DNA of 40,547 bases from Methanobacteriota archaeon (GTDB taxonomy: Archaea > Thermoplasmatota > Thermoplasmata > RBG-16-68-12). A program made the translations under genes and the position numbers. Shown in pieces: positions 1 through 40,547 of this stretch. The DNA lies in the NCBI GenBank assembly GCA_005878985.1, contig VBMA01000078.1, positions 1-40,547 of the forward strand, read 5' to 3'. The notes below the pieces were generated by a model. The model saw only the letters and a list, made by a program, of their open reading frames with translations. It was not told the DNA's origin and ran no database searches. Positions within the stretch are counted from its first letter, which is position 1. Each line of letters opens with the position of its first letter.

Positions 1-1905
1 CTCATAACGCTTGAGCCAGTGCAGCGCAGTCCCTTTCCCGAGCCATGCCTTCGCATGATTCGCGTCGAGCGCCAGTGTGCGGTCGAACGCCGCCACGGCG
101 CCTTCGTAGCGCTTCTCGCCTTCGAGGGCCAGCGCGAACAGGTACCATCCTTTCACGTGCTCGGGCGCGTAGCGCGTCGCCCGATCGAGGCAGTCGATCG
201 CCTCTGCGAACGCGTTCAGCCGATAGTGCGCGCGCCCTTTCTCGTACCAGAGGTCGGGGGACGCGGGGGTCGCCTCGATCGCGACGTCGGCCTTCACCGA
301 ATCGGCATATCGGCCGAGGGAGAACAGGAGGGCCGCTTTGTGAGAGGCCGCATCCGCGTTTCGCGGATCGAGCCGGAGGACTGTGTCGTACGCGGTGAGC
401 GCCTCTTCCGGTTGGCTCAGGATCTGGTGGGCCTCGCCCCGTGCGGTCCAGGTGCCTGTATCGGCCGGATCCTTCTGGAGGATGACCTCGCAAGTCCGGA
501 GGAGGACCTTCGCGTTCTTCGAGTGTCGCAAGGCGTCCCGCTGGCCGCGAAGCGCGTCGAGGTCATCGGGCGCGACGACCCGGAGGCGCTCGAACGTCGC
601 GTAGGCGTCCTCAGCCTTGCCGAGGGCGAGCAGGGCTCGGCCTTTGTCTTTCAAGGCCCGCGGATGGTGCGGCTGGATCGCGAGGATCGCGTCGCAGGCG
701 ACGACGAGATCGGCCCACCGCTCGGACCGCAGGAGGAGATCCCGCTTCGCCTCGAGTCCGTCGTACGATCGTGGCTCCACGGCCAAGAAACCGTCGAGGG
801 AGGCGAGCGCTTCCTCGCGGCGGTTCAACTGGACGCACGCATGGGCTTTCGCGTACAACGCACCCCCGTGGCGGGGATCGAGGGAGACGATTTTCGATGC
901 CTCCTTGACGACCTCGTCCCACCGGGCCAGGGATCGGAGGGCCTCGAGCCGCCCGACCCGCGGAGCGAGCGTCTTCGGGGTGAGGCCGATCGCGCGATCG
1001 TACGAGCTGACCGCGTCGATGCTCCGGCCAATCTTGCGCAGCAGCTCGGCGCGGCTCGTCCATCCGGCAGCGTCGCCGTCCCGCTGGCGGAGGGCCTCGT
1101 CGTAGGATCGCAGTGCCTCGTCGTTCTGATTCGAGGCGCCGAGGATGTCCCCACGGAGCCGCCACGCGTCCGGGTCGTACGGATCCAGCTGGATCACCCG
1201 GTCCAAGCAGCGGAGGGCCCTCGGCGAATCCCCGCCGGCGAGGTACGCCAGCGCTTTTCCCTCCAGGGCCTCTTTGCCCTCGGAGTTGATCCGAAGGGCG
1301 CGGTCGAACGCCGATTGGGCCTCGTCGAGTTCGTTCTTCCGCCGGTGCGCCTCGCCGGTCCTCACCCAGAGGTCGGCGTCGTCCGGGATGAGCGAGAGGA
1401 CTCGGTGGTAGCCGTCGACATCGTCGGGATTGAGGTTCACGACCTGCATGTACGCCCGGATGGCCTCGGGCCGCTGCTCGAGCGCGACGTGGGCATCGCC
1501 TTTCCGCTCCCAGAGGTCCTGCGCCTTCGGATCGATTCGCAATCCGGCGTCGTAGTAACCGAGGGCATCCGATGCGCGTTCTTGGGCAAGCAGGATGTCT
1601 CCCTGGAGGCCGAGGGCCCGAAGGCTGCCGCCGTTCGCCGCAAGGGCATGGGTTGCGGCGGACTGAGCCGACTCGACCCGACCGACGCGAAGAAGGCCTA
1701 ATCCGACGGTCGCATACGCCTCCTGGAAGTCCTCGATTCGCGCCGCCGGCTCTTGCGCTTCGAGGATCTCGAGGGCCTTGACGAACGCGATCGCCGCGCG
1801 CTGTGGCGCGTCCGCGTCAAGGGCCGCGTTACCGGAATTCACGAATCGGTTCGCCTTGTCGAGCACCCGTCCCTCTCGATCGAGGAGACCTTGGAAGAGG
1901 GCCAT
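1..1905 (-). CDS. TPR-repeat protein (3' end truncated by window edge)
   Basis: Open minus frame of 635 codons from ATG at 1905 to the window edge; translation has repeated TPR units such as WYLFALALEGEKRYEGAVAAFDRTLALDANHAKAWLGKGTALHWLKRYE. TATA-like CTATAAGT near 1983-1990. Confidence 0.85.
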   Translation of the reverse strand, partial: MALFQGLLDREGRVLDKANRFVNSGNAALDADAPQRAAIAFVKALEILEAQEPAARIEDFQEAYATVGLGLLRVGRVESAQSAATHALAANGGSLRALGLQGDILLAQERASDALGYYDAGLRIDPKAQDLWERKGDAHVALEQRPEAIRAYMQVVNLNPDDVDGYHRVLSLIPDDADLWVRTGEAHRRKNELDEAQSAFDRALRINSEGKEALEGKALAYLAGGDSPRALRCLDRVIQLDPYDPDAWRLRGDILGASNQNDEALRSYDEALRQRDGDAAGWTSRAELLRKIGRSIDAVSSYDRAIGLTPKTLAPRVGRLEALRSLARWDEVVKEASKIVSLDPRHGGALYAKAHACVQLNRREEALASLDGFLAVEPRSYDGLEAKRDLLLRSERWADLVVACDAILAIQPHHPRALKDKGRALLALGKAEDAYATFERLRVVAPDDLDALRGQRDALRHSKNAKVLLRTCEVILQKDPADTGTWTARGEAHQILSQPEEALTAYDTVLRLDPRNADAASHKAALLFSLGRYADSVKADVAIEATPASPDLWYEKGRAHYRLNAFAEAIDCLDRATRYAPEHVKGWYLFALALEGEKRYEGAVAAFDRTLALDANHAKAWLGKGTALHWLKRYE

Positions 1906-2085
1906 CCCTATCATCCCATCCCGCGGGGCGCGGTCAATCCAGGGCCGCGTCGGACAAGTGGCCGACATGCAAAGCGGATGACTTATAGATATCGCCAACG
2001 GCCCTGCGCGGTGGACAATAGGCCGACTTCGTCAACGCCGGGTCGTTGTGACAATCGCGCTAAGTATGCGCCCCTCGATTTCCAG

Positions 2086-2099
2086 CTGACAATTGTCAG
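2086..2099. promoter_or_regulatory. Perfect 14-bp palindrome CTGACAATTGTCAG near the predicted TSS of the 2112 gene
   Basis: Seen directly. CTAAGTAT TATA-like element about 25 bp upstream; extra GACAAT half-sites at 2014-2019 and 2050-2055. Confidence 0.4.
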
Positions 2100-2111
2100 A
2101 CGGGATAGACG

Positions 2112-2315
2112 ATGGCACGCAGAGGAGTGGAACGGCCGAAGCCGACCAAACTCCGGAAGGAAACACGGGAGTGGCTGACGAAGCAGACGATTCCGAACGC
2201 CCGGCGAATTGCGCGGGATCTGGAAAACGAAGGCGAGGACGTACAAGATCTCCTCGCGGCGATCGACGAGCTTGAGGCCCTCCTGAAAGAGGGATCCACA
2301 AAAGCCAAACCGTGA
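2112..2315 (+). CDS. Small charged hypothetical protein (67 aa)
   Basis: ORF MARRGVERPKPTKLRKETREWLTKQTIPNARRIARDLENEGEDVQDLLAAIDELEALLKEGSTKAKP with TATA-like element upstream. Confidence 0.65.
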   Translation: MARRGVERPKPTKLRKETREWLTKQTIPNARRIARDLENEGEDVQDLLAAIDELEALLKEGSTKAKP

Positions 2316-2359
2316 CCCGAGCAAGGACTCAAGTATTCGCGGCCGAGTCTCCCACGCGA

Positions 2360-2430
2360 GCGTGGGTAGTCTAGCGGCAGGACGTTGGCCTTCCAAGCCT
2401 ACGACGCGGGTTCAACTCCCGCCCCACGCA
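2360..2430 (+). tRNA. tRNA-Gly (anticodon UCC)
   Basis: Cloverleaf: acceptor GCGTGGG/CCCACGC, D-stem GTC/GAC, anticodon loop CTTCCAA, T-arm GCGGG TTCAACT CCCGC, discriminator A; CCA not encoded. Confidence 0.93.
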
Positions 2431-2444
2431 CTCGATCTTGCTCG

Positions 2445-2491
2445 AAAAAATAGGGGGACCGGCGGAGTCGTGGAGGCGACCCTCTCCGCCG
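2445..2491 (-). terminator. Hairpin plus T-run downstream of the 36-aa small ORF
   Basis: 8-bp inverted repeat CGGCGGAG (2460-2467)/CTCCGCCG (2484-2491), followed on the minus strand by T6 (2445-2450). Confidence 0.35.
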
Positions 2492-2518
2492 ATCGGTGGG
2501 ATGGATGGGTTGTGAGCG

Positions 2519-2629
2519 TTAGCCGTCGTCGTCGGACACATCGAAGTCGAGCGAGCATCCGTACGAGGCATAGACGTCCTGCCAGCTCTGGTCTGCTCCC
2601 GCGTACATCTCGTTCACCGGAGCCATCAT
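2519..2629 (-). CDS. Candidate small acidic protein (36 aa)
   Basis: Translation MMAPVNEMYAGADQSWQDVYASYGCSLDFDVSDDDG; CTTATAC TATA-like element at about 2666-2672 gives a predicted TSS roughly 14 nt upstream of ATG; hairpin plus T6 downstream. Confidence 0.45.
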   Translation of the reverse strand: MMAPVNEMYAGADQSWQDVYASYGCSLDFDVSDDDG

Positions 2630-2753
2630 TGCCGCGCTTGCCACGGCGGTCCGAAAGTTGCCGCGGTATAAGATGCGGAACGGGGGAGAGGTGTGCGAAA
2701 GTATTGGGCTGGAGGTGTGAAAGTACTCGGCCGTGATGGGCGAATCGGGCGCT

Positions 2754-3002
2754 TCACCGGTTCGTCAGCCACTCAAAGGCGTGGTTTGCCGCGAGCGCGG
2801 CGACCGCCCCGAGGGCAAGGAACGAGAGTCCAATCTCACCGACCCATGCGAGCCACGCGGCAAAGAGGACCACGGCGAGGATCATGAGCATCAAGAGTCT
2901 GGACGGAATCGTCTCGACGAAGACCACCAGAAGCCCGAGGAAAAGTAGGAACACGACGACGGCGTAGAGCGCGGCCGCCGCGAGGTCCGGCACAAGCGCC
3001 AT
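2754..3002 (-). CDS. Small multi-span membrane protein
   Basis: MALVPDLAAAALYAVVVFLLFLGLLVVFVETIPSRLLMLMILAVVLFAAWLAWVGEIGLSFLALGAVAALAANHAFEWLTNR; hydrophobic helices. Confidence 0.65.
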   Translation of the reverse strand: MALVPDLAAAALYAVVVFLLFLGLLVVFVETIPSRLLMLMILAVVLFAAWLAWVGEIGLSFLALGAVAALAANHAFEWLTNR

Positions 3003-3035
3003 CCGCGAGCGCCGAAGGCACAACCCGACATAACG

Positions 3036-4817
3036 TTATGGAGGTACCTCGATCACGTGGCGAACGTGGACCGCTTCCCCGCGACGGAAGTCCACCATCT
3101 CTCGGGCGCTGAGCCGCGCGGTGCCCACGGCGCGCACGTCCTTCCCATGACGGACGACGACCTCGTCGCCCGGTCGAATCTCCGGAGCTGCGTCGACGAC
3201 ACCCACCGCGAAGATATTCCCTTTCGGGCGGAAGTCCTCGATCTCGACCCAGTACGCGTCGGCCGCGGAGAGGATCACGCCGCCGGCAAGGGTCAGAGAG
3301 AGCATCCCGCGTCCCGTGTGCATCGCGACCTGCGTGCCTTCGCGGATCACGCGCACATCAGGCATGCGGCCGCGGAAGGTGGCGCCTCGCACCAGGCCCA
3401 GCCCTGCCTCGCCAAACTGGAAGCGAGCGATGTTCGACATCTCCTCCGAGAAGCGAAGGCCTTTCGGAACGTGAGGCGCCGACCGGGTGACGTGGCTCAG
3501 CGTCGCGGTCAGAGACGCAAGGGATTCGTCCGAGGTCGGCCGTTCCTTCGAAGTTGGGATTGCATCGGGCACGGCGGCCTTCACGATCGGCGCCTCCGCG
3601 GCGAGATGGGCGACGACCGTCTCGTACCGGTTCGCCGCGAGAAACGCCCGGAGGTCCTCGGTGATCATCGCGGCCTCGTCGCGGCTCCAGTCTCCCGTCA
3701 CGGGGATGTCGTAAGCACCCGCCGGGTAGAACCGCTCCAGCTCGCGCGGGATCAGGCCGAGGGGCGACGTGACGATGACCTCGTGAACGGCCGAGGGGTT
3801 CGCGCTCGCCAGGATCGCGTCGCGGAACCGGCGGTGGCTGCGGCTCGTCGAGTACGGCTTGCGGGCGGAGCAGGGGAGCAAGAGAAGGATCCGAGCTGAA
3901 GGCCGTTTCGCATAGCGCTCCCGGATGCGCCGTCGGAATCGGACGATCTCGGGTCGAGCGAGCGACTCGGCGGAGTACGCCCGCATCTCGCCGCCGGCAA
4001 CCGGCGTGTACGGCTCCACGAGATCGGATTCCCGCAGATCGAGATGGCGCACGACGGCGGTGTTCCACGGAGCGTTCGCGAGACGGCGCTCCACGAGCTC
4101 GCGCAAGCGGCCATGGACCAGATGATTCCGGACGAGGAGCATCTCGCGGAACAGCGCCCGATCGTTGTGCGCGCCGAGGTCCTCACCGGCCGCGCATGCC
4201 GGACACGCACATGCGTCGCGGTCCGCTTGGGCGACGGGCACCGTCCCGTCCGCCGTGTGGAACAGACCGCGCGCGCTATCGAGACGCATCCGACTCGAGT
4301 CGACGACATCGATCCCGGCGTACACCAAGACCGAGAGGTTCGACGGCGTGGCCAAGCCGGTGACGGCGACGACCTTCGCGGGGCCCAGGGTCTCCCGAAC
4401 CGCTCGGATCGCCGACACGAATTCCCGCGGGAATCGTTCGAATTCCGGTCCGTTTGCGATGAACACGCCGGAGACGGCTTTTGCGGCGACCAGGTCGGAT
4501 TCCCCGGAGACTACGGCCCAATCGCCGGCAACGGCTTCGTGCGGGATCTCCAAGTCGGCGAGGGCCAGCGGGATCCCTTTCGCCGCCGGAAGGTCGTCTG
4601 GATCCTTGGCCGGTCGCGGCGCGAAGGAACTTCCACCGACGCGGACCTGAAACCGTGGATCTTCGGTCCGCTCGGAAACGAGGAGCCCTTCGGCGTACGA
4701 CGGCGCCCCGCGGGAATCGCCATGGAGGAACAGGACCAGAGGTGTGGTCAGGGTGCGCTCGCCGCGGTTCCAGATCCCATGGCGACCGAGACCGCCTCGC
4801 GCATCGATCTCAAACAT
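3036..4817 (-). CDS. arcS: Archaeosine synthase (TGT-like with C-terminal PUA domain)
   Basis: 593 aa; ArcS-type motif LLLPCSARKPYSTSRSHRRF, degenerate TGT-like N-terminal half, C-terminal PUA-like segment (PGDEVVVRHGKDVRAVGTARLS). Confidence 0.88.
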   Translation of the reverse strand: MFEIDARGGLGRHGIWNRGERTLTTPLVLFLHGDSRGAPSYAEGLLVSERTEDPRFQVRVGGSSFAPRPAKDPDDLPAAKGIPLALADLEIPHEAVAGDWAVVSGESDLVAAKAVSGVFIANGPEFERFPREFVSAIRAVRETLGPAKVVAVTGLATPSNLSVLVYAGIDVVDSSRMRLDSARGLFHTADGTVPVAQADRDACACPACAAGEDLGAHNDRALFREMLLVRNHLVHGRLRELVERRLANAPWNTAVVRHLDLRESDLVEPYTPVAGGEMRAYSAESLARPEIVRFRRRIRERYAKRPSARILLLLPCSARKPYSTSRSHRRFRDAILASANPSAVHEVIVTSPLGLIPRELERFYPAGAYDIPVTGDWSRDEAAMITEDLRAFLAANRYETVVAHLAAEAPIVKAAVPDAIPTSKERPTSDESLASLTATLSHVTRSAPHVPKGLRFSEEMSNIARFQFGEAGLGLVRGATFRGRMPDVRVIREGTQVAMHTGRGMLSLTLAGGVILSAADAYWVEIEDFRPKGNIFAVGVVDAAPEIRPGDEVVVRHGKDVRAVGTARLSAREMVDFRRGEAVHVRHVIEVPP

Positions 4818-4856
4818 GGAGGCGCAGCGATGGCTCCGGCCGAGTATAAAGTCTGA

Positions 4857-5390
4857 CTAGTCCAGCGCGACCGTGTCCCGCTCGATGAACGCGAGTTCCT
4901 TCGCATCGAACGCGCGCTCGTCCACGCTCAAGATCAGCGCGGCCCGGTGCAGGGCGATCTGCTCGTTGACGTATTCGAGGAAGTGCAAGATCCGCGCGAA
5001 GTCGTTGTTGATCATCAGATACTCAATCCCATCGAGGAGGATGACCGCGCGCGGTCCATCGTTCACGAAGTTCGCGATCAGGTTGCTCAGACTGTTCAGA
5101 TTGTGCGGATCGATGTAATCCTTGCCGAGCGTCGTGGAGAGCCAGACGATGCGGATCTCCTTCTCCCCCTGGCGCCGGACGATGTGGTTCGGGTGTTGGC
5201 GGGTGATGTACATCGGGCGCCAGCCGGCATCGACCGCCTGCTGGAACGCCGAGAGAGCCTTCTCGGGCTTCTTCTCCTTCATCAGGTAGGCGCGTCCTTC
5301 CTCGAGGTCCTTCTTCTTGCCGAAGAGCAGGTCCTTGAGAAGCTCGTCTTCCTTGAAGGCGAGCAGGAGCGGCCACACTAGCCGCCGCAT
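4857..5390 (-). CDS. DUF835 domain-containing protein
   Basis: 177 aa with DUF835-like core (MYITRQHPNHI...WLSTT...LNSLSNLIANFVNDGPRAVILLDGIEYLMINNDFARILHFLEYVNEQ); TATA-like TATAAAAA upstream. Confidence 0.8.
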   Translation of the reverse strand: MRRLVWPLLLAFKEDELLKDLLFGKKKDLEEGRAYLMKEKKPEKALSAFQQAVDAGWRPMYITRQHPNHIVRRQGEKEIRIVWLSTTLGKDYIDPHNLNSLSNLIANFVNDGPRAVILLDGIEYLMINNDFARILHFLEYVNEQIALHRAALILSVDERAFDAKELAFIERDTVALD

Positions 5391-5505
5391 GGAACCGCCT
5401 TGCCATCCGGAGGTCGGTTTTTATACGTATCCTATCGACTATCGCACCTGAGAGTTATTGGTCCGGATGGCCATGCCTCCCGAATCCCTCAGCCAGTGAT
5501 GCCCA

Positions 5506-7161
5506 CTAGGTCGGGGGAGGAGGCGGGGAGAGGGGCACCAACATGGGTCGGCCACACCGGAAACAGAACTTGTTCGTCGGCTGATTCATGCTCTCGCAGG
5601 TCGGGCAGCGCACCGACACCGCAACGACCGCCGGAGAGGCCCTCGCGTATCGCACGAACAAAACGAGGATCGCTCCGACGACTGCCGAGGGGACGACGAG
5701 AATCAAGAGGGCGATCAAGGGAAAGCCCGCGACCGAGACGGTCCACAGCGATGGCGGCGGGGGAGGAGGCGGCGAGTAGGCCAAAGTGATCCGATCCAGA
5801 ACCGGTGTCACGGACGCATTCAGCGTCACCAACGCCGCGAGGACGAGCGCAAACCGAGCGGGTGGCAGGTGTAACTTCATCGGACCCTGAACAAAGACCG
5901 GCGCCGAGGGGCTGGACCACGAGTAGTCGGGGTAGGAGGTGTTCCCGACCTGAACCGAAACTCCGATGCCGGTGCTGTCGGAGACCGTTCCTGCCCACTC
6001 AATCGAGTCCCACAGGGTGTTGCGAGACGAAGAATCCACGATCGCCGAGACGAAGTATCCGGAGCTCACATACGAAGGAGGAGCGGATCCGGGAGAATAC
6101 ACCGCGAAGCCGATTCTCCAGTTCCACGGGCCCTCGGCCCCGCCATAGTACATGCGCGTCGCGCCGGCAGCGGCGACGATCTTCGGAACGGCAACCCCGG
6201 CGCCGTCCCAAGCGCCGGAGCCTCCCGGCGTGAAGACAGGGTTCCCGGGGTCTTTCGTCCACACCCGACCGTCCGGCGACGTCGCGCGCCCGATCTGATC
6301 GTAGTCCAAACCGTTCCCCGTGTAGAACATTTCGAACCCCGCCGGGCCGGCCACGACGCCACCCGGATGGACGCGGCTCGATTCCCACGACACGTCCGGG
6401 ACCATCAGGGGATTCAGAGGATCCTCGTTCCAGTTGATTCCGTCCGGCGAGGTGGCCCGTCCCACCTTGTACACGAAATCCCCGGAGTGGCCGGAGAAGT
6501 AAAGGACCCACTCCAGGCCGACCTTGATGACCGCGGGCGTGCTCGTTGCCGCGCTGTCCCAGGACTGAAGGCCCCGGAAGACCGGGGCGCTGCCGTAGCG
6601 TGTCCAGGTGGTCCCGTCGGGCGAGGTGGCGTATCCGATCTGGATCGCGAGGGGACCGTTCCCGGCGTACCACATCCGGTACACGTTCCCATCGTGGACC
6701 ACGACCGGATTGCCGAGCGTCTGGTCCCAGCCGGCGGCGTTCGCCATGAGGACCGGGTTGCCGGCGAACCGGGTCCAGCTCATGCCGTCCGAACTCGTCG
6801 CATATCCGAGGCTACACTGGGTGCCGACGCATCCCTGGTACCACATCTTGTAGACGCCCGCCTCGTACAAGACGCTCGGGGAGTCGACCCAGTCCGATTC
6901 CCACCCCGTGCTCGGACCGAGCGCGGGGTTCGCGTACGACCTGACCCACGGCGAGATGGAGCTGTCCAGCACCAGCGCCCCCGGAGACGACGCCGCATCG
7001 AGCTTGGAAAGGGTGCCGGTCAGAAAGTCGGCTTGCGTCGTCCACGTCATGCTCGTCGCGGCCGACGCCGTGAGGGAAGCGGAACACACGAGGACGGTGA
7101 GCCCCGCGAGGATCAGGGAGCTCGTCGCCAGGTCGCGTCGCTGAGACGTGAAGCACCCCAT
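5506..7161 (-). CDS. Secreted/anchored beta-propeller (glycosidase-like fold) protein with TM helix and C-terminal zinc ribbon
   Basis: Signal-peptide-like N-terminus; repeated YKMWYQG...LGYATSSDGMSWTR blades; poly-Pro linker, TM helix, C-terminal CPTCESMNQPTNKFCFRCGRPM. Confidence 0.75.
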   Translation of the reverse strand: MGCFTSQRRDLATSSLILAGLTVLVCSASLTASAATSMTWTTQADFLTGTLSKLDAASSPGALVLDSSISPWVRSYANPALGPSTGWESDWVDSPSVLYEAGVYKMWYQGCVGTQCSLGYATSSDGMSWTRFAGNPVLMANAAGWDQTLGNPVVVHDGNVYRMWYAGNGPLAIQIGYATSPDGTTWTRYGSAPVFRGLQSWDSAATSTPAVIKVGLEWVLYFSGHSGDFVYKVGRATSPDGINWNEDPLNPLMVPDVSWESSRVHPGGVVAGPAGFEMFYTGNGLDYDQIGRATSPDGRVWTKDPGNPVFTPGGSGAWDGAGVAVPKIVAAAGATRMYYGGAEGPWNWRIGFAVYSPGSAPPSYVSSGYFVSAIVDSSSRNTLWDSIEWAGTVSDSTGIGVSVQVGNTSYPDYSWSSPSAPVFVQGPMKLHLPPARFALVLAALVTLNASVTPVLDRITLAYSPPPPPPPSLWTVSVAGFPLIALLILVVPSAVVGAILVLFVRYARASPAVVAVSVRCPTCESMNQPTNKFCFRCGRPMLVPLSPPPPPT

Positions 7162-7275
7162 ACAAAAGAGGCTGAGGGGAACAAGAACCTTTGTGGGCGG
7201 GCGGTCCTCATTTCTGCGAGGGGGCGAGCGACGGGACGGAAGCTTTATCGCGCGATGGCTTTTCGTCCGCCGTCC

Positions 7276-8001
7276 ATGTCACCGGCGGTCATCGGGATCA
7301 TTGGCGGTTCGGCTCTCGGCGACGCGTTCGAACTCGAGGATGAACAGGCGAAGTTCCTCGTCACGCCGTACGGCGCTCCGAGCGATCCCCCGCGTATGGG
7401 GAAACGTGGCGAGGCGACCGTGGTCTTCCTCCCCCGCCACGGGAAGGACCATCGAATTCCGCCGCACAGATTGAACCACCGGGCGAACCTCTGGGCGATG
7501 AAAGAACTCGGGGCGACGCACATCCTCGCGACGTCGTCCACGGGCTCCCTCAAGAAGACGATCCACCCGGGGACGTTCGTGGTCCCAGACGACTTCATCG
7601 GATATTGGAACATCCCGACGTACTACGACGACCGCGTTGTCCATGCCACCCCGGCGCTCGACGGACCCGTCCGCGCGGCCTTCGTCGCGGCGGCAAAGGA
7701 CGCGAAGGCGACGGTCCACGACGGCGGGACCTATGTACAGACGACCGGACCGCGGCTCGAGACCCGAGCCGAAGTCGCGCATTTCACGAAAATCGGGCAC
7801 ATCGTCGGGATGACGATGGCCTCGGAGGCCACGCTCGCATCCGAGCTCGGAATCCCGTACGCCTCCCTTTGCACCGTCGACAACTTCTGCAACGGGATCG
7901 TGGATGAGCCGCTGACCTTCGAAAAGATCCGAGAGACGCAGCGCCAGAACGCGGACCTCACGCGGACGGTCGTCGCGAAGGCGCTGGAGCGAATCCGATG
8001 A
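7276..8001 (+). CDS. mtnP: 5'-methylthioadenosine/methylthioinosine phosphorylase family
   Basis: MSPAVIGIIGGSALGDAF..., RHGKDHRIPPHRLNHRANLWAMKELG, MTMASEATLASELGIPYASL. TATA (TTTATC about 7244) favours ATG 7276 over 7255. Confidence 0.9.
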   Translation: MSPAVIGIIGGSALGDAFELEDEQAKFLVTPYGAPSDPPRMGKRGEATVVFLPRHGKDHRIPPHRLNHRANLWAMKELGATHILATSSTGSLKKTIHPGTFVVPDDFIGYWNIPTYYDDRVVHATPALDGPVRAAFVAAAKDAKATVHDGGTYVQTTGPRLETRAEVAHFTKIGHIVGMTMASEATLASELGIPYASLCTVDNFCNGIVDEPLTFEKIRETQRQNADLTRTVVAKALERIR

Positions 8002-9254
8002 GCATCCTCATCCGCGACGTGCAGGTCGAAGGCGACGTCACCCAGGTGTATATCGAGGGAAACCGGATCGTTGAAATCGGCCGGAAGCGCGAAGCGGACA
8101 CGGTGATCGACGGAAAAGGGAAGATCGCGCTCCCGGGATTCGTGAATCTCCATACGCATGCGGCGATGACCCTGTTCCGCGGTTGGGGCGATGACCTCGA
8201 CCTGTCGACGTGGCTGGAGACGAAGATCTGGCCGGCCGAGGCGAAACTCACCGCCGACGACGTGTACTGGGGCACGAAACTCGCGTGCCTCGAGATGGTC
8301 AAGACTGGCACGACGACCTTCAACGACATGTACTTCCACATGGACGCCGCGGCGAAGGCCGTGAAGGAGATGGGCCTCCGCGGGTTCCTCGCCGAAGGCA
8401 TCGTGGACCTCAACGATTCAGAGCGCGCCGCCAAGCAGTTCCGGACGGCGGAGGAAGTGAACCGCCGGATCGAGGCGATGAAGACGGACCGGATCACGCC
8501 CGTGCTCGGTCCCCACTCCATCTACACGGTGTCGAAAGACTCGCTCCTCCGAATCCGCGAGCTCGCGGACAAGACGGGCTCGTTAATCCACATGCACCTT
8601 TCAGAGACAAAGCGAGAGGTCGACGATTGCCTTACGGAAACCGGTGCCCGGCCCGCGAAGTACCTCGATGGCCTCGGATTCCTCGCGAAGGACGTCATCG
8701 CGGCCCACGGTTGCTGGCTCGACCCATCCGAGATCGAGCTGCTGGCCCGCACCGGGACGCGGGTGGCCCACTGCCCAATCTCGAACATGAAGCTCTCGAC
8801 GGGCCAGGCGATGCCGTACGCCGCGATGAAAGAGGCTGCCGTGGTCATGGGCCTCGGGACCGACGGCGCCGCGAGCAACAACAACCTCGACATGTTTGAG
8901 ACGATGAAGGTCGCGGCGCTCCTCCAGAAATTCGCCCATCGGGACCCGACGGTCCTCCCGTCGCTCGAGGCGTTCCAGCTCGCGACGTTCGGAGGCGCCC
9001 GAGCCCTCGGGATCGATGCCGGGTTGATCGGCGTCGACCGCCTCGCAGACCTCATCCTCGTCGATCCGCGCCGGCCGGAGCTCACGCCGCGCCACAACGA
9101 CATCAGCAATTGGGTTTATTCCGCCCACGGGAACGTCGTGGACACGATGATCTGCGATGGCGTCGTGTTGATGCGAGGTCGCCGGGTCCGCGGAGAGGCG
9201 GAAATCCTCGAGAAGGCGGCGGCGGTCGCGAGGGATCTCGTCTCGAGGGTCTGA
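7998..9254 (+). CDS. mtaD: 5-methylthioadenosine/S-adenosylhomocysteine deaminase
   Basis: Amidohydrolase motifs PGFVNLHTHAAMTLFRGWGDDLDLSTWL, HMHLSET, GLGTDGAASNNNLDMF; overlaps the preceding CDS by 4 nt. Confidence 0.93.
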   Translation: MSILIRDVQVEGDVTQVYIEGNRIVEIGRKREADTVIDGKGKIALPGFVNLHTHAAMTLFRGWGDDLDLSTWLETKIWPAEAKLTADDVYWGTKLACLEMVKTGTTTFNDMYFHMDAAAKAVKEMGLRGFLAEGIVDLNDSERAAKQFRTAEEVNRRIEAMKTDRITPVLGPHSIYTVSKDSLLRIRELADKTGSLIHMHLSETKREVDDCLTETGARPAKYLDGLGFLAKDVIAAHGCWLDPSEIELLARTGTRVAHCPISNMKLSTGQAMPYAAMKEAAVVMGLGTDGAASNNNLDMFETMKVAALLQKFAHRDPTVLPSLEAFQLATFGGARALGIDAGLIGVDRLADLILVDPRRPELTPRHNDISNWVYSAHGNVVDTMICDGVVLMRGRRVRGEAEILEKAAAVARDLVSRV

Positions 9255-9255
9255 G

Positions 9256-9819
9256 ATGGCCCTTGACCGGCTGCGCGCGAGCCTCGCGGAATCGCCCATC
9301 GTCCGGTTCGGGGAGTACGAGTATTTCGTGCACCCGATCACCGATGGAATCCCGCTGGGCCGTCCCGAGGTCCTCGACGAAGTCCTCTCCGAGCTCGCGC
9401 GGATCGGCGACTGGAGCCGTTGCGACAAGATCGTCACCGCGGAATCGATGGGCTTCCCGCTCGCGGCCGGATTGTCGATGCGCGTCCGCAAACCGTACGT
9501 GTTCGTCCGGAAGCGTCAGTATGGGTTGCCTGGGGAAGTCTCGCTGAAGCAGACGACCGGATACTCGAGGACGGACATGTTCATCAACAACATCCGCGGG
9601 GGCGACCGCATCGTGTTCGTCGACGATGTGATCTCGACCGGTGGCACGCTCGTGGCGATCGTCAAAGCCCTGCGGACGATCGGCGCCGAGATCGCGGACG
9701 TCCTCATCGTATTCGAGAAGACCCGGGACAAGGCGCGATTCGAAAAGGACCTCGGCGTCCGCATCAAGACGTTGCTCAAGGTCGATGTGGTCCAGGGCAA
9801 GCTCGTCGAGCGAGCCTAG
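9256..9819 (+). CDS. hpt: Archaeal hypoxanthine/guanine phosphoribosyltransferase
   Basis: PRTase motif DRIVFVDDVISTGGTLVAIVKAL; N-terminus VRFGEYEYFVHPITDGIPLGRPEVL matches archaeal Hpt. Confidence 0.9.
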   Translation: MALDRLRASLAESPIVRFGEYEYFVHPITDGIPLGRPEVLDEVLSELARIGDWSRCDKIVTAESMGFPLAAGLSMRVRKPYVFVRKRQYGLPGEVSLKQTTGYSRTDMFINNIRGGDRIVFVDDVISTGGTLVAIVKALRTIGAEIADVLIVFEKTRDKARFEKDLGVRIKTLLKVDVVQGKLVERA

Positions 9820-11070
9820 GGCGGATCGGGCGTTACGGTGGGCTCCGTCGACCGACGATCCTTGTCAACGTTCGCGAGGGCGCGCTTGAACAGGGGTGCG
9901 GGAAGGACGGACACGAGGACCATTACCACCACGATTACGGAGAAAAGCGGGTCGCGAATCACCTCGGCGTTTAGAGCCGACAGTGCGACAATGAGCCCGA
10001 CCTCACCCCGCGGGGTCATACCCCATCCGACGGCCGCAGACTCATAGCGGCTCATCTTCGAAAGCCAGGCAGGAATCCCGCAGCCGATGACTTTCGTGAT
10101 AATCGCGATGAATGTGAGGACGACGCCGAAGACAATCAGCCCGGGGCTTCCGCCCGCCGCCGGGAGGTCCACCTGCAGACCGAGCGAGATGAAGAAGATG
10201 GGTGTGAAGACGGCCCCGAGGTAGCCCGCGCCCTCTGTGAAGTCCTCTCGAAGAGGGGTGCCCCCGAACAGGCTGCCGGCGAGGAACGCTCCGACAATCG
10301 CGGAAAGGCCGACCACTTCCGCGATGAACGCGTACAGGAAGGTGATGGCCATCGCGATGATGAAACCGCCATGCTTGAGTCCGAGCTTCATCCCCTCCAC
10401 CTGGATGCGAACAACCACCTTCCGGAAGAAATAGAGGCCGACGGCCATCCCGACACCGAGGAACGCCAGGGCGGTGCCCACGAGGATGCCCAGCGAGACG
10501 GGGTCGAGTTGCCCCCGGCTCGTCCCGACCACCAGGGACAGGATGATGAGACTCAGGATGTCGTCGACCACCGCCGCTCCCATGATCGTTTGCGCCACCG
10601 GCTGCCGCATCAGGCCGAGATCCAGGAGCACCGCTGCCGCGATGGCCGTACTCGTGGCGGTCAGTGTCGCGCCAACGAAAAGGGCCATCGTGAACTGCGT
10701 CCCATTCACGCCGACGTCGCTCGAGGGAACTAGGAGGAACGCAGCCAGGAACCCGAACACGAGGGGGAGGGCCACCCCACCGCTGGCGACTAGGATGTTC
10801 TTGCGCGTGTAGATCGTGCGAAAGTCGGTCTCCAGACCGATCACGAAGAGGAGGAAGATGGCTCCCAGACTGGCGAAGCTCGTCACGAGCGCGGGGTCGA
10901 ACAGAGTCACGTTGAAGTAGTAGCCGATCACGCTCGGCCCCAGGAGAATCCCTAGCACGATCTCGCCCACGATCGTCGGCTGCCGAAACCGCTTGATCGT
11001 GAAGTGGCTCAAGGTCGCGAGGACCAGAAGAATCGTGAGCTGCTGGTACAGGACCTCGGTGCCCGCCATC
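9816..11070 (-). CDS. CPA2-family cation:proton antiporter
   Basis: About 12 hydrophobic segments; QPTIVGEIVLGILLGPSVIG, LFVIGLETDF, VVDDILSLIILSLV, TPRGEVGLIVA. TATA TTTAATAG about 25 nt upstream of ATG 11070. Confidence 0.92.
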
Positions 11071-11193
11071 GCGGGACTGAAACGCGCCGAGCCTATTAAA
11101 TCGCTAACCGAACACGATTCGTCACCGACCAATGGCGGTCGCTCACATGAGACGCTAGAAGGGTTGCGCGGATCCGCGCGTTTCAGGAGTCGA

Positions 11194-11334
11194 CTATTGA
11201 GTCCGCTTTGCCCGATTGCGGCGCGCTTCGTCCTCGGTCACGATGACGCTGAGGTGCAAGACGCCGTCGTCCGGGTCTGGGTCGTACCGGACACTCCGGC
11301 CCTCCGACAGAATCTTGTGGAACTGGATTTTCAC
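11194..11334 (-). CDS. Candidate small protein (46 aa, GTG start)
   Basis: Translation MKIQFHKILSEGRSVRYDPDPDDGVLHLSVIVTEDEARRNRAKRTQ; TTTGATAG TATA-like element upstream; in-frame stops TGA TAG upstream bound the ORF. Confidence 0.55.
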   Translation of the reverse strand: MKIQFHKILSEGRSVRYDPDPDDGVLHLSVIVTEDEARRNRAKRTQ

Positions 11335-11489
11335 GGTCCCGAGACGGCAGAGGACGCCGCGAGACTATCAAACTCGACGGCGTGGTTCTCCGATGCGATA
11401 GGTGATAACGATTTCACGCCACGGATCCGGCATCCGCGCTGAAGCGAGGAACAGAAAAAGGTGGGATGGGAAGGATCCGAAAGGTGGTC

Positions 11490-11891
11490 TCACTGCTTCA
11501 TCAGATCGAGGCCGTTCCAGTCTCCGCCGAAGTCCTTGACTTGGCCGGTGGCGAGCTGGAACCGGGCGCGGAGCTTGCCGTTCTCGAAGAAGATGTATGC
11601 ATTCCGGAGGCAGGATGTGTAGAGGTTCTTCCTCTTCCCCTTCTGGGTGAGGATGCGCTCGACGCACTGGATGAGTCCGACCTCCTCGAGGATCCGGATC
11701 TTGCGGTAGCATGCGGCGATCGGGATGCCGTACCGCTGGCTGATCTCCTGGGCGCTGATTTTCCGCTTGTAGGTGGCGAGAAGGATTTTGGCGCTGTATT
11801 CGTCGGTCAGAAGCTGGGACGCCTCGAGGGGCGAAAGCAACTTCGAGGTCCCTTGGAATCCGTCATTTTCCGGGCTGGTGTTTCCCTCCAC
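11490..11891 (-). CDS. Winged-helix transcriptional regulator (paralog A)
   Basis: 133 aa; LLTDEYSAKILLATYKRKISAQEISQRYGIPIAACYRKIRILEEVGLI wHTH; GTG start; TATA CTTAAATAT upstream. Confidence 0.85.
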   Translation of the reverse strand: MEGNTSPENDGFQGTSKLLSPLEASQLLTDEYSAKILLATYKRKISAQEISQRYGIPIAACYRKIRILEEVGLIQCVERILTQKGKRKNLYTSCLRNAYIFFENGKLRARFQLATGQVKDFGGDWNGLDLMKQ

Positions 11892-11953
11892 GGTACCGAC
11901 CTCACACAGTTCTGCGCCGTCGATGATTCCCTGGGATATTTAAGCTATCGCGC

Positions 11954-11964
11954 TTGATTATCAA
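11954..11964. promoter_or_regulatory. Operator-like palindrome TTGATTATCAA (copy 1)
   Basis: Palindrome with odd centre upstream of the TATA box of wHTH paralog A; identical second copy 32 bp away. Confidence 0.5.
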
Positions 11965-11985
11965 ACAAAAAACTCGTTTTGACAT

Positions 11986-11996
11986 TTGATTATCAA
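11986..11996. promoter_or_regulatory. Operator-like palindrome TTGATTATCAA (copy 2)
   Basis: Identical to copy 1; 32 bp centre-to-centre, about three helical turns. Confidence 0.5.
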
Positions 11997-12027
11997 GGCG
12001 CCGGAAAACGCGCGCGCACGCGCGCGA

Positions 12028-12372
12028 TCAGGAGTCGAGCGCGGCGTTCAGTTCGATCCACTTGCCGTTGATGTCTTTCTCGACGTCGAACTCGAACTTG
12101 ACCCGGAAGATACCTTCCTGATACACGAGCTGCGCGGATTTCAGGAGGGACCGGTACAGTTTCATGGTCTTGCCCTTCGGCGTCGTAACGATCTGCGCGA
12201 CGTTCAGGAAGCCGGCTTCCTCGAGCTCGTGGATCTTCCGATAACAGGCGGCGATCGGGATGTCATACTTGTCGCTGATCTCTTGGACGGAGCGCGACGT
12301 GACTTGAGTCGCTACGAGAATCCGCTCCGCGTACTCGTCCGTGAGCAAGCGCGAGACGTCCTTTTCTCGCAT
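12028..12372 (-). CDS. Winged-helix transcriptional regulator (paralog B)
   Basis: MREKDVSRLLTDEYAERILVATQVTSRSVQEISDKYDIPIAACYRKIHELEEAGFLN...; clearly related to paralog A. ATG 12372 fits TATA TTAATATC; the longer track ORF (to 12816) overlaps the upstream gene. Confidence 0.85.
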   Translation of the reverse strand: MREKDVSRLLTDEYAERILVATQVTSRSVQEISDKYDIPIAACYRKIHELEEAGFLNVAQIVTTPKGKTMKLYRSLLKSAQLVYQEGIFRVKFEFDVEKDINGKWIELNAALDS

Positions 12373-12476
12373 TGCTCTCGATTCAGTGATGGATATTAAT
12401 GAGTCTTCTATCCGGTTCTCGATTTTGATACTCGCGGATCGGGAGGACGGAGGCCGTTTCCGGGGATCGGATCCGG

Positions 12477-13979
12477 TCACACGATCGGGCGCAGGTCCGC
12501 TTTCGGGACCCCGCCGGACCAATCCCAGGCGAGGCCGAACAACTCCGTGTACGGCTTCTGCCCGTAGAGGACCACGGAACCGTTGATGCTGTCCAAGTGG
12601 AGTACGACCCGGGCGAGGTTCTCCAGCTTCGCGGCCGACGCGCTCTGCGGCGTGACGAATCCGATGAACACGTCTTTCGCGCGGCGGACCGCGGAGAAGA
12701 CGCCGGACATCTGCTCGAGGACTTTCTCCCCGTACACGGACTCGAGCGTGTCGAACGCCATGAAGGCGAGGAACGGACGCTCGGACTTCGGGAGCTGGAA
12801 CTCCACGTTCGACCATTTCAGGTCGGAATCGACGTTCGTGCCCTCCATGTGGAGGACGGTCCGCGAGACGTCCGCGGAGCCGAGCGTGGCCGACTCGAAC
12901 ACCCGCACCTGCGAGTCGAACGCGCCGGGCGGCAGGTGGGGGCTCACGAGCTCGCGGAGGAACTCCGCGCTGCCTTTTCGCGGCGGGACGTGGGCCACGC
13001 CCCGGCCCTGGGCGGCGAAATTGCAGATGATCGCGGTCCGGAGCCAGTCGACGTAGTCCGAGGGCACCGCGTTGGAGATCTCGAACGCGACGACGCGGCC
13101 GCGGTAGAGCCCCCCCGTCAGCCGGTCGAGCGGCTCGAGCCCGAAGCTGACCGCGTCCTTCGAAAGGTCCTTCGCGGGCCTCCAGAGTTGCGGCTTCACC
13201 GGGCGAACCTCCTCATGGATGTCGAAGGCCGTGAGCCGCCCGCCGTCGAGCGTGTAGAGGTATCGATGCTGCTGGATCTGCTGACCGCGGAGCTTCTCGA
13301 TCGTCAAGACCCGAAGCCGGCGGCCCTGGTGGTCCGTCGACGCCAGGCTGACGACGCCGTCCCCCAGGTAGTCGAGGCGCGTCTCGCCGCTGCTCTCCAG
13401 GACGTACAACACGTTCTGCTTGCTCCCTTCCACGAGGTCCTTCTGCAGGACCGTGATGAGCCGCGCCGCCGGGATGCCGTAGTGCTCCGCGAGCGCGTCG
13501 ATCGAATCGATCAACACCAGGGAGCGCTCCGGGATCCGGTCGTCGACGAAGTCGTACGCGGCCTCGAGCTCGGGCAGGTCGAATCCGAGCGTGACCTCGA
13601 GGAAGTTCCCTTTCACCTCGCCGCTGCCGATCGCCTCGGGTTCCTCGTCTTCGCCTTCCTTCCCTTCCTCGAGCTTCCCCTCGAGCTGGTCCAGGGCATG
13701 CCGCGCGACCTTCGTGTTGTGCGAGGACTTCGAACCCGTCTGGAGGACCTCCGGCTTGATGCGATCCTTCAACCAGGTGAACTGGCGATACAACGACTCG
13801 TCGGAAACCCGGGAGCTGAGGTAGTGCGAAGCGGTGACTTCGCCGAGCGCCTCCGTGAGCTGCAACGCGAACGTCGTCTTGCCGGTTCCGGCCGGGCCTT
13901 TCGCGATGAGCGAGTGGCCGCCGGGGGCGTTGAAGAATTCCACAATCTCGCGCGGAATGCGACCGGTGGGTGGCGACAC
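12477..13979 (-). CDS. GvpD/KaiC-like RecA-superfamily ATPase
   Basis: Walker A GPAGTGKTT, Walker B-like RSLVLIDSIDAL, second degenerate RecA-like half. GTG start at 13979 preferred because TATA (TATATAC region about 14007-14015) lies inside the longer track ORF. Confidence 0.75.
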   Translation of the reverse strand: MSPPTGRIPREIVEFFNAPGGHSLIAKGPAGTGKTTFALQLTEALGEVTASHYLSSRVSDESLYRQFTWLKDRIKPEVLQTGSKSSHNTKVARHALDQLEGKLEEGKEGEDEEPEAIGSGEVKGNFLEVTLGFDLPELEAAYDFVDDRIPERSLVLIDSIDALAEHYGIPAARLITVLQKDLVEGSKQNVLYVLESSGETRLDYLGDGVVSLASTDHQGRRLRVLTIEKLRGQQIQQHRYLYTLDGGRLTAFDIHEEVRPVKPQLWRPAKDLSKDAVSFGLEPLDRLTGGLYRGRVVAFEISNAVPSDYVDWLRTAIICNFAAQGRGVAHVPPRKGSAEFLRELVSPHLPPGAFDSQVRVFESATLGSADVSRTVLHMEGTNVDSDLKWSNVEFQLPKSERPFLAFMAFDTLESVYGEKVLEQMSGVFSAVRRAKDVFIGFVTPQSASAAKLENLARVVLHLDSINGSVVLYGQKPYTELFGLAWDWSGGVPKADLRPIV

Positions 13980-14031
13980 AGAACCGCGTCGAAACAGAGA
14001 GGCCGGATATACATAGGTTTCCGTGCCGATG

Positions 14032-14781
14032 TCACTCGCGAGCGCCGATCGAAGAGTCCGCCGAGTCATGGAGCTCCAGACGGAATCGGACTGCGTCGGC
14101 GTGCATCGAGAGATTGTTGAACATCACATAGACGTCGTCGTATTCCCGGCATACCGCGCGGAGCCGGCCGAGGTCCGCGTCCGTGTAGGTGTAGCGATAC
14201 ATCGTCTTTCCTGGTGGGCTCCCATGGAGACGGAAATATGCGAGTCCGTAGGTGGCCGGCTCTTTCTCGAAGGGATCGACGGCATGCACAAGGCCGAGGT
14301 CCTCACACATCTTCTCGACGATGTGAACCGCCCACGGCCCGCGGAGCTCGATCGCCTTGATCGCGTCGGTCCGGATGGATTCGAAGAATCGATAGAGCGC
14401 GTTGCGGTTCGTTTCCGTCGGACCAAACGAGGCCGGTGTCTGGAACACGATCGCGCTCGCGCGAACCGCCTCCGCGATCGCCCGCGTGGCCTCCCAGCCC
14501 TCCCGGACCGGGCGCGTGTCTTGGAACGACCCGTAACTCGACCTCTCGGAATCGGGGACGACGCGGCCGGATCTGCGGTAGGTCGGCGAGGTCGCCTCGT
14601 GGGTGATGAATTGCGAGGCCTTCACGCAGAACCGGAATGCTTGCGGTGCCAGCCCACGCCATTTGAGAGCCCGTTCCACTGAGACGGGCCGGTAGAACGT
14701 CTCCTGCATCTCCAGCGCGTCGAGTTGTTCGATGACGTCGGCCTGACGGCGGCCGAACCCGCAGGTCCCGGTCCAGATCAC
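14032..14781 (-). CDS. DUF72 (YecE-like) domain-containing protein
   Basis: MIWTGTCGFGRRQADVIEQLDALEMQETFYRPVSVERALKWRGLAPQAFRFCVKASQFITHE..., YFRLHGSPPGKTMYRYTYTDADL; typical DUF72. Confidence 0.9.
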   Translation of the reverse strand: MIWTGTCGFGRRQADVIEQLDALEMQETFYRPVSVERALKWRGLAPQAFRFCVKASQFITHEATSPTYRRSGRVVPDSERSSYGSFQDTRPVREGWEATRAIAEAVRASAIVFQTPASFGPTETNRNALYRFFESIRTDAIKAIELRGPWAVHIVEKMCEDLGLVHAVDPFEKEPATYGLAYFRLHGSPPGKTMYRYTYTDADLGRLRAVCREYDDVYVMFNNLSMHADAVRFRLELHDSADSSIGARE

Positions 14782-14839
14782 GTCGCGGATGAAGGCTCCA
14801 AGAAACTATAAAGACGGCCGCGGGACATCGCCGCCCGAC

Positions 14840-16570
14840 GTGAAGAACGAGGAAATCGCCGCCCGGTTCAGCGAGATCGCGGACATGCTTGACATCCTCG
14901 GCGAGGACACGTTCCGCGTCCTGTCGTACCAAAGGGCCGCGCGGCAACTCGAATCGCTGACGGAGAACGTGGAGGACCTCGTGCGAGCGGGGCGGGTCGA
15001 TCAGATCCCCGGCATCGGCGCCGCCTTGGCGGAAAAGATCACAGAGTACGTGACGACCGGTCGAATCACGTACCACGAGGAGCTCCGGGCGAAGTTCCCG
15101 CCGGGCGTCCTCGACCTGCTCAAGGTTCGCGGCCTTGGACCGAAGAAGGTCAAGATCCTGTGGCAGCAGCTTGGCATCACGGATCTGGACACGCTGAAGG
15201 CGGCGGCGGAGAAGCATCTGCTGCGGCGCGTCAAAGGGTTCGGGGAGAAGACCGAAGAGAACCTCGTGCGGGCAATCGAGCTCGTCAAGGAGGGGCAGGC
15301 GCGGGCCTTCCTCGTCGACGCGGCGCGGGTCGTGGACGCGATCACGGAGGGGATGAAGGCCAGCAAGACCGTCGAACGCATCGAAGCCGCCGGCTCGTTC
15401 CGACGGATGAGGGAAACGGTGGGCGACGTCGACATCCTGGCGGTCGCGAAGAACCGCGCCGCGGCCGGGGCGGCGTTCGAACGTCTTCCGGGCGTCGTCG
15501 AAGTCCTCGCGTCCGGGGAGACAAAGGTCGTGATCCGCCTCGCGTACCACGACTACGAAGGTTCGCCTCGCACGATCCAGGTGGACTTGCGCATCCTCGA
15601 TCCGGATAGCTGGGGCGCGGGGCTGCAATACTTCACGGGTTCCAAGGACCACAACATCCGTTTGCGGACGATGGCGGAGCGGCGCGGCGTGAAGATGAAC
15701 GAGTATGGCGCGTTCCGCGACGAGAAGCGGATCGCGGGGGAGACCGAGGAGAGCATGTACTCGTGCCTCGACCTCGCATGGATCCCTCCGGAGATGCGGG
15801 AGGACCAGGGCGAGATCGACCTCGCGGCGACCAATCGCCTGCCGAAGCTCGTCGAGCTCTCCGACATCCGCGGCGACTTCCACGTGCACACGGACGCGAC
15901 CGACGGCACCGAGCCGCTCGAGGCGATGGTCGACGCGGCCCGCCATCGCGGCTACTCCTTCGTCGGGATCTCGGATCACTCGGTCTCCGCGACCGTCGCG
16001 GGAGGAATGACGGCGGACCAAGCGCTCGCGCGGCGCGATCGCGTTCGTGCGCTGAACCGGAACTCGAAAGGCTTCACGGTCCTCCTGGGGACCGAGTGCG
16101 ACATCCTCGACGGCGGCGAGATGGACTATCCCGACGAGGTGTTGAAGGAGCTCGACTTCGTGATCGCGTCCGTCCACTCCCGCTTCACCCTGCCGCGGGA
16201 GGCGCAGACCGCGCGGCTCGTCGCGGCAGCCGAGAACCCAAACGTGGACATCCTCGGCCATCCGACGACTCGGCAGATCGGCTGGCGCGGACCGATTGAA
16301 CTGGACCTCGACGCGGTGTTCAAGGCGTGCGCGCGAGCCGGGACCGCGATCGAGATGGATGCGGATCCGCGGCGGATGGACCTGAATTCGCCGCAGGCCC
16401 GCGCCGCGAAGAACGCCGGTTGCACCCTCTCCGTCGACACGGACAGCCATGCGAGCGCCAACCTCACGTGGATGCGGTTCGGAGTCGGCACGGCCCGGCG
16501 AGCGTGGCTCACCCCGGCGGACGTCCTGAACACCTGGCCGCTCGAGAAAATCCGGGAGTTCGTCCGCTAG
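14840..16570 (+). CDS. polX: DNA polymerase/3'-5' exonuclease PolX (Pol beta-like + PHP domain)
   Basis: HhH motifs GIGAALAEKITEYV, GLGPKKVKILWQQLG; SFRRMRETVGDVDILAV nucleotidyltransferase; PHP domain DFHVHTDATDGTE...GISDHS. GTG 14840 fits the TATA at about 14805. Confidence 0.95.
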   Translation: MKNEEIAARFSEIADMLDILGEDTFRVLSYQRAARQLESLTENVEDLVRAGRVDQIPGIGAALAEKITEYVTTGRITYHEELRAKFPPGVLDLLKVRGLGPKKVKILWQQLGITDLDTLKAAAEKHLLRRVKGFGEKTEENLVRAIELVKEGQARAFLVDAARVVDAITEGMKASKTVERIEAAGSFRRMRETVGDVDILAVAKNRAAAGAAFERLPGVVEVLASGETKVVIRLAYHDYEGSPRTIQVDLRILDPDSWGAGLQYFTGSKDHNIRLRTMAERRGVKMNEYGAFRDEKRIAGETEESMYSCLDLAWIPPEMREDQGEIDLAATNRLPKLVELSDIRGDFHVHTDATDGTEPLEAMVDAARHRGYSFVGISDHSVSATVAGGMTADQALARRDRVRALNRNSKGFTVLLGTECDILDGGEMDYPDEVLKELDFVIASVHSRFTLPREAQTARLVAAAENPNVDILGHPTTRQIGWRGPIELDLDAVFKACARAGTAIEMDADPRRMDLNSPQARAAKNAGCTLSVDTDSHASANLTWMRFGVGTARRAWLTPADVLNTWPLEKIREFVR

Positions 16571-17598
16571 CGGCGCAGGGTCTGCATGGCCTGGAAGGCG
16601 CGGTCGACGACCTCTTTGTCGTTCTTCCAATGCAGGAGGCGCATCGCTTCTTCGCGGGAGACCCAGCGCACCTCATCGAACCCGGGCTCGGGTTCGAGCC
16701 GTCCCCCGATCGGTTCCGCCAGAAAGTACGTCACGGTCTTGTCGTAATTCACGCCGCCCGGAGGCCAGAAGAACGAATAGCGAACTTCGTGGATCGGCCG
16801 CAGGAGCCGCACGCGGAGTCCGGTCTCCTCCTGGACCTCGCGGACCGCCGTCTGCTCGAGGCTCTCCCCGGGCTCGACGGTTCCCTTCGGGAGGCACCAG
16901 ATGTCCTCGTCCTCGCGCCTCAGAAGCAAGATCCGTTCCCCCGGCCCGACGACCACCGCCCCGCTGGACGCGGTCGGTTTCGTCGGTTTGCCCTTGCGCG
17001 GAGGGCCGCTTCGAATGCGCGCGCGCTTGGCCGCCCCCACTTTCGCCGCCTTCCGAAGATCGCTCCGCAGGGTCGGCTCGAGCCGCCGATTGTACAGGAT
17101 CGCCGCCGGATGGTACGTCGGGAGGACGGGGATGTCCCCGAAGGCGAGCGTCTTCCCGCGCGCGTCTTTCAGCTCGACCCCGGTCCCGAGCAAGCCCTTC
17201 AACGCGGTGGATCCGAGCGTCACCAAAACCTTGGGACGCACCGCGGCGATCTGCGTCATCAGGTACGGACGACAGGTCTCGATCTCATCCGAACGAGGTC
17301 CTCGGTTCGCGGGTGGCCTGCACTTCACGACGTTCGTGATGAACACCGAGCGGCGGGGGAGCCGCGCAGCCGCCAGCGCTTTGTCGAGGATCTTCCCCGC
17401 GGACCCGACGAACGGCTCGCCGCGGGCATCTTCCTCCCGCCCCGGTGCCTCGCCGATCAGGAACACAGCAGCGTCGAGCGGTCCGACTCCGGGGACCGCG
17501 AGGTTCCGGCCTTCATGAAGCCGGCACAACGTGCAGGCTCGGACCTCGGAGGCCGCCCTCGTCAGAAGCTCGGCGCGCTCCTCGTCCGGCCCGGCCAC
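16567..17598 (-). CDS. Family 4 uracil-DNA glycosylase fused to C-terminal Nudix hydrolase
   Basis: UDG: CTLCRLHEGR, GEAPGREEDARGEPFVGSAG, VVKCRPP...ETCRPYL, PTYHPAAILYN. Nudix box GTVEPGESLEQTAVREVQEETGL in the same 343-aa ORF. Confidence 0.92.
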   Translation of the reverse strand: MAGPDEERAELLTRAASEVRACTLCRLHEGRNLAVPGVGPLDAAVFLIGEAPGREEDARGEPFVGSAGKILDKALAAARLPRRSVFITNVVKCRPPANRGPRSDEIETCRPYLMTQIAAVRPKVLVTLGSTALKGLLGTGVELKDARGKTLAFGDIPVLPTYHPAAILYNRRLEPTLRSDLRKAAKVGAAKRARIRSGPPRKGKPTKPTASSGAVVVGPGERILLLRREDEDIWCLPKGTVEPGESLEQTAVREVQEETGLRVRLLRPIHEVRYSFFWPPGGVNYDKTVTYFLAEPIGGRLEPEPGFDEVRWVSREEAMRLLHWKNDKEVVDRAFQAMQTLRR

Positions 17599-17637
17599 GC
17601 GCCGGCAAGGGCGGGAGGACTCAAAGCCTTCGCGGCC

Positions 17638-17838
17638 TCACGCCTTCCGCCCCGCCTTCAGGTTCGTGAGCGCCTTGATCTTCGGTTGGACCTTGTCGAT
17701 CTTCGCCTCGAGTTTCGCGCGGATCTTCTCGAACTTCCGCTCCGCCTTGACGCGGTCCACCGTGGTCCCCTTCAGGCTCTGTTGGGCCCGACGGATCTCC
17801 GCGCGGTAGCCCGCCTCGATGCGTCGAAGTCGCCGCAA
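17638..17838 (-). CDS. Small basic coiled-coil protein (TTG start, or in-frame ATT at 17868)
   Basis: LRRLRRIEAGYRAEIRRAQQSLKGTTVDRVKAERKFEKIRAKLEAKIDKVQPKIKALTNLKAGRKA; SD-like GGAGGTG at about 17874-17880. Confidence 0.5.
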   Translation of the reverse strand: MRRLRRIEAGYRAEIRRAQQSLKGTTVDRVKAERKFEKIRAKLEAKIDKVQPKIKALTNLKAGRKA

Positions 17839-17904
17839 CTTCCGATCGTCCTTGTCCTCGGAAGGAATTCGGACACCTCCCGTCCCCCGCCCGAAGGACC
17901 CGAT

Positions 17905-18333
17905 TCACACGACGGACCGGTTTCGGGCGATGACCACGTCGAGGACGCCATTGGTATAGGTGTACTTCAGCGTGTCGCGGTCCGCGTCGAGCGGGAGGTC
18001 GACCTTCGTGAAGTACTGGCGGTCCCCTTCCCCCTCGAGGACCAGCTGGCCCTCCTCGAGGCGCACGCGGACGCCTTCCCGGGTGACGCCGGGCATCTCC
18101 GCGGTCAGGAAGATCGCGGACTCCGTCAAGATCACGTCGACGAGCGGATCCCGTGTGCGGATCTCCTCGCCCTCGAGCGCGGGCCGCGCGGTCTCGGTGC
18201 GGGCTTCCCGGGACCGCGTCGTGAATCCGTAGATGAACGGCTCTCGGAAGACGCCGAGCTTCCCCTCGAACGCATCCTTGAGCATGCGATGTATCGCGCG
18301 GCGCGTCTCCTCGAACTCGTCCTCGACACCCAT
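17905..18333 (-). CDS. hsp20: Hsp20/alpha-crystallin family small heat-shock protein
   Basis: DVILTESAIFLTAEMPGVTREGVRVRLEEGQLVLEGEG...YTNGVLDVVIARNR. ATG 18333 immediately downstream of GGAAGGAAGGATTCCCC. Confidence 0.9.
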   Translation of the reverse strand: MGVEDEFEETRRAIHRMLKDAFEGKLGVFREPFIYGFTTRSREARTETARPALEGEEIRTRDPLVDVILTESAIFLTAEMPGVTREGVRVRLEEGQLVLEGEGDRQYFTKVDLPLDADRDTLKYTYTNGVLDVVIARNRSVV

Positions 18334-18386
18334 TGGGGAATCCTTCCTTCCCTGATTCGGACCGCAATCGCGGAGCGCGCGGTCCC

Positions 18387-18420
18387 CTCTCTTCAACCCC
18401 GTGGAATTAATGGTTGAGAG
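18387..18420. promoter_or_regulatory. Inverted repeat CTCTCTTCAACC..GGTTGAGAG around predicted hsp20 TSS
   Basis: Arms at 18387-18398 and 18412-18420 downstream of the TATA box (ACTATATG, about 18424-18432). Confidence 0.4.
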
Positions 18421-18486
18421 ATTTCATATAGTTTTCGCGACGAGTCCGATTCTCCAGTGGAAAGCGCCCCCCGGACGTCGGGGGGA

Positions 18487-18858
18487 TCAGGGGGACGGTT
18501 TCTGTTCCGGTGCCGGCGGCGGCCTAGCCGGTGCCGCCGGTTTCGCCGCCCCACCCGCCGCCGGGGTCGCGGGTGTCGGAGGCTGAGCGGTCCGGGGAGA
18601 GATTTTTCCCCCGGCCACCATCGCGATCCGCTCGACGAGCATCCGGTATCGCGGCACGCCGACGAACTCGATTCGCTCGTTCACCAGGATCGCGGGACCG
18701 AACTGGAGCTTGTATGTGGCCAAAAGGGCTTTGCTCGTGTCCGGAGGGAGGACGTCCACCTTCCACTCCGGATGATCGGTCCGGAGGCGCTTCACGATCT
18801 CCGCCACGCGACCTTCCTGATAGCCTTGTACGGAGGAGACGAAGGTGACCGTTACCAT
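18487..18858 (-). CDS. Thioredoxin/glutaredoxin-fold protein lacking CxxC, with Pro/Ala-rich C-terminal tail
   Basis: MVTVTFVSSVQGYQEGRVAEIVKRL...LQFGPAILVNERIEFVGVPRYRMLVERI; tail TPATPAAGGAAKPAAPARPPPAPEQKPSP. Confidence 0.6.
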   Translation of the reverse strand: MVTVTFVSSVQGYQEGRVAEIVKRLRTDHPEWKVDVLPPDTSKALLATYKLQFGPAILVNERIEFVGVPRYRMLVERIAMVAGGKISPRTAQPPTPATPAAGGAAKPAAPARPPPAPEQKPSP

Positions 18859-18950
18859 GGCCTCCCGCCGGCGTACCGGAGCGACGCACATAAAGCTTGT
18901 GCGCGAGCCACCAGAGGAAAGACCTTGGCCGCGCAGTCCTTCTCACAACC

Positions 18951-19787
18951 GTGCGGGTCTTCGTGGCCTCGGAGGCGGACGAGGCGAGCCGCAATCAGCG
19001 CGACGCCCTCCTCGCCCTCGCACCGTGGCAGTCGGACGGGACGTTCGGTGGGCTGGCGTCGTGGCGGTGGCGGGACACCAGGCTCGTCACAATCCCCGAG
19101 CACCACTTGTACCGGGACCACTTCGATCACGACCTAGAAGATGCGTTTGGACAATCTGTGGAGCTCGTCGTCTACCTGTCGAAGCATGTCTCGGAAAGTC
19201 GGAGGCCGAGCCTCGCGGTTCACCCGATCGGGAATCCTCGCGGGGCCGAATTCGGTGGGCAACCCGAGACTCTGGTGCCGTCCGCGCCCCGATGGATGAC
19301 CGCGGCGCTGCGAGGCCTGCGTCGGGAGGCGAGAGGCCTCTCCTACGACGTGACGTTCGAGGCGACGCATCACGGTCCGTTTCTGACAGCGCCGACGTTC
19401 TACATCGAGCAAGGCAGCACCGAGACGGAGTGGACGGACCTCGCTGCCTCGCGGGCCATTGCGCGGGTGCTCCTCGCGCTCGAGCCGGTCGACGCGCCGA
19501 TCGCGATCGGCCTCGGCGGCGGCCACTATGTCCCGCGGCACACGGACCTCGCTCTCATACGACGGATTGCTTTCGGACATCTCCTCGCGGCATATGCGCT
19601 CGAAGGGCCGTCCTCGAAGGTGATCGATCAGGCGGTCGAGCGGACCGACGGTGCGACCCTCGCGTACATTCACCGCAAAAGTCTTTCCAAACCGGAGGTC
19701 CGAACGTACGAAGAACAATTGGAGGCGCACGGCCTACGTATCGTGAGGGAGGCGGACCTCCCGGCGGACCGGGAGGACGAAAGTTGA
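18951..19787 (+). CDS. dtdA: D-aminoacyl-tRNA deacylase (archaeal DtdA type)
   Basis: VTFEATHHGPFLTAPTFYIEQGSTETEW, IGLGGGHYVPRHTDLAL. GTG 18951 chosen; the track start 18897 sits against the TATA box. Confidence 0.9.
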   Translation: MRVFVASEADEASRNQRDALLALAPWQSDGTFGGLASWRWRDTRLVTIPEHHLYRDHFDHDLEDAFGQSVELVVYLSKHVSESRRPSLAVHPIGNPRGAEFGGQPETLVPSAPRWMTAALRGLRREARGLSYDVTFEATHHGPFLTAPTFYIEQGSTETEWTDLAASRAIARVLLALEPVDAPIAIGLGGGHYVPRHTDLALIRRIAFGHLLAAYALEGPSSKVIDQAVERTDGATLAYIHRKSLSKPEVRTYEEQLEAHGLRIVREADLPADREDES

Positions 19788-19828
19788 TAAGCCGTGGGCG
19801 AATACCAACGGCCTAAGGGAGGGGACGC

Positions 19829-20509
19829 ATGCTCAAGGAATGTCGTTCTCACGGCTATTTCCGGGAAGAGTTGTGCCCGCACTGCGGCAGCGAAGGCAAG
19901 TTCCTCCTCAACGACGAGGAGGTCGAACTCCTTGGCCGCACGATGGCCGGCGTGTTGCGGCACTTTCCGGAGCGGTACGGCCTCGAGATGGACGCGCACG
20001 GTTGGGTGGACCTGCGAGACTTCCTGACCGCCGTGCAGATTCGCAACCGCCGATTCCGCTTCGTCCGCCAGCATCACGTCGTCGGGTTGATCGAAACCGA
20101 CCCGAAGGGCCGCTACCAATTCGAGGACGGAAAGATGCGCGCGACATACGGCCACTCGAAGGACATCGACCTCGATCTGCCGACCGAAGGGATCCCGGAC
20201 GTCCTGTTCTATCCGACGACGGAAGAAGAGAGCCATCTCCTCATGGAGGCGGGCCTCCGACCGTCGGACCGGAAGATGGTCCACCTTAGCGCGACGTTCG
20301 AAGCCGCCCTCGAGGCGGGTCGCGTCCGAATCGCGCAACCCGTGATCCTCGAGATCGATGCGAAGACCGCCCGCTCGTCCGGCGTCGTGATCCACAAGGC
20401 CGGGAAGACCGTCTACACGTCGAAGGAGGTCCCCGGGGAATTCCTGCGGCGGTCGCATCGCGTCGAAGAGGAATTGCCGTCACAAACGCCCGCGGACTCG
20501 CCCGACTGA
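19829..20509 (+). CDS. kptA: RNA 2'-phosphotransferase (Tpt1/KptA)
   Basis: N-terminal zinc ribbon CRSHGYFREELCPHCG, LLGRTMAGVLRHFPERYGLEMDAHGWVDL, PDVLFYPTTEEESHLLMEAGLRPSDRKMVHLS. Confidence 0.93.
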   Translation: MLKECRSHGYFREELCPHCGSEGKFLLNDEEVELLGRTMAGVLRHFPERYGLEMDAHGWVDLRDFLTAVQIRNRRFRFVRQHHVVGLIETDPKGRYQFEDGKMRATYGHSKDIDLDLPTEGIPDVLFYPTTEEESHLLMEAGLRPSDRKMVHLSATFEAALEAGRVRIAQPVILEIDAKTARSSGVVIHKAGKTVYTSKEVPGEFLRRSHRVEEELPSQTPADSPD

Positions 20510-20603
20510 TTTTCAATCGGTGGACCGAATATTATTCTCCCGTGAATCTCCCGATACTCTTATGAAGGCCTGTAGGATATCGTCGCCTCCGGATGGGTGA
20601 GTC

Positions 20604-21332
20604 ATGCCTTCGGCCATTGACCTGATCGGACATAACCCGGCCCTACAGGAGCACTGGATCCGCCGGTTCTTCGCGGCGCTCATCGACGCGATTGTCGTCG
20701 CGGTCATCTATTTGCTCTTCGCGCTCCCCTTGGGCTTTGTGTCCCTGGCGTGGTACGTGGCCCCGTTCTTGTATGGCATCGTCTGGCTCCTGTACTCGAT
20801 GCTCCTCGAAACGGTGCTCGGCGCCACGATCGGCAAGCGGCTGCTCAGCCTCCGGGTCGTCGCGATCGATGGCAACCTGGACATCATGCACTGCCTCGTC
20901 CGAAACATTTCGAAGATCTATTGGCTCCTGTTCCTAGTGGATCTCGTCGCCGGCGGCGTGACGCAGGGCGATCCGCGCCAGCGCCTCTTCGACCGCATCG
21001 CTCGCACGACCGTCACCCGAGTGGACCAGGGCGCGTACATGGAAGAACAGTTCCGCATGATGCAACACGCCGGTCCGTACCCGATGACGATGCCGCAGGC
21101 GCCGCCGCGGACGAATCCGCCACCCGCGCCCGGGAGCGCGCAAGCGGCCTCCGCCGCACAAGGAAGCGGGTGGCCCGGCGCCGCGCCGGCTCCGAGCACG
21201 TGGCCGCAACACCAGTGGGACGAACAAGGCCGCCTCGTGAAAGAGATGAAGTTCTGCACCGCCTGTGGGGGACAGCTCGTCACCCGCGGGGACGGCAAGC
21301 TCGCCTGCGTCCGATGCGGCGCGGTCTACTGA
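20604..21332 (+). CDS. RDD-family membrane protein with C-terminal zinc ribbon
   Basis: WIRRFFAALIDAIVV, LGATIGKRLLSLRVV RDD features; Pro-rich linker; FCTACGGQLVTRGDGKLACVRCG. Confidence 0.85.
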   Translation: MPSAIDLIGHNPALQEHWIRRFFAALIDAIVVAVIYLLFALPLGFVSLAWYVAPFLYGIVWLLYSMLLETVLGATIGKRLLSLRVVAIDGNLDIMHCLVRNISKIYWLLFLVDLVAGGVTQGDPRQRLFDRIARTTVTRVDQGAYMEEQFRMMQHAGPYPMTMPQAPPRTNPPPAPGSAQAASAAQGSGWPGAAPAPSTWPQHQWDEQGRLVKEMKFCTACGGQLVTRGDGKLACVRCGAVY

Positions 21333-22337
21333 TTAGGGAAAGCCGCGGATCCAGAGGATGTTTAACGCCACCATCGCGAAGTAGCTCGATGCGAGCACCG
21401 CGCCCGAACGCGATGTGATCCGCCAACCTCCTAGCATCAGTGCGAGGAGGAGGAACGCGGTGAAGACCATCGCGCCGACGACCGGAAGCAGGAGTTCGAC
21501 GGAGTGGGACGCGGGCCGCAGGATCCCGATCATGCCGAGCGTCAACAGGGTCGTCACGACGCTCGCGCCGATCCCCTCCCCGAGGACGAGGTCCGTGTAG
21601 CCGAGGCGCGTCGCGTGCCACGCGGCTGCGATATCGGGCAACGAGGTCCCGAGCGCGACGACGGTGATTCCGATGAACCAGGGATTCAGGCCCATCGCGT
21701 TCGACAGGCCGATCGCACCTTGGACTAGGAATTGGGCACCCATCACCGACCAGAGGATGCCGAAGACGAGCCACTTGAGGCCCGCCCGGACCACGACTTT
21801 CCGGCCGAAAATCCAACCGGTGAAGGCGAGGCCGATCTCCAGGTCCTCAATCCGTTCCCGGATCTCCTCCGCGGGTCCCGTCCGCTGGGAGATCGCGAGG
21901 TTCAGGACGTACGGCACGAACAACGCGATGAGGGCGACCCCTTCGTATTGGGTGAGGTTCCCATCCAGGAGCATAGTCGCGGCGACCACGGTGACGATCG
22001 CCAGGAAGACCGCATCCCGGAGGACGATCTCGCGGGACGTTTTGATGGGCCGCACGAGCGCGCTCACGCCGATCACGAACGCGACCGTGACGACCGTCGA
22101 GGCGAGCGCGTTGCCCAGGGCGATGTCCGGGCTCCCCTCGCCCGCGGCGATGCCGCTGACGAGCAGCTCCGGGAGGGCGGACAGCGTGGACACGAACAGC
22201 GCGCCGACCACGAAGCGGCTACGGCCGATTCGGCCGGCGATCCGCGTCGCGTTGTCGGTCAGGAATTTCGCGCCCTGGTTGAGCAGGACGAAGCCGACGG
22301 CAATCGCGCCCAACCAGAGGAGCAGTGCATCGAGCAT
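21333..22337 (-). CDS. CaCA-family sodium/calcium exchanger
   Basis: Duplicated helices with ALFVSTLSALPELLVSGIAAGEGSPDIALGNALAST and VVALGTSLPDIAAAWHATRLGYTDLVLGEGIGAS. Confidence 0.9.
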   Translation of the reverse strand: MLDALLLWLGAIAVGFVLLNQGAKFLTDNATRIAGRIGRSRFVVGALFVSTLSALPELLVSGIAAGEGSPDIALGNALASTVVTVAFVIGVSALVRPIKTSREIVLRDAVFLAIVTVVAATMLLDGNLTQYEGVALIALFVPYVLNLAISQRTGPAEEIRERIEDLEIGLAFTGWIFGRKVVVRAGLKWLVFGILWSVMGAQFLVQGAIGLSNAMGLNPWFIGITVVALGTSLPDIAAAWHATRLGYTDLVLGEGIGASVVTTLLTLGMIGILRPASHSVELLLPVVGAMVFTAFLLLALMLGGWRITSRSGAVLASSYFAMVALNILWIRGFP

Positions 22338-22483
22338 CCTCGGTCGGCCCTTCTGACGCACGACGGATGGACCGTGGAGATATCAAGGTTCGTCGGCTCC
22401 GACGCAGTTGACAAACCGGGCCGGCCGCTTCCTTTATTAGCGCGCTTCTCTCTGGCCGATTCACGGCTTTCACCCGAACCGCG

Positions 22484-22900
22484 ATGATCGCTGCGAGTCC
22501 GGAGCGCGTGTTCTCCGTGCTATCGGACCTCGGTGCTTCCCGACAATGGATGCCCGCGATTCAGCGAGTCGACGGCGTCAGCCCCGGTCCGTTCCGCCTC
22601 GGCACGTACTGGCAGGAGACCCGGAAGGCCGGGAAGCGCATGATGCAATCGACGCTCACCGTCTCGTCGTTCGAGCCGCCGTCGAGACTCGGGCTCCACG
22701 TCGAGGCGAAGGCGATGAAGGGCGATTTGAGTTTCCGCCTCGCGCCGAACTCCGCAGGGACCGAGGTCACCTACGAAGCCCAGATGTGGGGCAGAGGCCT
22801 GATGCGCTTGATGACCGAGATGATGAACCGCATGATGGCCGCGGAGGACGACGACATCCTGGACCGCCTTCGGGCCCTAGTGGAAGGTCGGCGGTCGTAA
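22484..22900 (+). CDS. SRPBCC (START-like) family protein
   Basis: MIAASPERVFSVLSDLGASRQWMPAIQRV..., FEPPSRLGLHVEAKAMKGDLSFRLAPNSAGTEVTYEAQM. Confidence 0.82.
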   Translation: MIAASPERVFSVLSDLGASRQWMPAIQRVDGVSPGPFRLGTYWQETRKAGKRMMQSTLTVSSFEPPSRLGLHVEAKAMKGDLSFRLAPNSAGTEVTYEAQMWGRGLMRLMTEMMNRMMAAEDDDILDRLRALVEGRRS

Positions 22901-22913
22901 CCCAAGGAATCGG

Positions 22914-24068
22914 TCACGTCACGATCTCGTCGAGCCGACCGCTTTCGACGCCCCGCCGGATCTCCATCGCGATCCGTCGCCCCGTACTCATCGGACGGCG
23001 CCAGAGCGAGTTCCCGTACGGGTGGCCCATCGACATGTGGACGTTCGTCCCGCCGCCGATACGAGGCGCCACGTCGTAGACCCAGAACTTCAGGTCTTTG
23101 TCGACCGCGGTCTGGAGGGTGAACGGTCCGATGATCCCCGGTCGGAAGTGTTCCTGCGTCGCCCGGACGTACCGTTCGGCGATGTCGAAGACCGCCGCGA
23201 GGCTGGACTCCCGGAGGGTCGCCGTGTTGTGTCCGACGACGACGTATTCGGGAATGCGCTGGGCCTCGGCGAGCGTCATCTGCTGATCGGCCGGCAGTCG
23301 CACGTGTCCGTCCAAGGACGTCTCGAACCGCCAGTCCACCCCGAGGAGCTCGAGCTTCTCCGCCTGCGCCTCGATCGGGGAATAGAAGAAATCGAAGTTG
23401 AAGATCGGTCCGATGATGTATCGCTCGATCCGGGCCTTGGCCAGGTCCCGCGCCGAGATGACGCCCTGTTTCAGGAGGGCCTCGGACTTCGTCTTGTACT
23501 CCTTGTAGCTCGCGGCGGTGAAGAAGCCGCGCTCGAGTTTCTTGACCTTGTGATGCAGCTTCACGATCACGAGGCCGCCGATGTCCTTCGGGTCCTCGAT
23601 CTTCTCCGGCGCCGGCAACCGGGCCTTCTCGAGGATCCAGTAGTAGCTCCGCTCCTCCTCGCGCTCCTCCGTCCGGAGCAGGCTCCGGCTCCCGAACAAC
23701 GGGACCTGGAACGAGCGCTCGATCGCGTCGAGATCGCAATACGAGGTGAAGGAGCGATTCGGGATGAAGACTGCGTTCGCCTTGCGGAGGCGGTCCTGCA
23801 TCTTCTCGTCGAGCACTTCCTGGAACTTCGAAAGGATGATCGCCTCGTCCACCATGCCGCGGACCGCACGGCCTTCCTTGTCCCGCGTCGTGCGGAAGAA
23901 TCTCGCATACGGTGTCGACCGGCCCTTTTCGCAGATTACGAGGGTCGAGAACCCTTCCTCGACGGCTCCGTCGCAGACATCGAGGGCCGAGTGCGAGCCG
24001 ATCGTCGCAATGCGAATCGCGGACGGATCGTACGCTTCCAGGACTTTCAGGATCCCTTCCCGGCTCAC
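22914..24068 (-). CDS. purP: FAICAR synthetase PurP (archaeal ATP-grasp)
   Basis: IATIGSHSALDVCDGAVEEGFSTLVICEKGR, NRSFTSYCDLDAIE, VYDVAPRIGGGTNVHMSMGHPYGNSLW. GTG 24068 (SREGILKVLEAYD) fits the TATA position and expected N-terminus. Confidence 0.92.
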   Translation of the reverse strand: MSREGILKVLEAYDPSAIRIATIGSHSALDVCDGAVEEGFSTLVICEKGRSTPYARFFRTTRDKEGRAVRGMVDEAIILSKFQEVLDEKMQDRLRKANAVFIPNRSFTSYCDLDAIERSFQVPLFGSRSLLRTEEREEERSYYWILEKARLPAPEKIEDPKDIGGLVIVKLHHKVKKLERGFFTAASYKEYKTKSEALLKQGVISARDLAKARIERYIIGPIFNFDFFYSPIEAQAEKLELLGVDWRFETSLDGHVRLPADQQMTLAEAQRIPEYVVVGHNTATLRESSLAAVFDIAERYVRATQEHFRPGIIGPFTLQTAVDKDLKFWVYDVAPRIGGGTNVHMSMGHPYGNSLWRRPMSTGRRIAMEIRRGVESGRLDEIVT

Positions 24069-24187
24069 GATCGTGCCCGTCCCCTCCCGGTGCGGCCCCA
24101 TCGTGGCGCCGTCTTTAATCCTTTGGGAGAGTGCCGCGCGCAATTCCAGAGGAACGTCTTTATCGGCCCATCCGCTTCGCGCGGGCG

Positions 24188-25816
24188 GTGGAAGCGCGGC
24201 CGACGAAGTGGTGGGGATGGGGTTGGGAAGACAAAGTCCTGCGGCTCGAGAGCCGTCCTGCCCTTGCGGCGTATCTCGGACATCGCCTGGACGTCGATCT
24301 CTCCGTTCGGCGTCCCGTCGCGTCGTTCGACCAGATCGAGGTCCCGCCGTCGAGACTGTCGAGCCAGGACCTCGCAGACATCCAGGTCATCGTCGGCGAG
24401 GGGAATCTCGCGAGCGATAACGTCGCGCGCGTGACGCACGCCACCGGAAGAGGGTACAAGGATCTCGTCCGCCTCCGGACCGCGCGCCTCGACCACGTCC
24501 CCGATCTTGTCGTCTACCCCGAAGACGAGGACTCGGTCCCGCGTCTCCTGGAGTTCGCAGGAAGCCACCGCTACGCGGTGATCCCGTTCGGTGGCGGCAC
24601 GAACGTGGTCGGTGGCCTCGATGTCCATGGGCAGTTCGCGGCGACAATCGTCATGGACCTGCGCCGCCTCCGGCGGGTCCTCGCGATCGACATCGAATCG
24701 GGCCTCGCGACCGTCGAGGCGGGAATCCGAGGACCGCCCCTCGAGGAAGCCTTGAACGCGAAGGGCCTCACGCTCGGGCACTTCCCGCAATCGTGGGAGT
24801 TCTCGACGGTCGGGGGATGGATCGCGATGCGGGCGTCCGGCTCCCATTCGAACCGATACGGGAGCATCGAGGACCTCGTCGTCGGAGTGCGACTCGTCTC
24901 GCCCGCGCGCGTCCTCGAGGTCCGGTCCGTGCCGAAGGAATCGCACGGCCCGAGCCTGAAGGAACTCGTCCTCGGCTCGGAGGGCGCCCTCGGGGTGATC
25001 ACGCAGGCGACGCTCCGCGTCCAGCCGTTGCCTCTCGTGCGACGATTCGAATCGCGGTTGTTCTCGAGCTTCGCCGACGGGGTGGCGGCCCTTCGAGCGA
25101 TGGCGCGGGAGGACGGCCTGCCGGACATGGCGTACCTCGCGGACAGCGAAGAGACGAAGTTCGCGGCGGCCGGCGAAGGGATCGCACCCGACGCCGATGG
25201 CATCGCGGGACGTCGACTCGCGGAGGGGTCTCTCCTCCTCATGGGCTTCGAAGGTACGAAGGAACGGGTAACCCACCGACGTCGCGTGGCCCTTCGGCAC
25301 GCCCGGGCGAACTCGACGAGCCTCGGCTCCGGGCCGGCGGAGCGGTGGTCCCATGAGCGCTTCGAACTGCCGTACTTGCGGGACTCGCTCCTCGATCACG
25401 GCATCCTCGTCGACACGGTCGAGACCGCGGCTCGATGGTCGGACCTCCTGGCGGTGTACGACCACGCGAAGAAGGCGCTGCAAGAGGCCCTGTGGAAGGA
25501 CGGGACCGCGGGCCTCGTCCTGTGTCACGTGTCCCACGCGTATCCGGACGGCGCCTCGCTGTACTACACGTTCCTCGCGCCGCAGCGGGAGGGCCACGAG
25601 ATCGAACAGTGGGAAGGCATCAAGGCCGCCGTCACCGAAGCCGTTCTGGACGCCGGCGCGGCGTTGAGCCACCATCACGGGATCGGCGAGGATCACGCGC
25701 CCTACCTGTCCCGGGTCATCGGTGAGGACGGGCTCGTCGTGTTGCGGGCCCTGAAGCGGGAGCTCGACCCGGACGGCATCATGAATCCGGGGACCCTCGT
25801 GATGGGATCGGCGTGA
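24188..25816 (+). CDS. FAD-linked oxidase, alkyldihydroxyacetonephosphate synthase (AGPS)-like
   Basis: TKWWGWGWEDK, VIPFGGGTNVVGG FAD-binding motif, WEFSTVGGWIAMRASGSHSNRYG, C-terminal LSHHHGIGEDH as in AGPS. GTG 24188 about 25 nt downstream of a second TATA (TTTATC). Confidence 0.85.
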   Translation: MEARPTKWWGWGWEDKVLRLESRPALAAYLGHRLDVDLSVRRPVASFDQIEVPPSRLSSQDLADIQVIVGEGNLASDNVARVTHATGRGYKDLVRLRTARLDHVPDLVVYPEDEDSVPRLLEFAGSHRYAVIPFGGGTNVVGGLDVHGQFAATIVMDLRRLRRVLAIDIESGLATVEAGIRGPPLEEALNAKGLTLGHFPQSWEFSTVGGWIAMRASGSHSNRYGSIEDLVVGVRLVSPARVLEVRSVPKESHGPSLKELVLGSEGALGVITQATLRVQPLPLVRRFESRLFSSFADGVAALRAMAREDGLPDMAYLADSEETKFAAAGEGIAPDADGIAGRRLAEGSLLLMGFEGTKERVTHRRRVALRHARANSTSLGSGPAERWSHERFELPYLRDSLLDHGILVDTVETAARWSDLLAVYDHAKKALQEALWKDGTAGLVLCHVSHAYPDGASLYYTFLAPQREGHEIEQWEGIKAAVTEAVLDAGAALSHHHGIGEDHAPYLSRVIGEDGLVVLRALKRELDPDGIMNPGTLVMGSA

Positions 25817-27423
25817 CCGAGTTCTCGGCTCGGACCCGGGCGGCGAACCTGCAGCGGATGCGGGACGAACCGCTCGAGGTCCTCGTCGTCGGAGCCGGGA
25901 TCGTTGGGGCCGGGGTCGCGCGGGACGCGGCGTGCCGCGGCTTCGCCACCGCGCTGGTCGACCGGGGCGATTTCGCGGCCGGGACAAGCGGCAAGACGTC
26001 GCGCCTCGTCCACGGAGGCCTTCGCTATCTCCGGAACTATCGATTCGGGCTCGTGCGACGCGCCGTTCGTGAACGGGACCTGTTGCTGCGCAACGCCCCT
26101 GGACTCGTCCATCCGCTCCCCTTCCTCATCCCGTCATACGTGGACCGCGGTCCGGGACGTCTGCTGTTGCGGTTCGGCCTCTTCCTGTACGATTTCCTTT
26201 CGCGCGAGAAGACGCTGCCCCGCCGCTCGTGGCTCTCGCCACAAGAGGCACGGGAGCACGAGCCCCAGATCGCCGCCGAGAGACTCGCGGGAGCCGGACT
26301 GTATTACGATGCGGGCACCGACGATTCTCGACTCGTCCTCGCGGTCGTCCAAGATGCCGCCAAGGCCGGAGCAATCGTTGCGAATCACATTCAGGTCCAG
26401 GGTCTCGTCCGGAAGGAAGATCGCGTCGTGGGCGCGCACCTCCAGGATGCGATGACGGGCGGTTCGTTCACGGCCTCATCGCGGTCTGTTGTGAATGCGA
26501 CCGGGGTCTGGCTGGACGACCTGCGGACCGGCGGATTGATGCCCACAATCCGTCCGACGAAAGGCACTCACATCTTCGTCCCGCGCTCGAAAATCGGGAA
26601 CCGACACGCACTCGCCCTCACCGCCAAGAGAGACGGGCGGGTCGTGTTCGTTCTCCCGTGGGACGACCTGGCCCTCGTCGGGACGACGGACACCGACTTC
26701 CACGGCGATCCGACCCGGGTGGTCCCGGATGCAGGAGACGTCGCGTATCTCTTGGACACCGTGAATGAAACGTTCCCGAGCGCCCACCTGGTTCCCGATG
26801 ACGTGGTGAGCGCCTACGCGGGCTTGCGTCCCCTGCTGCGCAGAGGCCGCGCGAAGGCCGAATCGGACATCTCGCGGGATCACGCGATCTTCGAGGACCG
26901 CGATGGCTTGATCTCGGTGACCGGAGGCAAGCTGACGACCCATCGATCGATGGCGGAAGAGGTCGGTGGACTTCTTGCCCATCGTCTCGGTCGGCCGCAG
27001 GCGATCGTCACGCGGGATCGGCTGCTGGGCCCCCCCATGCGTCCGCTGGAAGAGTTCACGGATCTCGGGTTCGACGAGGAGACGGCCCTCCATCTCCAAG
27101 GTCGGTATGCGGCCGAACAAGTGCAACGTCACCTCGGTGCGCCCTCCGCCACGGAACGCCTCGTGCCGGCGCGGCCGCACACGTGGGTCGAGGTCGAGAT
27201 CGCGGTCCATGAGGAGATGGCGATGACTCTCGGTGACGTGCTCGTCCGTCGGCTGGGCTTGTTCTACGAGACGCCGGACCAAGGCATGCATGTTGCGGGA
27301 GCGGTGGCGGAGCGGATCGGGGGAATCCTCGGATGGGATTCCACGAGGACCGGGCGGGAAATCCGCGCCTACGAAGACCTCGTACGAGCCCATCAGGGAT
27401 TTCGGGTCGACCATGGCGGCTGA
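25813..27423 (+). CDS. glpD: Glycerol-3-phosphate dehydrogenase, GlpD type
   Basis: VLVVGAGIVGAGVARDAACRGFATALVDRGDFAAGTSGKTSRLVHGGLRYL; C-terminal DAO_C-like WVEVEIAVHEEMAMTLGDVLVRRLGLFYE; starts within the GTGA overlap with the AGPS-like gene. Confidence 0.93.
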   Translation: MTEFSARTRAANLQRMRDEPLEVLVVGAGIVGAGVARDAACRGFATALVDRGDFAAGTSGKTSRLVHGGLRYLRNYRFGLVRRAVRERDLLLRNAPGLVHPLPFLIPSYVDRGPGRLLLRFGLFLYDFLSREKTLPRRSWLSPQEAREHEPQIAAERLAGAGLYYDAGTDDSRLVLAVVQDAAKAGAIVANHIQVQGLVRKEDRVVGAHLQDAMTGGSFTASSRSVVNATGVWLDDLRTGGLMPTIRPTKGTHIFVPRSKIGNRHALALTAKRDGRVVFVLPWDDLALVGTTDTDFHGDPTRVVPDAGDVAYLLDTVNETFPSAHLVPDDVVSAYAGLRPLLRRGRAKAESDISRDHAIFEDRDGLISVTGGKLTTHRSMAEEVGGLLAHRLGRPQAIVTRDRLLGPPMRPLEEFTDLGFDEETALHLQGRYAAEQVQRHLGAPSATERLVPARPHTWVEVEIAVHEEMAMTLGDVLVRRLGLFYETPDQGMHVAGAVAERIGGILGWDSTRTGREIRAYEDLVRAHQGFRVDHGG

Positions 27424-28339
27424 AATCGTCTTCATCGTCAATCCGGCCTCCGCGAACGGTCGGATGCGCCGTCGCTGGAAGACCTATGAACGCGCGTTCC
27501 GCCGTGAGCTCGGCCCCGGGTTCGCCGTCCGGACGACCGACCGTGCCGGCCATGCTACGCACCACACGCGCGCAGCCTTGGGCGACGGCGCCACGACGAT
27601 CGTCTCGGTCGGCGGGGACGGGACGTTCAATGAGGTCGTCAACGGTTACCTGGGACACCGGGAAACCGCCCGGAACGCGGATGCGTGTCTCGCGGTGTTC
27701 TCGGTCGGGACGGGCGCCGATTTCGTCAGGACGCTCCCGGTCCCGGCCACGCCGGCGGCCCTCGCTCGGTGCATCCGGGAGCGGCAACCTCAGACGATCG
27801 ATGCGGGCCTCTGTGAGTTCCTCGACGCCGGCACTCGAAGGAAACGCTACTTCGTCAACGTCGCCGAATTCGGCTCGGGTGGAGCGGTGGTCGATCGCGT
27901 GAACCGCTCCTCCAAGATCCTTGGCGGCCGCCTCACCTTCGTATTCGCGATTCTCCGGACGCTTCCCCGGTACCGAAACACCCACGTGGTCTACGAAGCG
28001 GACGGCGGCCCTTCGAAAGAAGTCGTCGTCAACGACTTTGTTGTCGCGAACGGCCGGTATTTCGGAGCGGGCCTGATGCCGGCCCCCGCCGCGGACCTCG
28101 CGGACGGCTTGTTGGACGTGGTCATCTTCGGAGACATCGATTTCAAAGTGGCCCGACGGAACCTGCCCGCCCTGCGGCGCGGCGAGCACGTATCGTTGGC
28201 TGAGGTCACGACGTTCCGGTGCCGCGAGGTGACGATCCACGCGGCGGAGGAGATGATCGACCTCGATGGCGAATGCATCGGCCGCCATCCATTGCGCTTT
28301 TCGGTCGTGCCGAACGCGGTTTCGATCCTGGCGGAATAG
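27413..28339 (+). CDS. Diacylglycerol/lipid kinase family protein (DagK/YegS-like)
   Basis: VFIVNPASANGRMRRRW, SVGGDGTFNEVVNGYL, SVGTGADFVRTL, VANGRYFGAGLMPAPAADLADGLLDVV, DLDGE; overlaps the glpD 3' end. Confidence 0.92.
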   Translation: MAAEIVFIVNPASANGRMRRRWKTYERAFRRELGPGFAVRTTDRAGHATHHTRAALGDGATTIVSVGGDGTFNEVVNGYLGHRETARNADACLAVFSVGTGADFVRTLPVPATPAALARCIRERQPQTIDAGLCEFLDAGTRRKRYFVNVAEFGSGGAVVDRVNRSSKILGGRLTFVFAILRTLPRYRNTHVVYEADGGPSKEVVVNDFVVANGRYFGAGLMPAPAADLADGLLDVVIFGDIDFKVARRNLPALRRGEHVSLAEVTTFRCREVTIHAAEEMIDLDGECIGRHPLRFSVVPNAVSILAE

Positions 28340-28343
28340 GAGA

Positions 28344-28468
28344 TAGCCCCGGGCAGATTCGAACTGCCGTCGCGAGGTCTCTCCTCGGCGTCTTCGGCCG
28401 ATCCAGAGCCTCGAATCACTGGCCCGCGACCGCATCGCGGTCACGATTGGCCGCTAGACCACGGGGCT
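28344..28468 (-). tRNA. tRNA-Gln (CUG) containing two introns
   Basis: 125-nt gene: acceptor AGCCCCG/CGGGGCT, anticodon stem CGAGG/CCTCG, loop CTCTGG^A, T-arm GGCAG TTCGAAT CTGCC. Predicted introns 28419-28446 (D-loop, 28 nt) and 28379-28402 (37/38, 24 nt); mature RNA 73 nt. TATA-like CAATATAC about 28 bp upstream. Confidence 0.88.
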
Positions 28469-28508
28469 GCAATCGCGATTCAACGGAGAGGGCGTATATT
28501 GACTTTTC

Positions 28509-30107
28509 TTACTGGACCGCTTCGTTGAGTCGGCGCAAGACCCAGTCCTTCTCCAGCACGGCGAGGAACGGCGCGGCCCGAGGACCCATCTCCGACCCGA
28601 GCAAGATCAAGTAGAGGTCGCGGAAGAATCGGCCGGTCTCGACCGGGAGGCCCCCTTTCTTCGTGAGCACGACCATCGACTCTTTGATCGACTCCTCGTT
28701 CCAAGGAACGGCGGCGGCGCGGGTCGCATACAATCGCAACGCCGAACGATCGTCCGCATCGAGCTGCGACCTGACTTCGCGCGGCAGGGATTCAAGGAGC
28801 TTCACGCGATTCTCCGGTGCGTACTTCTCCACCCAGACGCGGGACTGTGTGAGGCGTCTCCCGATCCGCGCGCGCTCGCCTTCCGTCGGGACGCGGGTCA
28901 GCATCCCGGTGTCGCGCATCCGTTTCAGACACCACTCGAGCCGACCCGATTCAGGGCTGATTTGCGACAAGAACGCCGCATGACGGTACGAGAGTGCGAA
29001 GGGCTGCTCCTTCGGCACTGGCGCGAGGTACGCGAGCTCGTACGACCGAGCCTGGTCGTCCTCATCGCCTTCCCGGTCGGACGAATAGAACGCGTCTTCG
29101 GCGCGGTCGAAGGTATCGTGGTATGTGTCGACGCGATACAGGTCGAGGACCACGCGCCGCGCGATCGGATTGAAGGCGTAGATGTACCGCAAGACCTCGG
29201 CGTCTCCGACCTCCACCCATTGGGCTGGCGTGAAGCCGAGGAAGTCCGACGAGCCCATGTCGCCCAGATCTTTCCCGCGGTCGGCGATCCCGACCCATTC
29301 ATACGGAATGCCCATCGGGGGCCGGAAGTGCATGATCGTCTCTGCGATCTCCGCGCAGGAATCGCGCGAGCCACCCGGGGTTGCGTGGTCCTTCCCGAAC
29401 GGTTCGATGTCCACGCGGTAGACCTTCCAAAGGGCGGGCCACTCGAGCCGCCAGTTCAGTTTCCCTTTCTCGATCGAGGACTTGCCGCGATGCCCGCATC
29501 GCTCGCAGCGATAGGAGGCCGACATGCCATCAATCGCGGTCGTCGTCGCGCCGATCGTCCCGCATTTCTCGCAGAACGCCTCGAAGGGAATCCATCCTGC
29601 CGGGTACGGGTGGCGGGCCCGGTACTTGTTGACGACGGCGCGGACCTCTTCCGCCCGCGGGGCCAAATCGCGGACGAGCGCCTGCATCTCGGGATTGCGA
29701 TACGTGTCCGTGGTCGTCACGATCCGGACACCGGGCGCGAACCGGTCCAGCACCCCGCCGAAATCTTGCCAGAAGTGTTCGACCCAGTTCGCGTGGCAAC
29801 CGAGCGGATCCGGGACATCGATGAGCCGGCGGCCCGCGTACTTCCGCCCATCCTCCTTCGTGAATTGGGCCACCTGGGCTTCCTTCGCCTTCCATTCGTC
29901 CTGCGTGTAGAGGACCAAACTCTGGACCGCGTTCTGACCCAGGTCCCGAAAACTCCGGGTCAGGAGCTGGGAGAGCGTGATCTCGCCGCGGAGCCGCCCC
30001 ACATGTTGGAGTCCGCTGACGCTCAGGCCGGCATTGATGACGAGGTCCCGCTTCTCGCCGACATACGCCTTCGCGTCGACGAGGAGGTCATCGTACCAGT
30101 GCGTCAG
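28509..30107 (-). CDS. lysK: Lysyl-tRNA synthetase, class I
   Basis: LVINAGLSVSGLQHVGRLRGEITLSQ HIGH-like region, YEWVGIADRGKDLGDMGSSD, zinc ribbon FCEKCGTIG...YRCERCG. Start placed at CTG 30107; see finding. Confidence 0.9.
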   Translation of the reverse strand: MTHWYDDLLVDAKAYVGEKRDLVINAGLSVSGLQHVGRLRGEITLSQLLTRSFRDLGQNAVQSLVLYTQDEWKAKEAQVAQFTKEDGRKYAGRRLIDVPDPLGCHANWVEHFWQDFGGVLDRFAPGVRIVTTTDTYRNPEMQALVRDLAPRAEEVRAVVNKYRARHPYPAGWIPFEAFCEKCGTIGATTTAIDGMSASYRCERCGHRGKSSIEKGKLNWRLEWPALWKVYRVDIEPFGKDHATPGGSRDSCAEIAETIMHFRPPMGIPYEWVGIADRGKDLGDMGSSDFLGFTPAQWVEVGDAEVLRYIYAFNPIARRVVLDLYRVDTYHDTFDRAEDAFYSSDREGDEDDQARSYELAYLAPVPKEQPFALSYRHAAFLSQISPESGRLEWCLKRMRDTGMLTRVPTEGERARIGRRLTQSRVWVEKYAPENRVKLLESLPREVRSQLDADDRSALRLYATRAAAVPWNEESIKESMVVLTKKGGLPVETGRFFRDLYLILLGSEMGPRAAPFLAVLEKDWVLRRLNEAVQ

Positions 30108-30141
30108 CGCGTTCCACCGCGACGCACAACTGCGGAGGGGC

Positions 30142-30363
30142 CTAAAGGTTTGCGGGCTCGCGGCTCACGAGCCACATGAGACCGAGGAGCGTAGCGACCG
30201 CCGGCAGAATCAGGAGCCATTGGACGGCCGCGGTCTTCAGGACGAACAGGAAGAGGAATTCGAGGAACAGCCCCAAGAGGATGAGCGGGCCGACGACCTC
30301 GACGAACGACCACCGGCGCCGGGCGCTCCACTTGTGTCGCCACACGCGACTCGCCTCCGCCAC
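30142..30363 (-). CDS. Small two-span membrane protein
   Basis: MAEASRVWRHKWSARRRWSFVEVVGPLILLGLFLEFLFLFVLKTAAVQWLLILPAVATLLGLMWLVSREPANL. Confidence 0.6.
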   Translation of the reverse strand: MAEASRVWRHKWSARRRWSFVEVVGPLILLGLFLEFLFLFVLKTAAVQWLLILPAVATLLGLMWLVSREPANL

Positions 30364-30449
30364 GAGTTCAATGAGTGGCGTTCCTGAGGCTTAACGGTTA
30401 CGTTTCCCTCGGACCCCGCGAAGCGCGAATCATCGCTGCCGAGGCCACT

Positions 30450-31043
30450 TTAGATCGACCGTGCTCGAATCAGCGCGCGCAGTGGCACGCCTGCGAGTTC
30501 GTCGTGAGCCGTCTTGTTGACGAGGACGACCGCCAAAACCGCGGTGCCGCCCGATTCGTGGACGTCCGTGATCGCCGCCTTGATTGTGTCACCGGTCGAG
30601 ACGACGTCGTCCACGATGAGCACCTTCTTCCCCTGCGGGGAGGCGTAGTTGGACGAAAAGGCCCCGCCTTTGCCGTGCCGCTCCTCGCTCGGCCGATAGA
30701 CGATCAGCTCTTTCCCCAGCTCTTCGCTGATCAACGCTGCGAGCGGGATCCCGTTGATTGCGACGCCGACGACCGAATCCGCGTCCATCTGCCGCTTCTC
30801 GAGCTCCTCGAGGGCGATGTCCGACATCGCCGCGGCCATGAACCCGATGCGGTTCCCGTAGACCCCGACGGACCGCCAGCCGATCTTCACGTCTTTCGGC
30901 GCCTCTCCCCCCTTGATCCCGCGGGTCAGGAGCCAGGTGACGGTCTCGGGAGAGAGGTGCAACTCGTCCGCGATCTCCTTCTCGGAGAGGCCTTTCTCCT
31001 TGTATTCCATGGCCCTCTTCGCGATCGAGTTCACGTCTTTCAT
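30450..31043 (-). CDS. gfcR: Orotate phosphoribosyltransferase-like transcriptional regulator (GfcR-like)
   Basis: N-terminal HTH GLSEKEIADELHLSPETVTWLL plus PRTase motif KVLIVDDVVSTGDTIKAAI. Confidence 0.85.
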   Translation of the reverse strand: MKDVNSIAKRAMEYKEKGLSEKEIADELHLSPETVTWLLTRGIKGGEAPKDVKIGWRSVGVYGNRIGFMAAAMSDIALEELEKRQMDADSVVGVAINGIPLAALISEELGKELIVYRPSEERHGKGGAFSSNYASPQGKKVLIVDDVVSTGDTIKAAITDVHESGGTAVLAVVLVNKTAHDELAGVPLRALIRARSI

Positions 31044-31136
31044 CCGTTCTCCAACTCCGCCTGCGCACGATGCCAGATGCCGGATATCAAGATATCGGGC
31101 TCGGCGTGCGTCCGGTCCGCTGAGGACGCCACCTGA

Positions 31137-32783
31137 CTAGAGTCCAACCTTCTTCAGCTTGACGAGTTCCTTGACCTTGTGCTCGAAGATTTCTCGCATG
31201 TACGTCATCGGCAGCGAACCCGAATACAAGATCGTGTCATGGAACAACTTGTCCGAATAGGACTTGCCGAGCCGCTTCTTGACGTCCTTGCGCAGCTGTA
31301 CGATCAGATATTTGCCGATCAAGTACGACAGCTGGTACGCAGGATTGTACGTGTACCGCTTCACCTCGGCGACCGCGCCGGGGCGCTCCATGCCGGCCTC
31401 GCGCACGAGGACGTCGACGGCCTCGTCGAACGTCATCTTGCCACTGTGCAGGTCGACGTCGATCAGAATCCGGCAGGCTCGCCAGATCTGGTCGAGGAGT
31501 TGCACGAGTTTCGTCTTCGGGTCGGCGCTGAATCCGGCGTCTTTCATCATGTCCTCACAGTAATGGGCCCACCCTTCGATCGTCTCCGTCGCGTCGGCGA
31601 GGACGCGCGCGTACGACGGATTCAGGCTCGCGCAGGTGAGCTGGAGGTGGTGTCCCGGATAGCCTTCGTGGACCGCGGTGTTCCTCACCCCCGGATAGGA
31701 GAATTCCCGCAGCATCTCGGGCTTGTCTTCGACGGGCGTCACCATGTAGAAACCTTGCTTGTGGGCCTCGAACCGCGCCGGCGCGTTGTACGCCGCGAAC
31801 GGAATCACGTGACGGAGGTACGACGGCGTCTCGATCACCGTGAGGTCCTCGTTGGGCGGGATCGTGGCGAGGTCGTGCGCGCGGACGAACGCCTTCGAAT
31901 CCGACATCACTTTCGCGGTGAAAGTGAGCGCCTCTTCGAAGCGTGCGGGATGATCGGACTTCACGATTTCTTTGGCTTCTTCAACCGAAGCGCCGGGCTT
32001 GATCTCATTCGCCACGCGGATGAGGGCTTTCTTACTCTCGCGGAGGTACTTCTTGCCGACCGCATAGATTTCGTCGACCGTCAAGCCGAGCTCCCGAAGG
32101 CGGACAAGCTTTCGGAATTTCGCGGCGCCGATCCCGACCTTGTCCTTTGATTTCGGCAGCACGTCGGAGCCGATCCATTTGGCGTAGTCGTCGAGCGCCA
32201 CTCCGGTCTTCGCCACCGCCTCTTCCAGGCGCGCGCGGTCAGAGCCGGCGAGCGCCTCCTTCCCGGTCGCCTCGATCACCTTCAGAAAGCCGGGCAGCCG
32301 TTGCGTCGCCTCGAGCGAGATCTCGGAAAAGATCTTGATCGGGGTTCGGATTCGTCCTTTCGTTTCCTTCAGAAAGTCCGGCGAGCGTTCGAGCCGTCCG
32401 GTGATGCTCTCGAGGCGCCGCGGGAGCGGAGCGAAGGAGCGCATGATGAGTGGGAACAGCGCGTCTCCGACGGTCTGCGCGCCCCTCGGCATCGACTGCC
32501 ACGTCCCGATCTCCTCAGACTCGAAAATCCACAGCCGGAAGACGTTGCGCAGGTTCCCCCAATCCACGCGCTTCCCGGGGGAGAGCCCCTTCCGGTCGAT
32601 CGCCTCGAGACGACGCAGGAAGTCCTTGATGCAGCCCCGCTCTTCGAGTTCCGCTTCGCGCGTTCCGAGGGGCAAGCGATGATCGTGGTCGTGAATCCCG
32701 ACATAGGTCGCGAAGATCGGGTTCCACTCGACGTACCACTCGACGACTTCCTTCGCGAGCGCATCGACCTCGGCGTCGGGCAT
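31137..32783 (-). CDS. DUF885 family metallopeptidase-like protein
   Basis: HEGYPGHHLQL zinc-binding motif; TIEGWAHYCEDMM; overall DUF885 layout. Confidence 0.9.
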   Translation of the reverse strand: MPDAEVDALAKEVVEWYVEWNPIFATYVGIHDHDHRLPLGTREAELEERGCIKDFLRRLEAIDRKGLSPGKRVDWGNLRNVFRLWIFESEEIGTWQSMPRGAQTVGDALFPLIMRSFAPLPRRLESITGRLERSPDFLKETKGRIRTPIKIFSEISLEATQRLPGFLKVIEATGKEALAGSDRARLEEAVAKTGVALDDYAKWIGSDVLPKSKDKVGIGAAKFRKLVRLRELGLTVDEIYAVGKKYLRESKKALIRVANEIKPGASVEEAKEIVKSDHPARFEEALTFTAKVMSDSKAFVRAHDLATIPPNEDLTVIETPSYLRHVIPFAAYNAPARFEAHKQGFYMVTPVEDKPEMLREFSYPGVRNTAVHEGYPGHHLQLTCASLNPSYARVLADATETIEGWAHYCEDMMKDAGFSADPKTKLVQLLDQIWRACRILIDVDLHSGKMTFDEAVDVLVREAGMERPGAVAEVKRYTYNPAYQLSYLIGKYLIVQLRKDVKKRLGKSYSDKLFHDTILYSGSLPMTYMREIFEHKVKELVKLKKVGL

Positions 32784-32827
32784 GCGGCGGGCAACGCCCT
32801 TCTGGTCTTATCCTTGTCGCGGGTCGC

Positions 32828-33604
32828 TCATGCGGGAATCCGTCGGCCGCTCTTGTCCCGCCGAAACTTGCCGAACTCCTCGAACCCCCCGAGCTGTTCC
32901 GCCGTGAAGATCGGGCCATCCACGCAGACGAGCTGGTCGTCGAGCGAACACGCATCGCAGATGCCGATCCCGCACTTCATGTACCGCTCGAGGCTCGCCT
33001 GGATCGGAATCTTGTGCGCCCTCGCGAGGTCCACGACCGCCTTCATCATCCGCTCCGGGCCGCACGTCAGGATCTGGTCGAACTTCTCGCGGTCCACGAG
33101 CTTCTCCGCGAGCGCGGGCACGAATCCGGCGAAGCCGCGGGAGCCGTCGTCCGTGGCGATGTGGACCTCCCCGCTCGCGTTCGCGCGTTCGACGAACAGC
33201 AGCTCCGCCGCGGTCTTCGCACCGGCCGCGGTCACGAGCTGGGCCCCTTGCTGGGAGAACGCCTCGATCGCGGCGATCATGGAGGCCATTCCGCTCCCGC
33301 CGCCGACCGCGAGGACCTTTTCGCCCTCCAGGCGGAACGCGTTCCCATACGGCCCGCGAATCCCAATCCGGTCGCCCGCGCTGAACGCGGCGAAGGCATG
33401 GGTCGCGTCCCCGTAGTCGTGGACCGTGATGCCCTTGACCGCGCCGAGGTACGAGATCGCCATCGGCAGCTCGTCGTACCGCGGGATCCAGACCATCAGG
33501 AACTGGCCGGGTTGCCCGCCGAAATCGCCGCGAAAGCGGTACGTCATCGTGGTGGGCGTCTCCCGTATCAGTTCGAGGATCGGGACGACCTCAAACTTAG
33601 GCAT
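32828..33604 (-). CDS. pyrK: Dihydroorotate dehydrogenase electron-transfer subunit
   Basis: PGQFLMVWIPRYDELPMAISY, KVLAVGGGSGMASM, CGPERMMKAV, 2Fe-2S motif CGIGICDACSLDDQLVCVDGP. Confidence 0.94.
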   Translation of the reverse strand: MPKFEVVPILELIRETPTTMTYRFRGDFGGQPGQFLMVWIPRYDELPMAISYLGAVKGITVHDYGDATHAFAAFSAGDRIGIRGPYGNAFRLEGEKVLAVGGGSGMASMIAAIEAFSQQGAQLVTAAGAKTAAELLFVERANASGEVHIATDDGSRGFAGFVPALAEKLVDREKFDQILTCGPERMMKAVVDLARAHKIPIQASLERYMKCGIGICDACSLDDQLVCVDGPIFTAEQLGGFEEFGKFRRDKSGRRIPA

Positions 33605-34505
33605 GGGCGACCCCGATCGCTTCCGAGACGGAGCCGAAACCGGCCTCCTCGAGGAGGGAGGCCATCTCCTTGGTGATCTCCTCGAACACGGCGATGCCTT
33701 TCGGGATGATCGCGGTGCCGACCTGGACGGCGCAGGCACCGGCCATGATATACTCCAGGGCGTCCCGGCCCGATCCGACACCGCCGACGCCGACCACCGG
33801 GATGTGGACCTTCTCGCAGATGTCGTACACCGCGCGCACGCCGATCGGCCGGATCGCGGGACCACTGAGGCCTCCGAACTTGTTCGCGAGGAAGGGCATC
33901 TTCAGCTCCGGGACGATCGCCATCGCCTTCACCGTGTTGATCGCGACGATCCCGTCCGCACCGCCTTCTTCGGCCGCGACGGCGAACGAGGCGATGTCCT
34001 GGACGTTGGGGGACAGCTTCGGGAAGACCGGCAACGACACGGCGTCCTTGACGGCCCGGGTGAAGTCCCGCACCGCGCCTGCGTCCTGCGCAATCTCCGT
34101 GCCGGCGCCTTTCACATGCGGGCACGACAGGTTCAGCTCGATCGCCCGGACGCCGTACGAGGCCATCTTCGCGGCGACCCTCGCAAATTCGTCGGCGTCT
34201 TTGCCGAACACCGAGCCGATGATAACTGCCCCGCCTTTCTGGGCGCGTTTCACCTCGTGCGCGTATTCGACGATCCCGGGATTCGGCAGGCCCACGGCGT
34301 TCAAGAGGCCGGCGTCGAGCTCGACGATTGTCGGGTTCGGATAGCCCTCTCGCGGTTGAGGTCCGATGCTCTTTGTGACGACCGCGCCGGCGCCCGACTC
34401 GAACACGCGGGCCATGGAACCGCCCGTCTCGTCGAGGAATCCGGAAGCGAGCATCGTCGGGTTGCGAAGCCGCACCCCGGCAATCTCGGTCCGGAGGTCC
34501 ACCAT
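33597..34505 (-). CDS. pyrD: Dihydroorotate dehydrogenase, class 1B catalytic subunit
   Basis: MLASGFLDETGGSMARVFESGAGAVVTKSI, ELNLSCPH, KLSPNVQDI, GVGGVGSGRDALEYIMAGACAVQVGTA. Confidence 0.95.
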   Translation of the reverse strand: MVDLRTEIAGVRLRNPTMLASGFLDETGGSMARVFESGAGAVVTKSIGPQPREGYPNPTIVELDAGLLNAVGLPNPGIVEYAHEVKRAQKGGAVIIGSVFGKDADEFARVAAKMASYGVRAIELNLSCPHVKGAGTEIAQDAGAVRDFTRAVKDAVSLPVFPKLSPNVQDIASFAVAAEEGGADGIVAINTVKAMAIVPELKMPFLANKFGGLSGPAIRPIGVRAVYDICEKVHIPVVGVGGVGSGRDALEYIMAGACAVQVGTAIIPKGIAVFEEITKEMASLLEEAGFGSVSEAIGVAHA

Positions 34506-34660
34506 CGGGCGGACCGAATTGATGGATGTCCTAAAGGCTTTGGGTCACGCGAATCTGCGGGTCGGTCCTGTCGACCGTTCGGCGGTCCAAGGAGACGGCC
34601 GCGTCAGTTATCCATCTATATAGTCCAGCTTCCATGCGCTCACGGGAGGAGAAAACGGAG

Positions 34661-35116
34661 ATGACCGTGGAACAGAACCTTCGCATGGTCGATGCGGCCT
34701 TTGAAGCGATCAACGACCAGAACTGGGACCACTTGTGGGGTCTCCACGTGGACAACATCGTCATGTCGAGCCCGGACTTGCCCGAGCCGGCGAAAGGTCG
34801 CGAAGCGGTTCAGGAGCGACTCCAGGCCTGGGGCGAGGCCTTGCCCGATCTCTCGTGGACGCGGGTGCGCGGCTTCGGACAGGGCGACTGGGTCTGCGTG
34901 GAACTCCTGATTAAGGGAACGCACAAAGGGCCGCTTCGCCATGGCTTCGACCGGCGGTTGCTTGGGCCGAAGAGCGATGGCGTCGTCCCGCCCACCGGGA
35001 ATCGCATCGAGCTTCGAGGGTGCGTCGTGTACAAGGTTGAAGGAGGCGAGATTTCGGAGAGCCACATCTACTACGACCAAGTCGAATTCTTGAAGCAACT
35101 CGGGCTCGTGCGCTAG
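34661..35116 (+). CDS. NTF2/SnoaL-like ester-cyclase-fold protein
   Basis: MTVEQNLRMVDAAFEAINDQNWDHLWGLHVDNIVMSSPDLPEPAKGREAVQERLQAW...; SD-like ggaggag upstream; TATA ctatatag at about 34614. Confidence 0.8.
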   Translation: MTVEQNLRMVDAAFEAINDQNWDHLWGLHVDNIVMSSPDLPEPAKGREAVQERLQAWGEALPDLSWTRVRGFGQGDWVCVELLIKGTHKGPLRHGFDRRLLGPKSDGVVPPTGNRIELRGCVVYKVEGGEISESHIYYDQVEFLKQLGLVR

Positions 35117-35250
35117 GCCCGGCAGAACCGATCCGACGGGGCATTCAGTTCGAAGCGATCCCGAGGCAACGCCATGGGTCTCCCGGAATGTGAACTCGCT
35201 CGCGCCTCCCCCGAGAACCTTTATGCGGACCGCGTCGCATCAGATGGGAG

Positions 35251-37398
35251 ATGCGCGTCGCGGACCTGGGTCTCGATCCCCGGATCGTGGAGATCCTGAA
35301 GAAACAGGGAATCGAGGACCTCTATCCGCCGCAGGCGGACGCGATCGGGCCTGCCCTGCTCGGTGAGAATCTCGTCCTCGCAATCCCAACCGCGAGTGGC
35401 AAGTCCCTCGTGGCATATCTCGCAATCCTTGCGTCCGTCCAGCGAGGCGGGAAGGCGCTGTACATCGTCCCGCTGCGGGCCCTTGCCGCGGAAAAATACG
35501 AGGACCTGAAAGAGTTCGAGAGCTTGGGAGTCAAAGTCGGCATCAGCGTCGGGGACTACGACTCGGTCGATCCGACCCTAGAGAAATTCGACGTCATCGT
35601 TGCCACGTCCGAGCGCGCGGACTCGCTCTTGCGGCATCGGACTCAATGGCTCCAGCAGCTCTCAGTCGTCGTCGCCGACGAAGTCCACCTAATTAACGAC
35701 TCGGATCGTGGACCGACCCTCGAGGTGACCCTCGCCAAGCTGCGTCAGGTCAACCCACGCGCTCAAGTGCTCGCCCTCAGTGCCACGATCAAGAACTCGG
35801 ACCAGCTCGCGAAGTGGCTCGAAGCGGAGCACATCAAGAGCGAGTGGCGACCGGTTCCATTGAAGGAGGGAGTGTATCACGATGGACTCGTCCACTTCAC
35901 CGACCAGAGCGTTCAGGAGGTCAAGAAAGCCGAGGACGACATTTCCGGCCTCGTCGTTGATATCATGGCCTCGGGCGGTCAAGCCCTCATTTTCGTAAGT
36001 ACTCGACGTTCGACCGAAGCGCTCGCAAAAGCGCTAGGTTCGCACGTCAGAGACGAGTTGAATGAAAAGAATCGCGAACAGCTCGGGAAAATCGCGGCGA
36101 GCCTCGCCGCGGTACAAGACGAGCCGACCTCGATGGCGGCCCGCCTCGCGAAGTGCATCGGGAACGGTGTCGCCTTTCACAACGCAGGGCTCACGAACGC
36201 CCAGCGATCGATTGTCGAGAAGGAATTCAAGAAGGGACGCATCGCGGCCATCGTCGCGACTCCGACACTTGCGTCCGGAATTAACCTCCCCGCTCGGCGC
36301 GTGATTATCCGAGACTTGAACCGGTACGACGTCAACTTCGGACTTACACCAATCCCCGTCCTTGAAATCAAGCAGATGTGCGGCCGGGCGGGACGGCCGA
36401 AGTACGACAAGTATGGCGAGGCCATCCTGTTCGCGAAGGACATTGACGAGATCGACGATCTAATCGAGGAATATTTCCTCAGCGAGCCGGAGGCAATCGA
36501 ATCGAAACTCGGATCAGAACCCGCTCTCCGGATGCACGTCCTTGCGAGCGTGGCGACCAGTCACGTGGACACGGAAGAAGATCTCCTTGCATTCTTCAAC
36601 CGCACCTTCTACGCCTTCACTGGTGAAGTCGCTCAAATCCATGGTAAGATTCGCGAGGTCCTCGATTTCTTGCAGAAAGAGGATTTCATCACTCGCCACA
36701 ACGGTTTCCTGAGGGCCACCTTCTTCGGGAAGCGGACGAGCGACCTGTACATCGACCCGCTCAGTGCCGTCAAGATGCGCGACGCGCTCCAGCAGGCCCG
36801 CGACGATCGCTTCTTCCACCTGTGGACCGTCTGCACGACGCCGGACATGCCGAAGCTCTATCTCCGTCGAGGCGACTACGCATGGGTCGAACAAAAGATC
36901 GAGGAAGCCGACCTCACATTCCCGGTCGAGGACTACGACTTCTTCCTCGCCGAGGTCAAGACGGCGTCCCTCCTCGACGACTGGATCACGGAGCGGACCG
37001 AGGAGGAGGTCACGAAGAAGTTCGGCATCGGGCCCGGAGACATCCGGCGCATGACGGACCAGGCGGAGTGGCTCCTCTACTCGATGGGCGAACTCGGCCG
37101 GATCTTCACCAAGAAGAAAGTCCGAGCGCTCACACGGCTCACGATCCAGGTTCAGTACGGCATCAAAGAGGAGCTCCTCGAGTTGATCTCCCTCCGCGGC
37201 GTGGGCCGGGTCCGCGGACGGGCGCTGTTCCAGCGGGGCTACAAGACGTTGAAGGATCTGCAGAAGGCGAACCCGAGCGAACTCGCCCGGATCCCGACGA
37301 TCGGCTCGGCCCTTGCGATGAAGATCAAGGAACAAGTCGGCGTGCCCGTGGATGTCCGGGAGATCGAAGGCCAAGCGGCCCTCGGGGACTTCCCGTGA
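35251..37398 (+). CDS. hel308: Ski2-like DNA helicase Hel308
   Basis: PPQADAI Q-motif, AIPTASGKSLVAYLA, ADEVHLI, LALSATIKN, TPTLASGINLPARRVIIRD, QMCGRAGRPKYDKYGEAI, C-terminal HhH. Confidence 0.95.
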   Translation: MRVADLGLDPRIVEILKKQGIEDLYPPQADAIGPALLGENLVLAIPTASGKSLVAYLAILASVQRGGKALYIVPLRALAAEKYEDLKEFESLGVKVGISVGDYDSVDPTLEKFDVIVATSERADSLLRHRTQWLQQLSVVVADEVHLINDSDRGPTLEVTLAKLRQVNPRAQVLALSATIKNSDQLAKWLEAEHIKSEWRPVPLKEGVYHDGLVHFTDQSVQEVKKAEDDISGLVVDIMASGGQALIFVSTRRSTEALAKALGSHVRDELNEKNREQLGKIAASLAAVQDEPTSMAARLAKCIGNGVAFHNAGLTNAQRSIVEKEFKKGRIAAIVATPTLASGINLPARRVIIRDLNRYDVNFGLTPIPVLEIKQMCGRAGRPKYDKYGEAILFAKDIDEIDDLIEEYFLSEPEAIESKLGSEPALRMHVLASVATSHVDTEEDLLAFFNRTFYAFTGEVAQIHGKIREVLDFLQKEDFITRHNGFLRATFFGKRTSDLYIDPLSAVKMRDALQQARDDRFFHLWTVCTTPDMPKLYLRRGDYAWVEQKIEEADLTFPVEDYDFFLAEVKTASLLDDWITERTEEEVTKKFGIGPGDIRRMTDQAEWLLYSMGELGRIFTKKKVRALTRLTIQVQYGIKEELLELISLRGVGRVRGRALFQRGYKTLKDLQKANPSELARIPTIGSALAMKIKEQVGVPVDVREIEGQAALGDFP

Positions 37399-37889
37399 CC
37401 TTCGACATCGCGGGGGCGAAAGCTTCCGTGGTCAATCCGGAATCCGTGGTCCGAACCGCGGCGGAGCGGGCTTCCGCTCGCGGGGCGGAGGTATGCCTCC
37501 TCGACGCGCGATCGGTCTTTGGCCGGGGTCATCTCGAGTCCGCGGCCCTTCACGCAATCCGGGCGCGGGACGCGCGGACGATGTCCTCGCGGTCCGTTGC
37601 GATGGAGACCCTGCTCTATGCGGCCGGGGCGCGTCAAGTTCAGGACGCGATTCGCTCGGTCGGCCTCCGCCCGGATACGACGGCCATCGGCGTGATCCTC
37701 TTCGGCTCGGCGAGGGTCGACGACTTCATCCGCGACATGGGATGGACCCGCGACGACGGAGTCCTCAACGCGGAAGGAAAGTCCCTCGAAGACTTTGGTA
37801 TCTCCGATCAGGCGGCCGGGACCGTCTCCGAGAGCCAAGGGGCCGACCTCGTCCTCGAGAAGGTCGCATTGCTCGATGTGCAGAAGTGA
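37395..37889 (+). CDS. cgi121: KEOPS complex subunit Cgi121
   Basis: ARSVFGRGHLESAALHAIRARDARTMSSRSVAMETLLYAAGARQVQDAIRSVGLRPDT; GTG start inside GTGA overlap with hel308 stop. Confidence 0.85.
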   Translation: MTFDIAGAKASVVNPESVVRTAAERASARGAEVCLLDARSVFGRGHLESAALHAIRARDARTMSSRSVAMETLLYAAGARQVQDAIRSVGLRPDTTAIGVILFGSARVDDFIRDMGWTRDDGVLNAEGKSLEDFGISDQAAGTVSESQGADLVLEKVALLDVQK

Positions 37890-37890
37890 T

Positions 37891-37974
37891 GCGGCGGCCA
37901 GGATTCGAACCTGGGAACCTCTGCAGGACGAGACCCTAAATCTCGCGCCGTTTCCGTGCTTGGCTACCGCCGCA
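37891..37974 (-). tRNA. tRNA-Leu (anticodon UAG)
   Basis: Acceptor GCGGCGG/CCGCCGC, anticodon stem CGAGA/TCTCG with loop TTTAGGG, long variable arm, T-arm CCAGG TTCGAAT CCTGG, discriminator A; 84 nt. Confidence 0.94.
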
Positions 37975-38051
37975 AATTCCGGAAAGCCACCGTCGGGTAG
38001 AAAGAGATTCCCGACGACCGAATGTCGTGGACACGGCGGAACTCCGAACTC

Positions 38052-38081
38052 GGTCATACAAAGCTACATTTGTGGTCATAC
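38052..38081. promoter_or_regulatory. Direct repeats GGTCATAC flanking inner inverted repeat ACAAA..TTTGT upstream of MBL gene
   Basis: GGTCATAC at 38052-38059 and 38074-38081 (22-bp spacing), just upstream of ATG 38097. Confidence 0.35.
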
Positions 38082-38096
38082 CATCCAGCGGCACCG

Positions 38097-39014
38097 ATGA
38101 CCTTTCAGCCGCTCTCGTTCGACGCGGAGACCCACTTGGCCGACGTTCACATGTTCGGCCAGCGCGCCTTCGGGGCCGTGTACCTGATCGACGACGCGCG
38201 AAAGGCGATCATCGAGACGGGGACGTCGTGGGACGCGGAACGGATCCTCGAGGCGGTCCACGCGTTCGGGCTGCGGCCCCAACAGATCGACGCGGTCGTG
38301 GTGTCCCACATTCACTTGGATCATGCCGGGGGAGCCGGGTTCTTGCTCGACTCCATGACTGCCGCGAAGGTCTACGTCCACGAGCGAGGCTACAAGCATC
38401 TCGTCGATCCCACGAGACTCGTCACGAGCGCGCGACAGGCGCTCGGGCCGACCGAGGCGGAGATCTTCGGGACGATGAAGCCGATTCCGGCCGACCGGCT
38501 GGTCTCCGTCAAAGACCGCGATCGACTCGACCTCGGGAAGCATTCGCTCGTCTTCTTCGACTCGCCGGGACACGCGCCGCACGAACTGACGATCCTCGAC
38601 GAACTCAACCGCTGTGTGTACACGGGCGATGCCGCGGGCCTCTACTTCCCCGGCGACGAGATCCTCATGCCGATCGCGCCGGCGCCCGCGTTCGACCTGG
38701 AGCAGAATCTCGAGACGTTCCGGCGACTGCTCGCCCTCAAGCCGCGCGGCCTCCTCTTCAGCCACTATGGGCCCCACTCTAAGCCGGCCGCCGCAATCGA
38801 GGCGATGATGGCGGCCTACCCGGCCTGGGCCCGAATCGTCCGGAACAAGCTCGCTTCGATCGGCGAGGACGGCGTCCTCCGCGAGCTGTACGACATGAGC
38901 TGCCGCGCCGCGAAACGGTACCCGCGGGATTTCCTCGAGCGTCGGATCCGCGTGAGCATCACCGGCCTCGCGGCGTATCACGAGCGGATGGAGCATGCTG
39001 CCCGCACCGGTTGA
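38097..39014 (+). CDS. MBL-fold metallo-hydrolase
   Basis: VVVSHIHLDHAGGAGFLLD (HxHxDH), DSPGHAPHELTI, VYTGDAAGLYF. Confidence 0.92.
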   Translation: MTFQPLSFDAETHLADVHMFGQRAFGAVYLIDDARKAIIETGTSWDAERILEAVHAFGLRPQQIDAVVVSHIHLDHAGGAGFLLDSMTAAKVYVHERGYKHLVDPTRLVTSARQALGPTEAEIFGTMKPIPADRLVSVKDRDRLDLGKHSLVFFDSPGHAPHELTILDELNRCVYTGDAAGLYFPGDEILMPIAPAPAFDLEQNLETFRRLLALKPRGLLFSHYGPHSKPAAAIEAMMAAYPAWARIVRNKLASIGEDGVLRELYDMSCRAAKRYPRDFLERRIRVSITGLAAYHERMEHAARTG

Positions 39015-39855
39015 GGAGGCGATCCTCTCCATCGCGGAAGACCGGACGAGCGGTGCGTCGAAGCTGGCGCGCCTCGCCGTCGACGTGATGGGATTCGCGG
39101 TGATCGACGCGAAAGGTCATCCGGATCCGAAGGATCTCAACGAAGTCGCGAGGCGGCTCTCGGACGCGCAACCCGCGATGGCCATCGTGCACAACGTGGC
39201 CCACCTCGTCGCGCGACTCATTTCCGAGGGACTCGACCCACGGTCCGTCCTCGTGGAAGTCCGAACGGAGTTGGATCGTGCACGGGATCGGATCGCTCGG
39301 ACGTTCCTGAAGGTCGTGCCACCTCATGCAACGATCATCACGCTCAGCTACAGCGACAACGTCCTCGAGGCGATCAAGATGGCCCACGGCCGGGGACACG
39401 TCAACCGAGCGTACGTCCTGGAGTCCGGGCCCCTCTTCGAGGGACGGACGCTCGCGAGCGCCCTCTCGGATGCCGGAGTCCCATCCATGGCGATCCCGGA
39501 TGCGGAAGGCGCCTCGCTCCTCGCGCGGGCGTCGTGCGTCCTCGTCGGGGCGGACAGCGTCTTGCGCGACGGGGCGGTCGTCAACAAGGTCGGCACACGC
39601 GGTCTCGCCAGCGTCGCAGCGGACCGCAAGAAACCGTTCTACGTCGCGTGCGAGACGCTGAAGTTCGATGCCCGGTACGACGCGGCGACGTGGCCGGGTT
39701 TGCGCATCCCTTCGATGAATTCGACGTTCGAGGTCACGCCCTCGGACCTCGTCACCACGACCGTGACGGAACGGGGAACGTACGCGCCTGAGATCATCCG
39801 AACGATGCTGTCTCCCGGACGAGACGCCCGCCGACCCGGTGGGGCGGAAAGTTGA
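38995..39855 (+). CDS. eIF2B alpha/beta/delta-like family protein
   Basis: AGPLFEG-type EsGPLFEGRTLASALSDAGVPSMAIPDA, CVLVGADSVLRDGAVVNKVGTRGLASVAADRKKPFYVACETLKFD. Confidence 0.87.
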   Translation: MLPAPVEEAILSIAEDRTSGASKLARLAVDVMGFAVIDAKGHPDPKDLNEVARRLSDAQPAMAIVHNVAHLVARLISEGLDPRSVLVEVRTELDRARDRIARTFLKVVPPHATIITLSYSDNVLEAIKMAHGRGHVNRAYVLESGPLFEGRTLASALSDAGVPSMAIPDAEGASLLARASCVLVGADSVLRDGAVVNKVGTRGLASVAADRKKPFYVACETLKFDARYDAATWPGLRIPSMNSTFEVTPSDLVTTTVTERGTYAPEIIRTMLSPGRDARRPGGAES

Positions 39856-40268
39856 TTGTCGCCGTCCTCTTCCGTCAGCCGATGGTGGAACCGGAACCGC
39901 CGGCCGGCCTGGACCCGGTCGACCAGGGCATTCGACTGTTCAACGAGGAATACTTCTTCGAGGCCCACGAGGTCCTGGAGGATCTGTGGAAAAAGGAGCA
40001 CGGCAAGTCGAAGATGTTCCTCCAGGGCCTCATCCAAATCTGTGCGGCCTACCACCATTTCCAGAACGGCAATCTCATCGGAGCCGAGACGTTGCTCGAC
40101 CGGGGAGCCCAGAAGATGCGACCGTATCCCGCGGACTACCTCGGCATCGACGCGGCGAAGCTGCTCGCCCATGTGGACCAGGACCGCGAGCGAATTCGAA
40201 AGATGCTGAGAGGCGAAGCGGAGAACCGAGTCCTTGCGTTCCCGCGCATCGAACGTAAGATTCAATAA
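39852..40268 (+). CDS. DUF309 domain-containing protein
   Basis: GIRLFNEEYFFEAHEVLEDLWKKEHGKSKMFLQGLIQICAAYHHFQNGNLIGAETLLDRG; TTG start overlapping upstream TGA, or ATG 39882. Confidence 0.9.
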   Translation: MIVAVLFRQPMVEPEPPAGLDPVDQGIRLFNEEYFFEAHEVLEDLWKKEHGKSKMFLQGLIQICAAYHHFQNGNLIGAETLLDRGAQKMRPYPADYLGIDAAKLLAHVDQDRERIRKMLRGEAENRVLAFPRIERKIQ

Positions 40269-40301
40269 GAACCGCCGCGGGAGCTAGATCCGGTGGGACA
40301 C

Positions 40302-40547
40302 ATGGATATCGAACCGGCCTTCCCCGGTCTCGATTCGACGACGAAGGCGCGCGTTGAGCGAACCTTCGCGGCGTTGAAGGGACGAGGCATCACCCCAATC
40401 TACGTCCGCGACCGTCCCGCTGCGCTCGAGACCGTCACTCGGCTAATCCCGAAGGGATCGGCGGTGGCCCACGGCAGCTCGACCACGCTCCTGGAAACCG
40501 GAATCATCGACCGGCTGAAGGACCCCGCATCCGGGTACCGGTACCTG
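40302..40547 (+). CDS. LUD (LutC/YkgG-like) domain protein, truncated by window end
   Basis: MDIEPAFPGLDSTTKARVERTFAALKGRGITPIYVRDRPAALETVTRLIPKGSAVAHGSSTTLLETGIIDRLKDP...; 82 codons open to edge. Confidence 0.75.
   Translation, partial: MDIEPAFPGLDSTTKARVERTFAALKGRGITPIYVRDRPAALETVTRLIPKGSAVAHGSSTTLLETGIIDRLKDPASGYRYL

Follow-up and report, generated by a model that had tools for sequence, protein, structure and literature searches.

An AGPS, GlpD and DagK gene trio in a Thermoplasmatota archaeon as a candidate ether-lipid salvage module

An AGPS-family flavoprotein, a GlpD-type dehydrogenase and a YegS/DagK-family kinase are encoded in this order by a tight, co-directional operon of three ORFs in a Thermoplasmatota archaeon (positions 24188–28339 of the window, the 40,547-nucleotide contig VBMA01000078.1 analysed here; Table 1). 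We tentatively propose that the trio may form a cross-domain, quinone-linked module for the salvage or catabolism of ether lipids, which would combine a kinase with C2 oxidation and reversed AGPS chemistry. It is more likely to dismantle glycerol ether lipids than to make a mixed archaeal/bacterial membrane. In the part of the literature that we searched, no published account of the archaeal trio was found.

The three genes are closely interlocked: the AGPS-like gene and glpD share a GTGA stop/start overlap (25813–25816), and the ATG of dagK lies inside glpD, giving an overlap of 11 bp. This layout had been described in a first-pass annotation of the same DNA and agrees with the ORF coordinates. 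The genes are collinear, and no regulator was found between them at this locus. Judging from the sequence, a TATA-like box in front of the operon is a putative promoter element, and the surrounding ACGTCTTTATC is retained in most relatives that lack the AGPS body. The flanking purP, class I lysS and kptA genes are archaeal and show the same synteny in more than 10 relatives; since the operon lies between such genes, bacterial contamination of the locus, which the first-pass annotation had considered, is ruled out.

Table 1. Positions of the operon genes, the TATA-like box and the boundary genes in the window.
Feature	Positions	Strand	Basis and remarks
purP (archaeal IMP synthesis), left boundary	22914..24143	-	domains; synteny with relatives
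TATA-like box TTTATC	24159..24164	+	read directly; ~24 bp 5' of AGPS start
AGPS-family FAD protein	24188..25816	+	GTG start, 542 aa; domains, solved relatives, AlphaFold model
GlpD-type quinone-linked sn-glycerol-3-phosphate dehydrogenase	25813..27423	+	domains, motifs
YegS/DagK-family lipid kinase	27413..28339	+	308 aa; domains, TIGR00147, GGDGTFNEV motif
Archaeal class I lysyl-tRNA synthetase (lysS), right boundary	28509..30002	-	domains; synteny with relatives

The first protein carries PF01565 and PF02913 (E about 1e-36 each), and its best matches among solved structures are the AGPS of Dictyostelium (E 3e-102) and that of mammals (1e-72), whereas other FAD oxidases, including D-lactate dehydrogenases, are far weaker (7e-29 and below). 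The top 37 PDB matches of its AlphaFold model (pLDDT 89.7) are all AGPS, with a structure match of E 4e-49 for AGPS against 5e-29 for the D-lactate/glycolate-oxidase type. Sequence and fold thus rule out a glycolate or lactate oxidase, in line with the AGPS assignment of the first-pass annotation. The motifs KWWGWG and LSHHHGIGEDH are present, the HHH being invariant, and three weaker FAD-oxidase paralogues of the same genome (L002–L004) lack the HHH motif where readable. In the AGPS tree the protein groups with eukaryotic and bacterial AGPS-type proteins, but the outgroup labelled glcD_like also carries HHH and is a deeper AGPS-like group, so that this tree is by itself no test of AGPS against glycolate oxidases. 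Thermoplasmata fall into about three groups in it with mixed supports, and this archaeon's family is placed weakly with Actinomycetota.

The fold is shared with the eukaryotic enzymes (Dictyostelium 2UUU and guinea pig 4BBY; TM 0.84–0.90) at about 30% identity, as are the catalytic Tyr (Dictyostelium Y508, guinea-pig Y578), one catalytic Arg (R447, R515) and the HHH triad (guinea-pig H615–617), which correspond to Y459, R398 and H495–H497 of the archaeal protein. In contrast to eukaryotic AGPS, the archaeal protein has Y316 at the site of another catalytic Arg (Dictyostelium R352, guinea-pig R419), and it is without peroxisomal context and without a GNPAT partner. This Arg was tested along with other AGPS catalytic residues (Dictyostelium mutagenesis cited in PMC3509576). 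Tyr occupies the site in every readable member of this archaeon's own AGPS family; Arg is found there in 84/84 bacterial sequences, in both eukaryotic ones and in all other Thermoplasmata of the trio type that were compared. The change implies an altered substrate or chemistry. At the R515 site, four other Thermoplasmata families have A, G or Y. The gene is not decaying, as its dN/dS of ~0.10 (this archaeon against relative G015) indicates purifying selection.

Such selection, persisting despite the changes at R419 and R515, would suit a protein that acts on something else, such as a phosphorylated sugar or a hydroxy or alkoxy acid, in a trio serving general G3P or glycerolipid disposal without ether chemistry; the existence of AGPS-family proteins without GlpD or DagK fits this as well. 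We consider it rather unlikely, given that the protein has kept Y578, the HHH triad and the complete AGPS fold, and that archaea and bacteria alike link AGPS to a lipid kinase and a G3P dehydrogenase. A salvage module, on the other hand, is supported by the sequence, fold and tree placement of AGPS together with the kept Y578, R515 and HHH.

GlpD carries PF01266 and PF16901 (DAO and DAO_C) and keeps the LRPL, ISR and GGK motifs, which we take to be the substrate-binding Arg, Arg and Lys; its score of 314 bits lies under the NCBIfam equivalog cut-off of 360. In the GlpD tree this archaeon's family groups with f6 archaea and Chloroflexota. The kinase has PF00781 and PF19279 (DAGK_cat and YegS_C) and a GGDGT motif, and scores 132.5 bits against TIGR00147 (curated cut-off 118.65). 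Domains, motifs and closest solved relatives therefore uphold the three gene identities given before.

The rest of the genome argues against lipid synthesis by the trio. The canonical archaeal G1P route is kept, with G1PDH and GGGPS found. PF01553 (PlsC/GNPAT) occurs in 0/16 genomes, with 10/14 controls positive; PlsY is likewise absent from the 16 genomes checked and present in most bacterial controls; GpsA occurs in 0/20 genomes; and no FGGY glycerol kinase (GlpK) was found in the genus and family members checked, which rules out GlpK–GlpD glycerol catabolism for the genus. Acyl-DHAP and acyl-G3P are therefore without known source, and the gene set of a bacterial-type G3P membrane lipid pathway (GpsA or GlpK, with PlsY/PlsC) was not found in the genomes checked. 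Each genome has 3–8 acyl-CoA dehydrogenases; their presence where PlsC/GNPAT and PlsY are missing supports salvage. The first-pass annotation had suggested dedicated G3P/DHAP-based ether lipid synthesis, mixed membranes or lipid salvage. If alkyl-DHAP made by AGPS entered the membrane or minor lipids, the true AGPS-family fold and most of the catalytic residues would be as expected, and AGPS homologues do serve as markers of ether lipid capacity, noted also in archaeal MAGs (PMC11868695). With the G1P route present, acyl-DHAP unaccounted for, R419 lost, a GlpD that works in the wrong direction, an operon without alkyl-DHAP reductase and an AGPS that the genus can dispense with, we regard such synthesis as very improbable, and a G3P-based membrane in this archaeon is unlikely. 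What stands of the earlier interpretation is the gene identities and their coupling, and salvage is the likeliest of its readings.

That coupling is seen in 14 loci of related genomes, where AGPS and GlpD keep their order and strand and DagK comes next, except at one locus where the contig ends; together with the dN/dS of AGPS, this shows that it is not due to chance. The trio order is conserved in several Thermoplasmata families. The trio is also widespread in bacteria, so it is neither peculiar to archaea nor an archaeon-specific lipid-divide module. Actinomycetota have the layout glpD<-TetR / AGPS->dagK, and in Chloroflexota and Bacteroidota AGPS pairs with GlpD, glpABC or a GDPD. GlpD is the usual partner, and one Chloroflexota genome has the anaerobic glpABC set beside the AGPS gene instead; partners of either type imply a need for oxidation, which is absent from ether lipid synthesis. 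Among the neighbour genes of AGPS modules are a GDPD (L083) whose closest resemblance is to lysophosphatidylglycerol phospholipase D, alpha/beta hydrolases (L033, L156), Fe-ADH (L156, L157) and a patatin (L051). Such lipid-degrading types may support salvage, although the neighbours vary between lineages, which weakens this point.

Members of the genus can do without AGPS. On several occasions it was deleted along with DagK, and remnants flank an intact glpD; the two genes lie on opposite sides of glpD, yet both are missing from each of these loci in which both sides can be seen. DagK thus tracks AGPS and not GlpD, and this joint loss supports a common salvage function. GlpD is retained without AGPS in 11 relatives and therefore also serves some purpose beyond the pathway, which weakens the proposal. 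Relatives with GlpD alone would also be expected if scavenged bacterial lipids were the source of diacylglycerol or phosphatidic acid and of G3P that the trio recycled, with DagK making phosphatidic acid, GlpD burning G3P and AGPS being accessory; the GDPD and patatin neighbours in bacteria and the reported diacylglycerol kinase Rv2252 (PMC3229680) point the same way. Since DagK disappears with AGPS despite the presence of GlpD, we find this improbable.

In Mycobacterium tuberculosis the same three protein families adjoin as Rv2249c (glpD1), Rv2250c (regulator), Rv2251 (flavoprotein) and Rv2252, and related Actinomycetota have AGPS and dagK adjacent and co-directional. Loci of this type have glpD divergent with a TetR-type gene, whereas the archaeal glpD lies between AGPS and dagK; the actinobacterial AGPS homologues compared keep R419, and their hosts make G3P ester lipids. 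The TetR-flanked divergent layout and the co-induction of the set in BCG (PMC4564863) support salvage, and the reported role of Rv2252 in feeding PIM synthesis, which is anabolic, weakens it (PMC3229680). Myxococcus xanthus Agps, a bacterial homologue that we liken to the archaeal protein by description, belongs to an ether lipid pathway and is tied to alkenyl ether (plasmalogen) formation (PMC11868695). Alkylglycerol monooxygenase (AGMO) would serve the end proposed for the trio, alkylglycerol ether cleavage, and we claim no resemblance between them; this membrane enzyme depends on oxygen and tetrahydrobiopterin and has been described as the sole alkylglycerol ether cleaver known (PMC3617469).

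For the salvage module, we infer the substrates, order and direction of the reactions as follows. The kinase would phosphorylate a glycerol lipid, for which a 1-O-alkylglycerol or a lyso-ether lipid is the likeliest candidate. GlpD, which would also take plain G3P, would then oxidize the free C2 hydroxyl to a ketone with quinone as acceptor, giving a product of the alkyl-DHAP type. Finally, the AGPS-like flavoenzyme would run its covalent flavin chemistry degradatively, exchanging or hydrolysing the C1 ether to free the alcohol and to pass DHAP or acyl-DHAP to central metabolism, while the released chain may enter beta-oxidation.

Glycerol ether lipids persist for a long time in soils and sediments, where they are abundant. 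It is possible, if doubtful, that a so far undescribed route for cleaving them without oxygen, by phosphorylation, quinone-linked C2 oxidation and reversed AGPS chemistry, is common to Actinomycetota and Thermoplasmatota. If this is true, the kinase–dehydrogenase–AGPS module of archaea and mycobacteria would be a second route for cutting alkylglycerol ethers beside AGMO, and such a module would caution against concluding, from an AGPS homologue in an archaeal MAG, that ether lipids are synthesized or membranes are mixed.

The three co-directional genes for an AGPS-like protein (alkylglycerone-phosphate synthase), GlpD (quinone-linked sn-glycerol-3-phosphate dehydrogenase) and a DagK/YegS lipid kinase lie in the window as the first-pass annotation had described them, the first two sharing a GTGA overlap, and are bounded by a divergent purP on one side and a convergent lysS on the other. 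A TATA-like TTTATC is positioned approximately 24 bp 5' of the AGPS-like start codon. An intron-containing tRNA-like gene, conserved in relatives, is located between dagK and lysS and was reported neither by ARAGORN nor by Rfam at gathering score.

Genes of the window's trio locus, and examples of AGPS remnants in relatives (residue ranges of AGPS)
Feature	Position	Strand	Remark
AGPS-like gene	24188-25816	+	GTG start
GlpD gene	25813-27423	+	GTGA overlap with AGPS-like gene
DagK/YegS gene	27413-28339	+	
tRNA-like gene	28344-28468	-	intron
AGPS remnant L165	residues 3-11 fused to 511-541		
AGPS remnant L169	residues 1-57		
AGPS remnant L174	residues 499-540		

Sequence and fold agree that the first protein is of AGPS type rather than another FAD oxidase, as had been proposed: phmmer matched it to Dictyostelium AGPS at 3e-102 and to mammalian AGPS at 1e-72, against 7e-29 or weaker for other FAD oxidases including D-lactate dehydrogenases, and the best 37 PDB matches of its AlphaFold model (pLDDT 89.7) are AGPS without exception. 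For Dictyostelium AGPS, residues R352, Y508 and R447 have been named as important to catalysis (PMC3509576). They align with guinea-pig R419, Y578 and R515 (chain indices shifted by 3 at all three positions), and in the window protein Y459, R398 and the HHH triad are conserved, with Tyr316 in place of R419. This Tyr is shared by 7/7 aligned members of its family and by L028, while Arg occupies the position in 84/84 bacterial sequences, the other Thermoplasmata and both eukaryotic enzymes. Among the structure matches, 4bc7 is mammalian AGPS carrying Arg419His, which we take to be an inactive human disease allele. The gene is under constraint despite the Tyr, with a dN/dS of 0.10 against the relative G015 and a nearby value of 0.08 for lysS; the main rival to the reading developed below is an AGPS-like protein with a changed substrate. 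Elsewhere, AGPS-like proteins of families f14, f22, f26 and f31 (L034, L132-L134, L136-L138, L140, L141, L147, L149, L151, L153, L154) have A, G or Y for R515 while retaining R419. Two of f15, L129 and L131, have SHHLG and an Asn where the catalytic Tyr is expected; GlpD was found neither within 1.5 kb of them nor in a longer stretch around L129 (L162).

The window's genus provides a natural experiment on how the three genes are tied. GlpD is present in 17/19 genomes and AGPS in 7, and GlpD occurs without AGPS in 10 genus members and one member of the sister genus. At the syntenic purP–glpD–lysS site of AGPS-less relatives, short AGPS pieces persist, often together with DagK pieces (residues 286-307 or 1-46). 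Of these remnants, six of AGPS and four of DagK outscore all 270 shuffles; in L155, L168 and L171 there is little or no remnant. Since glpD is intact between the remnants, except for a frame break in L174, the losses of AGPS and DagK required separate deletions. Both are absent in 9/9 loci readable on both sides, and a purP+lysS+glpD tree places approximately five losses, or four with weakly supported branches collapsed. This joint loss ties AGPS to DagK at the locus, and the persistence of GlpD without them shows that GlpD has a further role.

AGPS matches were found in 17 of 100 relatives, two of which (L019, L020) lack an adjoining GlpD. The order AGPS→GlpD→DagK is repeated with differing surroundings in f1, f6, f14 and f15, with variants in f22, f26 and f31. 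Among 80 loci drawn from named genomes and plasmid records, Actinomycetota carry AGPS→dagK co-directionally wherever dagK is found, and a nearby GlpD is mostly divergent, as in annotated examples with a TetR gene from Streptomyces fungicidicus and Tsukamurella. The M. tuberculosis Rv2249c-Rv2250c-Rv2251-Rv2252 region is the same block, and its BCG orthologues change together (log2 ~2.1-2.3) in an inbR-overexpressing strain (PMC4564863). Chloroflexota and one Bacteroidota partner AGPS with GlpD or glpABC (L051), the Bacteroidota locus having GDPD in addition. Two plasmids, one of a dioxane degrader and one of Streptomyces, carry AGPS-family genes without GlpD or DagK (L042 and L043); other plasmid matches belong to genera of ether/PEG degraders, so xenobiotic ethers may be cleaved by some AGPS-like proteins. 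Agps homologues in archaeal MAGs were mentioned earlier (PMC11868695); within a partial coverage of the literature, neither the archaeal trio nor the fact that Actinomycetota share it nor the coupled losses were found described.

The window's genome (2.11 Mb, 91% complete; the window is its contig C121) has matches to G1PDH and GGGPS of the archaeal G1P lipid route, for which a search had been suggested. PF01553 acyltransferases and PlsY were found in 0/16 genomes (controls positive in 10/14 and 8/14), which leaves acyl-DHAP and acyl-G3P without a known source; likewise G3P is without a classical source, as GpsA was found in 0/20 genomes and FGGY glycerol kinase in none of the genus and family members examined. 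Most of the genomes are incomplete assemblies, in which one absence alone is weak evidence; the uniform absence is not. Acyl-CoA dehydrogenases are present in 16/16 genomes. One 98%-complete genome (G014) holds a lone GlpD (L155) without GlpK or GpsA.

In the proposed scheme, the lipid kinase would yield alkyl-G3P, and GlpD, which as a quinone-linked enzyme would convert G3P to DHAP, would oxidize alkyl-G3P to alkyl-DHAP, the substrate for AGPS chemistry in breakdown. Oxidation by GlpD is unneeded for synthesis by AGPS and fits breakdown exactly, and the genes found next to the modules of other lineages (alpha/beta hydrolases, Fe-ADH, GDPD and patatin, uncounted statistically) are of a degrading kind. 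From this direction of oxidation and these neighbours, with the substrates and directions that we infer for all three enzymes, we tentatively favour a reading of the trio as a module for the salvage or catabolism of glycerol ether lipids.

Follow-up and report, generated by a model that had tools for sequence, protein, structure and literature searches.

Short introns in the D-arm and T-arm of tRNA genes, several per gene and recently gained, are known from Thermoproteales, other Crenarchaeota and Nanoarchaeota, together with relaxed forms of the bulge-helix-bulge (BHB) splice motif named hBH, HBh' and BHL (bulge-helix-loop) (PMC4090602, PMC4033280, PMC8450103). The Crenarchaeota and Nanoarchaeota have (αβ)2 endonucleases, with the CSL loop in Crenarchaeota. 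Broad specificity has been tied to CSL or ASL (PMC6379350, PMC12397907), and reviews hold that euryarchaeal α4 and α2 endonucleases process canonical BHB motifs only, non-canonical introns having co-evolved with enzymes that bear a loop; the α2 and α4 enzymes are called strict (PMC4090602, PMC4033280). Korarchaeum cryptofilum was in 2014 the only archaeon described with an α2 EndA and non-canonical introns (PMC4033280), and its EndA carries a specific loop. The euryarchaeon Methanopyrus kandleri has multiple introns and no CSL or ASL; its (αβ)2 heterotetramer is credited with "constrained broad" specificity and was unable to process a mini-helix of the BHL type (PMC6379350). Archaeoglobus fulgidus, Thermoplasma and Ferroplasma encode loop-less α'2 enzymes in a single fused gene. 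Loop-less α'2 enzymes are as a rule considered narrow in specificity (PMC6379350, PMC4033280, PMC4090602): the Archaeoglobus and Thermoplasma enzymes are listed as such (PMC6379350), and the loop-less Archaeoglobus EndA is reported to be limited to canonical BHB (PMC12397907, PMC6379350, PMC4033280). Homodimeric enzymes are nevertheless stated to be able to cleave BHL-like motifs (PMC8707768).

The locus described here lies in a window of 40,547 nucleotides, the whole stretch of DNA that was analysed. The earlier note had taken the genome for euryarchaeal, and the source is indeed a member of the Thermoplasmatota from soil or the subsurface, perhaps of the order RBG-16-68-12. It shares with the Thermoproteales and their counterparts the short D-arm and T-arm introns, several to a gene, the recent gains and the relaxed motifs, whereas its EndA appears from its sequence to be a loop-less α'2 enzyme. 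Like K. cryptofilum it combines non-canonical introns with an α2-class EndA, but one that lacks a specific loop; like M. kandleri it has multiple introns and neither CSL nor ASL, but a putative α'2 enzyme in place of a heterotetramer. The domain layout of its EndA is that of Archaeoglobus, Thermoplasma and Ferroplasma, although the protein is longer (350 aa versus 288-305). Non-canonical tRNA introns are already known, and their pairing with a loop-less α'2 EndA in the Thermoplasmatota is the unusual part. No earlier report of such introns in this archaeal group was found in the open-access literature searched, which is not proof of absence.

Structure of the tRNA-Gln(CUG) gene

The tRNA-Gln(CUG) gene occupies positions 28344..28468 on the minus strand, where 125 nt with two introns encode a mature tRNA of 73 nt. 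From 28468 the minus strand reads AGCCCCGTGGTCTAGCGGCCAA / TCGTGACCGCGATGCGGTCGCGGGCCAG / TGATTCGAGGCTCTGG / ATCGGCCGAAGACGCCGAGGAGAG / ACCTCGCGACGGCAGTTCGAATCTGCCCGGGGCTA, with the second and fourth segments being introns. Exon 1 (28447..28468, 22 nt) comprises the 5' strands of the acceptor and D-stems and the D-loop up to A21. Intron 1 (28419..28446, 28 nt) interrupts the D-loop at the A21/U22 junction, with predicted cuts AA^T and AG^T. Exon 2 (28403..28418, 16 nt) holds the 3' strand of the D-stem, the 5' strand of the anticodon stem and the CUG anticodon, and ends at position 37, where intron 2 (28379..28402, 24 nt) is inserted at the canonical 37/38 site. Exon 3 (28344..28378, 35 nt) runs from position 38 through discriminator A73. 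The coordinates and sequence elements proposed in the earlier note proved correct to the base, and the joined exons come to 73 nt. At 28 and 24 nt, the introns are far shorter than the catalytic core (more than 200 nt) of a group I self-splicing intron.

Neither ARAGORN nor Rfam (at the gathering score) recognised the gene in the window, an expected outcome of its double interruption; tRNA annotation in these soil archaea can thus overlook genes. A TATA-like element, AATATAC (28494..28500, minus strand), lies about 26-32 nt 5' of the mature tRNA end and downstream of the stop codon of the upstream neighbour, a class I lysyl-tRNA synthetase (28509..30002, minus strand; Pfam PF01921, E 1.2e-68) that is outside the intron system. 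In the alignment of congeners its position is kept with or without intron 1, and it is a putative promoter. In the window ORFs of high GC3 that were examined, CAG codons number 102 and CAA codons 37. A further intact tRNA-Gln(CUG) gene, which in the earlier note would have spoken against this one, was not detected in the 91%-complete, 2.1-Mb assembly of 200 contigs, where the other Gln gene found is UUG only; at that completeness and contig number a second tRNA gene or a second EndA subunit could be missing.

Folded alone, intron 2 forms a complete, strict BHB (hBHBh', z -3.4) with a 4-bp central helix, two 3-nt bulges and the predicted cut between G37 and A38. The D-arm with intron 1, folded alone, adopts the structure.(((....((((...(((((((((...)))))))))))))...))). 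(z -2.7). This comprises a GGCC/GGCC central helix, a 3-nt bulge (AAT), a 9-bp inner stem closed by a GAT loop, and a 4/3 internal loop that sets off the three D-stem pairs G10-U25, U11-A24 and C12-G23. As the short D-stem acts as the outer helix, intron 1 belongs to the bulge-helix-loop class, a relaxed BHB with central helix, 3-nt bulge, internal loop and inner helix. The isolated folds thus bear out the canonical 37/38 BHB and the relaxed D-loop motif of the earlier note; the outer helix that it had failed to see at intron 1 is present as the 3-bp D-stem. For the whole 125-nt precursor, the minimum free energy structure has an alternative D-arm pairing about 1 kcal/mol below the centroid, which retains the GGCC/GGCC and 9-bp helices and lacks the D-stem pairs. 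Central-helix pairing by a (nearly) self-complementary exon sequence largely accounts for the GGCCA direct repeat that flanks the intron, so that a target-site duplication need not be invoked.

Empty sites and history of intron 1

We examined 18 further congeners and found tRNA-Gln(CUG) in 17 of them, which with the source genome (G000) gives 18 genomes for comparison. The 28-nt insert is present in 13 of the 18, the source genome included, and missing in five (G003, G004, G007, G009 and G011), which read uninterrupted GGCCAATGATTCGAGG. The junction at this empty site, GGCCAA|TGATTCG, is exactly the predicted splice point of intron 1, and the sequence is the exact product expected from cuts at AA^T and AG^T, a pattern that chance would hardly produce. 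Removal of intron 1 restores a normal tRNA, with a joined sequence equal to the intron-less gene of the five congeners; exon 1 is the same in these genomes except for variants at position 1, which were allowed in the match. The mature D-loop, which had been said to resemble that of ordinary archaeal tRNA-Gln, reads GGCCAATGAT and is identical to the intron-less sequence. One congener has two near-identical copies of the tRNA-Gln gene.

The search of related genomes that the earlier note had advised located the insert within this genus only: it is absent from all other genera and families in a sample of 300 genomes of the class. The tRNAs of Thermoproteales share similar intron sequences; here, by contrast, the Gln intron turned up in no other tRNA. 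A perfect-match search for the stem and GGCC pattern of intron 1 in 19 congeneric genomes returned nothing outside tRNA-Gln, and there is thus no sign of transposition to other tRNAs. In the EndA tree, a single clade of insert-bearing species was not rejected (AU p 0.56), the likelihood of the constrained tree being slightly above that of the free search. Most simply, intron 1 was gained within this genus of soil Thermoplasmatota, with one gain as the simplest reading, in a lineage that already had non-canonical introns.

The two introns differ in their number of changes. The first eight of the nine inner-stem pairs of intron 1 are invariant across the 13 species, and the sole variable pair stays paired through UG, CG, GC and GU; as the other eight never vary, covariation support for the stem comes from this one pair. 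Parsimony gives 11 changes for the 28 sites of intron 1, all of them at six positions (five in the loop and tip of the stem, one at the first base). Intron 2 of the same genes has 29 over its 24 sites, and its inner helix shows compensatory changes among congeners. Given the invariant stem and the freely changing 37/38 intron, a sequence-specific role of intron 1 is possible.

The splicing endonuclease

A single EndA ORF was found in the source genome, with both tRNA_int_endo domains (Pfam) in that ORF. The protein is 350 aa long from its likely start, carries the catalytic Tyr, His and Lys in its C-terminal unit, and is closest in sequence to the EndA of Methanopyrus (5x89, the best match) and of Archaeoglobus (1r0v/2gjw). 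Two fused units in one chain, with the predicted catalytic residues in the C-terminal one, characterise the α'2 type; the ε2 type of ARMAN has a three-unit protomer of about 395 aa, unlike the two units and 350 aa seen here. The lysine-bearing CSL loop would precede the strand that aligns with TLSLIE in the EndA of Archaeoglobus. At this site the protein reads FFGKIVGRRLQLSLLE, and the insertion is absent, as in all 26 genomes examined; in the same alignment an Archaeoglobus-CSL chimera and the Aeropyrum α subunit do show it. The ASL position was taken as analogous to that of CSL (PMC12397907) rather than from a residue-by-residue alignment with ARMAN-2, and by this measure ASL is absent too. 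The typing of EndA proposed as a check in the earlier note hence gives an α'2-type enzyme with neither CSL nor ASL. That note had also held that the genome needs an endonuclease of broad specificity, which remains a fair inference, but the known basis of such specificity, CSL or ASL, is missing from this enzyme. Most of 60 relatives have one full-length EndA gene each, fragments aside.

Taken together, we consider it very probable that the tRNA-Gln(CUG) gene is functional and that proteins splice both of its introns, which are of the EndA type, the first having been gained within the genus. In the precursor the 37/38 site would form a strict bulge-helix-bulge and the D-arm a relaxed bulge-helix-loop, where the self-complementary exon sequence G18-G19-C-C would pair with the GGCC at the 3' end of intron 1, the 9-bp hairpin of the intron serving as inner helix and the three D-stem pairs as outer helix. 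The single α'2-type EndA of the genome would make the cuts AA^T and AG^T and the usual tRNA ligase of archaea, of the RtcB type, would join the exons, after which the D-stem would form as in the intron-less sister species. Such a course would fit the view that homodimers cut BHL motifs (PMC8707768). The genus, with near-identical species that have or lack the D-loop intron, offers a natural test of the conflict in the literature on homodimer specificity, and the enzyme context, examined at the level of sequence, makes this intron worth assaying.

Other tRNA introns and alternative readings

Intron 1 is not isolated, as the same genome holds further D-loop and T-loop introns. Low-scoring tRNA matches in the source genome correspond to further multi-intron genes, namely Ile2, Leu(UAA), initiator Met and Lys(UUU). 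The tRNA-Lys(UUU) gene (L306; G000 C93:1575-1746, minus strand) is split by three introns (D-loop, 37/38 and T-loop 59/60). Almost every congener in which the gene is full-length shows this structure, as do other families of the order. Its D-arm folds with a CTAGG/CCTAG central helix, a 3-nt bulge, a 5-bp inner helix and the D-stem as outer helix. T-loop introns, which were sought by pattern search, were located at position 59/60 in three loci on plus strands (C133:1446-1561, L104/L140; C167:6962-7087, L105/L170; and C149 near 57197, L299; all G000), which comprise tRNA-Ile2(CAU), tRNA-Leu(UAA) and initiator tRNA-Met. The Ile2 and Leu(UAA) introns have empty sites in other families, and the initiator gene has a 37/38 intron as well. 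In these 59/60 introns the T-stem is the outer helix. In the source genus TTCA and GGAA form the central helix, with an A-G mismatch, but in family f2 it is TTCG/CGAA; a strict BHB, in which TTCG pairs with CGAA across the T-loop, occurs at this site in some relatives. D-loop introns built on GGNC/GGNC occur in tRNA-Leu genes of family f2 and, by pattern, of f13 and f17, found with a search pattern that itself demanded a repeated GGNCAA. In all D-loop cases (Gln, Lys and Leu) the central helix comes from an exon sequence of full or near-full self-complementarity. The tRNA-Leu genes with D-loop introns from other Thermoplasmata families are L201, L202 and L203 (family f2), L200 and L204; judged by eye, L201-L203 also have 37/38 and 59/60 introns, giving three introns each.

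These introns bear on whether the insert is removed at all. A mature tRNA that keeps it as an extended D-arm hairpin, or a pseudogene disrupted by insertion, would agree with the silence of ARAGORN and Rfam and with the stability of the D-arm hairpin in folding. We regard it as improbable, since the exons match between filled and empty congeners, including G18G19 and their T-loop tertiary partners, the gene is intact in 13 species with no other CUG gene detected in the source genome, the BHL geometry yields the precise empty-site sequence (joined GGCCAATGATTCG), and a like geometry recurs in the D-loop introns of tRNA-Lys and tRNA-Leu. An artefact of metagenome assembly or binning might be suspected from the fragmented source genome (200 contigs), in which the tRNA-Tyr gene looks damaged. 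The insert, however, is found in 13 genomes assembled separately from different soil samples, varies mainly at its hairpin tip and lies below a conserved TATA-like element, and we give this explanation next to no weight.

A subtler alternative accepts both introns and has intron 1 cut by some other nuclease or by a second EndA subunit that escaped detection. It draws on the wide description of loop-less α'2 enzymes as strict (PMC4090602, PMC6379350) and is somewhat less implausible than a retained insert, yet still unlikely: both domains lie in one ORF of the one EndA gene here, most of the 60 relatives have one full-length gene, and homodimers are stated to be capable of cleaving BHL-like motifs (PMC8707768). 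Moreover, several of the 59/60 introns fold as full or near-full BHB, so that intron position alone need not call for a new enzyme. We therefore retain splicing by the single EndA, and lean slightly towards a wider reading in which loop-less α'2 EndA would remove relaxed introns across the whole Thermoplasmatota order, so that CSL and ASL would not be required. Under the same reading D-loop introns would have arisen repeatedly, as a self-complementary exon (GGCC, or CTAGG with CCTAG) readily gives the central helix.

A candidate T-stem intron in tRNA-Tyr (G000 C35:21038-21173, plus strand; L107/L249) was dropped, as relatives show the 37/38 intron alone. The source-genome copy has that usual intron too, but its 3' end is altered in this genome alone, some 12 additional bases preceding the acceptor strand; an error of assembly or a scar left by integration may account for this. 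Finally, a low-scoring match (L100; G000 C36:1399-1464, minus strand) looks like the 3' half of a tRNA, with an anticodon arm resembling that of Arg(CCG). A normal tRNA-Arg(CCG) gene lies some 1 kb away, and L100 may be a remnant or a heavily interrupted gene.
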